Assembly: GCA_017624285.1 (NCBI GenBank)
Contig: JAGANI010000041.1
Coordinates: 1 to 47,454, forward strand
Source of the DNA: Clostridia bacterium
GTDB taxonomy: Bacteria; Bacillota; Clostridia; Christensenellales; Borkfalkiaceae
Length of the DNA: 47,454 bases
Direction of reading: 5' to 3'
Made by a program: the position numbers and the translations under genes
Shown: positions 1 through 47,454 of the stretch, in pieces
How positions within the stretch are numbered: the stretch's first letter is position 1
Layout: the number at the start of each line of letters is the position of its first letter
The notes under the pieces: model-generated
Seen by the model: the letters and a program-made list of their open reading frames with translations, nothing else
What the model was told of the DNA's origin: nothing
Database searches by the model: none

Positions 1-2
1 CT

Positions 3-128
3 ATATACGGCTATAGTAAAAAGTTACCGTATGCAAAGCAAGCATTTGGTAAAAAAATAAACTTTCAAATAGTAATTAAAGACGGATATTTACTGTTGGG
101 TACGCCGGTTATTTACGGTAGTTATTAG
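3..128 (+). CDS. C-terminal end of a YwmB-like protein (5' truncated)
   Basis: An open frame runs in from the left edge and stops at TAG 126-128, leaving 41 residues. The end reads GKKINFQIVIKDGYLLLGTP, followed by a short hydrophobic tail. This resembles the C-terminus of the YwmB family, which in Bacillota often sits near murA, spoIID and spoIIQ. The next gene being SpoIIQ-like supports the reading. Only the tail is visible, so no domain can be confirmed and the assignment is tentative. Confidence 0.45.
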   Translation: MYGYSKKLPYAKQAFGKKINFQIVIKDGYLLLGTPVIYGSY

Positions 129-156
129 TTTAAGCGCAAAAAATTTATTTTACAAG

Positions 157-184
157 GTATAAAGTGGTAAAAATCGGTCAATAA
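157..184 (+). promoter_or_regulatory. Possible forespore-type (SigF/SigG-like) promoter of the spoIIQ-like gene
   Basis: GTATA at 157-161 is followed 14 bases later by GG at 176-177 and an A-rich stretch. This loosely resembles the GYATA / GGnnAnA layout of early forespore promoters. No good TTGACA/TATAAT pair was seen in 129-213. The match is partial and rests mainly on the fact that spoIIQ is SigF-dependent in Bacillus. Confidence 0.3.
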
Positions 185-213
185 ATTTACCACAAAACAT
201 AAGGAGTCTTATT

Positions 214-840
214 ATGAATAATCAAAAAAAAGTAAAAACTACAAGAGAACTTTGGTTTTACATTGCGTTAGGTATTTGTTTAGTGGCGTTAATTTTATCG
301 GCAACTTTATACTTTTCAATAAAAGATAGTAAAACCAATAATTTAGGTGATTTAGTCACAGATATCCCCACTACGGAAGACCCCGTTGTTACCCCTGACG
401 AGCCTGAAGCCCCAACCGTATCACAAATATTATTTATTATGCCGGTAAATGGTAGCGTGCTTAAAGAGTATAGCGAAGTCCCTGTATTCAACTCTACGTT
501 AAATAGGTATTCAGCGCATATGGCGCTTGATTTTTCCGCTTCGGCAGGTAGTCCCGTTTACGCCGTTTTAGATGGTGAAGTGGTTGACGTAACTACGTCA
601 ATAACTAAAGGCGTTACGGTAAAAATAGATCACGGCAACGGTTTAGTTACCGTTTATAATTCCTTAGAAGACGCTTTAGACGTCGAGGTCGGCACACTTG
701 TTAAAACAGGCGACGTAATCGGCAGGGTAGGTACTACTAATAGGCAAGAGTATTCAGACGGCGCTCATTTACACTTTGAAGTTTACGAAAACAATGAAGT
801 TATTAATCCTGAAAAATATCTTACGTTAGATGAAAAATAG
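214..840 (+). CDS. spoIIQ: SpoIIQ-like M23 (LytM) peptidase, membrane anchored
   Basis: 208 residues. One membrane segment lies at about residues 13-36, followed by a short acidic and proline-rich linker and a LytM/M23 domain at about 95-205. All four metal-site residues of active LytM enzymes are visible: H102 and D106 (HMALD) and H185-x-H187 (HLHFEV). In Bacillus SpoIIQ this site is degenerate, whereas clostridial SpoIIQ proteins can keep it, so this copy could bind zinc. SpoIIQ sits in the forespore membrane and pairs with SpoIIIAH to link forespore and mother cell during engulfment. AAGGAGT at 201-207 sets the start. A generic M23 cell-wall peptidase remains possible, but the YwmB-like neighbour favours the sporulation role. 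Confidence 0.68.
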   Translation: MNNQKKVKTTRELWFYIALGICLVALILSATLYFSIKDSKTNNLGDLVTDIPTTEDPVVTPDEPEAPTVSQILFIMPVNGSVLKEYSEVPVFNSTLNRYSAHMALDFSASAGSPVYAVLDGEVVDVTTSITKGVTVKIDHGNGLVTVYNSLEDALDVEVGTLVKTGDVIGRVGTTNRQEYSDGAHLHFEVYENNEVINPEKYLTLDEK

Positions 841-844
841 CCCT

Positions 845-882
845 AAAAAACAAAACGGTATACTACGTTGTGTGTTGTTTTT
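845..882 (+). terminator. Rho-independent terminator after the spoIIQ-like gene
   Basis: AACG 854-857 pairs with CGTT 866-869. Beyond a bulge, CAA and A-run pair with TTG and a T-run ending at 882. The loop holds GTATACTA. Confidence 0.5.
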
Positions 883-925
883 AATAATATTAAGTATTTA
901 ATAAACTAAGTAATAAATATAAATC

Positions 926-967
926 CCCCCGAATATGATATTAAAAAGTATCCTATTTGGGGGTTTT
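926..967 (+). terminator. Strong hairpin plus T4 directly before the M1 peptidase start
   Basis: CCCCCGAATATGATA (926-940) pairs imperfectly with TATCCTATTTGGGGG (949-963). The first ten positions pair (one G-U) and one mismatch follows. TTTT follows at 964-967, and the ATG of the next gene is at 970. It could be a second terminator or a translation-control hairpin, because the only G-rich sequence available as a ribosome binding site is its 3' arm. Confidence 0.5.
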
Positions 968-969
968 GT

Positions 970-2442
970 ATGAAAAAATTAGTTTCTTTCTTACTTGTAA
1001 TCGTATCGGTTTTTAGCGCTGTTTTTATCGTAGGGTGTAAAGGCTGTAAAAAACCTGAATCCGTCAATTGCCACGATTATAAAATAAACGTTACGTTTGA
1101 CGATAAAAATATGCTTTTAACTGGATACGAAGTCGTTACGTTTTATAACTATACTGATACTACCATTACCGAATTAAAGTTTAATTTATACGGTAACGCT
1201 TATAGAGAAGGCGCAAAATTTGCTCCTATTTTATGCGGACAAACTGCTTTGGCATACCCAAACGGTTTAAATTACGGCTATATGACGGTGGATGGGGTGG
1301 AAGTTTTAGGTAGTCAAGTAGATTATTCTATCGGTGGGGACGATAAAAACGTTTTAATTATCCCACTATCTACGGAAATTTTTCCAGAAGAATCAATCAC
1401 GGTAAAAATCGACTTTACCTTAAAATTAACAAATTCTTTAACGCGCACCGGTTATAACGATAAAACTATAAATTTGGGCAATTTTTATCCAATATTATGC
1501 GCGTATGCTGACGATGGTTTTAAAGAGTGCCTTTATTACCCTATTGGTGATCCGTTTTATTCAGACTATGCAAATTATACCGTTACTTTAACTTTAAACG
1601 AGGGCTTTAACGTTTGTTCAAGCGGGGTTTTATTTGATAGTAAAAAAGTAGATGGTACTGCTACTTTAACGTATAAAATTCAAAACGCAAAAGACTTCGC
1701 TTTTGTGTTGTCGGATTGTTTTGATATGGTAACGGGGTCGGTAAACGGCATTACCGTTAATTATTACTACGTAACTGATACCGAGCCTAAATTAACGTTA
1801 AATAGCGCGATTGATGCTATAAAAACTTTTTCTAACCTATTTGGCGATTATCCGTACAAAACGTTTTCAGTTGCTGAAACTGGGTTTTACCAAGGCGGTA
1901 TGGAGTATCCCGCTATGGTTATGATAAGCGACGCGTTGCAAGATCGTAGCGCAATTAGCGAAGTAACCGTGCATGAAACCGCCCATCAATGGTGGTACGC
2001 GTTAGTTGGCAACGACGAGGTTAATTACGCTTTTTTAGACGAGGGCTTAACGGAGTATTCCGTGGCGCTTTTTTACGAGTTAAACCCAAATTATGGTTTC
2101 ACCCGTGCAGAAGTTATCGGCATGGCACATAAAAGTTACCAAACGTATTGTAGCATTTACGATAGGCTTTTTGGTGGCAAAGATACGTCTATGTGTCGTT
2201 CTTTAAGCCAGTTTACTTCTGAGTACGAGTACGTAAATATCGCATACATAAAAGGCGCGCTTATGTTTGATTATCTTCGCATAGCCGTTTCAGATGAAGT
2301 ATTTTTTAAGGGATTAAAAAATTACGTTAAAAATTACTCTTTTAAAAATGCCACTCCAGACGCTTTATTCGGTACTTTTGAAGCATTAGCTGACACTAAC
2401 GGGTTTTTTAATAGTTGGGTTAGTGGCGAAGTCGTAATTTAG
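970..2442 (+). CDS. M1-family (gluzincin) metallopeptidase lipoprotein
   Basis: 490 residues. The N-terminus is a lipoprotein signal with cleavage before Cys23 (FIVGC). The catalytic domain has the M1 zinc signature H335-E-T-A-H339 followed by QWW, with the third ligand E358 in LDEGLTEY. GGMEYP at about 309-314 sits where M1 aminopeptidases have their GxMEN substrate motif. Residues 35-270 resemble the N-terminal beta domain of the family. The C-terminus lacks the long ARM-like domain of full aminopeptidase N, so this is a short M1 form. It should act outside the cell, bound to the membrane. No usual AGGAGG lies upstream; GGGGG at 959-963 inside the hairpin is the only candidate. No clear terminator follows. 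Confidence 0.82.
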   Translation: MKKLVSFLLVIVSVFSAVFIVGCKGCKKPESVNCHDYKINVTFDDKNMLLTGYEVVTFYNYTDTTITELKFNLYGNAYREGAKFAPILCGQTALAYPNGLNYGYMTVDGVEVLGSQVDYSIGGDDKNVLIIPLSTEIFPEESITVKIDFTLKLTNSLTRTGYNDKTINLGNFYPILCAYADDGFKECLYYPIGDPFYSDYANYTVTLTLNEGFNVCSSGVLFDSKKVDGTATLTYKIQNAKDFAFVLSDCFDMVTGSVNGITVNYYYVTDTEPKLTLNSAIDAIKTFSNLFGDYPYKTFSVAETGFYQGGMEYPAMVMISDALQDRSAISEVTVHETAHQWWYALVGNDEVNYAFLDEGLTEYSVALFYELNPNYGFTRAEVIGMAHKSYQTYCSIYDRLFGGKDTSMCRSLSQFTSEYEYVNIAYIKGALMFDYLRIAVSDEVFFKGLKNYVKNYSFKNATPDALFGTFEALADTNGFFNSWVSGEVVI

Positions 2443-2555
2443 TATAAAAAGTGTAAAAAAGTCAAGCGACCCCTTCAAAAAAGAGAATTTTTAAAAAATT
2501 TAGTAATATTTTTAATAAAATATATAAACTTTTAAAAAATAAAAAACTTCTTGCA

Positions 2556-2584
2556 TTGACAAACGGTTGTTTATGTGATAAAAT
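2556..2584 (+). promoter_or_regulatory. SigA-type promoter for the LRR lipoprotein
   Basis: TTGACA at 2556-2561, a 17-base spacer, and TAAAAT at 2579-2584 preceded by TGA (extended -10). It overlaps an upstream GTG at 2575, which rules that codon out as the start. Confidence 0.85.
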
Positions 2585-2622
2585 CATTTAGTAAACTTAT
2601 CGGCAATTTCAAGGAGTTTTTT

Positions 2623-3585
2623 ATGAAGAAACTTTTAAAAATCGTATTTTGTTTAATGTTATCGGCAGTTTTCTGCTTTGGCTTTACCGCTTGTAATAAT
2701 GACGACGGTTCTACCGGCAATAAAAATACAAGCATTAAAAAGAGGGGTGATACTTACGTATTAAACGTGTATGCAACTTCTTACGGTGAGGACGGCAAGG
2801 CTGACACCGTTTTTGATGGGGACGATTTAAAGTACACCACCAAATCTGGCGACGTTGTTGACGTAACCATTATCGGTGCAAACGCGTTTAAGGGTAACGA
2901 CACCTTAGAAACTATCGTTATTCCTTCTACCGTAACTGAAATCGGCGCAGGCGCTTTTGCTGAAATGACTGCTTTAAAAACTTTAGAACTTCCTTTTGCA
3001 GGTTCTAAGTTAGATGCTGTTAACGAAGCAAGACTTATCGGTTACCTTTTCGGTACGGAAGCTTACGACGGTGGTATTGCTTGTACGCAAACCGTTAGCC
3101 CCGCTGCAGATAGCTCGGCTGAAGCAACAACTTCCGTTTACTATTTGCCCCAAACTTTAACCACAATCAAAATCAACTATACTGGTAGTGATGCTTATAC
3201 GCTTCCTCAATATACTTTCAGTGGTTTATCTGTTACAGATATTCAGTTATCTGGTAACATCACTAAGATTGATAACGGCGCGTTCAAAGGTTCTTATATC
3301 TACTCAATTGATATTCCCGCAAGCGTAACTGAAATCGGCGACGAAGCTTTTGCATCTTGCCCACGTCTTACTGAAGTTGATTTTTCCGCTAACACTGTAT
3401 TAGAAACTTTAGGTAATAAAGCTTTCTTATCGTTCAAGGGTGTAAGTCTTACTTTCCCCGCATCGCTTAACAGTGTTGGTGATTACTGTTTTGAAAATTC
3501 CACCGCATCGCAAATTACTATTCCTAATACAAATTGCGTTTACGGTGTACATCCTTTCAACGGTTGCGACAACTTACCTTTATAA
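2623..3585 (+). CDS. BspA-like leucine-rich-repeat lipoprotein
   Basis: 320 residues. It has a lipoprotein signal ending at Cys24 (GFTAC), then a short Asn/Asp-rich linker. The body carries LRR_5/BspA-type repeats, recognisable as IxIPxxVTEIGxxAFxxxxxL (for example AGAFAEMTALKTLELP and EAFASCPRLTEVDF). Proteins of this type are surface proteins for adhesion or substrate binding in gut bacteria. The start at 2623 is chosen because AAGGAG at 2611-2616 is well spaced and the promoter -10 lies over the longer frame's GTG. A second protein of the same type is encoded at 26122. The partner is unknown. Confidence 0.8.
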   Translation: MKKLLKIVFCLMLSAVFCFGFTACNNDDGSTGNKNTSIKKRGDTYVLNVYATSYGEDGKADTVFDGDDLKYTTKSGDVVDVTIIGANAFKGNDTLETIVIPSTVTEIGAGAFAEMTALKTLELPFAGSKLDAVNEARLIGYLFGTEAYDGGIACTQTVSPAADSSAEATTSVYYLPQTLTTIKINYTGSDAYTLPQYTFSGLSVTDIQLSGNITKIDNGAFKGSYIYSIDIPASVTEIGDEAFASCPRLTEVDFSANTVLETLGNKAFLSFKGVSLTFPASLNSVGDYCFENSTASQITIPNTNCVYGVHPFNGCDNLPL

Positions 3586-3592
3586 AATAAAT

Positions 3593-3617
3593 AAAGCACC
3601 CGTTTGGGTGCTTTTTT
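3593..3617 (+). terminator. Rho-independent terminator
   Basis: AAAGCACCC (3593-3601), loop GTTT, GGGTGCTTT (3606-3614), T-run to 3617. Confidence 0.9.
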
Positions 3618-3633
3618 GTAAATAGGAGATAAT

Positions 3634-4407
3634 ATGCACGAAGTTTTAAATAAAAAAGGCTTTATATGCGATATGGACGGCGTTATCTATCACGGCAACA
3701 AAGTTTTGGACGGTGTTAAAGATTTTGTTAACTGGATGATCGCAAACAATAAAAAGTTCGTCTTTTTAACCAACAGTCCCGAAAAAACCCCGCACGAGCT
3801 TTCTATGAAGCTGGCGCGTATGGGTTTAGAAGTTTCTGCCGATCATTTTTATACCAGCGCTATGGCTACGGCAGAATTTTTGCATAGCCAAGCCCCCGGT
3901 TGTACGGCGTACGTTATTGGTGAAGCCGCTTTAACCAAGGCTATGTATGATAAACATATTTATATGAACGACGTCAACCCCGATTACGTCGTTTTAGGTG
4001 AAACTAGAACTTACAGTTTTGAAAAGATTGAAAAGGCAATCGCTCTCGTAAACAAGGGCGCAAAACTTATCGGCGCAAATCCAGATACCGTTGGCGTTAC
4101 CGAAACCGGTATTATGCCTGCAACTGGCGCGTTAATTTCCCCGATAGAAATCGCTACCGGTAAAAAGGCGTATTTCGTTGGTAAGCCCAATCCGTTAATG
4201 CTACGTCACGGTATTAGGCTTTTAGATTGCCGTAGTTCTGAAATTGCTTTTATCGGCGATAGGATGGATACTGATATTATCGCTGGGATAGAGTCTAACG
4301 TTGATACTGTTTTAGTTTTAAGCGGGGTTACCGCTAAGGAAGATATTCAATCTTTTCCGTATAGACCTAAATACGTATTAAATGGCGTTGGCGACTTGTT
4401 AAAATAG
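3634..4407 (+). CDS. NagD-type (HAD IIA) sugar-phosphate/nitrophenyl phosphatase
   Basis: 257 residues, the usual length for the NagD/AraL group. HAD motif I is D13-M-D15-G (ICDMDGVIYHG). Motif II is FLTNSPEKT, motif III uses the Lys of VGKPNP, and motif IV is FIGDRMDTDI. A C2-type cap lies between motifs II and III, typical of HAD subclass IIA. Such enzymes hydrolyse small phosphate esters (nucleotides, sugar phosphates) in the cytoplasm; the exact substrate cannot be told. ATAGGAGAT just upstream is the ribosome binding site. The gene sits alone between two terminators. Confidence 0.85.
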   Translation: MHEVLNKKGFICDMDGVIYHGNKVLDGVKDFVNWMIANNKKFVFLTNSPEKTPHELSMKLARMGLEVSADHFYTSAMATAEFLHSQAPGCTAYVIGEAALTKAMYDKHIYMNDVNPDYVVLGETRTYSFEKIEKAIALVNKGAKLIGANPDTVGVTETGIMPATGALISPIEIATGKKAYFVGKPNPLMLRHGIRLLDCRSSEIAFIGDRMDTDIIAGIESNVDTVLVLSGVTAKEDIQSFPYRPKYVLNGVGDLLK

Positions 4408-4410
4408 TAT

Positions 4411-4437
4411 AAAAAGCACCCGTTGGGGTGCTTTTTT
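4411..4437 (+). terminator. Bidirectional terminator between the HAD gene and ttcA
   Basis: AAAAAGCACCC (4411-4421) pairs with GGGTGCTTTTT (4426-4436). A on one side and T on the other let it serve both convergent genes. The stem is nearly the same as the one at 3593. Confidence 0.88.
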
Positions 4438-4446
4438 AATGATTTA

Positions 4447-5196
4447 TTATAAAATAGTGTCAATTTGGTCGATATATTTATCAAATAAATTATACCTTTC
4501 AGGATGGGTGAGTGCTGTAAACATCATTTCACGCACGTTGGGTATTTTTTGCTGTAAATCACGTATAATATCTTTAATTTCTTCTCTCTTAGTATTTTGG
4601 TTAGCAGGGCAACAACTTTTAACTATCGGTAAATTTCCCTTAGCGTAAGCGTTGATGTCGCACTCCCTTAAGTACATCATGGGGCGTATCATGGTTAAAT
4701 TCGTACGGTCTAAATAGCTTTTTGGCGCAAAGGTCGAAAGCCTGCCTTCATAAAAAAGTGATAAAAGCAGGGTGTCAAGCATATCGTCGCGATGATGCCC
4801 AAGCGCCACCTTATTAAAGTTAAGCGCAACTGCTTTATTATATAATGCCCCTTTACGCATTTTAGAGCATAACGCGCACGGGTTGGTTTCTTTACGTACG
4901 TCAAAGATAATTTCACCAATTTCCGTCTTTTCAATATATAATGGGACGTCTAAATCATCACATAATTTTTGTAAAGGCGCAAAATCAGTCGTTTTCCCAG
5001 TAAAAGATATATCAACGGTTATGGCTATAAGGTCAAATTGTTCGGGGGCAAAACGTTTGTAGCTTGCTAAAAGTTTTAGCAAAGTTACGCTATCTTTCCC
5101 GCCGGAAAGCCCCACTGCAATTCTATCACCATTTTTTATCATTTTGTAGTCGGTTACTGCTTTACGCATACCCGATAACAATTTTTGAAGTTCCAT
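4447..5196 (-). CDS. TtcA-like tRNA thiolation enzyme (PP-loop ATPase)
   Basis: 249 residues. The PP-loop SGGKDS is at 31-36. Three cysteines match those that hold the iron-sulfur cluster in TtcA: C107 and C110 (PCALC) and C195/C196 (SCCPANQ). GHHRDD at about 133-138 is the other conserved family block. TtcA makes 2-thiocytidine at tRNA position 32 using ATP and sulfur. Related clostridial paralogues may thiolate other positions, so the substrate is inferred. GGGAG lies just upstream of the ATG. Its presumed promoter would overlap that of the divergent gene at 5284. Confidence 0.8.
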   Translation of the reverse strand: MELQKLLSGMRKAVTDYKMIKNGDRIAVGLSGGKDSVTLLKLLASYKRFAPEQFDLIAITVDISFTGKTTDFAPLQKLCDDLDVPLYIEKTEIGEIIFDVRKETNPCALCSKMRKGALYNKAVALNFNKVALGHHRDDMLDTLLLSLFYEGRLSTFAPKSYLDRTNLTMIRPMMYLRECDINAYAKGNLPIVKSCCPANQNTKREEIKDIIRDLQQKIPNVREMMFTALTHPERYNLFDKYIDQIDTIL

Positions 5197-5220
5197 AAAC
5201 CACTCCCGTTTTTTAATCGG

Positions 5221-5249
5221 TTGACAATCTTTTTATATAATATTATACT
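5221..5249 (+). promoter_or_regulatory. SigA-type promoter for the export protein gene
   Basis: TTGACA 5221-5226, 17-base spacer, TATACT 5244-5249. On the other strand TATAAT (complement of 5242-5247) overlaps this -10 and may serve ttcA, with a less ideal -35. Confidence 0.82.
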
Positions 5250-5283
5250 AAAAGAGATAAAAAAGCAAAGGATTTTATCAAAA

Positions 5284-5889
5284 ATGGAAAACGTTACCTT
5301 ATTTTTACTATCTATTTTTGGCGAAAGGCTCGCTACGGTTATCGGCGCAATGATACCTCTTATTGAACTTAAAGGCTCAATAGTGTTTGCGCGTGGCGTT
5401 GGGCTGAGTTTTTTTGAAGCTTTTTTATATTCCTTTTTAGGGTCTACGTCTGTGTTTTTTATAGCGTACTTTTTATTTGTACCAATATTAAATTTGTTAA
5501 AAAAGATAAAGTTTTTTAATCTTTTTGCGCTTGCTGTGGAAGATTATTTTACCGATAAATCTAAAACGACGGGTAACGTTGGCAATGGTTTATTAAATAA
5601 AATTATAACAGTTTTTATCTTTGTCGCTTTGCCATTACCTTTAACAGGCGTATGGACGGGGTCGGTTATTGCTTTGTTATTAGGGCTAAAATTTAAATAT
5701 GCTTTTCCCTCGGTTGCGTTAGGTAATCTAGTGGCTGGTTTAATAATTTCTGTCTTAGCTGAACTTTTTTTACCTTATTTAAATATTATACTAAGCGCTT
5801 TATTTATAATAGCGTTAGTACTTTTTATAGTTTTAGTTGTAAAAATTATTTTACGTATGCAAAAAATTAGGGCAAATTCATCAAATTAA
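5284..5889 (+). CDS. Small multidrug export family membrane protein (COG2426)
   Basis: 201 residues and strongly hydrophobic. The order is a segment with AMIPLIELKGSIVFARGVGL, a second helix around FLGSTSVFFIAYFLFVPIL, a short charged loop, then helices with FVALPLPLTGVWTGS and a long C-terminal pair. The IPxxELKGSIxxA and PLPxTGxWTG blocks are typical of the 'putative small multi-drug export protein' family. Export activity is an annotation of the family rather than something visible here. The start at 5284 is preferred over an upstream in-frame start at 5185, because the promoter lies between them and AAAGGA (5267-5272) precedes it. Confidence 0.78.
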   Translation: MENVTLFLLSIFGERLATVIGAMIPLIELKGSIVFARGVGLSFFEAFLYSFLGSTSVFFIAYFLFVPILNLLKKIKFFNLFALAVEDYFTDKSKTTGNVGNGLLNKIITVFIFVALPLPLTGVWTGSVIALLLGLKFKYAFPSVALGNLVAGLIISVLAELFLPYLNIILSALFIIALVLFIVLVVKIILRMQKIRANSSN

Positions 5890-5907
5890 ACGGTTAAAAG
5901 GTGCGTT

Positions 5908-6699
5908 ATGGGCTTATTTAGTTTTTTATTTAAAAGGTCAAAACCTGTCATTGGGCTATGCTTAGGCTCTGGTGGAGCAAAGGGCTTTGCACATCTTGGC
6001 GCATTAAAGGCGTTTGAAGACTTACATATTACTTTCGACGTTGTAGGCGGTACTAGTATAGGTAGCATTATAGGTGCGTTTTATGCGGACGGCTATACGG
6101 TAACAGATATAAACGGTTTGCTTGGTAGTTTAAATATTAAGGAAATGTTAACCGGGTTACCAATAAATATGGATATGTCTGGGATAAATAAAAATATTGA
6201 TAGGGCTATCGGTGGTAAAAGTATTGAGGAGCTTGCAAAACCTTTTGTGTGCGTTGCAACGGATATTGATACTTTTGAAGAAGTTGTTTTTACTTCAGGC
6301 AAGGTAGGGACTGCCGTTTCCGCGTCAAGTTGTTATTTGCCGTATTTTAGACCTGTGGTTGATACCGAAGGTAGGCGTTTAATCGACGGTGCTTACGTAA
6401 ATTCTATCCCTGCAGATAGGGTTAAGGATTTAGGTGCTGATTATATTATTAGCGTCGATTTATCAGCTTTTACTGAGAAAGACTTTAAAAATAAGCAATT
6501 CCCGGGTGCGTCAGATAATCCATCGGAGCAGGGATATAAGCACTCTGATATAATGATAACGCCTAATTTAAAAAATTATAAAGCAACCAACGTCTTTGCT
6601 CGCCACGATATGTACGAGTTGGGTTATAACGCAGTAATGACGCGTGCGGATGAAATTAAGTTAGGGTTAAAAAATGCTAAAAAAAGAAAAACAAAGTAG
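5908..6699 (+). CDS. Patatin-like phospholipase (RssA/YchK type)
   Basis: 263 residues. The oxyanion hole GSGGAKG is at about 20-26. The nucleophile elbow is G48-T-S50-I-G52, and the catalytic aspartate is D160 in IDGAYVNSIP. This is a complete patatin Ser-Asp dyad. These small bacterial patatins are cytoplasmic or membrane-associated lipid acyl hydrolases whose natural substrate is mostly unknown. AAGGTG is upstream, with 18 bases between it and the preceding gene, so the two are probably cotranscribed. An AAAACAA...TTGTTTT stem overlaps its 3' end. Confidence 0.85.
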   Translation: MGLFSFLFKRSKPVIGLCLGSGGAKGFAHLGALKAFEDLHITFDVVGGTSIGSIIGAFYADGYTVTDINGLLGSLNIKEMLTGLPINMDMSGINKNIDRAIGGKSIEELAKPFVCVATDIDTFEEVVFTSGKVGTAVSASSCYLPYFRPVVDTEGRRLIDGAYVNSIPADRVKDLGADYIISVDLSAFTEKDFKNKQFPGASDNPSEQGYKHSDIMITPNLKNYKATNVFARHDMYELGYNAVMTRADEIKLGLKNAKKRKTK

Positions 6700-6720
6700 T
6701 ACGTATACTGTTGTTTTATA

Positions 6721-6751
6721 AAAAAGGCACGCTAAATTGCGTGCCGTTTTT
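6721..6751. terminator. Bidirectional terminator between the patatin and acyltransferase genes
   Basis: GGCACGC (6726-6732), loop TAAATT, GCGTGCC (6739-6745). A5 on the left and T5 on the right fit the two convergent genes. Confidence 0.88.
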
Positions 6752-6759
6752 AATATTAG

Positions 6760-7986
6760 TTATGCATCAAAAAAGTTGCCACCTTTTTTAAGACGGTAAA
6801 ATATCTTTAATGCAACCGCCCATTTTATAGTTTGTTTACCATCTAAAAGTTCAATCCTATAAACGTCTGTACCGTCTTGCAGTTCAAAATATTTCCCTGG
6901 CGAAAAGGGCATTGTTGGGTAAAGTGAAGTGCTAAATTCTTTGCTAATAGGTTTATCCCCTATAACGCCGCTTAATGTAAACTTATCTTTATCAAGTGTG
7001 ATTAAGCAGTCGCCAACAGGTAAATATTTATGTTTTTTATGGTTGACTTGTTTAATTATCCCTTTACCAGTTAAATTAAAGTTTGGGTTAGAAGTAATTT
7101 CATCAATCAAAAGTTTTTCATTATGCTTTGCCCATTTACTAACCAAATTAAAGTAAAGTTTACTACCACTATTTAAGTTAAGTAGCCCGTATTTATCGGC
7201 TTTTACGCTATAATTACAGTTTTTACAAGTCATTGTGTCGCGTTTTGTTTCAAAGGTAAACTCTTTACCACACTCTGGGCATTTAAATAAAACGTTTTCT
7301 AATCCTTCAATTAAATTGCCTTTTTTATAGGGGACTAAAGCAGTTTCTTGCACGGCATATTCGTCAAAATATAAATGCTTTTCTACTGCTAGTTGTACTT
7401 CGTCGTCAGCAGTATTAACAAGCGTTTCTCTATCGTAAAGTTTATATATATCAATGGTAATTTTGCCTGAGCGGAATTTTTTACCCCACTTTGGTTTGGT
7501 AAAGTAACTACCAGATGAATACGCTACGTATACGTCTGCGTTAAGCCACTTTAATGCTTTGCCAGTAGATAACGGTATGGGCGTGCTTGCGCCGTCTTCA
7601 GGCATCATGCCTGCTGGGTATATAACTAACGGCATATCGTTATCAATAACGCGCTTCATCTTTTTTAAATCGACAATAGTTGTTTGAAACTGGTTTTTAG
7701 GTATTACGGCACATGCTTTTAAAAATGGATGTATTGATAAGGATTCATAAAAAGAGTTGCTTATAACGTAATGCGCCCTACCTTTTAAGCAAGCGCAAAT
7801 GCTCATAAAATCTATTGCAGACGCGTGGTTTGCAATTAAAACGTAAGGTTTTTTTGCAGTTAGAGTTTCGTTACGCAAAACTTTAAGCTTAAACTTAAAT
7901 TTAGTCATTATTTTAGAACCCAATTTAAATAAACCAAAAACAAATGGATTTGGTTTTTTATAGACGTTCTTTCTGTTGTTTTTCAT
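6760..7986 (-). CDS. PlsC-like acyltransferase with C-terminal zinc ribbon
   Basis: 408 residues. The N-terminal 1-220 is a lysophosphatidate acyltransferase-like domain with the HX4D site H54-ASAI-D59. The second block is YPAGMMPEDG in place of the usual FPEGTRS. A zinc ribbon follows (C236-x2-C239, C254-x2-C257), then about 150 residues of unknown beta-rich sequence. A plain PlsC is about 240 residues, so the ribbon and tail are extra. It probably moves acyl groups onto a lysophospholipid or another membrane-linked acceptor; the substrate is not visible. A TTGCAC-16-TATAAT promoter and GAGGA precede it. Confidence 0.72.
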   Translation of the reverse strand: MKNNRKNVYKKPNPFVFGLFKLGSKIMTKFKFKLKVLRNETLTAKKPYVLIANHASAIDFMSICACLKGRAHYVISNSFYESLSIHPFLKACAVIPKNQFQTTIVDLKKMKRVIDNDMPLVIYPAGMMPEDGASTPIPLSTGKALKWLNADVYVAYSSGSYFTKPKWGKKFRSGKITIDIYKLYDRETLVNTADDEVQLAVEKHLYFDEYAVQETALVPYKKGNLIEGLENVLFKCPECGKEFTFETKRDTMTCKNCNYSVKADKYGLLNLNSGSKLYFNLVSKWAKHNEKLLIDEITSNPNFNLTGKGIIKQVNHKKHKYLPVGDCLITLDKDKFTLSGVIGDKPISKEFSTSLYPTMPFSPGKYFELQDGTDVYRIELLDGKQTIKWAVALKIFYRLKKGGNFFDA

Positions 7987-8024
7987 ATCAATCCTCTAAA
8001 AAATAAAAAGATTACCACATTTAA

Positions 8025-8052
8025 ATTATATCACTATTTTTTTGTGGTGCAA
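8025..8052 (-). promoter_or_regulatory. Promoter of the acyltransferase gene
   Basis: On the minus strand, TTGCAC (complement of 8047-8052), 16-base spacer, TATAAT (complement of 8025-8030), with TGA before the -10. Confidence 0.75.
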
Positions 8053-8232
8053 ATGCTAAATTTATAATTTTTTTGGGCAGTTTTGCCGTTTTTGTGGCTT
8101 AAGTCGTGTTTTTAGTGGCAATAAAGAAGTAACTTTCCGTTAAAATTTAAGTGTTAAATAAAATCGACAAAAATTGCCAAAAGATATAAGGAAAATAAAT
8201 ATAAATTTATTTTAATTATATAAAAAGGTTTC

Positions 8233-8261
8233 TTGACAAAAGTCCTTTGCTATGATAAAAT
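8233..8261 (+). promoter_or_regulatory. Promoter of the pyrimidine operon
   Basis: TTGACA 8233-8238, 17-base spacer, TAAAAT 8256-8261 preceded by TGA. Between it and the acyltransferase promoter (8053-8232) I see nothing but AT-rich DNA. Confidence 0.88.
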
Positions 8262-8280
8262 ACTTAATAGAAACTTTTAA

Positions 8281-8382
8281 GTCGGTACGAGAGACCGGCA
8301 AGGTTAGTATAGATATTGCTTTTTTAGGTAGTTCCGTAAAGGGCTATCATACTGCCCTTGTCGTTGACAAGGCGTTTTTTTT
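8281..8382 (+). promoter_or_regulatory. PyrR-type transcription attenuator of the pyr operon
   Basis: Three alternative structures can be drawn. (1) GTCGGT 8281-8286 pairs with ACCGGC 8294-8299 around the loop ACGAGAG. This is the PyrR-binding hairpin layout, followed by the characteristic GGCAAGG. (2) GGCAAGG 8297-8303 can instead pair with CCTTGTC 8356-8362, forming an antiterminator. (3) CCTTGTC 8356-8362 pairs with GACAAGG 8366-8372 and is followed by eight T (8375-8382), forming the terminator. A local AAGGGC/GCCCTT pair (8339-8344, 8354-8359) also blocks the terminator. With UMP, PyrR would hold structure 1 and allow termination. The regulator gene pyrR is not in this window. Confidence 0.85.
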
Positions 8383-8415
8383 AAAATTTAGTTTATATTT
8401 ACAAAGGCGGTTTTT

Positions 8416-9615
8416 ATGAATATTGATTATAGATTTATATCCGATAACAAACTTTTATCTGCTGTTAAAGGATATTTTTCTTTAAATGATACTGCTTTTT
8501 TATTCGGTAAGTCACTTACCGTTCTCCCGGGGCTGATTGACGTTCACGTGCATTTCAGAGAACCGGGTTTTTTTTATAAAGAAAGTATAAAAACAGGTTC
8601 GGAGGCTTCAGCAAAAGGTGGGTATACTTCAGTATGCACTATGCCAAACTTAAAACCAGTGCCAGATACTAAAGACAATTTAAAAATCCAGTTGGATTTA
8701 ATTAAAGATACCGCCGTTATCAACGTTTACCCATAGGGCGCTATCACTAAAGGTGAACTTGGTCAAGAACTTGCTGATATGGAAGAAATCGCGGGGGACG
8801 TTATAGGGTTTTCCGACGATGGCAGGGGTGTGCAAAGTGATGAGATGATGCTTTTAGCCATGCAAAAAGCAAAGTCGTTAAACTTGCCGATCGTAGCCCA
8901 TTGTGAAGTTAATTCACTACTTAATGGTGGTTATATCCACGATGGTGTTTATGCCAAAGCGCATAACCATAAGGGAATATGCTCTATGTCGGAGTGGGCG
9001 CAAATTGCAAGGGATATCGAACTTGTTAAAAAGACGGGCGTAAAATATCACGTTTGCCATATTTCTACAAAAGAGAGTGTCGATATTATTAGAAAAGCTA
9101 AAAAAGAAGGGGTAGATATCACTTGTGAAACCGCCCCACATTACTTAATTTTATCCGATAAAGACTTAAAAGAAGACGGCGTTTATAAAATGAATCCACC
9201 ACTACGCGGGGAGGAGGATAAAAAAGCGCTAATAGAGGGTGTTTTGGATGGCACTATCGATATGATTGCCACCGACCACGCGCCTCACTCTGAAGAGGAA
9301 AAGAGTAAAGGTTTAAGCGGTAGCGTTTTTGGTATCGTCGGTATAGAAACTGCTTTCCAACTAATGTATACACATTTTGTTAAAACAGGCGTGTTGTCTA
9401 TGGAAAAACTCCTTGATCTTATGGTTTATAACGCAAGAAAGCGCTTTAATATTAAAGAAGATTTAGGGTTTTCCGTTTGGGATTTAGATGCTAACTATAC
9501 AATCGACCCTAAAGACTTTTTGTCAAAAGGTAAGGCAACCCCCTTCGCTTATGAAACCGTTTACGGTGTAAACTTACTGACCGTAGTTAACGGTAAGGTT
9601 GCTTACAAAAAATAA
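8416..9615 (+). pseudogene. pyrC: Dihydroorotase pyrC interrupted by an in-frame TAG
   Basis: Read through, the frame has 400 codons including the final stop, the full length of a class I dihydroorotase, which closes carbamoyl-aspartate to dihydroorotate. Codon 107 is TAG (8734-8736). That splits it into a 106-residue N-terminal part (8416-8736) and a C-terminal part whose first ATG is 8779 (278 residues, to 9615). The metal site is intact across both: H44 and H46 (DVHVHFREP), D134/D135 (FSDDG), H162 (VAHCE), H215 (HVCHIST) and Asp in TDHAPHS. The stop falls between P and GAIT of the NVYP-x-GAITKGE block, where relatives usually have a hydrophobic or Tyr residue, so one base change from TAC/TAT explains it. 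The frame is unbroken elsewhere, so the event is recent, a sequence error, or read through. First gene of the pyr operon. Confidence 0.85.
8734..8736 (+). other. In-frame amber codon inside pyrC
   Basis: CCA TAG GGC GCT. TAG ends at least eight other genes here, including spoIIQ, pyrK and pyrB, so it is not reassigned in this genome. Confidence 0.9.
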
Positions 9616-9618
9616 AAC

Positions 9619-9656
9619 GTCGTAAAAAATCAATCACGTAAGGTAGTTTTTACGAC
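9619..9656 (+). repeat. Perfect 10-bp inverted repeat between pyrC and carB
   Basis: GTCGTAAAAA (9619-9628) and TTTTTACGAC (9647-9656) around an 18-base loop. A T-rich but interrupted stretch follows. It could be a processing or stability hairpin, or a weak internal terminator. No PyrR-type GAGAG loop is present. Confidence 0.6.
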
Positions 9657-9713
9657 AAAATTCAATTTTTTAATTTAGATAATTTAATTTTTCTTTAATA
9701 CACGGAGGCATTT

Positions 9714-12700
9714 ATGGCTAAAAGAAAAGACTTAAAAAAGATTTTAATTATAGGCTCAGGTCCTATCGTAATCGGTCAGGCAGCGGAATTCGACTACGCA
9801 GGCACACAGGCGTGTCTTGCCCTTAAAGAAGAAGGGTACGAAGTCGTTTTGGTAAACTCAAACCCCGCTACAATTATGACTGATACCACTATTGCAGATA
9901 AGGTTTATATGGAACCCCTTACCTTAGAGTATATTGCAAAGATTCTCCGTTACGAGCGTCCTGATGCTATCGTGCCGGGTATTGGTGGTCAAACGGGTCT
10001 TAACCTTGCTATGCAACTTGAAAAGAAAGGCGTTTTAAAAGAGTGTCGTGTTGAACTTTTAGGTACAAGTAGCGAAAGTATCGAAAGGGCTGAAGATAGA
10101 GAGCTTTTCAAAGAAATGTGTCAATCTATTGGCGAGCCTACTATTCCGTCAGAAATAACTTACAACGTAGACGAAGCGCTAAAAGCCGCACATAAGATTG
10201 GTTATCCTGTCGTACTCCGTCCAGCGTTTACACTTGGTGGTACAGGTGGTGGTTTTGCTTATAACGATGCTGAACTTATCGAAATCGCTACTAACGGCTT
10301 TAAGCTTTCACCCGTGTCGCAAGTGCTTGTTGAAAAGTCCGTTAAGGGTTATAAGGAAATCGAGTTTGAAGTTATGCGTGATGCTAACGACAATGCTATT
10401 ACCATTTGTGGTATGGAAAACGTCGACCCCGTTGGCGTACATACTGGCGACTCAGTCGTTGTTGCGCCCATAATGTCGCTTAACGATAAAGACCTTAAAA
10501 TGCTTAACGATTCTGCTATAAAAATTATCAGAGAGTTAAAGATTGAAGGTGGTTGTAACGTTCAGTTTGCGTTAAACCCCAACACTAGTGAATATTACCT
10601 TATCGAAGTAAACCCCAGGGTATCACGTTCGTCAGCGCTTGCAAGTAAAGCAAGTGGTTACCCGATTGCTAGGGTAACTGCAAAAATTGCAGTTGGTATG
10701 ACGCTAGACGAAATTGAAGTTTCCGGTACTACCGCTATACACGAGCCTAAGCTTGATTACGTCGTTGCAAAATTTCCAAGATTCCCGTTCGATAAGTTTA
10801 CTTCGGCATCAAATAAGTTAGGTACTCAAATGAAAGCCACTGGCGAGGTTATGGGTATCGGTGCTAATTTAGCCGAGTGTATGCTTAAATCGGTGCGTTC
10901 GCTTGAAATTGGCGTAAATCATTTATACTTAAGCAAGTTTGATGATTATTCCACCAAAGAAATTTACGAATATTTAAAAGAATTTAAGGCAGACAATATC
11001 TTTGCTGTTGCTGAACTTTTAAGAAGAAACGAAGATATCGAATCCGTTTACGAAGTTACTAAAATTACAAGGTTATTCTTAAACTGTTTTAAGGATATCA
11101 CCGATATGGAAAAGGCGTTAAAGGCTAACGTAAAGGATATTTCGATACTTAAAGAAACTAAAAAGTTAGGTTTTTGCGACCAAGTTATTGCTAAACTTTG
11201 GTCTATGACAGAGTTAGAAGTTACCACTTTACGTAAGCAAAATGGTATTAAGCCCGTGTTTAAGATGGTTGATACTTTATTTAGTGGCGCGTATATTCCG
11301 TATTTTTACTCCACCTATACTGGGGACAACCAGTCTATTTTAACCGATAAAAAGAAAATTGTCGTTTTAGGCGCAGGCCCTATTCGTATCGGTCAGGGTG
11401 TAGAGTTCGACTACTCTACCGTACATGCGGTTACTACTATTAAAAATTCCGGTTACGAGGCTATTATTATAAACAATAACCCCGAAACTGTTTCTACCGA
11501 CTATACGACTTCGGATAAACTTTATTTTGAACCTTTAACTCCCGAAGACGTTATGAATATTATCGAGTTTGAAAACCCCGAAGGCGTTATCGCATCGCTC
11601 GGTGGTCAAACGGCTATCAATTTGGCAGAGCCTTTATATAAACGTGGCGTAAAGATTATCGGTACTGATTGCGACGCTATCGAAAAGGCTGAAAATAGAG
11701 ATTCTTTTGAAAAATTACTTATCGATTTAAATATTCCGCAACCTAAGGGCAAGGCTGTTACTAAGATTGAAGACGGCGTTAAAACCGCTGCGGAAATCGG
11801 CTATCCCGTACTTGTTAGACCGAGTTTCGTTTTAGGTGGCAGGGCAATGCAAATCGTTACTAACGAAACGCAACTTCGCCATTACTTAAAAACCGCGGTT
11901 GAAATCGACGAAGACAAACCCGTTTTAGTTGATAAATACATTATCGGTAAAGAAGTTGAAGTAGACGCTATCTGCGACGGTAGGGACGTGTTCGTACCGG
12001 GTATTATGGAACTTGTTGAAAGAACTGGTATTCACTCTGGCGACTCTATTTCCGTTTATCCGTCCTTCTCTATTTCGGATAAGGTTAAAGGCACGATACT
12101 TCAATATGCTAAAAAGTTAGGTTTAGGTATAGGCATCGTTGGTTTATACAATATCCAGTTTATCGTAGATAAAGATGAAAAGGTTTATATTATCGAAGTA
12201 AACCCACGTTCTTCAAGAACAGTTCCTTTCTTATCAAAATCAACGGGATACTCTCTTGCGGATATCGCTACCGAAGTTATTATGGGTAAATCCTTAAAAG
12301 AACAGGGTATTTTTGATATCTATCCTACTGAAAAGAAACGTTGGTACGTTAAAGTTCCAGTATTCTCTTTCAATAAAATTAGGGGGTTAGATGCATATCT
12401 TTCACCTGAAATGAAATCTACTGGTGAAGCAATCGGCTACGACGATAAGCTTTTCCGTGCGCTTTATAAAGCGTTACAAGCATCCGGTATGCACTTGCAA
12501 AATTACGGCACGGTTTTAGCAACTATTGCCGATAAAGATAAGGACGAAGCTTTACCGCTTATTAGAAGATTCTATAACTTAGGCTTTAACATCGTTGCTA
12601 CTAAGGGTACGGCAACCTTCTTAAAGGAAAATGGTATTCGTACACACGTAGTAGGTAAAATTAGCGAGGGTAGTGAGGAGATTCAAGACTCTATCCGTCA

Positions 12701-12887
12701 AGGCTATATTGCTTACGTAATTAATACCAGCAACGTAGGGTCTTCCGCACAATCTAGCGATGGTTATGAAATCCGTAAATGCGCTACAGAAAGCAACGTT
12801 ACAATGTTTACTTCGTTAGATACCGTTAGGGTGCTTTTAGATGTTTTAGAAGAAACTACGCTTTGTATTTCTACTATCGACGCTTAA
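9714..12887 (+). CDS. carB: Carbamoyl-phosphate synthase large chain
   Basis: 1057 residues, the standard length. It has two homologous halves, each with an ATP-grasp fold: the first starts at IIGSGPIVIGQAAEFDYAG, the second at about 555 with VLGAGPIRIGQGVEFDYS. The C-terminal 140 residues form the MGS-like allosteric domain (KGTATFLKENG). It makes carbamoyl phosphate from bicarbonate, ATP and ammonia channelled from the glutaminase subunit CarA. No carA lies in this operon or window, so the small chain must be elsewhere. GGAGG precedes the start. It is followed by an intercistronic hairpin and then pyrK. Confidence 0.97.
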   Translation: MAKRKDLKKILIIGSGPIVIGQAAEFDYAGTQACLALKEEGYEVVLVNSNPATIMTDTTIADKVYMEPLTLEYIAKILRYERPDAIVPGIGGQTGLNLAMQLEKKGVLKECRVELLGTSSESIERAEDRELFKEMCQSIGEPTIPSEITYNVDEALKAAHKIGYPVVLRPAFTLGGTGGGFAYNDAELIEIATNGFKLSPVSQVLVEKSVKGYKEIEFEVMRDANDNAITICGMENVDPVGVHTGDSVVVAPIMSLNDKDLKMLNDSAIKIIRELKIEGGCNVQFALNPNTSEYYLIEVNPRVSRSSALASKASGYPIARVTAKIAVGMTLDEIEVSGTTAIHEPKLDYVVAKFPRFPFDKFTSASNKLGTQMKATGEVMGIGANLAECMLKSVRSLEIGVNHLYLSKFDDYSTKEIYEYLKEFKADNIFAVAELLRRNEDIESVYEVTKITRLFLNCFKDITDMEKALKANVKDISILKETKKLGFCDQVIAKLWSMTELEVTTLRKQNGIKPVFKMVDTLFSGAYIPYFYSTYTGDNQSILTDKKKIVVLGAGPIRIGQGVEFDYSTVHAVTTIKNSGYEAIIINNNPETVSTDYTTSDKLYFEPLTPEDVMNIIEFENPEGVIASLGGQTAINLAEPLYKRGVKIIGTDCDAIEKAENRDSFEKLLIDLNIPQPKGKAVTKIEDGVKTAAEIGYPVLVRPSFVLGGRAMQIVTNETQLRHYLKTAVEIDEDKPVLVDKYIIGKEVEVDAICDGRDVFVPGIMELVERTGIHSGDSISVYPSFSISDKVKGTILQYAKKLGLGIGIVGLYNIQFIVDKDEKVYIIEVNPRSSRTVPFLSKSTGYSLADIATEVIMGKSLKEQGIFDIYPTEKKRWYVKVPVFSFNKIRGLDAYLSPEMKSTGEAIGYDDKLFRALYKALQASGMHLQNYGTVLATIADKDKDEALPLIRRFYNLGFNIVATKGTATFLKENGIRTHVVGKISEGSEEIQDSIRQGYIAYVINTSNVGSSAQSSDGYEIRKCATESNVTMFTSLDTVRVLLDVLEETTLCISTIDA

Positions 12888-12897
12888 TATAATTTAC

Positions 12898-12919
12898 CCC
12901 CGTTAGGGCATTAACGGGG
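12898..12919 (+). repeat. Perfect 8-bp hairpin between carB and pyrK
   Basis: CCCCGTTA (12898-12905) and TAACGGGG (12912-12919) around GGGCAT, directly followed by the pyrK ribosome binding site TCAAGGAG. There is no T-run, so it is not a terminator. A role in mRNA processing or stability is inferred. Confidence 0.65.
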
Positions 12920-12932
12920 TCAAGGAGTTAAA

Positions 12933-13661
12933 ATGAAACAAGGTATTTTTAAGATACTTTCTAATACACCGCTTAACGCATCGGTTTACAAGATGGTGCT
13001 TAGTGGCGATACTTCGGCAATTACTAATCCGGGGCAATTCGTCAATATCAAAATAGACGGCTTATTTTTACGTCGCCCCATCTCTGTAAACGACGTTGAC
13101 GGCGATAAACTTACCATCATCTATAAAGTGGTTGGTAAGGGTACTGAAATCATGTCTACTTTGACTGATGGCGTGCTTGACGTGTTAACGGGGCTTGGCA
13201 ATGGTTACGATTTATCTTTAGCAGGCGATAGACCCCTTTTAATAGGCGGTGGGGTAGGCGTTCCGCCACTTTACATGCTTGCAAAAAAACTTATCGCTAA
13301 AAACAAACAAGTTACCGTTATACTTGGTTTTAATACTAAGGACGAAATTTTTTATGAAGATGAATTTAAAGCGTTAGGCGCAAAAGTTTTCGTTACGACG
13401 GTAGACGGTAGTTACGGTATTAAGGGTTTCGTAACGGACGCCCTTAAGGATACCGACTGCACTTATTTTTACACTTGTGGTCCAGAGCCTATGCTTAAAG
13501 CCGTTTATAACGCCACTACTATCGACGGCGAGTGCAGTTTTGAAGAACGTATGGGTTGTGGCTTTGGTGCATGTATGGGTTGTAGTTGTAAAACTAAATA
13601 CGGCAACAAACGTATATGTAAAGACGGTCCCGTGTTAAAGAAGGGGGAAATTATATGGTAG
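12933..13661 (+). CDS. pyrK: Dihydroorotate dehydrogenase electron transfer subunit
   Basis: 242 residues. The N-terminal FAD-binding barrel contains FLRRPISV. The NAD-binding region has GGGVGVPPLYMLAKKL. A C-terminal [2Fe-2S] site is formed by C209, C214, C217 and C229 (C-x4-C-x2-C-x11-C). With PyrD it forms the class 1B enzyme that oxidises dihydroorotate and passes electrons to NAD+. The stop overlaps the pyrD start in ATGGTAG, so the two are translationally coupled, as expected for a fixed-ratio complex. Confidence 0.95.
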   Translation: MKQGIFKILSNTPLNASVYKMVLSGDTSAITNPGQFVNIKIDGLFLRRPISVNDVDGDKLTIIYKVVGKGTEIMSTLTDGVLDVLTGLGNGYDLSLAGDRPLLIGGGVGVPPLYMLAKKLIAKNKQVTVILGFNTKDEIFYEDEFKALGAKVFVTTVDGSYGIKGFVTDALKDTDCTYFYTCGPEPMLKAVYNATTIDGECSFEERMGCGFGACMGCSCKTKYGNKRICKDGPVLKKGEIIW

Positions 13662-14566
13662 ATACTAAAGTTAACCTTTGTGGTATAGAACTTGATAACC
13701 CTATAATTCCAGCGTCGGGTACGTTTGGTTACGGTTACGAGTATGCTGAACTTTACGATATAAACATGCTTGGCACTTTTTCCTTTAAGGGTACTACTAA
13801 AGACGCGCGCTTTGGTAACCCCACCCCACGTATTGCGGAGTGCACTGCCGGCATGATTAACGCCGTAGGGTTACAAAACCCTGGTGTAGAAGCCGTTGTT
13901 AAGGAAGAACTTCCTAAATTAAAAAAATGCTTTAACAAAAAAGTTATGGCTAACGTCAGCGGTTTTTCTGTTGAAGAATACGCTTATACTTCAAGCGTGT
14001 TAGATAAAGAAGATCAAGTTGGTTGGATAGAAGTCAACGTTAGTTGTCCCAACGTGCACGGTGGGGGGATGAGTTTCGGCACAGACCCGAAATCAGCAAG
14101 GGAAGTTACCGAAGCCGTTAAAAAGGTTACAACAAAACCCGTTTTAATTAAGTTATCGCCAAACGTTACCGATATAGTTTCCATCGCTAAGGCGTGTGAA
14201 GACGGTGGCGCAGACGGTATTAGTTTAATTAATACAATGCTTGGTATGCGCATAAATTTACGCACCCGTAAGCCAGTTATTGCCAACAAAATGGGTGGTT
14301 TTTCGGGCAGTGCTATTTTTCCCGTAGCGGTTAGGATGGTTTATCAAGTTGCACACGCAGTAGATATCCCCGTAGTTGGTATGGGTGGTGTATCTTCTGC
14401 CGAAGACGTTATCGAGTTAATGCTTGCAGGTGCAACTGCCGTACAAGTAGGCGCGTATAACTTGGTAAATCCGTATGCGTGCAAAGATATAATAACAGAA
14501 CTTCCCGTTGTTATGGAAAAATATAAAATTACAAGCTTAAAAGAAATTATTAAAGGAGTAAAATAA
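13655..14566 (+). CDS. pyrD: Dihydroorotate dehydrogenase, class 1B catalytic subunit
   Basis: 303 residues, a typical class 1B length. It is an FMN-binding TIM barrel. Cys131 in NVSCPN is the catalytic base that distinguishes class 1 from the membrane class 2 enzymes (Ser). [17 protein letters not shown] near the C-terminus is the FMN phosphate region. It overlaps pyrK by 7 bases and is followed after 2 bases by pyrF. The pairing with pyrK shows the NAD+-linked form, fitting an anaerobe without a quinone requirement. Confidence 0.96.
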
Positions 14567-14568
14567 AT

Positions 14569-15267
14569 ATGGGCAAAGACGTTATTATCGCTTGCGATTT
14601 TGAAAGCGCTGAAAAAACTTTTGCGTTTTTAGATAAATTTACAGACAAAAAACCTTTTGTTAAAATCGGTATGGAACTTTTTTATGCAGAAGGTCCTTCA
14701 ATAGTAAAAGAACTTAAAAAAAGAGGTCATAAAATCTTTTTAGACCTTAAACTTCACGATATACCTAACACGGTTAAAAAGTCTATGGCGGTATTATCTC
14801 GCTTAGACGTTGATATGACCAACTTACACGCTGCAGGCACTACCAAAATGATGCAAGAAGCTTTAGTTGGCTTAACCCGTCCCGATGGTACAAGACCTTT
14901 ACTTATTGCCGTTACCCAGCTTACTTCTACCGACGAAGACGCTATGCGCAAAGATTTACTTATTGATAAACCTATTGACGAAGTCGTTATGCATTACGCT
15001 AAAAATGCGCAAGTAGCAGGGCTTGACGGCGTAGTATGTTCACCGTTAGAAGCTGGTAAGGTGCATGAATTTTGTGGTAAAAACTTTGTTACCGTTACCC
15101 CCGGCGTAAGATTTGCCGACGGCGAAGTTGGCGACCAAAAGCGTGTTACTACCCCCGCAAAAGCAAAAGAAATCGGTTCAGATTACATTGTAGTTGGTAG
15201 ACCTATTACCGCGGCTGAAGACCCTGTTAAAGCATACGAAAGATGCTTAAATGAATTTATCGGTTAA
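14569..15267 (+). CDS. pyrF: Orotidine 5'-phosphate decarboxylase
   Basis: 232 residues. The catalytic Asp-Lys-Asp array is in D59-L-K61-L-H-D64 ([12 protein letters not shown]). The C-terminal [17 protein letters not shown] and IVVGRPIT blocks bind the phosphate. It decarboxylates OMP to UMP, the last step of de novo synthesis. The preceding GGAGTAAAATAAAT ribosome binding site lies in the end of pyrD. Its TAA overlaps the ATG of the HAD gene by one base (TAATG). Confidence 0.96.
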
Positions 15268-15914
15268 TGAAAGATTATATTTTATTCGATTTAGACGGTA
15301 CGATAGTCAATTCAGAAGCGGGTATATATAACTCTATTAAATACTCGCTTAATAAGTTTGGCATAAAAGAAACAGACACTACTAAACTTAAACCGTTTAT
15401 CGGACCACCGTTATCTGAAAGTTTTAACCGTTATTACGGTTTTACAGGCATTGATTTAGAAAATTCCGTAAAGTATTATAGGGAATATTATTCTAAAACA
15501 GGCCTATATGAAGTAGCTGTTTACGACGGTGTCAAAGATTTGCTTTTTAATTTAAAAAAGGCGGGTAAAAAACTAGTTTTGGCAACTTCAAAACCAGAGC
15601 CTTTTGCTAAAGAAGTTTTGCGTTTTATTGGTTTAGATAAGTATTTTACTTTCGTGTTTGGCGCAACGTTTGATAGTAGTCGTGCTAAAAAGGATCAAGT
15701 TATCGCCTATGCATTAACGACTGCAAAAATAGACCCCGTCAACGCAATAATGGTGGGTGATAGGTTTCACGATATCGAAGGCGCAAAAGCAAATAATATG
15801 CAAAGCGTAGGCGTTTTATATGGTTTTGGTGGTTTTGACGAACTTAAAAAAGCAAATGCTGATTATATTGTTAAAACTTCGTCAGAAGCGTTAAGTTTAT
15901 TATTAAAATTGTAA
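15267..15914 (+). CDS. HAD-family phosphatase in the pyr operon (Gph/PpaX/YjjG-like)
   Basis: 215 residues. Motif I is FDLDGTIVNSE, a C1-type helical cap follows, then motif II in LATSKPEP and motif IV in MVGDRFHDIEGAKAN. The fold matches phosphoglycolate or pyrophosphate phosphatases and pyrimidine 5'-nucleotidases. Coupling to pyrF (TAATG) and lying between pyrF and pyrE suggest dephosphorylation of a pyrimidine nucleotide or a by-product such as pyrophosphate from the PyrE reaction. That is inference from context only. Confidence 0.78.
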   Translation: MKDYILFDLDGTIVNSEAGIYNSIKYSLNKFGIKETDTTKLKPFIGPPLSESFNRYYGFTGIDLENSVKYYREYYSKTGLYEVAVYDGVKDLLFNLKKAGKKLVLATSKPEPFAKEVLRFIGLDKYFTFVFGATFDSSRAKKDQVIAYALTTAKIDPVNAIMVGDRFHDIEGAKANNMQSVGVLYGFGGFDELKKANADYIVKTSSEALSLLLKL

Positions 15915-15937
15915 AATTAAAACGATAGGAGATAAAT

Positions 15938-16570
15938 ATGGAAAAGTTAATTGCAAAAGATTTATTATCAATTAAAGCGGTATTTTTACGTCCAGAAGAC
16001 CCTTTTACCTGGGCAAGTGGTATCAAAAGCCCAGTTTATTGCGATAACCGTTTAACCCTTACTGCCCCCAAGGTAAGAGATGATATCGAAAACGGGCTTG
16101 CATCTTTAATTAAAAAACACTATCCTGATGCAGAAGTTTTAATGGGTACTTCTACCGCAGGTATTGCGCACGCAGCAATAACCGGTCATATTTTAGGTAT
16201 GCCTATGGGTTACGTTCGTTCAGGCGCAAAAGATCACGGCAGGCAAAACCAAATAGAAGGCAAGTTAGAACCCGGTCAAAAGGTCGTTGTTGTTGAAGAT
16301 TTAATTTCTACCGGTGGTAGTTGTATAGAAGTAGTTGAAGTTTTACGTGAAGCCGGTGCAGACGTTTTAGGTATCGTATCAATTTACACCTACGGCATGC
16401 AAAAGGGTATCGATAGACTTCAAAAAGCAAACGTTAAAAACGTTTCTTTAACTAATTTTGACGTCGTTGTTGAAACTGCTGCTGAAGAAGGCTATATTAA
16501 ACCTGAAGATAAAGCACGCTTAATTGCTTTTAGAAACAACCCTTCAGACGAAAGTTGGATTAATAAATAA
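15938..16570 (+). CDS. pyrE: Orotate phosphoribosyltransferase
   Basis: 210 residues. The PRPP-binding motif [13 protein letters not shown] is at about 116-128, and GRQNQIEG at about 101-108 forms the flexible catalytic loop. [14 protein letters not shown] at the N-terminus is the orotate-site block. It joins orotate to PRPP to give OMP. ATAGGAGAT precedes the start, and pyrB follows after 9 bases. PRPP itself is made by the prs product encoded at 29620. Confidence 0.96.
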
Positions 16571-16579
16571 GGTGATTAT

Positions 16580-17662
16580 ATGAGAAGCGTTATCGATATT
16601 GTAGATTTAAGTGTTGAAGAAATCAACGGTCTTATCAAGACTGCAAACGATATTATAGCAAACCCCGATAAGTATTCGGAAAAGTGTAAAGGTAAAAAGA
16701 TAGCAACTTTGTTTTTTGAGCCTTCTACTAGGACTAGGCTTAGTTTTGAAGCCGCTATGTTAGAGTTAGGTGGTAGCGTAATAGGGTTTTCATCCGCATC
16801 AAGTTCTTCTGCAAGCAAGGGCGAAAGCGTTGCCGATACCGCAAAGGTTATAAGTTGTTATGCCGATATCATCGCTATGCGCCACTATCAAGAAGGCGCG
16901 CCTTACGTAGCGTCGGTAAACGCAAGTATACCTGTTATAAACGCTGGCGACGGTGGCCATTGTCATCCCACGCAAACTCTTGCAGATTTACTTACCATTT
17001 CTAGGGAAAACGGCAGGTTAGATAACTTAACCGTAGGCTTTTGTGGGGATTTAAAGTACGGTAGGACCGTTCACTCACTCATCAATGCGTTATCTAGATA
17101 CAAAAACATTAAAATCGTTTTAATCTCTCCTGACGAGCTTAAACTTCCTAAATACGTTAAGGACGAAGTTTTAGATAAATTCGGTATGGAGTACGTTGAA
17201 GTTGCCGAAATGGAAGACGTTATGCCTGAACTCGACGTACTATATATGACTAGGGTGCAAGGTGAACGTTTTGCCGATCAAAACGAGTTTTTAAGACTTC
17301 GCGATCGCTATATTTTAACGCCAGATAAACTTATTAACGCCAAAAAGGAACTTTCAATTTTACACCCGTTGCCACGTGTTAACGAGATTTCCGTTAAAGT
17401 TGACGACGACCCTCGCGCTTGCTACTTTAAGCAAGTTAAAAACGGCAAGGTTATGCGTATGGCGCTTATTTTAAAACTTTTAGAAGAAGCCAAAAATCCC
17501 GTAAAAATTGATAGGATTTCCGGTGACGTTTTAAAAGGCACTTATAAATGCCCAAATCACCGCTGTATCACCACTACCGAGCAAGAGTTAGAGCAAACCT
17601 TTAAGTACGACGCTGATAACAACGTTTATCGCTGTATTTATTGCGAAACTGAAGCAAGATAG
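16580..17662 (+). CDS. pyrB: Aspartate carbamoyltransferase fused to a PyrI-type zinc domain
   Basis: 360 residues. Residues 1 to about 305 are a complete Pyr[16 protein letters not shown] (carbamoyl-phosphate site), [25 protein letters not shown] and HPLPRVNEI. The last 55 residues contain C324-x4-C329 and C352-x2-C355, matching the zinc domain of the PyrI regulatory chain (CX4C ... CX2C). The nucleotide-binding allosteric domain of PyrI, about 100 residues, is absent. Known PyrB-PyrI fusions (for example Thermotoga) keep it. The zinc domain contacts the catalytic chain in E. coli, so it may stabilise the enzyme without effector control. Last gene of the operon, with a terminator after it. 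Confidence 0.93.
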
Positions 17663-17670
17663 TTTATAAA

Positions 17671-17696
17671 AAAAGACCGTTTTTAGACGGTCTTTT
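17671..17696 (+). terminator. Terminator of the pyr operon
   Basis: AAAAGACCGT (17671-17680), loop TTTTAG, ACGGTCTTTT (17687-17696). A further small repeat, GGGTA-CGG-TACCC, lies just after it at about 17706-17718. Confidence 0.9.
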
Positions 17697-17750
17697 AAAA
17701 TTAGCGGGGTACGGTACCCGTTATTTTACCAATTTAATTATTTTACGTAA

Positions 17751-17777
17751 AAAAGGTTACGCGTTTTGCGTAACCTT
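17751..17777 (-). terminator. Terminator of the zinc-ribbon membrane protein gene
   Basis: AAGGTTACGC (17753-17762) and GCGTAACCTT (17768-17777), 10 bp. On the minus strand it is followed by a T-run. Confidence 0.88.
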
Positions 17778-17786
17778 AATTTTTTA

Positions 17787-18755
17787 TTATTCAGCAGAAA
17801 GGCTTGCGTGTACTTTGTTAAAGTATAATGCAGAAACAAAGTAGTAACCAGCAAAAGCAATCATAGATAAACCTACACCCCAGCCACCTAATAACGAGGT
17901 AATAAAGTTGTTAAAGAAGGTAAAGTAGATACCGATGATAGCAAAGAGTACGCCAAATACGTAAAGACGTTTTTTGGGGTTGGGCATATTAGCGTCGTAA
18001 ATGCCGGTTTCAGCAAAGTTGCTAAGTCTTTGATAGTAGCCTTTTAAGTGCTTATGCATAACTAACTTTTGGATGAAAGAGAAGATGAATAAGAAAGCGA
18101 TTACGATACCGATGATAATCATAACAGCCATACCAGCTTCAAGTAAAGTTTCTAAAACTTTAATTAATTCATCAAGTTCAGCACTGTCTTCACCAAGTAA
18201 GCTTGTAAATTGCTTAATAACCTCACCAACGTCAGTAGTGCCTTCTTTAATCTTTTCGATAGCCATTGCTAACATAACGAAGATTGCTAAAATGATAACA
18301 CCGATAACTGCGTTACCAATTAATTCAAAAATGCTTACTACAAGTAAAATTGCAGGGAAGCCTTTAAGTTTACCAACCAAGCTAGCATCGTTTGCTTTGA
18401 TGTACATCTTCCAAGAAGCGATAGTAGCTATGATAGAGAATACTAAAGCTAAGATGTCAAACACGCATAAAAATACGTTGCCAAACTTAAACGGTGTTAA
18501 CTTATCGATAACTTTAGTAAGGTAGAAAACCGTTACAAGCGATAAGAAAATTGTAAGTACAAGGAACAACGGGGTTTTAAAAGTACTCGTTAACTTAGAC
18601 GTATCTTTAGGTGTTAAAGGTGCGTTTACGGTAACGGGTGCTGCTGCAACTGGTGCTGGAGCAGGTGCTTCAACATGTTGTTCTTGACTAGTGCCACATT
18701 CCGGACAGAATTTACTGCCATCAGGAAGTTCTTTGCCACATTTGAAACAAAACAT
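17787..18755 (-). CDS. Zinc-ribbon multi-pass membrane protein of unknown function
   Basis: 322 residues. It begins with a zinc ribbon (C3-x2-C6 ... C17-x2-C20: FKCGKELPDGSKFCPECG), then a proline/alanine-rich linker to about residue 55. Six or so hydrophobic segments follow, with an acidic stretch (VGEVIKQFTSLLGEDSAELDELIKV, cut here only for description) between the third and fourth. This N-terminal ribbon on a membrane protein is common in Clostridia, but no role is known to me. The start at 18755 is chosen because AAAGGAG sits 7 bases upstream; an in-frame ATG nine codons earlier has no such site. Confidence 0.72.
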   Translation of the reverse strand: MFCFKCGKELPDGSKFCPECGTSQEQHVEAPAPAPVAAAPVTVNAPLTPKDTSKLTSTFKTPLFLVLTIFLSLVTVFYLTKVIDKLTPFKFGNVFLCVFDILALVFSIIATIASWKMYIKANDASLVGKLKGFPAILLVVSIFELIGNAVIGVIILAIFVMLAMAIEKIKEGTTDVGEVIKQFTSLLGEDSAELDELIKVLETLLEAGMAVMIIIGIVIAFLFIFSFIQKLVMHKHLKGYYQRLSNFAETGIYDANMPNPKKRLYVFGVLFAIIGIYFTFFNNFITSLLGGWGVGLSMIAFAGYYFVSALYFNKVHASLSAE

Positions 18756-18784
18756 AAAAAATCTCCTTTTATTAAGATACAACC

Positions 18785-18814
18785 ATTATATAATAATGTT
18801 TAAAATAAAATCAA
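18785..18814 (-). promoter_or_regulatory. Probable promoter of the zinc-ribbon membrane protein gene
   Basis: Minus strand TTGATT (complement of 18809-18814), 18-base spacer, TATAAT (complement of 18785-18790). Confidence 0.6.
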
Positions 18815-18921
18815 GCACTTTTTGATATTTTTTGTCGAAAATATATAAAATTTGATGTTTTTTGTTAATAAAAAGTGGCGTTATTTTTTGTAAAGTCGAT
18901 TTAGCTAATATTTTATTAAAT

Positions 18922-18947
18922 AAAAAAGGCGGTTGTTTACCGCCTTT
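18922..18947 (-). terminator. Terminator of glyQS
   Basis: AAAGGCGGT (18925-18933), loop TGTTT, ACCGCCTTT (18939-18947), followed on the minus strand by a T-run. Confidence 0.88.
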
Positions 18948-18953
18948 AATCTA

Positions 18954-20336
18954 TTAAAGTTCAATAGCCTTTAAAATGTAGTTTTCAAGTTCGTCTATGC
19001 TGATACGGATTTGCTCCATACTGTCCCTATCCCTAACGGTAACGGTGTTATCTTCTAACGTGTCAAAGTCAACTGTTACACAGAAAGGCGTACCGATTTC
19101 GTCTTGACGACGATAACGCTTACCAATTGAACCTGCTTCATCATAAGTACAGGGGAACTTTTTGCAAAGTTTTCTATAAATTTCAGTTGCTTTAGCGCCT
19201 AATTCCTTTTTCTGTAAGGGCAATACAGCACATTTATAGGCAGCAATTGCCGGGTGGAAGTGCATAACTACTCTAGTATCGCCACCTTCTAAAACTTCTT
19301 CGTCATACGCTTCAGAAAGCACTGCAAGCATAAGCCTATCTGCACCGATAGAATATTCAATAACGTAAGGTATAAACTTTTCGTTAGTGATGGGGTCGGT
19401 GTATAGCATTGATTTACCAGAGTATTCTTGGTGGCGTGATAAGTCGTAATTAGTTCTATTGTGGATACCGTTAAGTTCCGACCAACCAATCGGGAAAAGG
19501 TACTGTATATCACAAGCAGCCCTTGCATAGTGCGCAAGTTTGTCGTGGTCTTTGTATCTTAAATGTTCAGGCTTAATGCCGATAGAAAGTAAAAAGTCCC
19601 AAGCGGCTTTCTTAAAATAAGCGTAATATTCTTCATCAGTACCTTCTTTACAGAACCATTGATGTTCCATTTGTTCAAATTCAATAGTTCTAAAAATAAA
19701 GTTACCGGGGGTAATTTCGTTTCTAAACGCTTTACCTATTTGACCTATACCAAACGGTACTTTTGCCCTCGTAGTGCGTTGTACGTTTAAAAAGTTAACA
19801 AATTCACCTTGCGCGGTTTCTGGACGGAGGTAAATTGTGTTGGTAGAATCTTCCGTTACGCCTCTTGACGTTTGGAACATAAGGTTAAAGTTTCTAATAG
19901 GTGTCCAGTTAAAGTTACCACAATTTGGGCAACGAACTTCGTTTGCAGTGATGTAATCTTGCATTTCTTCCTGACTCATAGTGTCGGGGTTAATTGCACC
20001 CTTAGAGTGGTTTTCAATTAAGTTATCAGCCCTATGGCGTGATTTACAAGATTTACAGTCCATTTTAGGGTCGCTAAAAGACGCCGTGTGTCCAGACGCG
20101 TCCCAAACCCTTGCGTTCATCAAAATCGCTGCATCAACGCCAAAGGAGTTATCGCTTTCTTGTACAAATTTTTTCCACCAAGCGCGCTTGATGTTGTTTT
20201 TAACTTCAACACCGATAGGACCGTAATCCCAAGTGTTACCCATACCACCGTAAATTTCCGAACCAGGGAAGATAATACCCCTAGATTTACAAAGATTTAC
20301 AAGTTTATCCATTGTTGCAACCAATTTTTGTTCCAT
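18954..20336 (-). CDS. glyQS: Glycyl-tRNA synthetase, homodimeric type
   Basis: 460 residues, the length of the Bacillus-type alpha2 enzyme. Class II motifs are visible: motif 2 in [22 protein letters not shown] and motif 3 in [15 protein letters not shown] (each quoted in part). N-terminal [11 protein letters not shown] and FQTSRG are specific blocks of this GlyRS. The C-terminal anticodon-binding domain includes [13 protein letters not shown]. It charges tRNA-Gly. No T-box leader is visible upstream; the 248 bases to glnS hold only AT-rich DNA and promoters. Confidence 0.96.
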
Positions 20337-20450
20337 AATCTAATTAGTCCTTTTAATTTTGCTTAAAGCGTTTTTTGTTATTTAATATTTTTATAGCATA
20401 ATTGTAAAACAAAAAAGCAGTTTAGTCAACAAATTAAGCCTGAATACCAC

Positions 20451-20470
20451 TTAATTTTAATCAAAATTAA
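20451..20470. repeat. AT-only palindrome between glyQS and glnS
   Basis: TTAATTTT (20451-20458) and AAAATTAA (20463-20470) around AATC. It lies 21 bases upstream of the glnS -35. It could be an operator or chance in AT-rich DNA. Confidence 0.35.
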
Positions 20471-20491
20471 TGCTAAATTACATAAATTACT

Positions 20492-20519
20492 TTGCACGGT
20501 GCTTTTTTTGTGATATAAT
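20492..20519 (+). promoter_or_regulatory. Promoter of glnS
   Basis: TTGCAC 20492-20497, 16-base spacer, TATAAT 20514-20519 preceded by TGA. A small ACCCA/TGGGT hairpin lies in the leader, just before the ribosome binding site. Confidence 0.78.
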
Positions 20520-20584
20520 ACCTAATATAAATAGTATAATTTAATACCCATTACGTTTTGGGTTTTCCTTTAAAGGAGTTTTCT

Positions 20585-22210
20585 ATGCCGGAAGCAACTA
20601 ATTTTATTGAACAGATTATTAATGACGAGTTGGCGTCGGGTAAGGTTACTGCAGTACAAACGCGTTTCCCGCCAGAACCTAACGGTTATCTTCACATAGG
20701 TCACGCAAAATCACTTTGCATCAACTTTGGTATTAAAGAAAAGTACGAAGGTAAGTGCAACCTATTTTTAGACGATACTAACCCTTCTAAAGAAAAGGTG
20801 GAATTTGTTGAAGCTATTAAAAAAGACATCGCTTGGTTAGGTTTTACTTACGATAAAATAACCTATGCGTCCGATTATTACGACGATATTTATAACTTTG
20901 CCGTTAAAGAAATCGAACTTGGCAACGCATACGTTTGCGATATGACGCCGGAAGAAATTTCTTTAAACAGGGGTACTTTAACTCAACCTGGTAAAGAAAG
21001 CCCGTATCGCAATAGGTCGGTTGAAGAAAACTTAAAACTCTTTGAAGAAATGCGCTTAGGCAAATACCCCGACGGTAGTAAATGTTTAAGGGCTAAAATA
21101 GATATGGCGTCGCCAAATATTAACATGCGCGACCCTGTTATTTACAGAATTTTAAGGGAACACCATTATAGGACTGGCGATAAGTGGTGCATTTATCCGA
21201 TGTACGACTTTGCGCATCCTATATGCGACTATATGCAGGGTGTAACCCACTCTATCTGTACGTTAGAGTTTGAGGACCATCGTCCTTTATACGACTGGGT
21301 GGGCATAACTTTAGGTTTTAACCCAAAACCCCGTCAAATAGAGTTTGCTAGACTTAACGTAACCAACCTTGTTATGAGTAAGAGATATCTTAAAAAACTT
21401 GTTGAGGAAGGTTCGGTTGAAGGTTGGGACGACCCCCGTATGCCCACGCTTACCGGTTTAAGAAACCGTGGCGTACCTGCCGAAGCGTTAAAGGATTTTT
21501 GCGCGCGTATCGGTGTGTGCAAGGCTAATTCAGAGGTTCAAATTAGTTATTTAGAGGCTTGTATTAGAGAGTATTTAAACACTAATGCAGAGCGTGCTAT
21601 GGCTGTGTTAAAACCTCTAAAAGTAACCATTACCAACTACGACGGTGTAGAAGATCTTGATTTTGAAATTAATCCAAATTTAGAAAACAAACCTACACGT
21701 CCCGTGTCGTTTTCTAAAAATATCTATATTGATGCGGATGATTTTTCCATTTGTCCTCCGCCAAAATACTTCCGTCTTAAAAAGGATGGTTACGTAAGAC
21801 TTAAAAACGCATATATTATTAAGTGTGATGAAATTTTATTTAACGATGACGGTAGCGTTAAAGAACTTTTATGTTCCTACGTGCCGGAATCTCGCAGTGG
21901 TTCGGATACTTCTGGTATCAAATGTAAAGGTGTTATTCAATGGGTTGACGCTAATACCGCTGTGGATTGTGAAATACGTAAATACGGCTATTTATTAAAT
22001 GATGAAGAATATCCTGGTCAAGATTTTTCCGAAAGGATGAATCGCGACAGCGTAAAAGTGTTTAACGGCAAGGCAGAGCCTTACGTGTTTGAAGGTGAGT
22101 TTGATAAGCCCTTCCAATTTTTAAGAACAGGTTATTTTAAAAAGATAAACGCTAAAACAGGCGTTGTTTTATCCGAAATAGTTTCACTTAAAGATAACTT
22201 CAATAAATAA
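20585..22210 (+). CDS. glnS: Glutaminyl-tRNA synthetase
   Basis: 541 residues. Class I signature HIGH is at 37-40 in PPEPNGYLHIGHAKS, and VMSKR near residue 265 stands for KMSKS. The block LDDTNPSKE and the two-domain C-terminal beta-barrel anticodon region (RPVSFSKNIYIDADDF) are typical of GlnRS rather than GluRS. It charges tRNA-Gln directly; many Bacillota instead amidate Glu-tRNA-Gln through GatCAB. The start at 20585 follows AAAGGAG by 7 bases, while a longer frame from 20558 lies inside the leader. A tRNA-Gln(CUG) gene is in the same window at 38911. Confidence 0.96.
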   Translation: MPEATNFIEQIINDELASGKVTAVQTRFPPEPNGYLHIGHAKSLCINFGIKEKYEGKCNLFLDDTNPSKEKVEFVEAIKKDIAWLGFTYDKITYASDYYDDIYNFAVKEIELGNAYVCDMTPEEISLNRGTLTQPGKESPYRNRSVEENLKLFEEMRLGKYPDGSKCLRAKIDMASPNINMRDPVIYRILREHHYRTGDKWCIYPMYDFAHPICDYMQGVTHSICTLEFEDHRPLYDWVGITLGFNPKPRQIEFARLNVTNLVMSKRYLKKLVEEGSVEGWDDPRMPTLTGLRNRGVPAEALKDFCARIGVCKANSEVQISYLEACIREYLNTNAERAMAVLKPLKVTITNYDGVEDLDFEINPNLENKPTRPVSFSKNIYIDADDFSICPPPKYFRLKKDGYVRLKNAYIIKCDEILFNDDGSVKELLCSYVPESRSGSDTSGIKCKGVIQWVDANTAVDCEIRKYGYLLNDEEYPGQDFSERMNRDSVKVFNGKAEPYVFEGEFDKPFQFLRTGYFKKINAKTGVVLSEIVSLKDNFNK

Positions 22211-22235
22211 TATAAGTTTGGTTTTAGGAGCAGGT

Positions 22236-22802
22236 ATGATTATTGATATCGTTACGATAGTGCTTTTACTAATCGTAGGCATTGTTAATTTTATAGGTGG
22301 TTTTTCTAACGGTTGTTTGAAAAATATTTTAACAGTAGCGTCTATCGGCGTTATGATTATTGTTGCGCCTATACTCGTAGATCTTATTTCACCGATGTTT
22401 TCCGGTCTTGGCGAAAGCGTAAATTCCGCCGTTGGTGAAATGGTTTCTTTTGACGCGGGTAATTTGGTTGTAAAAATTATCTCTTATCTTATCGTTTGCG
22501 CCGGTTTAGGTATCGTGTTATGGATTCTTTGCGCAATTATAAGAAAAATTTTACTTTCCATCTTCAAACCTAAAGGTGTTTTAAAAATCATCGATAGGAT
22601 TGCTGGCTTAGTGGTTAGTATTGCTATTTACGGCGTGTTGTTTTTAGGTATTTACGCGCTTGTCGTTCAAATACCTGTTGAAGCACTTCAATCAATTTTT
22701 GCTGACAGTAAAATTATGCAAATCAACTTTTTAGTTGAACCGTTAAAAGGCGTATTCGGTTCTATATCGGGCGCTGGTATCGGCAATCTTTTAACAGCGT
22801 AA
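22236..22802 (+). CDS. CvpA-like membrane protein
   Basis: 188 residues with about four hydrophobic segments. It opens MIIDIVTIVLLLIVGIVNFI then GGFSNGCLKN, as in CvpA family proteins, where a first helix is followed by a Gly-rich turn and Lys. CvpA is linked to colicin V export and envelope upkeep in E. coli; the role in Clostridia is unclear. TTAGGAG precedes ATG 22236, which is preferred to a GTG at 22218. It lies 25 bases behind glnS and ends at a strong terminator, so it is cotranscribed with glnS. Confidence 0.55.
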   Translation: MIIDIVTIVLLLIVGIVNFIGGFSNGCLKNILTVASIGVMIIVAPILVDLISPMFSGLGESVNSAVGEMVSFDAGNLVVKIISYLIVCAGLGIVLWILCAIIRKILLSIFKPKGVLKIIDRIAGLVVSIAIYGVLFLGIYALVVQIPVEALQSIFADSKIMQINFLVEPLKGVFGSISGAGIGNLLTA

Positions 22803-22803
22803 A

Positions 22804-22828
22804 AAAAAGGCAGGTAACTGCCTTTTTT
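22804..22828 (+). terminator. Terminator after the CvpA-like gene
   Basis: AAAAAGGCAG (22804-22813), loop GTAA, CTGCCTTTTT (22818-22827). Confidence 0.92.
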
Positions 22829-22882
22829 GTTTAATTAAAATAGGTTTAACTAGCCAACGGGGTGTTTTTTTATATTATAATT

Positions 22883-23548
22883 TTAAAAAATATCTTTTGT
22901 GGCAAGTATTTCACCAGATACTGCATCAAATAGCATCGCTTTGGTATTTAGCTTTTTATCCGTTATAGCGACGTAGTAATAAAAAGCATCTTTGTATGGT
23001 AAAATTTTAATGGTAATTTCACCGTTAAATACGCCGTTTTCGGTTAAATTATCAAGGTATGTTTTTTGTGATAGGTACAAATTTTTTAACAACGATTCGG
23101 TATTTTTTATACCATCGGTCAGTTTTGACGTAAAAGTTACTTTACATATGTTACTTGCTAGGCATATATCTGCGTCAAACTGTGTTTTATTAAAACTTTC
23201 GGGGTAAATAGTTGCCGTTAAACTATTTGTAACTGGGTCAAAAGTGAATTTTTCGTTATAATCGACGCCATCAATATTTATGCGTAACTCGTAAGATATT
23301 TCAGGCTCGGTAAAAGGTATTTTAAAAACCAATTGAGTATAGACGTCACCAACTATTCCGTCTTTAACTAAAGGGATTTCGCTTTTATTTAACTCTGCGC
23401 TAAGCGTGCCGTAATCGCTTTGGGCGGTGTAAATATTTATACGATTTTCAGATATATAGTCTGTTAAAAAATGCTTATCTTCCTTTTTGCAAGACGTTAT
23501 TAAAAATAGTATTGGTACTATTAATAAAACTGCTAGTAATTTTTTCAT
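22883..23548 (-). CDS. Predicted lipoprotein of unknown function
   Basis: 221 residues. The signal peptide ends in a lipobox, LITSC, with Cys20 as the lipid site, followed by KKEDKH. The mature part looks beta-rich, with no motif I recognise. The C-terminal 50 residues (AFYYYVAITDKKLNTKAMLFDAVSG, quoted in part) resemble PepSY-like strands, where a 'D..SGEIL' turn is common, but this is weak. GGAG is 6 bases upstream of ATG. It faces the terminator of the CvpA-like gene and stands alone. Confidence 0.65.
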   Translation of the reverse strand: MKKLLAVLLIVPILFLITSCKKEDKHFLTDYISENRINIYTAQSDYGTLSAELNKSEIPLVKDGIVGDVYTQLVFKIPFTEPEISYELRINIDGVDYNEKFTFDPVTNSLTATIYPESFNKTQFDADICLASNICKVTFTSKLTDGIKNTESLLKNLYLSQKTYLDNLTENGVFNGEITIKILPYKDAFYYYVAITDKKLNTKAMLFDAVSGEILATKDIF

Positions 23549-23691
23549 TACAACTCCAAAACCTTTTTTTATATGATATTCTTTCTTGTTTTAAGATATT
23601 CGCTTTTAACTTTCAAAAAAACTAATTTTTTTATAAAATCATTTGGTGTGTGCTTTATTTAACAAAAATTGATGTTTTTGGTAAAAAACAA

Positions 23692-23720
23692 TTGCATTTT
23701 ATTTACTTTTTTAGTAAAAT
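23692..23720 (+). promoter_or_regulatory. Promoter of the gene at 23751
   Basis: TTGCAT 23692-23697, 17-base spacer, TAAAAT 23715-23720. Confidence 0.7.
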
Positions 23721-23750
23721 AGAAAAAATACTTTTTAGTGGAGGGGCTAA

Positions 23751-24329
23751 ATGGGTAAACTCATTGCAAAAACTGCAACGGCAACGCTCGGCGCGATAAT
23801 TTCGGTGCTACTCGTTGTGTTTTTAATACTTCATTTTTTCGTTCCGTCCGCTATGGTAAAGGTAACTACGTCGTTTGGTATGGAAAAATTAGCGCTTAAA
23901 TATTCAATTAAAACGTATGAAAAAAGTGAAGATTTATCCGACCTCCAAGACGTTTTGTATCGCGCTAACGAGCTTGAGGATTATTCAGTTATAGTAAAAT
24001 ACTCGCCGTCAATGTATGATGATGATAAGTTTTTAACTTTTTGCGACGCCCAGCAAAGTGGGGAAATCAGTTACAAAAGTTATGTTTTAAGTAATTATAT
24101 CTTTGCTCTTAATGAGGAAGGTGTTCCTATTAGCGATATTATCGCTAAAACAAAATATCTTTACGATAACTTTTACGGCACGGGGTTTGAGCAGTTTAAC
24201 CCCTACCATGCGCTTTGCATGGTTTTAACATCGCCTAATGCCGAAGTCGTAAGTTTACTAACTACTATTGTGTGCGATGGGGAAGAGGCCGTTTTACGGG
24301 ATTATTACGTAACAAAACTTACGGCGTAA
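23751..24329 (+). CDS. Membrane-anchored protein of unknown function, probably frameshifted at the 3' end
   Basis: 192 residues. A hydrophobic segment at about 8-35 is followed by an extracytoplasmic region rich in Tyr, Asp and Leu. I recognise no domain. GTGGAGGGG precedes ATG. The frame ends LRDYYVTKLTA-stop at 24329. In the next frame the DNA continues as a coding-looking tail, TYGVTKKQINKLIDKVKN plus SPHGDT, to TAA at 24387-24389. One extra A in the AAAA run at about 24313-24316 would join the two. The true product may therefore be about 20 residues longer. Confidence 0.6.
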   Translation: MGKLIAKTATATLGAIISVLLVVFLILHFFVPSAMVKVTTSFGMEKLALKYSIKTYEKSEDLSDLQDVLYRANELEDYSVIVKYSPSMYDDDKFLTFCDAQQSGEISYKSYVLSNYIFALNEEGVPISDIIAKTKYLYDNFYGTGFEQFNPYHALCMVLTSPNAEVVSLLTTIVCDGEEAVLRDYYVTKLTA

Positions 24330-24391
24330 CCAAAAAGCAGATTAATAAACTAATTGATAAAGTAAAAAATTCGCCACACGGCGATACGTAA

Positions 24392-25867
<1,476 letters not shown>

Positions 25868-25873
25868 TAAATC

Positions 25874-25899
25874 AAGGTCGGTTTACGCCGACCTTTTTT
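25874..25899 (+). terminator. Terminator of guaB
   Basis: AAGGTCGG (25874-25881), loop TTTACG, CCGACCTT (25888-25895), T6. Confidence 0.92.
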
Positions 25900-25989
25900 A
25901 TTTTTAAATAGGATTGGCTTTTTTTCTTGCTAAGTGGTGTATATAGTCTTTAAAAATCCCTATAGATTATCTAAAAATTTGGGTAAGTG

Positions 25990-26008
25990 TATAAATTTTA
26001 AATTTATA
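25990..26008. repeat. Perfect AT palindrome upstream of the second LRR lipoprotein gene
   Basis: TATAAATTT (25990-25998), one T, AAATTTATA (26000-26008), ending 24 bases before the -35. It may be an operator or an UP-like element. The rest of 25900-26032 shows nothing recognisable. Confidence 0.4.
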
Positions 26009-26032
26009 TATGATAGAAATTTATATTTAACC

Positions 26033-26061
26033 TTGACACCTTTAAAAAAATGTGATATATT
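26033..26061 (+). promoter_or_regulatory. Promoter of the second LRR lipoprotein gene
   Basis: TTGACA 26033-26038, 17-base spacer, TATATT 26056-26061 preceded by TGA. The leader contains GATAAT...ATTATC, which can pair. Confidence 0.85.
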
Positions 26062-26121
26062 TACTTTGTATAAAAATATATTGATAATGGGTTTTTGTCT
26101 TATTATCTTGTAGGAGTGTCT

Positions 26122-26820
26122 ATGAAAAAGATTTTAAGCATACTTATGCTTGTAGTATTAAGTTTTTCATTAATGGCTTGTAAGGTTTCTAATGTAGAGT
26201 ATACTTACGAGCTTAACGAAGCAGGCGATGGTTACGTTGTAGTGGCTTTTGATGCATCAAAGGTTATTACCAAAAACGTTATTTTAGAAGTTCCTTCTGA
26301 ATATAATGGTTTACCAGTTAAACAAGTTGGCCGTACCGACGGCGAGACTGTCGCATTATTAACTGCTAACAGGGGTTATGGTAAAATTATTATCCCTGAT
26401 AGTGTTGAGATTATCGGTACTAGTGCATTTTCTAGCAACCAGATTGGTGAGGTTGATTTTGGTAACGGCTTAAAGTATATTGAAAGAAGCGCGTTTGCAA
26501 TGTCTGCTACGTTAGAAAAAGCGATTTTCCCAGATTCTCTTATTAAAATTGGTAGAACTGCTTTCAAGGACTATAAAGCTTTATACGTTGTTGATATTCC
26601 TAACGGCTGTCAAGAAATTGGTCAATTAGCATTTGAAAACTGCACCAGCCTTACTGAAATTTTTATCCCAGCATCGGTAAACACTATTGGTTCTAACGCA
26701 TTTAGGGGTTGCGAAAACATCACCATTAAGTGTGAAGCTACTTCTAAACCCGACGATTGGAAGAGCAACTGGTTTGGCGACGTTCCTCAAGAAAATATCA
26801 TTTGGGGCGCTAACGCATAA
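26122..26820 (+). CDS. BspA-like leucine-rich-repeat lipoprotein
   Basis: 232 residues. The lipoprotein signal ends LMAC with Cys20. About five LRR_5 repeats follow (IIIPDSVEIIGTSAF, AIFPDSLIKIGRTAF, VDIPNGCQEIGQLAFENC, IFIPASVNTIGSNAF). It closes with a Trp-containing tail typical of these proteins (KPDDWKSNWFG). It should be a surface-bound lipoprotein; the ligand is unknown. TAGGAG sits 6 bases before ATG 26122, so this is preferred to the in-frame start at 26095. It shares its layout with the lipoprotein encoded at 2623 but is shorter. Confidence 0.82.
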   Translation: MKKILSILMLVVLSFSLMACKVSNVEYTYELNEAGDGYVVVAFDASKVITKNVILEVPSEYNGLPVKQVGRTDGETVALLTANRGYGKIIIPDSVEIIGTSAFSSNQIGEVDFGNGLKYIERSAFAMSATLEKAIFPDSLIKIGRTAFKDYKALYVVDIPNGCQEIGQLAFENCTSLTEIFIPASVNTIGSNAFRGCENITIKCEATSKPDDWKSNWFGDVPQENIIWGANA

Positions 26821-26835
26821 TTAATTATTAAAATT

Positions 26836-26861
26836 AAAGGACGGTTAATCCGTCCTTTTTT
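26836..26861 (+). terminator. Terminator of the second LRR lipoprotein gene
   Basis: AAAGGACGG (26836-26844), loop TTAAT, CCGTCCTTT (26850-26858), T6. Confidence 0.92.
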
Positions 26862-26912
26862 ATTCTAATATATTATAAATTGTAAGGCTTTGTAAATAAA
26901 TTACAAAATTGG

Positions 26913-26941
26913 TTTACACGTTTAAAAAAATATTGTATTAT
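26913..26941 (+). promoter_or_regulatory. Promoter predicting a leaderless CPBP mRNA
   Basis: TTTACA 26913-26918, 17-base spacer, TATTAT 26936-26941. Only six bases separate the -10 from ATG 26948, so transcription would begin at or next to the start codon. Confidence 0.6.
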
Positions 26942-26947
26942 TTATCT

Positions 26948-27805
26948 ATGGATAATTTATTAAATAAAAAAAGAAGTGCGATGACGGTAGCCGTTAGCAT
27001 AGTAATAGGTTTTTTACTTTCTACCTTTGTGGCGCTGTTATTAGAAAAATTTTCATACGGCGTATTTATTTATCAGTCCGTTCAGCCATTACTCTTTATC
27101 GGGGTATCTTTGTTTTTTGCGTATAAGTATGGCAACGGGGTAAAAAATACTTTATTCGTTAAGGGGTTTAAGCCTAAATACCTAATTTACGTCTTAGTGC
27201 TGTTTTTTGGGCTGTTTTTTGGGTTAGGGTATATTAACCAAACGGTTTTTAGCTCAGTTGAAGCTTCTTTTAACATTTCCATCAATAATTTTGGTGATTA
27301 TTTTTTATACGCGTTAACGTTAGCGGTTGCCCCCGCTACTGGGGAAGAACTTTTATTTAGAGGTTTGGCGCTTTTTGCTATTACCGCTTATTTAGATAAT
27401 AACGGTCAAAATGGTTACGGTATTAAAAACGACCTAATCATATCTTGCGTAATAGGTTTAACGTTTGCTTTATATCATAAAAGCCTTTCACAATTGTTTT
27501 ATCAATTTTTTTACGGTTTTAGTTTAACACTTATTGTAATAAGGTCGGGTTCGATTTTTCCTGCAATTATTATGCATTTATTAAATAACCTCGTTATTAT
27601 AACGGTTTACTATATTAACCCAAATTTGACGTTGTTTAATATTCCATTATGCATCGTAGGGGTTATAGTATTTATGTTATCTGTATTTATACTTGTGTTT
27701 GAAGGGCGTAAAAACGTAGGCGTAAAAATAAATTATTCTAACGTTTTACCTTATTTTGCACTTGCGGGTGGTTTTTCGCTCGTAATGCTTTTAATGTTTA
27801 TTTAG
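26948..27805 (+). CDS. CPBP-family intramembrane glutamic protease
   Basis: 285 residues from ATG 26948, with about eight membrane segments. The CPBP motifs are present: E133-E134-x3-R138 (GEELLFRG), H177 (FALYHKS) and H210-x2-N213-N214 (MHLLNN). Relatives range from CAAX-type proteases to bacteriocin self-immunity proteins; which applies here is unknown. No ribosome binding site lies before 26948. A longer frame from TTG 26909 overlaps the -35, so it is not used. It reads into rlmH 7 bases downstream. Confidence 0.82.
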   Translation: MDNLLNKKRSAMTVAVSIVIGFLLSTFVALLLEKFSYGVFIYQSVQPLLFIGVSLFFAYKYGNGVKNTLFVKGFKPKYLIYVLVLFFGLFFGLGYINQTVFSSVEASFNISINNFGDYFLYALTLAVAPATGEELLFRGLALFAITAYLDNNGQNGYGIKNDLIISCVIGLTFALYHKSLSQLFYQFFYGFSLTLIVIRSGSIFPAIIMHLLNNLVIITVYYINPNLTLFNIPLCIVGVIVFMLSVFILVFEGRKNVGVKINYSNVLPYFALAGGFSLVMLLMFI

Positions 27806-27812
27806 GTGGGTT

Positions 27813-28280
27813 ATGTTAAAGGTCAATATTGTTGCAGTTGGTAAGGTTAAGGAAAAATACTTTGCACAAGGGATTGAGGAGTATAGCAAAAGGCTTTCAC
27901 GCTTTTGTGATTTTAAAATTTACGAGATTTTAGAAGAAAATTTTACAAAACCCACCCCTAGTGAAGAACTTATAATAAAAAAACGCGAGGCGGAAAGAAT
28001 TTTGCCCTATTTAAAAGGCAAAGTCGTTGCAATGGCTGTTGAAGGCAAAAAGTTTTCTAGCGAAAAATTCTCTAAATTTTTAACTGATATCCCCGACAAT
28101 TTTAGTGAAGTAACTTTCGTTATAGGTGGTTCTTATGGGCTGGATAATTCCGTCAAAGCCCGTGCGGAACTCATTTCCTTTTCCGATATGACCTTTCCAC
28201 ACACTTTATTTAGGTTAATGCTTACAGAGCAAATTTATCGCGCTTTTATGATTAAGTCTGGTTCAACCTATCACAAATAA
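27813..28280 (+). CDS. rlmH: 23S rRNA pseudouridine-1915 N3-methyltransferase
   Basis: 155 residues, close to the 155-159 of the family. It is a SPOUT fold with the SAM-binding knot in TFVIGGSYGLD. The end MLTEQIYRAFMIKSGSTYHK is the highly conserved RlmH tail. It methylates m3-pseudouridine at position 1915 of 23S rRNA in helix 69 of assembled 70S ribosomes. AGGTGG is the ribosome binding site. The next gene starts 24 bases later. Confidence 0.95.
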   Translation: MLKVNIVAVGKVKEKYFAQGIEEYSKRLSRFCDFKIYEILEENFTKPTPSEELIIKKREAERILPYLKGKVVAMAVEGKKFSSEKFSKFLTDIPDNFSEVTFVIGGSYGLDNSVKARAELISFSDMTFPHTLFRLMLTEQIYRAFMIKSGSTYHK

Positions 28281-28304
28281 AAACTTATTGCCATATTTTT
28301 TAGT

Positions 28305-29060
28305 ATGGATATTATAAAAAAACTTTTTTCCTTTTACTCGTCTTTTACTGGTGATAAAGGCTTTTTAGGTTTTACAACACTTGGTTATCCTATACCGTAT
28401 TTTTGTATTTCAAAGGGGACGTACCCCGTCGTTTTTGCTCAAGGTGGTATACATGGTAGGGAGTATATTACTACAAGTGTTTTAATAAAAGCAGTTAAGT
28501 ATTTGCAGTCGTTACCCTTTAACGGTACGCTTTATATAGCCCCTGCAATAAATATTGACGGTATTAAAATTGCCCTATTAGATAAGGATTTTAAAGCAAA
28601 CGCTAACGGGGTGGATTTAAATACTAATTTCCCCGCAAGGTGGGGGACGGGTAGTCAAAACAAAACTAAACTATCTAAATCGGATTATATCGGCAAAAGT
28701 GTAGCTTCTGAGATAGAGGTTAAATCACTTATGTCTTTTACAAAATATATTAATCCTGATGCTACGGTAAGTTTTCATAGTAAGGGGGAGGAAATCTATT
28801 TTGATTTTTTTAACCCCTTTTTGCAAAACCTGCATTATCCTTTAGCAAGGGCTATAAGTGATGTAACGGGTTACGCTATTAAAGTAAATTTGCCATCAGC
28901 CGGTGGCTATAAAGACTGGTGTTTGCAGTTTTTAAGCATACCGTCTTTTACGATAGAAGTTGGGTCAGATTCGTTATCGCATCCGATAGATTTAAGCTAT
29001 ACTGATGAGATTTTTTTAAAGGTGAAAGACGTCTTGCCCACGCTAATTAAGGAGTTATGA
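28305..29060 (+). CDS. M14-family zinc carboxypeptidase
   Basis: 251 residues. Zinc ligands are H50 and E53 (GGIHGRE) and H158 (VSFHSKG). The catalytic glutamate is E218 in FTIEVGS. This set fits the gamma-D-glutamyl-(L)-meso-diaminopimelate branch of M14, which trims peptidoglycan peptides, more than digestive carboxypeptidases. No signal peptide is visible, so it would act in the cytoplasm, perhaps in wall recycling. No ribosome binding site is seen before ATG. Its TGA overlaps the start of tadA. Confidence 0.82.
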   Translation: MDIIKKLFSFYSSFTGDKGFLGFTTLGYPIPYFCISKGTYPVVFAQGGIHGREYITTSVLIKAVKYLQSLPFNGTLYIAPAINIDGIKIALLDKDFKANANGVDLNTNFPARWGTGSQNKTKLSKSDYIGKSVASEIEVKSLMSFTKYINPDATVSFHSKGEEIYFDFFNPFLQNLHYPLARAISDVTGYAIKVNLPSAGGYKDWCLQFLSIPSFTIEVGSDSLSHPIDLSYTDEIFLKVKDVLPTLIKEL

Positions 29061-29503
29061 TGGATTTTTATATGAACAAGGCTTTAGAACAAGCCAAAAA
29101 AGCTTTATCACGCGACGAAGTTCCTATAGGCGCTGTTATCGTCAAAGACGGCGTGATTATTGCACGTGGTTATAATAAAAGGGAAAGTTCACAAAACGCG
29201 CTTGCCCATGCAGAGATTATCGCAATCAGTAAAGCGTGCAAAAAACTTAAAAGTTGGAGGCTTGACGGGGCTGAAATTTACGTTACGTTAGAGCCTTGTC
29301 CTATGTGTGCGGGCGCTATTATGAACGCTAGGATTTCAAAAATAGTATTTGGTGCGTACGAGCCTAAATCTGGTGCTTGTGGCTCAAAATTTGACGTTAT
29401 AGGGGATAGTGGGCTTAACCATAACGCAGTTTTTATAGGCGGTGTTATGGAAGAAGAGTGTTCTTTGTTAATAAAAAACTATTTTAAGTCAAAACGCGGG
29501 TAA
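29057..29503 (+). CDS. tadA: tRNA-specific adenosine deaminase
   Basis: 148 residues. It is a cytidine-deaminase fold with H51-A-E53 as the first zinc and proton-shuttle motif and P80-C81-PM-C84 as the second. It converts A34 to inosine in tRNA-Arg(ACG) in the cytoplasm. The first ATG (29057) overlaps the TGA of the preceding gene. AAGGAG stands only 2 bases before it but 5 before the next ATG (29060), which may be the true start. Confidence 0.93.
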   Translation: MMDFYMNKALEQAKKALSRDEVPIGAVIVKDGVIIARGYNKRESSQNALAHAEIIAISKACKKLKSWRLDGAEIYVTLEPCPMCAGAIMNARISKIVFGAYEPKSGACGSKFDVIGDSGLNHNAVFIGGVMEEECSLLIKNYFKSKRG

Positions 29504-29526
29504 AAAACTAAATGATATCAAAAATG

Positions 29527-29560
29527 TAGTCAAGTTTTAGGGTAAAGCCCTTGACTATTT
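29527..29560 (+). terminator. Terminator-like hairpin between tadA and prs
   Basis: TAGTCAAG (29527-29534) pairs with CTTGACTA (29550-29557), with an inner GGG/CCC. TTT follows. The 3' arm also supplies the -35 (TTGACT) of prs. Confidence 0.65.
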
Positions 29561-29578
29561 TAAATAATAGTTTATAAT
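29551..29578 (+). promoter_or_regulatory. Promoter of prs
   Basis: TTGACT 29551-29556, 16-base spacer, TATAAT 29573-29578. Confidence 0.78.
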
Positions 29579-29619
29579 ATAAGTATAGTAATTAAATACA
29601 AAAGCGAGGTTTACTTAAA

Positions 29620-30576
29620 ATGAATTCACACGGTAATTCCATTGCGTTATTTGCAGGTAATTCCAACAAACCATTAGCAGAAGCAATTGCTAAAGAACTT
29701 GGCACAAAAATCAGCGATGCTGAAGTAAAGACTTTCTCCGATGGCGAAATCAGTGTAACCATACCTGAAACCGTTCGTGGTAAAGACGTATTCGTTATTC
29801 AATCTACTTCTGCCCCCGTTAACAACAACCTTATGGAACTTTTAATTATGGTTGACGCATTAAAGAGGGCATCCGCAGCTAAAATTACGGCAGTTGTTCC
29901 GTATTTCGGCTATGCTAGACAAGATAGAAAAGCTAGACCTCGTGATCCGATTACTGCAAAACTTGTTGCTAACATGATCGAGACCGCTGGTATCGATAGT
30001 TTAGTTACGTTAGATCTTCACGCTCCGCAAATTCAAGGCTTTTTCGATATTCCTGTAAATCATCTTTACGGCGCAAAAATCCTTTGCAATTATTATAAAG
30101 AGTTAATCAAAGATAACCCTGACGATTACGTTGTAGTTTCACCCGACGTTGGTTCAGTTGGCAGGGCAAGAAGCTTTGCTACCGATTTAGGGTTACCCCT
30201 TGCTATTGTAGACAAGCGTCGTCCTAAAGCAAACGTTATGGAAGTTATGAACGTTATCGGCGATATTGAAGGTAAAATTTGTCTTATGCTTGACGATATG
30301 ATTGATACCGCTGGTACAATCGTTCAAGGTGCTGAAGCTTTAAAAAATAACGGTGCAAAAGCCGTTTACGCATGCTGTTCACACGGGGTTTTAAGTGGTC
30401 CGGCAATCGATAGACTTACTAATTCTTGTATTTCTGAAATCGTTGTTTTAGACACCATCCATCTTCCTGAACACGTTAAACAATGTCCTAAGATTAAAGA
30501 ATTGTCAGTTGCTCCTTACTTTGCAAAGGCAATTAACCAACTCTTTAAAGACAAATCTTTATCCGAAATTTATTAA
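29620..30576 (+). CDS. prs: Ribose-phosphate pyrophosphokinase
   Basis: 318 residues. DGEISV near the N-terminus, PYFGYARQDRKARPRDPIT (ATP site), DLHAPQIQGFFDIP and the PRPP loop DDMIDTAGTI are all present. It transfers pyrophosphate from ATP to ribose 5-phosphate to make PRPP. PRPP feeds PyrE in the pyr operon, purine synthesis, and NAD, His and Trp synthesis. GCGAGG is about 11 bases upstream, a rather long spacing. The stop TAA shares its last A with an ATG at 30576. Confidence 0.97.
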   Translation: MNSHGNSIALFAGNSNKPLAEAIAKELGTKISDAEVKTFSDGEISVTIPETVRGKDVFVIQSTSAPVNNNLMELLIMVDALKRASAAKITAVVPYFGYARQDRKARPRDPITAKLVANMIETAGIDSLVTLDLHAPQIQGFFDIPVNHLYGAKILCNYYKELIKDNPDDYVVVSPDVGSVGRARSFATDLGLPLAIVDKRRPKANVMEVMNVIGDIEGKICLMLDDMIDTAGTIVQGAEALKNNGAKAVYACCSHGVLSGPAIDRLTNSCISEIVVLDTIHLPEHVKQCPKIKELSVAPYFAKAINQLFKDKSLSEIY

Positions 30577-30582
30577 TGCAAA

Positions 30583-30613
30583 AGAGAGCCGGTTTTATCT
30601 ATCGGCTCTTTAT
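30583..30613 (+). terminator. Terminator of prs, immediately before pth
   Basis: AGAGCCG (30585-30591) and CGGCTCT (30603-30609), extended by weaker pairs on both sides. The T-rich tail is interrupted (TTTATTTAT). It ends about ten bases before the pth ATG. Confidence 0.65.
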
Positions 30614-30623
30614 TTATCAAAGT

Positions 30624-31199
30624 ATGAAGTTAGTTGTAGGTCTCGGTAATCCCGATAAAGAATATAAAAACACCTTTCACAATTTAGGATTTATGGTTAT
30701 TGACGCCGTTGCAGATAAGGTGGGTTTTTACGTTAATAAAGATAGTTGTAAGGCGCTTGTGGGGTCTTGCTTTTTTGGTACGGAAAAAGTCCTTTTTGCA
30801 AAACCCCAAACTTATATGAACTTAAGTGGGGAAAGCGTTTTGGCGCTTGCGTCTTACTATAAGATTGCGCCGGAAGATATTTTAGTCGTTTACGACGATT
30901 TTGACCTTAAAAAAGGTGCAATACGTATCAGGGCAAACGGCTCGGCAGGGACGCACAACGGTATGCGTAATATTGTTAAAAACTTAGGTACGGAAGATTT
31001 CAAGCGTATCCGTATAGGTTTTAACCCCGATAATAAAAATATAGTTTTATTAAACTACGTTTTATCGGGTATACCGTCTGAAGATAAAGATTTATTTAAA
31101 AAGGTAATTGATAAGGTTGCCTTAGCAATAGAAGACTTTGCTAACGGCAAAGATTTTGAATACGTTATGAGGACGTATAACGGCAACGTATTGCCGTAA
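30624..31199 (+). CDS. pth: Peptidyl-tRNA hydrolase
   Basis: 191 residues from ATG 30624. MKLVVGLGNPDKEY is the canonical N-terminus. His19 (NTFHN) is the catalytic base, and YDDFDLKKGAIRI and GSAGTHNGMRNI are the other conserved blocks. It frees tRNA from stalled peptidyl-tRNA. No ribosome binding site is seen before 30624. An in-frame ATG at 30576, overlapping the prs stop, would add 16 residues that no Pth needs and that are encoded by the terminator stem. It stands in the clostridial order prs-pth-mfd-foldase. Confidence 0.92.
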   Translation: MKLVVGLGNPDKEYKNTFHNLGFMVIDAVADKVGFYVNKDSCKALVGSCFFGTEKVLFAKPQTYMNLSGESVLALASYYKIAPEDILVVYDDFDLKKGAIRIRANGSAGTHNGMRNIVKNLGTEDFKRIRIGFNPDNKNIVLLNYVLSGIPSEDKDLFKKVIDKVALAIEDFANGKDFEYVMRTYNGNVLP

Positions 31200-31252
31200 A
31201 TATATACCCCGTATGCGTTTTTTTGCGTCATGTATGGGGAAAGGTCGGTAAA

Positions 31253-34200
31253 ATGGCTTTACTTAAAAGCGAACTAAACCCGAACGTTTTTATAGGTCCT
31301 ATTAAGGACGTGTACGACGACTACCGGCGTGGTGTCCCCACGTCGGCTTTTGGACTGCCGTTTTCTGGTAGATGCCATCTTGTATCGTACCTTCCTGGTA
31401 GGACGCTTTTTGTTGTAAAAGACTTTTTAGAGTTAAGCGAAGCGGTGGAACAAATTTCAGCACTAACTGATAAAAAGGTTATCGCAATCCCTGATAAAGA
31501 AGAAGTCTTATTTACGGTAAAAGCACTTTCTAAAGAAACAGAGTTTAAACGTATATCGGCAATACACTCCCTATTAAACGAAGGTGCGGATATCGCGGTA
31601 ATAACAATACGCGCGCTTACGCAAATTTATCCCAAAAGTTTACCTTACGTTAAGTTTATAAAAAACAACGAGTACGAGCGTGATTTTATCTTAAAAAATC
31701 TCGTAACGGCGGGGTACGTGCGTAGTGATTCTTGCGATTTTAAGGGTAGTTTTTCCTTGCGTGGCGATATTTTAGATATTTATCCCATTAACAGCGATAA
31801 CCCCGTTAGGATTGATTTTTTTGGTGATGAAATTGAAAGGATTAAAACCTTTGACGTGGAAACGGGTAAAACGTTATCTTTACTAAATGATATAACGGTT
31901 ACTTCTGCGACGGATATTATTATAGACGATACCGAACGGGGTGAGTTAAAAAATAAAATTTTACAAGAACGTAAAACCTTTAAAGGCGACGATAGTATGC
32001 GGTTTTTTTCATTTACCGATGATATTTTAACCGCTTTAGATAATAATGCGTATTCATCACTTAACGCAATAACGCCGTTATTAAAAAACAGTGGCATTAT
32101 TACCGATTTAGCCCATTTTGACGGCATAGTTTATAGTGAGCCTAAACAACTGTACGAAGTTTTTGAGGCTTTGTATAAAGAACATAGCGAGCGTTTTAAC
32201 GCCTTATATAAATCAGGTGAAGTTTTCTCCTTTGCAAAAGATCAAATGGTCGATAAGAACCTGCTTTTAAATAAGTTAAACGACGGAAAAAAGCAACTGG
32301 CTTTATTATCGCTAGTAACCGATGCAAAGTTTTTCACTTCACTTAAGCTTTATTCTATTTCGGCGATGCCCGCACCAAAATATCACGGCAAGACTAAAGA
32401 ACTTGTCGACGACGTTTTAAACTGGTTAAATTCCGGCTATAAAGTTATGCTTTGTTGCGATACGGAAGAACGTGTTTTAAGGCTTAACGATACCTTTTAT
32501 AGCGAAGGTGTAATATTATCAAAAAGCCGTGCAAGTATAGTAACGGGGTCGCTTTTACATGGTTTTATTTATCATGATGAGAAGTTCGCCGTCATAGGGT
32601 ATTCGGACGTATTTAGCAAGATTAAACCAAAAGCTAAAAAAAGCAAAAAAAATTTATTCTTTTCCGCTCCTGAAGCAGGGGATTACGCCGTACACGAAGT
32701 TCATGGTGTCGGCAAGGTTTTAGGCACTAAAAAGTTAACTACGACTTTTGGCACTAAAGATTACGTCGCGGTAAGTTATTTGGGCGGTGCGGTTTTATAC
32801 GTGCCTGTAGAACAGTTAGATTCGCTTACCAAATACGTCGGTAGCGACAAAGAGCCTAAACTTTCTAGATTAGGTGGCAAAGATTTTGAAAGGGTTAAAA
32901 ATCGCGTTAAAGAAAGTTTACGCAAATTATCGTTTGATTTAAAACAACTTTACAAAGAGCGTTCCGAACGTGTCGGTCATGCTTTTACGGAAGATACAGA
33001 ACTTCAAACAATTTTTGATAGTGCTTGTGGTTTTGAGGAAACCCCCGACCAAATTACTGCATCTGAAGATATCACTCGGGATATGTGTAGCCGTAAGGTT
33101 ATGGATAGGCTTATTTGTGGTGACGTTGGCTTTGGCAAGACGGAAGTTGCTTTTCGTGCAGTATTTAGGGCGGTTGCCGACGGCAAACAGGTGGCTTTAC
33201 TTGCCCCTACAACTATTTTGGCAGAGCAGCATTATAAAAACGCGTTAAAGCGTTTTGAGGACTTTGGTATTAAAATAGAATCTTTAGATAGATTTAAAAC
33301 TAAAAAACAACAAGCTGAAGTTTTAGAAAAGTTAAAAAACGGTCAAGTGGATTTTATCATCGGCACACATAGGCTTTTAAGTAAAGACGTCGCTTTTAAC
33401 GATTTAGGTTTACTCGTTTTGGACGAAGAACAACGTTTTGGCGTAGAGCATAAAGAAAAAATCAAACTACTTAAAAAGAACGTCGATACTTTAACGCTTA
33501 CCGCAACGCCGATACCTAGGACGCTTCATATGTCGCTTTCTGGTATTAGGGATATAAGCACTATAAATACACCGCCTAAAGAAAGGTTGCCTGTGCAAAC
33601 ATACGTTACTGAAGAAACGGACGCTTTGCTTTTTGATGCGGTTTCTAGGGAATACGCCCGTGGTGGGCAGACGTTTATTTTATATAACCGTGTAGAAAGT
33701 ATTTATACTTTTGCCGATAAATTGCAAAAACTTTTACCAAAGGTAAAAATAACCGTAGCACATGGTCAAATGGCTGAAACCGAGTTGGAAAAAAACGTCA
33801 ACGCTTTTTATAGTGGCGCTACCGACGTTTTACTTGCTACCACTATTATAGAAAACGGCATTGATTTACCTAGGGCAAACACTATTATAGTTATCGATGC
33901 TGATAAATTAGGGCTTTCAACCTTGTATCAATTACGTGGCAGGGTAGGTAGAAGCAACCGTTTAGCACACGCGTATTTTACCTTTAAAAAGGATAAGGTT
34001 TTATCCGACGTCGCTTATAAACGCCTGTCTGCGATAATGGAATTTACCGAAATGGGCAGTGGCTTTAAAATTGCTATGCGCGATTTAGAGATTCGTGGCG
34101 CAGGCAATATTTTGGGTGTAGAGCAACACGGACATATGGATAAAATCGGGTACGAGCTTTACTCTAAACTTCTTAAAGAGGAAATGGAAGGCGTACCTGA

Positions 34201-34645
34201 AACTGTCCCGTTAGAGATGGACGCAAGACTTTCCGCTTATATACCAGACCACTATATCGAGTCGCAAAGCGGTAGGATGGATGCTTATAAAGAGATTGCC
34301 GAAATCGAATCCAAGTCCCGCGCGGACGAACTTTTAGAAACCCTTGCCGATACTTACGGCACCGTTCCTAAAGAAGTTAAAAATTTGGTTTACGTTTCCT
34401 TAATAAAAGCGCTTGCCAAACGCATCAAGGCAAAAAGGTTTATCTATGATAAAAACGGCGTTTATTTTGGGTTTGAAAATTTAATGGCAGTCCAAAATGA
34501 AAATATCTTTTACGCCATAGATAACACGCCTTTTGCAAGCTTTATCGCAAGCGAAAATATCGGTATAAAGATACTCCGCACCAACAAAACCGACGGCGAA
34601 CTTTTAAAAACCACCCTTAATTTTTTGGCATTAGCCTTAAAATAA
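31253..34645 (+). CDS. mfd: Transcription-repair coupling factor
   Basis: 1130 residues. N-terminal UvrB-like domains include YLPGRTLFVV and SLRGDILDIYPI. The RNA-polymerase-interacting (CarD-like) domain is at about 475-560 (YAVHEVHGVGKV). The translocase has Walker A GDVGFGKT at about 623, DEEQ at 724 and YQLRGRVGRSNR at about 891 (TRG/helicase motif VI). The C-terminal TRCF domain follows. It removes stalled RNA polymerase and recruits UvrA. The start at 31253 follows AAAGG and is preferred to an upstream in-frame start at 31223. No clear terminator follows. Confidence 0.96.
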   Translation: MALLKSELNPNVFIGPIKDVYDDYRRGVPTSAFGLPFSGRCHLVSYLPGRTLFVVKDFLELSEAVEQISALTDKKVIAIPDKEEVLFTVKALSKETEFKRISAIHSLLNEGADIAVITIRALTQIYPKSLPYVKFIKNNEYERDFILKNLVTAGYVRSDSCDFKGSFSLRGDILDIYPINSDNPVRIDFFGDEIERIKTFDVETGKTLSLLNDITVTSATDIIIDDTERGELKNKILQERKTFKGDDSMRFFSFTDDILTALDNNAYSSLNAITPLLKNSGIITDLAHFDGIVYSEPKQLYEVFEALYKEHSERFNALYKSGEVFSFAKDQMVDKNLLLNKLNDGKKQLALLSLVTDAKFFTSLKLYSISAMPAPKYHGKTKELVDDVLNWLNSGYKVMLCCDTEERVLRLNDTFYSEGVILSKSRASIVTGSLLHGFIYHDEKFAVIGYSDVFSKIKPKAKKSKKNLFFSAPEAGDYAVHEVHGVGKVLGTKKLTTTFGTKDYVAVSYLGGAVLYVPVEQLDSLTKYVGSDKEPKLSRLGGKDFERVKNRVKESLRKLSFDLKQLYKERSERVGHAFTEDTELQTIFDSACGFEETPDQITASEDITRDMCSRKVMDRLICGDVGFGKTEVAFRAVFRAVADGKQVALLAPTTILAEQHYKNALKRFEDFGIKIESLDRFKTKKQQAEVLEKLKNGQVDFIIGTHRLLSKDVAFNDLGLLVLDEEQRFGVEHKEKIKLLKKNVDTLTLTATPIPRTLHMSLSGIRDISTINTPPKERLPVQTYVTEETDALLFDAVSREYARGGQTFILYNRVESIYTFADKLQKLLPKVKITVAHGQMAETELEKNVNAFYSGATDVLLATTIIENGIDLPRANTIIVIDADKLGLSTLYQLRGRVGRSNRLAHAYFTFKKDKVLSDVAYKRLSAIMEFTEMGSGFKIAMRDLEIRGAGNILGVEQHGHMDKIGYELYSKLLKEEMEGVPETVPLEMDARLSAYIPDHYIESQSGRMDAYKEIAEIESKSRADELLETLADTYGTVPKEVKNLVYVSLIKALAKRIKAKRFIYDKNGVYFGFENLMAVQNENIFYAIDNTPFASFIASENIGIKILRTNKTDGELLKTTLNFLALALK

Positions 34646-34699
34646 GATAAAAAGTTGGGTTTTTTGAACAAATTTAAGTAAAAAATCATTTTCAAACTA

Positions 34700-34728
34700 T
34701 TGCTTTTTATCTTTAAATATATTATAAT
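34700..34728 (+). promoter_or_regulatory. Promoter of the PrsA-like gene
   Basis: TTGCTT 34700-34705, 17-base spacer, TATAAT 34723-34728. The leader has a CCGC-GTAA-GCGG hairpin with a GNRA-type loop at 34753-34764. Confidence 0.75.
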
Positions 34729-34793
34729 CTAATGGATTGACGTGTTTTTTCCCCGCGTAAGCGGATGCACAAAATATTAACTTGGAGTTTTAT

Positions 34794-36788
34794 ATGAAGA
34801 AGACCTTACTTAAATTCATCACGTTTATTTTGGCAATCGTAATGACGGCTTCTATGGCTGCGTGCGACCTTGTCACCGTAGACCACGACAAAGTTAACGA
34901 GCAGGTTATCGCTACCGTTAAGGTATACGACGGCGCTCCTGAAGAAAAGATTACCAACCAACAATTATTAAACCTTTTCTATACCTATGCGCCCACTTAC
35001 GTTTACTATTATGGCTATACTATGGAAGAAGCTGCCGACGCTATTTTAGAAACTATGATTCAAAGCAAAGTTTACGCTCAAAACGCTATGAATTATTTTA
35101 ATAGCTTAGGTGCTGATTATAAAGACCTTAACGCATCTATCACCGACGTTTGGAACGTTGATAGATATTTAACCGCAGATGAAATCGTTGAGGCTGAATA
35201 TACTATCACTAAATCTGTAAACGATTCAATTGATAGTTTCTTAGAAGAAGACGAAACTTCTACTGAGGAAGAATCTTTTAAACCTACCGTAAGGACTGCA
35301 CCTACAGGCGCAACCGTATATGCACACGAGCTTACTGTTGGCGAGATGGCTGCTTACGTTGAAAAGGGCGTTCAAACCGGTAGTTACGCTCAAGGTAGTG
35401 AAGATTCCACCACTGAAAGAAGAAACGCTTATTATAAGCTCTTAAAGAGTATGGAAATTTCTGGTTACATCGATGCTAACTTTAACTGGGCTACCGATAG
35501 CGTTCTTGATACCGATTACTTTAAGCAAAGCCTTAAAGAACAAAAGGTTGAACTTTTAATTACCAAATACGACGCATATCTTGCATACGATTATTATAAG
35601 ACAGTTTCTTTCGACGCAATTGCTGCAGACTACGCTAAGATGTATGCTGATCAAGCAAACGCTGATACGACTGATTCGTCTTATTACGAAGCTTTATCCG
35701 CAGCAACCGCTGCTAAGCCGGTCGTTTATAATCCTTTCACAGGTTACTCCTACGTATACAACCTCTTACTTGGTTTAGATAACGTTCAATCAGCTAAGAT
35801 TGCTGAAATTAAAGCAGATTATGAAGACGTTACTAACGCTATGACCGAGGCTGATTATAGGGCTCAAAGAAACGCTGTACTAAACAATACTTACGTTAAG
35901 GATTTACGTGATACTTGGATTACCGCTGGTTACGATTTTGATTTTGCTACCAAAAAATTCTTAAACGACTACGCACTTGCAACCGATACGCTTCCCTTTG
36001 ACGGCGACGTTAAGTGGATTAACGAGGTTGAAGATGGTAAGACCTACGTAAGTGAACTTTTAACTGACGAAAAAGGTTCTTACTTTAAGTATAAAGTTTC
36101 TGGCGAAACCGATTACGTAGAAGACTACGCACCTAAGTACACTGCTAAAGCTAACACAAAGACGTTTGCTCAATTTATTGATATAATGGATAATTATCTT
36201 TACGGTGCAACCCAAACTGGTTCTAGCACTTCTATCGATGGTATCCCAGTATATAAATTAGTAAATAGTTCTGCTTCCGTTGATGAATGGGACGAAAAGA
36301 TTAACGAGCTTTTATTTGCTTACTCTACCGACCCCGGCTCACTTAATACCTACAAAGGTTACGCAGTAAGCCCCAAAACTGAAAACGGCACCGAAACTTA
36401 CGTTGATGAATTCGCTGCAGCAGCAAGGGCATTAATGGCTTGTGGTAAATCTAGTTACGTTATCGTTGGTACTGACTATGGTTACCACGTAATATTCTTC
36501 TCAGAAGTTGTAAGCGCTACTTCTTACGCAACTTTAGTTGATTATCTTAACGCTGAAGAAGGCTCTAAAAACTGGGCAAATATCTATAACGATATGCTTT
36601 TAGCAATTCGTGACGGCGACGTTTCCGAATATGAAGATAGTTATCTTTACACCTTCCAACAAGTTGTAACTGCTAACTCTACTACGGCAAAAGTTACACA
36701 AATTAAGATGAACGATTTCTATTCCGCTAAAGACAATAGCAAAATCTCTATCAATGAAGATCGTTTAGCAAACATTTTTGCAGAGTAA
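34794..36788 (+). CDS. PrsA/SurA-like foldase lipoprotein with a divergent parvulin domain
   Basis: 664 residues, about twice the size of Bacillus PrsA. The lipoprotein signal ends at Cys24 (SMAAC). Residues 30-110 resemble the SurA/PrsA N-terminal chaperone region (ITNQQLLNLFYTYAP, then a helix ending MIQSKVYAQNAMNYF). At about 505-590 a parvulin-like stretch is visible: YSTDPGS, then FAAAARAL, then TDYGYHVIFF, which matches the STDPGS ... YGYHII pattern of PpiC. The region between is Tyr/Asp-rich and unassigned. It should help fold exported proteins outside the membrane. Its place after mfd agrees with clostridial gene order. The ribosome binding site TTGGAG fits ATG 34794. Confidence 0.72.
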   Translation: MKKTLLKFITFILAIVMTASMAACDLVTVDHDKVNEQVIATVKVYDGAPEEKITNQQLLNLFYTYAPTYVYYYGYTMEEAADAILETMIQSKVYAQNAMNYFNSLGADYKDLNASITDVWNVDRYLTADEIVEAEYTITKSVNDSIDSFLEEDETSTEEESFKPTVRTAPTGATVYAHELTVGEMAAYVEKGVQTGSYAQGSEDSTTERRNAYYKLLKSMEISGYIDANFNWATDSVLDTDYFKQSLKEQKVELLITKYDAYLAYDYYKTVSFDAIAADYAKMYADQANADTTDSSYYEALSAATAAKPVVYNPFTGYSYVYNLLLGLDNVQSAKIAEIKADYEDVTNAMTEADYRAQRNAVLNNTYVKDLRDTWITAGYDFDFATKKFLNDYALATDTLPFDGDVKWINEVEDGKTYVSELLTDEKGSYFKYKVSGETDYVEDYAPKYTAKANTKTFAQFIDIMDNYLYGATQTGSSTSIDGIPVYKLVNSSASVDEWDEKINELLFAYSTDPGSLNTYKGYAVSPKTENGTETYVDEFAAAARALMACGKSSYVIVGTDYGYHVIFFSEVVSATSYATLVDYLNAEEGSKNWANIYNDMLLAIRDGDVSEYEDSYLYTFQQVVTANSTTAKVTQIKMNDFYSAKDNSKISINEDRLANIFAE

Positions 36789-36794
36789 AATTTT

Positions 36795-36822
36795 AAGGGC
36801 AAAGCGTTAGTTTTGCCCTTTA
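36795..36822 (+). terminator. Terminator of the PrsA-like gene
   Basis: AAGGGCAAA (36795-36803), loop, TTTGCCCTT (36812-36820), short T tail. Confidence 0.8.
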
Positions 36823-36826
36823 TTAA

Positions 36827-36855
36827 TTGATAAACGTTTAGTTTAAATATATAAT
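36827..36855 (+). promoter_or_regulatory. Promoter predicting a leaderless or near-leaderless exonuclease mRNA
   Basis: TTGATA 36827-36832, 17-base spacer, TATAAT 36850-36855. ATG 36865 is nine bases after the -10, and no ribosome binding site fits between. Confidence 0.65.
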
Positions 36856-36864
36856 TATATTATT

Positions 36865-37455
36865 ATGGTAATATACTTCGATACTGAAACAACTGGTTTG
36901 CATCCAGGTAATATTTGTCAATTATCTTATATCGTAGAAGACGGTTTAGGGACTTATGGCAAAAATTTTTTCTTCACCGTGGACAACGTGGAATATTCCG
37001 CGTACTTAGTGCACGGCTTTTCGGTTGCAGATTTATTCCGTTTATCTGGTGGTAAAAGGTTTATCGATAGTATTAAAGAGATTTCTTGTGATTTTGCTTC
37101 GGCAGACTTAATCGTCGCGCACAACGTAGATTTTGACCTTAATTTTATGCGGGCGGAGTTTAAAAACGCCAACGCTACTTTTAAGTATAATAAGGAGTTT
37201 TGCTCGATGAAGTCTTCTGTCTGCGTGTGTAAACTTCCACGTAGCAGGGGTGTGGGATATAAGTATCCAAAACTTACAGAGTTATGTGCTTTTTTAAACA
37301 TTACCGAGCAAGACGTAATGGATACCGAACGCCGTTTATATGGTAGCGTAAATCAAAGCCACGACGCAAGATACGATACCGCTGCGCTGTATTTATGCGT
37401 CAAAAAGGGTGGGGCATTATTCCCTAACGATTTATGCGTGGAGGAGTTTATATAA
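36865..37455 (+). CDS. DnaQ-like 3'-5' exonuclease (DEDDh)
   Basis: 196 residues. Exo I is D6-T-E8 (YFDTETTG), Exo II is HNVDFD with D89, and Exo III is HDARYDT with His and Asp of the DEDDh type. It has the exonuclease domain only, so it could be a PolC-independent proofreading or RNA/DNA trimming nuclease; the substrate is not visible. There is no ribosome binding site before the ATG. The stop TAA overlaps the start of the AEC gene (TAATG), so the two are coupled. Confidence 0.85.
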   Translation: MVIYFDTETTGLHPGNICQLSYIVEDGLGTYGKNFFFTVDNVEYSAYLVHGFSVADLFRLSGGKRFIDSIKEISCDFASADLIVAHNVDFDLNFMRAEFKNANATFKYNKEFCSMKSSVCVCKLPRSRGVGYKYPKLTELCAFLNITEQDVMDTERRLYGSVNQSHDARYDTAALYLCVKKGGALFPNDLCVEEFI

Positions 37456-38444
37456 TGGATTTTCAGTTTTCAGACGTATTATTAAGCGTTTTATCTTTGG
37501 TTTTGTTGGCTGTACCAGGCGTAATTTTAGGTAAGTTAAAACTTTTACCCGAAAACGCTACCAAAGTTTTAACTTCCGTGCTTTTATTCATTGGTCAACC
37601 AATGCTTACGTTTACAAGTTTTCAAAAATGCGCGTACGATGCCACTATCGTTAACGAACTTTTAATCGTAGCAGGGCTTGCAATATTAGTACACGCCATT
37701 ATGATAGCTTTAATTTTCGGCTTATTTTATAAAAAGTCGTCTAATAACGAAAAATTGCGTATAGTTTCATTTGCAAGTATTTTTGGCAACTGTGGCTTTA
37801 TGGGTTTACCGTTTTTACAAACGCTATTCGGAAGTACGTCGTCAAAACCACTTATGTACGGCGCAGTAGTTATTGCGGTGTTTAACGCGTTTAGTTGGAC
37901 TGTTGGTATATTTTTTATCACGCGTGATAAAAAGTTTATAAGTCCAAAAAAAGCCTTTATAAACCCACCGTTTATCGCCCTTTTGGTTTCTTTACCACTA
38001 TTTTTAATATTAAAAAAACCTATTACTGCAATCGGGGCAGAAGGCTCTTTTGTCAACGAGATGTTCAAAAAAATCTTTGTTAGCGCAAATTATTTGGGTG
38101 AACTTGTTACCCCATTATCAATGATTATTTTAGGCTTACGCCTTGCTGAAATCAAGATTAAAGACTTGTTTTTAAACGGTTATGCTTATTTATCTTCAAC
38201 GTTAAAACTTGTTGTGATGCCGCTTTTGGCGTTCTTTATTTGCGTTTTACTTAAAGTGCCTGAACTCATCAAATGGGCAATATTTTTTGAGTTTTGTATG
38301 CCTACGGCGACGCAAACGCTACTTTTTTCAGAGCAGTATGGCAATCAACCCCATATGGCAAGCGTTTCGGTACTACTTGCGACGCTTGTTTCAGTAGCGA
38401 CGATACCGCTCATGTATCTACTAGTAAGCATAACGGGTTTATAA
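37455..38444 (+). CDS. AEC-family (auxin efflux carrier-like) transporter
   Basis: 329 residues with about ten hydrophobic segments in two halves. The N-terminal PGVILGKLKLLPENATKVL and the SIFGNCGFMGLPFL block (conserved Asn-Gly-Phe/Pro region) are typical of AEC permeases. The second half has LVTPLSMIILGLRLAE, the repeat signature. Bacterial AEC proteins often move malate or other dicarboxylates. GGAGGAG inside the end of the exonuclease gene sets the start at 37455, and a longer frame from 37434 is not needed. Confidence 0.85.
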   Translation: MDFQFSDVLLSVLSLVLLAVPGVILGKLKLLPENATKVLTSVLLFIGQPMLTFTSFQKCAYDATIVNELLIVAGLAILVHAIMIALIFGLFYKKSSNNEKLRIVSFASIFGNCGFMGLPFLQTLFGSTSSKPLMYGAVVIAVFNAFSWTVGIFFITRDKKFISPKKAFINPPFIALLVSLPLFLILKKPITAIGAEGSFVNEMFKKIFVSANYLGELVTPLSMIILGLRLAEIKIKDLFLNGYAYLSSTLKLVVMPLLAFFICVLLKVPELIKWAIFFEFCMPTATQTLLFSEQYGNQPHMASVSVLLATLVSVATIPLMYLLVSITGL

Positions 38445-38454
38445 TTAAAAATGT

Positions 38455-38483
38455 TTGACAGTTTATTAGTTTAGTGATAAAAT
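38455..38483 (+). promoter_or_regulatory. Promoter of the 74-residue protein gene
   Basis: TTGACA 38455-38460, 17-base spacer, TAAAAT 38478-38483 preceded by TGA. Confidence 0.88.
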
Positions 38484-38534
38484 TTCAATAAATTAAACAA
38501 AAAATATAAAAATATTATTATAAAGGAGACGGTT

Positions 38535-38759
38535 ATGAAGAAGATTATTTGCGGTAAAGTATACGATACCGAAACTTCCACCGTAGTAAAAAAAGATACT
38601 TATGGTTACTACGGCGATCCCACCGGTTATGAAGAAGTTCTTTTTGTCAATCCAGAAGGCTTTTACTTTATGTACGTAAACGGTGGTGCTGATTCCAAAT
38701 ACGTTAAGGAAGATATCGTAAGGGTCGGCAAAAAGAGAGCAAAGTCAATGCTTTCGTAA
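38535..38759 (+). CDS. Small conserved protein of unknown function
   Basis: 74 residues. It starts MKKIICGKVYDTETSTVV, has EEVLFVNPEGFYFMYVNGG with SKY in the middle, and ends in a basic stretch. The layout (KxYDTxTA, then an aromatic 'YEExLY...GxxFLYxxGG..SKY' core) recurs in small clostridial proteins, often on mobile DNA, whose function is unknown to me. AAAGGAG precedes ATG. It has its own strong promoter and terminator, so it is a monocistronic unit and probably well expressed. Confidence 0.75.
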   Translation: MKKIICGKVYDTETSTVVKKDTYGYYGDPTGYEEVLFVNPEGFYFMYVNGGADSKYVKEDIVRVGKKRAKSMLS

Positions 38760-38773
38760 AGTTAAATGGTTTT

Positions 38774-38805
38774 AAACGCGCTTTTTACTAATTTAGCGCG
38801 TTTTT
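38774..38805 (+). terminator. Terminator of the 74-residue protein gene
   Basis: AAACGCGCT (38774-38782) and AGCGCGTTT (38795-38803), then T. Confidence 0.88.
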
Positions 38806-38843
38806 AACAAAAACTTTTAAACTTAATTTTTATAGAAATTTGC

Positions 38844-38872
38844 TTGTCATTTTAAAATAAAAATGCTAATAT
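38844..38872 (+). promoter_or_regulatory. Promoter of tRNA-Gln
   Basis: TTGTCA 38844-38849, 17-base spacer, TAATAT 38867-38872, about 38 bases before the mature 5' end. Confidence 0.68.
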
Positions 38873-38910
38873 ATTAAAAACCGATATAAAACGGCAAGTA
38901 AATTTAATAT

Positions 38911-38985
38911 AGGGGTGTCGCCAAGCGGTAAGGCCACGGACTCTGACTCCGTTATTCGTTGGTTCGAATCCAGCCACCCCTGCCA
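38911..38985 (+). tRNA. trnQ: tRNA-Gln (anticodon CUG)
   Basis: The acceptor stem AGGGGTG (38911-38917) pairs with CACCCCT (38975-38981). The D stem is GCC/GGC. The anticodon stem ACGGA/TCCGT surrounds the loop CTCTGAC, with CTG at positions 34-36. A five-base variable loop is followed by the T arm GTTGG-TTCGAAT-CCAGC. Discriminator G and an encoded CCA (38983-38985) complete it. The fold shows no mismatches except G-U pairs. It decodes CAG and is the substrate of GlnRS, encoded at 20585. Confidence 0.96.
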
Positions 38986-39028
38986 AACAAAAGCACCTAT
39001 CAAAAGGTGCTTTTTTTGTGTGGCAGGG
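38978..39028 (+). repeat. Long inverted repeat joining the tRNA-Gln 3' end and its terminator
   Basis: The left arm is CCCTGCCA (38978-38985, including tRNA CCA), then A-ACAAAA-GCACCT to 38998. The right arm is AGGTGC (39005-39010), a T-run with GTG, and TGGCAGGG (39021-39028). One mismatch and a three-base bulge interrupt it. The core is the terminator. Confidence 0.8.
38990..39017 (+). terminator. Terminator of tRNA-Gln
   Basis: AAAGCACCT (38990-38998), six-base loop, AGGTGCTTT (39005-39013), T7 (39011-39017). Confidence 0.9.
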
Positions 39029-39174
39029 ATGACTGTTTTGTATGAGAACCAAGGTTCGGCGTTTACGTCCTGGCGTAAGCCAGCATCCAGCCGCCTAGAT
39101 TACTTGTTTTTATATCTTGTGTTTATGTTAAATGTATGTTATAATTTTTATATAATCTATTTTTGGTGATATTT

Positions 39175-41058
39175 ATGGGTAATAAAGACGAAAAAAAGTA
39201 TTTAATAGATAACCCTGCCTTAATGGCTGAATGGAATTGGGAAAAGAATAACAATTTGGGTTTAGACCCAAAAAAGTTAACTTGTGGTAGTGGTAGAAAA
39301 GCGTGGTGGAAGTGTAGCAAAGATGGATACGAATGGGATGCTATAATAGCCGCTAGAAACAAAGGAACAGGATGCCCTGTTTGTGCTGGAAAAAAAGTCC
39401 TTGTAGGTATTAACGATTTAGCAACAGTGAACCCACAACTTGCCAAAGAATGGAATTATGAGAAAAACGGCAATTCAAAGCCAGAAGTCGTTACTGCTGG
39501 TAGTGGTAAAAAAGTTTGGTGGAGATGTAGTAAAGGTCACGAATGGCAGTCTACAATAGCCCATAGGAATAATGGTCGTGGCTGTCCTGTTTGTAGTTTA
39601 GATAAAACAACTTCTTTACCAGAATATGCTATTTTATATTATCTTGAAAAAAATGGCTTAAAAGCAATTCATTTATATAAAGAAAAAGGGTACGAGTTAG
39701 ATATATATATTCCGTCAAAAAAAATTGCTATTGAGTATGATGGTAATCTTTGGCATAAAAATAAAGCAAAAAAAGATTTAGATAAAAACTTAAATTGTAA
39801 AAGAGATGGCATACAACTTTATCGTATAAGAGAAGGTTTGCCTGTATTAAACGATACGTCAATAGATTTTGTTATTGATAAAAACCAAAAAGAACTTTCT
39901 AACGTTATCAAAAAAATTCTATCTATAATACTTGAAACTAACGTAGACGTTGATTTAAAAAGAGATGCAATAGAAATAGAAAATTTACGTGAATATAGCG
40001 AGAAAGCCAATTCACTTTTAGTGCTTAACCCAGAACTTGCCAAAGAATGGAATTACGAGAAAAACGGCAATTTAAAACCAGAAAACTTTTTACCAAATAG
40101 TAATAAAAAAGTTTGGTGGAGATGTAGCGAGAATCATGAATGGGAAGAAACGATAATCAATAGGAACAATGGGGATGGCTGTCCATATTGTTCTGGGCAT
40201 AAAGTCCTTGCAGGTTTTAACGATTTAGCCACGGTTAACCCTAAACTTGCCAAAGAATGGAATTATGAGAAGAATGGCAATTCAAAGCCAGAAGGCGTTA
40301 CTGCAAATAGCAACAAAAAAGTTTGGTGGAGATGTAGTAAAGGTCACGAATGGCAGTCTACAGTAGCCAATAGGAATAATGGTCGTGGTTGTCCTGTTTG
40401 CGCAGGAAAAAAAGTCCTTGTTGGTGTTAATGATTTAGCAACAGTTAATCCAGAACTTGCTAAAGAGTGGAACTATGATAAAAATAGTAATTCAAAACCA
40501 GAAGGTTTTATTGCTGGTAGTGGAAAAAAGGTTTGGTGGAAATGTAGTAAAGGCCATGAATGGCAGGCAACTATTATAAAAAGAAACAACGGTACAGGTT
40601 GTCCTGTTTGTGCTGGGAAAAAAGTCCTTGTAGGGGTTAACGATTTAGCCACAGTTAACCCTAAACTTGCCAAGGAATGGAATTATGAGAAGAACGGCAA
40701 TTCAAAGCCAGAAGGCGTTGCTGCAAATAGCAACAAAAAAGTTTGGTGGAGATGTAGCAAAGATGGATACGAATGGGATGCTATAATAGCCGATAGAAAC
40801 AAAGGAACAGGATGTCCTGTGTGTGCAGGGCGAAAAGTCGTTGTTGGCGTTAATGATTTAGTCACAGTTAACCCAAAACTTGCCAAAGAGTGGAACTATG
40901 AGAAAAACGACACCAACCCAGAAGATTTTACTGCTGGTAGTGGTAAAAAAGTATGGTGGAAGTGTAGCAAAGGTCACGAGTGGAAAACTTCAATCAACAG
41001 TAGAAATAGTGGACATGGTTGCCCTGTTTGTGCAAAACAAAAAACAACAAAACAGTAA
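39175..41058 (+). CDS. Seven-repeat zinc-ribbon protein with an inserted PD-(D/E)XK-like nuclease domain
   Basis: 627 residues. Seven units of about 70 residues start at residues 13, 86, 285, 355, 425, 495 and 566. Each reads NPxLAKEWNYEKN ... KKVWWRCSKGHEW ... RNNGxGCPVC, the treble-clef 'probable zinc-ribbon' (DUF4379-type) module. Between units 2 and 3, residues 145-255 form a nuclease-like domain: E150 (SLPE), D176 (YELDIYIP), E187-Y-D189 (AIEYDG) and H194, as in Vsr/DUF559-like endonucleases. GGTGA precedes ATG 39175. Frequent GGA codons, rare in its neighbours, and the tRNA neighbour suggest transfer. Members have been linked to mobile DNA and defence only by context; the role is unproven. 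Confidence 0.8.
   Translation: MGNKDEKKYLIDNPALMAEWNWEKNNNLGLDPKKLTCGSGRKAWWKCSKDGYEWDAIIAARNKGTGCPVCAGKKVLVGINDLATVNPQLAKEWNYEKNGNSKPEVVTAGSGKKVWWRCSKGHEWQSTIAHRNNGRGCPVCSLDKTTSLPEYAILYYLEKNGLKAIHLYKEKGYELDIYIPSKKIAIEYDGNLWHKNKAKKDLDKNLNCKRDGIQLYRIREGLPVLNDTSIDFVIDKNQKELSNVIKKILSIILETNVDVDLKRDAIEIENLREYSEKANSLLVLNPELAKEWNYEKNGNLKPENFLPNSNKKVWWRCSENHEWEETIINRNNGDGCPYCSGHKVLAGFNDLATVNPKLAKEWNYEKNGNSKPEGVTANSNKKVWWRCSKGHEWQSTVANRNNGRGCPVCAGKKVLVGVNDLATVNPELAKEWNYDKNSNSKPEGFIAGSGKKVWWKCSKGHEWQATIIKRNNGTGCPVCAGKKVLVGVNDLATVNPKLAKEWNYEKNGNSKPEGVAANSNKKVWWRCSKDGYEWDAIIADRNKGTGCPVCAGRKVVVGVNDLVTVNPKLAKEWNYEKNDTNPEDFTAGSGKKVWWKCSKGHEWKTSINSRNSGHGCPVCAKQKTTKQ
39211..41049 (+). repeat. Tandem 210-219 bp repeats encoding the zinc-ribbon units
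   Basis: Units begin at 39211, 39430, 40027, 40237, 40447, 40657 and 40870. Units 3 to 6 are exactly 210 bp apart; unit 6 is 213 bp. The nuclease insert occupies about 39604-40026. Sequence identity is high at the DNA level between units 4, 5 and 6. Confidence 0.88.
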
Positions 41059-41070
41059 TTTTTACAAAAT

Positions 41071-41100
41071 AAAAAAGACCCTTTTTTGGTGGTCTTTTTT
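41071..41100. terminator. Bidirectional terminator between the repeat gene and the DUF4091 gene
   Basis: AAAAAAGACC (41071-41080) and GGTCTTTTTT (41091-41100), 10 bp, serving two convergent genes. Confidence 0.9.
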
Positions 41101-41109
41101 ATTTTGTAG

Positions 41110-42744
41110 TTATTTTTTATTGTTTAACACTACGTTAATCAACGCTTTGCGGGCTTCTTCGTGTGCGCTTATGCTACGCGGGTAAACGTTGTAACTTTCA
41201 AACCCGTAAGATGATAATATCTTTTTGGTTTCTTCTCTACCGATAATGCTTTCGCATTTTTTGCAAAGTCTATAGTCGTTAAAGCCGTCGGCAATAGCGT
41301 ACGCACGGTTAGAGTATAATAAGTCGTCTTTAGTTGGGTATACTATATAGCCATCGCCTGCTGGGTAAGAACCTGCTAAGGAAGAATCTTCATATGGGTT
41401 AAACTTTTCTAACGATAGGTTTGTGTTATAGTAGTTAAAGCCCCAATGTAAAAAGCCTTTGGCGTTGGTTTGGTATAAAGCAAAGCCACAAACCCTTGCA
41501 CGTTGAAGCGGCATATTTAAAAAGCGGTTACAGTAATACTGGTTGGTGGGGTTACAACAATAGTATGCAAAAACGTTTTCAACGTTATTATCCGCAAAAT
41601 CTTGGTAGTGGTTTATGCAAGAAACAGGTATATCTACAAGCCCTTTTTTATAAAACTCATAATCGCTTAAAGCGTCCATCGTGGGGATATCGCCAATAAA
41701 CTTTTTAACTATGTTACGGCAGTAGGTATACTTTTCGATATTGTTAATATTAGGTTCGTCGGTTAAGTGGAAGTACGATATATCTTTAATACCCCACTCG
41801 TTAATTTTTTCAACAAGTTTAGGTAAAAACGCCGTTAAGAAGGCAGTATATCTCTCGCCGTCAGAGTCATCTTTCCAACCAAAGATGCGTTCTACTTTGC
41901 CGTTTACGTTAGCCACGATTTTCGGGCAGAATTTACCACCCCATTGTGTAAACAGGTGTGAAAATTCCAAATATTTAACGCCACGGGCTAAAATAAAATC
42001 GATAAACCTATGTAATGGCTCAAAATTGAATTCATACTCGTCGCCTTTAACGGTAATATCAATAAGTTGCGCCGTTTGACGTTCAAAACCAACGGCAGTA
42101 TCAAGCGGGGGTGTAAATAACGGAACTAAAAGCATGGTGTTGCCAAATTCGGTATACTTAGATAAGTATTTATCAAAAATATCGTAAAACCCGTCGGTAA
42201 AAAGTTCAACGTTATGTTTTTCGCTAATACAGTCGTAATGCATCCAGTTGGTTACGGGTAGGGTTAATTCGGGTAAAACCTCATCTAAAACTTCTACTTC
42301 GTACGTAATTGAGCCGTGTTCAACGCCTTCACAGTTGATAAGGGTAAAAGTTAAGGGGTAAATACCAGCGTTTACGTTTTCTAAGTTGTCAACGGTAATC
42401 CAAACAGACTTCCAGCCCTTACCAGGTATACTGATACCAAGGTTATCTAACGGCTTTAAAAGGTCGGGGAATACGCCCACGTCGTGTGATAAATAATAAT
42501 CGTCATACTCATGGGGTACGTTAGTGCCGGCAATAAGTTCAACAGTCCTAACGGTTACGTTATCTTTTAAATCACCGTCAATACGTAAGGTGTTGCACCA
42601 GTTAAGCCACGGGGTATCGTTGTGCATAGCAATTTGAAAGTGTAATTTGCCGTTTTTAAAAACAACGTTACGGCTTTCAATCTCTTTAGGCTCGCTATAC
42701 GGCATAATTTTTTCAAGATAACTAACTGTTTTTAAGGTAATCAT
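41110..42744 (-). CDS. DUF4091-family glycoside-hydrolase-like protein
   Basis: 544 residues. An N-terminal beta region (about 1-160) is followed by a TIM-barrel-like part. It contains VKYLEFSHLFTQWGGKFCP, HLTDEPN (a Asp-Glu pair at the end of a strand, suited to catalysis) and, near the C-terminus, GFLHWGFNYYN and SYPAGDGYIVYP, the hallmark of DUF4091. Such proteins sit in sugar-use loci and are presumed glycosidases, substrate unknown. No signal peptide is seen, so it is probably cytoplasmic. GAAGGAGAG precedes ATG. It lies 36 bases downstream of rsmE in the same direction. Confidence 0.8.
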   Translation of the reverse strand: MITLKTVSYLEKIMPYSEPKEIESRNVVFKNGKLHFQIAMHNDTPWLNWCNTLRIDGDLKDNVTVRTVELIAGTNVPHEYDDYYLSHDVGVFPDLLKPLDNLGISIPGKGWKSVWITVDNLENVNAGIYPLTFTLINCEGVEHGSITYEVEVLDEVLPELTLPVTNWMHYDCISEKHNVELFTDGFYDIFDKYLSKYTEFGNTMLLVPLFTPPLDTAVGFERQTAQLIDITVKGDEYEFNFEPLHRFIDFILARGVKYLEFSHLFTQWGGKFCPKIVANVNGKVERIFGWKDDSDGERYTAFLTAFLPKLVEKINEWGIKDISYFHLTDEPNINNIEKYTYCRNIVKKFIGDIPTMDALSDYEFYKKGLVDIPVSCINHYQDFADNNVENVFAYYCCNPTNQYYCNRFLNMPLQRARVCGFALYQTNAKGFLHWGFNYYNTNLSLEKFNPYEDSSLAGSYPAGDGYIVYPTKDDLLYSNRAYAIADGFNDYRLCKKCESIIGREETKKILSSYGFESYNVYPRSISAHEEARKALINVVLNNKK

Positions 42745-42780
42745 AATCTCTCCTTCTCTATATGATTTATACTTGTAATT

Positions 42781-43527
42781 TTATTTTTCTAAAACGATTT
42801 CACTATATAGCATGCACATCGAAACTGCAGTAATCGACGCCGTTTCGGTACGTAAAATCCTATTTCCAAGCGAACAAGTTTCGCCACCGATTTTTAACAC
42901 GTCTTCTATCTCGGTATCTTCAAACCCACCTTCAGGGCCTATCACAATGGCTACCTTATCGCCCTTTTTTATCTTTTTAAGTAGGTTTAGGGTAGACTGC
43001 ATACCGTCTTTATTTTCATACGGCACAATAATTAAGTCGTAACCACTAAGTACGGTTAATGCGTTTTTATAACTTACAGGCTCGTGTATTTTGGGTATAA
43101 CGTTTCGTTTAGATTGCTTTGCGCCAGCCTCTGCAATCGCTTGCCAACGCTCGGTTTTAGACTTTTTCTTCTTTTCTTCAATTTTTACTACCGAACGCTT
43201 CATTTCCACAGGGTAAATTTCGTTTATGCCAAGTTCAACGGTTTTTTGTATAATAAGCTCTAACTTATCTCCCTTAGGTAATCCTTGAAAAAGCGCTAAA
43301 TTAATAGGTAATTCCATATCACAATAATTATGTGCTATTACGTTACAGATAACTTCGCTATCGGTAAACTCTTTAATCTCACACAAATGCGATTTACCCA
43401 GCACGCTAACTAAAAGTTTATCACTCTTTTTAAAGCGCAAAACGTTTTTAATATGGTTAAAATCCGACCCCGTTATACGGTATTCCGGCAAATTATCGTT
43501 AATGTCGTCAATAAAAAAATTATACAT
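42781..43527 (-). CDS. rsmE: 16S rRNA m3U1498 methyltransferase
   Basis: 248 residues. An N-terminal PUA-like region (SDFNHIKNVLRFKKSD) is followed by a SPOUT domain. The SAM-binding knot is visible as IVIGPEGGFEDTEI and LGNRILRTETA, both diagnostic of RsmE. It methylates N3 of U1498 in 16S rRNA of the 30S subunit. AAAGGA precedes ATG. The usual prmA partner is absent; a DUF4091 gene follows instead. Confidence 0.94.
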   Translation of the reverse strand: MYNFFIDDINDNLPEYRITGSDFNHIKNVLRFKKSDKLLVSVLGKSHLCEIKEFTDSEVICNVIAHNYCDMELPINLALFQGLPKGDKLELIIQKTVELGINEIYPVEMKRSVVKIEEKKKKSKTERWQAIAEAGAKQSKRNVIPKIHEPVSYKNALTVLSGYDLIIVPYENKDGMQSTLNLLKKIKKGDKVAIVIGPEGGFEDTEIEDVLKIGGETCSLGNRILRTETASITAVSMCMLYSEIVLEK

Positions 43528-43552
43528 AAAATCTATCCTTTATTTTACAAAC

Positions 43553-43581
43553 ATTATACCAAATAAAAAAGTAAATTTCAA
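43553..43581 (-). promoter_or_regulatory. Promoter of rsmE
   Basis: Minus strand TTGAAA (complement of 43576-43581), 17-base spacer, TATAAT (complement of 43553-43558). Confidence 0.78.
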
Positions 43582-43623
43582 TGTTTTTAATAAAAATTAA
43601 AAGTGGGAAATTTTAAAATAATA

Positions 43624-43652
43624 TTGTAAAAAAAACAAATCCATGTTAAAAT
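43624..43652 (+). promoter_or_regulatory. Promoter of the low-molecular-weight phosphatase gene
   Basis: TTGTAA 43624-43629, 17-base spacer, TAAAAT 43647-43652. Confidence 0.68.
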
Positions 43653-43681
43653 AAACGTGATTTAATTTAGGAGATGACTTT

Positions 43682-44149
43682 ATGAGTAAACCCACTAAAA
43701 TTATGTTTGTATGTCTTGGTAATATATGCCGTTCTCCTATGGCGGAAGTTGTTTTTAAAGATATGCTTAACAAAAAAGGGCTAAAAGGCTATACGGTAAG
43801 TTCGTCGGCAACCAGTTATGATGAAATTTATAAAAACATCGGTAACCCCATATATCCCCCAGCGGAAAAGGAACTTAACAAACACGGCTTAACGGGTGGG
43901 GATAAACGCGCGTGCAAATTAACTATTAAAGATTACCCTAATTACGACCTGTTTGTTTGTATGGATAGTAATAACGTTCGCGATGCGATTGAAATTTTTA
44001 ATGGTGATAAGGATAGTAAAGTTAAAACGCTATTATCTTTTGCCGGTAGCGATAAGTCTGTTAGAGATCCTTATTTTACAAATAGATTTGATATCGCTTA
44101 TAATGATATAGTGATAGGCTGTCAAGCACTTTTAGATTATTTAGTTTAA
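43682..44149 (+). CDS. Low-molecular-weight protein-tyrosine phosphatase
   Basis: 155 residues. The P-loop C11-LGNIC-R17-S (CX5RS) is at the N-terminus and the general acid D129 is in RDPYF. All catalytic residues are intact and the length is normal for the family. It could dephosphorylate protein tyrosine or arginine residues (YwlE has a similar loop with Thr in place of Ile, so the Ile here favours tyrosine). It is cytoplasmic, with TAGGAG upstream and its own promoter. Confidence 0.9.
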   Translation: MSKPTKIMFVCLGNICRSPMAEVVFKDMLNKKGLKGYTVSSSATSYDEIYKNIGNPIYPPAEKELNKHGLTGGDKRACKLTIKDYPNYDLFVCMDSNNVRDAIEIFNGDKDSKVKTLLSFAGSDKSVRDPYFTNRFDIAYNDIVIGCQALLDYLV

Positions 44150-44151
44150 TT

Positions 44152-44183
44152 AAAAAAGACGTACACGTATACTGCCGTTTTTT
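44152..44183 (+). terminator. Weak terminator-like repeat
   Basis: AAAAAA-g-ACG (44152-44161) and CGTTTTTT (44176-44183) around a loop containing GTATAC, as in the loop of the terminator at 845-882. Confidence 0.4.
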
Positions 44184-44200
44184 GTATAAAGGAGTTATTT

Positions 44201-44908
44201 ATGGCTAAACCTTACATAATTTTACATATGCTTACTTCTATCGAGGGCGATATTACTGGGGATTTTTTATCTACTAAAAAAGGTGAGTCCCTTTGTGAAG
44301 AGTATTATAAAATTAACCGTAACTACAAAGCCGACGCTTATTTATGTGGGCGTGTTACGATGGAAGGTAGTTTTACCAAAGGCATTGCGCCCGATTTGAC
44401 GCCTTTTAAGGATAGTTTAGATGATTTTTGTGATTACGTCGCAAAAAGGCATCCTTATTATGCAGTAGCAATTGACCCACACGGCAGATTAAACTGGGAA
44501 AGCGACGTTTTACATGACGAGGACGTGGGTTATGATAACGCGCATATTATAGAAGTTATTACCGAAAACGTGCCTAAAGGTTACACCAACTTTTTAAAGT
44601 CAAAAGGTGTTTCTTATATTGTTTGTGGTAAAGATAGTATCGACGTAGAAATGCTTAATAATAAACTTGTTGCGTTTTTCGGTATAAATAAACTTATGCT
44701 TGAGGGTGGTGGCCTTACCGACGCATTGTTTTTAGATGCCGGTGTTATTGACGAGTTAAGTTTGGTAGTTTGCCCCTTTGTCGGGGGTGAAAAGGGCAAG
44801 CCGCTTTTTACTAACAGAACTGCGCCTTTAACCGATTATAAGTTATTTAAAGCGATAATTTTACCACAAGACGGTATTTGGCTTAATTATAAAAAAAATA
44901 AAAAGTAG
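44201..44908 (+). CDS. RibD C-terminal / dihydrofolate-reductase-like reductase
   Basis: 235 residues. The fold signs are an N-terminal strand IILHMLTSIEGDITGDF, ADAYLCGRVTMEGS (NADPH-site GRxT) and a C-terminal LMLEGGGLTDALFLDAGVID with LVVCPFVGG. These are the conserved blocks of the RibD_C group, which includes riboflavin-pathway reductases and stand-alone enzymes of unknown substrate. It has no deaminase domain and no riboflavin gene neighbours, so a role in riboflavin synthesis is not shown. AAAGGAG lies 7 bases upstream. It lies 51 bases behind the phosphatase. Confidence 0.82.
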   Translation: MAKPYIILHMLTSIEGDITGDFLSTKKGESLCEEYYKINRNYKADAYLCGRVTMEGSFTKGIAPDLTPFKDSLDDFCDYVAKRHPYYAVAIDPHGRLNWESDVLHDEDVGYDNAHIIEVITENVPKGYTNFLKSKGVSYIVCGKDSIDVEMLNNKLVAFFGINKLMLEGGGLTDALFLDAGVIDELSLVVCPFVGGEKGKPLFTNRTAPLTDYKLFKAIILPQDGIWLNYKKNKK

Positions 44909-44972
44909 TTTTTATTAAGGTGGGATTTCGCTAAAAAAGGTTTATTGTAAGCAGATATCGCAAAAACATTTA

Positions 44973-45012
44973 TTGTATGGCTTAAAAAATTATGCTATAA
45001 TTATGCTATAAT
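44973..45012 (+). promoter_or_regulatory. Promoter with duplicated -10 region before the GH78-like gene
   Basis: TTGTAT 44973-44978, 17-base spacer, TATAAT 44996-45001. The 11-base unit TTATGCTATAA is repeated head to tail, so a second TATAAT stands at 45007-45012. Confidence 0.65.
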
Positions 45013-45029
45013 ATTTTTAGGAGGATATT

Positions 45030-46676
45030 ATGCTTAATTACGATTATATTTTTCCGTCAAAGATTGTTTATAGCGAAGGCAATATTTTAGGCGTAGATTT
45101 TTTATTAAATAAAAAAACCTTGCAAACGGGGCTTTATCAAACGGAATTAACCGTGTTAAAGGGCAAATGCTCAATCATTTTAGACTTTGGTAAAGAACTT
45201 CAAGGTGGTGTTAGGATAATAACGCATATTTTAAACAAACAAGCCTCTGCCGTTAGAATTCGTTTTGGTGAATCTGTTTCAGAAACTTTGGCAGAACTTG
45301 GCGAGCGTGGCGCTTGTAACGACCATAGTCCAAGGGATTTTAACGTTAATTTATCGTCTATGGCGGATAATATTTTTGGTCAAACAGGTTTTAGGTTTAT
45401 CCGTATAGATAGCTTAAGTGAAGATGCAGATATTCAGATTAAATGTATAGTTTCTGCGGTAGATATTTTAAAAACCCCGTATGACGGTAGCTTTAATTCT
45501 GACGATAAACTACTTAACGATATTTTTGATACAGCCGCATATACTTTGCGTTTATGTATGCAAAATGGATATTTTTGGGATGGCATTAAGCGTGATAGGT
45601 TAGTGTGGATTGGCGATTTATATCCCGAAATGCGCGCAGCTATCAATTTGTTTTCTAAGGTAGATGAAACATATAACTCGTTAAAGTTCGCTATGGAAGA
45701 AACTCCTTTGCCATACTGGGTAGGTACTATACCTATGTATTCACTTTGGTGGCTTATTATCTACGTGGAGCATTATTTTACCACAGGTAATTTAGATGCC
45801 GTTTACGAAATGTTACCTTACGCCAAAGGTATAGTAAAGCAGGTGTCTAATTTGGTTAGTAATGACGGCACTACAAATTTTCACCACAACTTTATCGATT
45901 GGCCGTCGCATCCGCATAGTGATTACGATAAAAATTTATCTAAAGAAGAAGTTTTAATTAAACAGCAGGACGAGCTTTCAGGCGTATATTACTTAACTAA
46001 GATTTGCTTTAATAAGATTAAAGAGTTGTTCCTTTTAATTAACGAAGACGTTTCTTTAATAGACGACGTCTTAAATAGGCTTTCTAAAAACAAGCCAACC
46101 GTCAAAGCGTTTAAGCAAATCGCTGGGCTTGGCGTTTTTGCAGGCGATACTTCTAAAAACGTTTTACAAGAATTAAAATCTGATGCAAGTATGTCTACTT
46201 TTATGTCGTACTTTATTTTAAGTGGTCTGGCAGAGTTTGGTGAACACGACTATGCCTTAAAATCGCTTAAAGATTATTACGGTGGTATGCTTTCAGTAGG
46301 TGCAACCTCTTTTTGGGAAGATTTCGATTTATCTTGGTTACAAAACGCTTCTCGTATAGACGAAATGCCCGTTAAAGGCAAGGTTGATATCCACGGCGAT
46401 AAGGGTAAGTTTTGCTATCAAGGTTTTAGGCATAGTTTTTGCCACGGTTGGTCGTCGGGCGTAGTTGCTTATTTAATCGAAACCGTTTTAGGTGTTAAAC
46501 CTATTGGCGTTGGTAGAAAGCGTTTTACCGTTAAACCGCATTTATCAACCTTAAACATGGTTGAAGGCACAGTTCCCACGCCTTACGGCAATATTTACGT
46601 AAAACATACTAAAAAAATAGACGGTAGCGTTGATACCGTCGTTAAAGCCCCAGATGGGGTAGAAGTTTTATATTAA
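45030..46676 (+). CDS. GH78-like alpha-L-rhamnosidase family protein
   Basis: 548 residues. The order is a beta-sandwich start with LDFGKELQGGVRI (the 'D-F-G-x-E' rhamnosidase N-block), then a six-hairpin (alpha/alpha)6 barrel from about residue 155, and a C-terminal beta domain. The key motif D184-GIKRDRLVWIG-D196 with E200 matches the GH78 DxxxRDRxxWxGD acid cluster. WEDFDLSW and SFCHGWSSGVVAYL are also family blocks. It is shorter than typical GH78 (over 850), lacking extra N-terminal domains and any signal peptide, so it likely cleaves imported rhamnosides in the cytoplasm. AGGAGG precedes ATG. Confidence 0.83.
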   Translation: MLNYDYIFPSKIVYSEGNILGVDFLLNKKTLQTGLYQTELTVLKGKCSIILDFGKELQGGVRIITHILNKQASAVRIRFGESVSETLAELGERGACNDHSPRDFNVNLSSMADNIFGQTGFRFIRIDSLSEDADIQIKCIVSAVDILKTPYDGSFNSDDKLLNDIFDTAAYTLRLCMQNGYFWDGIKRDRLVWIGDLYPEMRAAINLFSKVDETYNSLKFAMEETPLPYWVGTIPMYSLWWLIIYVEHYFTTGNLDAVYEMLPYAKGIVKQVSNLVSNDGTTNFHHNFIDWPSHPHSDYDKNLSKEEVLIKQQDELSGVYYLTKICFNKIKELFLLINEDVSLIDDVLNRLSKNKPTVKAFKQIAGLGVFAGDTSKNVLQELKSDASMSTFMSYFILSGLAEFGEHDYALKSLKDYYGGMLSVGATSFWEDFDLSWLQNASRIDEMPVKGKVDIHGDKGKFCYQGFRHSFCHGWSSGVVAYLIETVLGVKPIGVGRKRFTVKPHLSTLNMVEGTVPTPYGNIYVKHTKKIDGSVDTVVKAPDGVEVLY

Positions 46677-46740
46677 ACTTACAAAAAAAGCGTAGTGGTT
46701 AAGGGCATCACTTTTAGGGATTTTAATTGAATATTTTATA

Positions 46741-46768
46741 AAACTCGACTTGTGAAAAGTCGAGTTTT
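46741..46768 (+). terminator. Terminator of the GH78-like gene
   Basis: AAACTCGACTT (46741-46751), loop GTGAA, AAGTCGAGTTT (46757-46767). Confidence 0.92.
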
Positions 46769-46789
46769 CTTCTACCTACGTAAAACAAA

Positions 46790-46818
46790 TTGAATTAAAG
46801 TTAATTTTATGTTATAAT
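46790..46818 (+). promoter_or_regulatory. Promoter of the SGNH hydrolase gene
   Basis: TTGAAT 46790-46795, 17-base spacer, TATAAT 46813-46818. Confidence 0.7.
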
Positions 46819-46888
46819 AAAGTCATTGATAAATAAGAATTTGCAGATCGATTTTCAGGATGATGAATAATTTGGAGGGGTATTTTTT

Positions 46889-47454
46889 ATGATCCAAAAA
46901 AGAAAGACTGTTATTACCGCGATAGCGCTGTCTGTTTTGTTGGCTATAGGGATAAGTCTTACATATCTTTTTGCTGTGGCATTGCCACAAAAACGAGAGA
47001 AGGATCAATTATTAAAAGCGATGCAAGAGTATTATGACACAAAGATTGCTATGTATATAGACGAAAACGAAAAATATGATGACTATGAGGTGGATGTTGC
47101 ATTTCTTGGCGACAGCCTTACCGACGGATACAATCTTGAAAAATACTATCCACAGTATCTTGTTCTTAATCGTGGAATCGGTGGTGAAACGACCTTTGGT
47201 CTTGAAAAACGTCTTAAAGTATCAGTTTATGATTTAAAGCCTAAGGTGGCAGTAATGCTCATAGGCGCAAACAACTTTGATACTATGTTTGATAACTATG
47301 AAAATATTCTGAAAGGATTTAAGGAAAATCTGCCAAATACCAAAATAGTATTGCTATCTCTTACATCTATGAGTCAGGAATGGGGCAAAAATAATCAAAA
47401 AGCAGCTTATAACAACGTTAAAATAAAGCTCCTGTCAGAAAAATACGGATACGA
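46889..47454 (+). CDS. Membrane-anchored SGNH/GDSL hydrolase (3' truncated by the window)
   Basis: 188 residues are visible and the frame is open at the right edge. A hydrophobic segment at about 8-32 (AIALSVLLAIGISLTYLFAV) anchors it outside the membrane. SGNH block I is FLGDSLTDGY with the catalytic Ser, block II is NRGIGGETT with Gly, and block III is LIGANNF with Asn. The His block V lies beyond the edge. It probably removes acyl groups from wall sugars, glycans or lipids. GGAGGGG precedes ATG. Codon choice (CTG, CTC, GGA, GAT before G) differs from the host genes, suggesting transfer. Confidence 0.85.
   Translation, partial: MIQKRKTVITAIALSVLLAIGISLTYLFAVALPQKREKDQLLKAMQEYYDTKIAMYIDENEKYDDYEVDVAFLGDSLTDGYNLEKYYPQYLVLNRGIGGETTFGLEKRLKVSVYDLKPKVAVMLIGANNFDTMFDNYENILKGFKENLPNTKIVLLSLTSMSQEWGKNNQKAAYNNVKIKLLSEKYGY

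What the first reader, a model, noticed from the sequence alone, without database searches (positions are those of the whole stretch)
39175..41058. Zinc-ribbon array with an inserted nuclease beside a tRNA gene
Seven treble-clef-like modules flank a domain with E150, D176, E187, D189 and H194 in the order of Vsr/DUF559-like endonucleases. The modular array looks like a nucleic-acid reader with a cutting domain placed after the second module. The tRNA-Gln neighbour and different codon use suggest an acquired gene. It may be a single-gene defence or selfish nuclease. This is the best candidate in the window for an undescribed system.
Basis: partly seen in the sequence, partly recalled or inferred. 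Interest (0 to 1): 0.66.

Follow-up and report, generated by a model that had tools for sequence, protein, structure and literature searches.

The report
tRNA-hopping zinc-array nuclease gene
The gene encodes a probable DNA-cutting enzyme whose cutting part is built into a string of seven zinc-binding modules; close relatives of the gene hop between bacterial genomes by landing just behind many different tRNA genes, on small elements that can also carry known anti-virus restriction enzymes, which makes it a likely but unproven defence or selfish nuclease.

Summary
ORF 39175-41058 (627 aa) has seven DUF4379 treble-clef modules (2+5) around a nuclease domain. E150, D176, E187 and H194 are invariant in 51 relatives, D189 nearly so, and a confident model (pLDDT 92) matches the EDxHD homing endonuclease I-Bth0305I and Vsr. 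The domain combination is not new: phage-intron homing endonucleases with CapR/DUF4379-like arrays and a Vsr-like domain were published in 2025.

New here is the setting. Of 81 bacterial genes, 26 start within 600 bp 3' of a tRNA or tmRNA gene, always on the same strand, at many isoacceptors; none has a tRNA within 3 kb downstream. None of 127 viral array or nuclease genes lies near a tRNA. One 2.5-kb element, 99.9% identical, sits behind tRNA-Tyr in one genome and tRNA-Leu in another, starting exactly after CCA. Its joined ends resemble a serine-recombinase attP. Same-ended elements carry EcoRI or an MTase/specificity pair; a serine-recombinase trio abuts a matching end.

Best reading: a Vsr/EDxHD-type nuclease carried as cargo on tRNA-3'-end cassettes, probably defensive; homing/selfish is the main rival. 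The window copy's own element ends are unresolved. No target or activity is known.

The parts
38911..38985 (+). tRNA-Gln(CTG), the upstream neighbour; its 3' end (T-arm to CCA, ~38959-38985) is the presumed landing site
   Evidence: ARAGORN; relatives of the gene lie 3' of many tRNA/tmRNA genes
39021..39035 (-). inverted copy of the tRNA-Gln 3' end (TGGCAGGGATGACTG), directly after the tRNA terminator
   Evidence: score 11, p 0.0025 in 400 dinucleotide shuffles; the same tRNA in three relatives shows none
39085..39095 (+). degenerate direct copy of the tRNA-Gln 3' end; weak
   Evidence: score 9, p 0.0125; clear direct copies occur after four other tRNAs of this genome (Thr, Glu, Glu, Asn)
39175..41058 (+). 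gene for the 627-aa treble-clef-array nuclease
39211..39384 (+). DUF4379 module 1 (residues 13-70)
39430..39594 (+). DUF4379 module 2 (residues 86-140)
   Evidence: 90% DNA identity to module 4
39607..39939 (+). Vsr/EDxHD-type nuclease domain (residues ~145-255; E150, D176, E187, D189, H194)
   Evidence: alignment; model; fold matches; PDB profile hit to 3R3P
40027..40191 (+). DUF4379 module 3 (residues 285-339)
40237..40401 (+). DUF4379 module 4 (residues 355-409)
40447..40611 (+). DUF4379 module 5 (residues 425-479)
40657..40824 (+). DUF4379 module 6 (residues 495-550)
40870..41031 (+). DUF4379 module 7 (residues 566-619)
41064..41107 (.). palindrome with T/A runs between the gene and the converging GH123 gene, probably a bidirectional terminator; no right element end recognised
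   Evidence: sequence read directly

Best explanation
The protein is a Vsr/EDxHD-type DNA endonuclease inserted in an array of DUF4379 treble clefs that probably binds nucleic acid and gives it a long, rare target. In its bacterial clade the gene travels as cargo on small, mostly recombinase-less cassettes that integrate at the 3' CCA end of tRNA and tmRNA genes, moved in trans by large serine recombinases. Its most likely use is to cut incoming phage or plasmid DNA. Shown computationally: the domains and fold; the invariant active-site residues; scattered presence; tRNA-3' linkage in many relatives; one element with exact ends at two different tRNAs, with an empty-site match; restriction genes on elements with the same ends and a serine-recombinase trio against a matching right end. 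Inferred: DNA as substrate, the array as reader, trans-mobilisation, and the defence role. For the window copy itself, cassette membership rests on its clade, its place behind tRNA-Gln and weak tRNA-end copies; its element ends were not found.
For: Fold and active site. Linkage: 29 tRNA/tmRNA genes at 0-600 bp upstream, none within 3 kb downstream, in 81 loci; 23 of the 72 loci with at least 600 bp upstream, all same strand, about 15 tRNA kinds. A tRNA-3'-end motif scan without ARAGORN finds 28/66 upstream same strand, 2/66 upstream opposite strand, 4/66 downstream on both strands. Mobility: a 2518-bp block at 99.9% identity behind tRNA-Tyr (L136) and tRNA-Leu (L137), left edge exactly after CCA; in L341 the same tRNA-Tyr CCA runs straight into GAGAGAACAAAAA, like the right flank of the element. 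Tandem RE|LE junction in L160/L314. Similar left ends behind tRNA-Trp, tmRNA, Ser, Ala, Met and Arg. Same-ended elements: EcoRI (E 2.5e-139) and N6-MTase + specificity subunit; serine recombinase directly inside the right end in L314 and L325. tRNA kind is unclustered on the nuclease tree (32 changes, shuffled mean 33.1). Own genome: DNA MTases behind tRNA-Glu.
Against: No activity, target or phage protection is known. There is no methylase beside it, so self-protection is unexplained. PADLOC has no model for it. Restriction cargo was seen in only a few same-ended elements, found in genomes chosen because they carry the nuclease. The serine-recombinase trio was seen next to matching right ends but not as a complete element with both ends. 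47 of 81 genes had no tRNA found within 1 kb, partly through tandem elements or an intervening partner gene (7 more had too little upstream sequence). The window copy's tRNA-end copies are weak.
Confidence: 0.45

Rival explanations
1. A selfish homing endonuclease: it cuts a rare site in genomes that lack it and is copied in by repair; the tRNA cassette is a vehicle or a by-product.
For: Closest catalytic fold I-Bth0305I is a homing endonuclease; PHROGs and BFVD relatives are named homing endonuclease; related proteins sit in phage group I/II introns (PMC12350094); several copies in single viral contigs; no methylase partner.
Against: Bacterial copies sit inside elements with recombinase-like ends, with closely spaced partner genes, and same-ended elements carry non-homing genes; homing into one allele does not explain landing at many tRNA kinds.
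Confidence: 0.3
2. The array nuclease is itself the mobility or targeting factor of the cassette: it recognises the T-arm/CCA end of tRNA genes and the T-arm-like motifs inside the element ends.
For: Linkage to tRNA 3' ends across several unrelated element-end sequences; T-arm-like motifs within both ends of the L136-type element; no integrase gene beside most copies.
Against: Elements with the same ends lack the array nuclease (L312, L319); the joined ends form an attP-like dyad and a serine-recombinase trio lies directly inside a matching right end; none of 127 viral array or nuclease genes is near a tRNA.
Confidence: 0.12
3. The array binds RNA, and the protein acts on tRNA or other RNA rather than on DNA.
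For: Solved DUF4379 domains are in kinetoplastid mitoribosome proteins; the gene lies next to tRNA genes.
Against: The catalytic domain matches DNA endonucleases; phage relatives without tRNA neighbours share the array; the tRNA link is explained by integration.
Confidence: 0.07
4. An ordinary chromosomal gene that happens to lie beside a tRNA gene.
For: Overall GC equals that of the window.
Against: Patchy: hits in 12 of 61 genomes and no full-length match in the one same-genus genome; tRNA linkage far above expectation (Poisson P about 1e-24 for an assumed density of 0.03 tRNA/kb); different contexts in nearly every relative.
Confidence: 0.03

Closest known systems
CapR/DUF4379-like + EDxHD/Vsr-like homing endonucleases of phage group I and II introns (Nucleic Acids Res 2025, PMC12350094)
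   Same: Same two kinds of domain: a repeated ~60-aa zinc-type module and a Vsr/EDxHD-like nuclease
   Different: There 3-5 modules precede a C-terminal nuclease in phage introns; here about 5-13 modules flank a mid-array nuclease in bacterial chromosomes, often behind tRNA genes
I-Bth0305I, EDxHD homing endonuclease (PDB 3R3P)
   Same: Catalytic domain fold (VIA Z 8.9; profile E 0.0014)
   Different: No DUF4379 array in the solved domain; a phage-type intron homing endonuclease; only ~20% identity
E. coli Vsr (PDB 1CW0, 1VSR)
   Same: Nuclease fold (Z 8.5-8.8)
   Different: Very short patch repair mismatch nickase; no array; function not implied
ssrA genomic islands of Dehalococcoides (PMC3146451) and SCC elements
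   Same: Serine recombinases, tandem islands bounded by repeats of the RNA gene's 3' end, some islands without an integration module
   Different: There one target (tmRNA) and larger islands; here many tRNA kinds and small cassettes (~2.5-4.5 kb), some same-ended ones with restriction-type cargo

Membership tests
DUF4379 (PF14311) | Pfam match above the curated cut-off | tested here: met
   473 bits against cut-off 24.5, seven stretches
EDxHD/Vsr nuclease fold | Fold of I-Bth0305I/Vsr | tested here: met
   profile hit
EDxHD/Vsr nuclease fold | Conserved acidic/His active-site set (E, D, E-x-D, H) | tested here: met
   E150, D176, E187, H194 invariant and D189 nearly so in 51 sequences; not superposed residue by residue on 3R3P
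Homing endonuclease | Gene copied into a cognate allele by cleavage at the insertion site | not testable with these tools
   needs an experiment
Homing endonuclease | Location in an intron or intein, or as a free-standing gene at a fixed conserved gene | tested here: inconclusive
   bacterial copies lie in many contexts, with repeated landing behind tRNA/tmRNA genes
Serine-recombinase cassette (SCC/ssrA-island-like) | Exact element ends at an RNA gene 3' end and an empty site | tested here: inconclusive
   met for the L136-type element; not shown for the window copy, whose right end was not found
Serine-recombinase cassette (SCC/ssrA-island-like) | Serine recombinase on an element with the same ends | tested here: inconclusive
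   recombinase directly inside the matching right end in L314/L325; left end of that element not seen
Restriction-modification | Cognate methyltransferase next to the nuclease | tested here: not met
   none beside the window gene; first neighbours of 81 loci show only scattered methyltransferase-domain hits
Known anti-phage system (PADLOC) | Match to a PADLOC model | tested here: not met
   best E 0.63

The most novel reading that the evidence does not exclude
The array nuclease is a tRNA-gene-targeting factor: its modules read the T-arm/CCA end that all tRNA and tmRNA genes share, and it licenses or drives insertion of small cargo cassettes there, a new role for a homing-type nuclease. Same-ended cassettes without the gene would then be moved in trans.
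Probability: 0.1. Interest if true: 0.85.

Novelty: new variant of a known kind. Interest (0 to 1): 0.5.

Why it matters
It links a large, barely studied nuclease family, known from phage introns, to a bacterial gene-trafficking route: small cassettes that land exactly behind tRNA and tmRNA genes, bring their own terminator, and can carry restriction genes. If the defence reading is right, it would be a methylase-free, long-site restriction enzyme with an evolvable modular reader. The cassette ends also give a cheap way to find further unknown cargo: read what lies directly behind tRNA CCA ends in rumen Clostridia.

Tried and rejected
Idea that the gene is the mobility gene: weakened when same-ended elements without it turned up, with a serine-recombinase trio inside a matching right end. 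'Terminal inverted repeats of a transposon': reread as the two half-sites of an attP-like dyad, since the tandem RE|LE junction is near-palindromic. Integrase beside the gene: one Phage_integrase hit among 68 downstream neighbours, none among the 25 listed upstream families. GH123 neighbour as synteny anchor: not conserved. Module-by-module base code: fast columns (such as 3, 6, 14, 34-35, 42, 44-45, 48, 50 of a 55-column module) are suggestive, but nothing ties them to bases. Recent wholesale array homogenisation: the nearest module lies in the same protein for only 71 of 605 modules, although window modules 2 and 4 are 90% identical in DNA. Papers on tRNA-end cassettes with these nucleases: none found in the held library. 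The original papers on I-Bth0305I and the EDxHD family are not held.

Full report
What is there. The ORF at 39175-41058 encodes 627 residues. Pfam finds seven DUF4379 modules (E 2.3e-145) and a weak match to a restriction-type nuclease at residues 152-220. Two modules precede the nuclease and five follow it. All DUF4379 matches found in this incomplete genome lie in this gene. An alignment of 51 sequences keeps S147, E150, D176, E187, G190, H194 and K204 invariant, and D189 nearly so. AlphaFold2 on residues 70-350 reaches mean pLDDT 92. The nuclease part matches the catalytic domain of the homing endonuclease I-Bth0305I and E. coli Vsr (Foldseek; VIA Z 8.5-8.9), and a sequence profile finds I-Bth0305I in the PDB at E 0.0014. 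Z values near 8 can mean only a common arrangement, so the sequence hit, the fold hit and the conserved residues should be read together. The modules match DUF4379 domains of kinetoplastid mitoribosome proteins, so RNA binding cannot be excluded from the fold.

Who else has it. Among 61 genomes searched, the window's own included, 12 have a hit; the one same-genus genome has only a short piece at a contig end. A scan of 84,980 species genomes confirmed 399 stretches encoding relatives, and the best 80 were kept, mostly from rumen and gut Clostridia. In these the nuclease almost always lies inside the array, with about 5 to 13 modules. Viral relatives more often have the nuclease elsewhere or have only modules, and some contigs carry several copies. 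A 2025 paper describes phage intron-encoded homing endonucleases with CapR/DUF4379-like repeats and an EDxHD/Vsr-like domain, called a large unrecognised outgroup (PMC12350094). The protein type is therefore known; this arrangement and setting are a variant.

The tRNA link. In 81 bacterial loci, 29 tRNA or tmRNA genes lie 0-600 bp upstream of the gene and none within 3 kb downstream. All near ones are on the gene's strand and cover about 15 kinds: Pro, Ser, Leu, Gln, Trp, Asn, Tyr, Glu, Val and tmRNA. None of 127 viral array or nuclease genes is near a tRNA. A plain motif search for a T-loop followed by CCA, independent of the tRNA finder, gives 28 of 66 upstream on the same strand against 2 of 66 on the opposite strand and 4 of 66 downstream on both strands. 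On a tree of the nuclease domains the tRNA kind is not clustered (32 changes; shuffled mean 33.1), so the gene moves between tRNA genes. That tree has few columns and many open forks.

Element ends. Loci L136 and L137, from two genomes, share a 2518-bp block at 99.9% identity. In L136 it begins exactly after CCA of tRNA-Tyr, in L137 after a duplicated tRNA-Leu 3' end. It ends about 596 bp after the nuclease stop codon, where a terminator-like sequence resumes. In a relative the same tRNA-Tyr CCA runs directly into GAGAGAACAAAAA, matching the start of the right flank of L136 (GAGTAAACAAAAA). The element carries its own terminator-like hairpin at the left end and a second gene (DUF2513). Left and right ends are inverted versions of about 20 bp; where two elements stand in tandem (L160, L314) the joined ends read as a near-perfect dyad, as expected of a serine-recombinase attP. 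That reading is mine. Similar left ends abut tRNA-Trp, tmRNA, Ser, Ala, Met and Arg genes in other genomes.

Cargo. Elements with these ends also carry an EcoRI homologue (L319) and an N6 methylase with a specificity subunit (L312). A C5 methylase lies some 3 kb from a left end in L324, but no right end was found there. A trio of large serine recombinases lies directly inside a matching right end in L314/L338, and one such recombinase in L325. Partner genes next to the array nuclease are diverse: about ten small families and many singletons, often less than 50 bp away. First neighbours are otherwise mostly ordinary chromosomal genes. In the window's own genome a split DNA methylase system lies behind tRNA-Glu, and a type III methylase and Res gene lie further behind tRNA-Asn with an unrelated gene between.

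The window copy. The gene sits 189 bp behind tRNA-Gln. The spacer holds an inverted copy of the tRNA 3' end (p 0.0025) and a weak direct copy (p 0.0125); the tRNA-Gln genes of three relatives show neither. Four other tRNAs of this genome have strong direct copies of their own 3' ends 139-176 bp downstream, so such units are common here. The right end of the window's element was not identified; the converging GH123 gene ends 52 bp away. Its cassette membership is thus likely but not shown.

Interpretation. The protein very probably is a nuclease with a nucleic-acid-binding array. That the gene is cassette cargo is well supported for the L136 type and inferred for the window. Defence is inferred from companions; homing is inferred from ancestry. 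I put defence at about 0.45 and homing/selfish at 0.3.

Noticed in passing
L319:6736-7572 (+): A full-length EcoRI homologue (PF02963, E 2.5e-139) inside an element with the same ends behind tRNA-Ser(gga), with no EcoRI methylase recognised beside it.
   Followed up: partly
L100, 3' of tRNA-Ser(gga) 4275-4365: Tandem ~230-bp non-coding units, each ending in a copy of the tRNA-Ser 3' end and holding an inverted T-arm copy, before the nuclease gene: remnants or MITE-like cassettes.
   Followed up: partly
L262, L263, L257, L265 (own genome: tRNA-Glu ttc, tRNA-Glu ctc, tRNA-Thr, tRNA-Asn): Short units with a direct copy of the tRNA's own 3' end 139-176 bp downstream (and an inverted copy after the two tRNA-Glu genes), without a nuclease gene.
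   Followed up: partly
L333:1566-5862 (-), own genome C68: Split N6/N4 DNA methylase genes plus a 517-aa protein of unknown family behind tRNA-Glu(ttc): a candidate restriction system on another tRNA cassette.
   Followed up: partly
L336:3-3289 (-), own genome C1: Type III methylase in two ORFs and a Res-like gene, behind tRNA-Asn with a cellulase-like gene in between.
   Followed up: no
L321:3791-5053 (-): A 421-aa protein with the same nuclease domain at its C-terminus but no DUF4379 modules, in an element with the same ends behind tRNA-Ala; no Pfam or PADLOC match.
   Followed up: partly
L313:3902-4579 (-); also L140, L142, L154, L160 upstream ORFs: A recurrent 222-229 aa partner directly before the array nuclease, with a possible D...(E/D)xK-like motif (CDFVD..GEKFDAK, my reading); no Pfam or PADLOC match.
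   Followed up: no
L268 / L334 (own genome tRNA-Arg ccg, C54): The sequence after CCA (CTATGGGTCTATAAGTATTTTGCTTATAGAC) resembles the left end shared by L103 and L105, followed by an HTH gene cut by the contig end: probably another element type in this genome.
   Followed up: partly
G000:C32:299-2074 (L332): The only large serine recombinase found in the window's genome; no tRNA detected within the 13.5 kb read around it.
   Followed up: no
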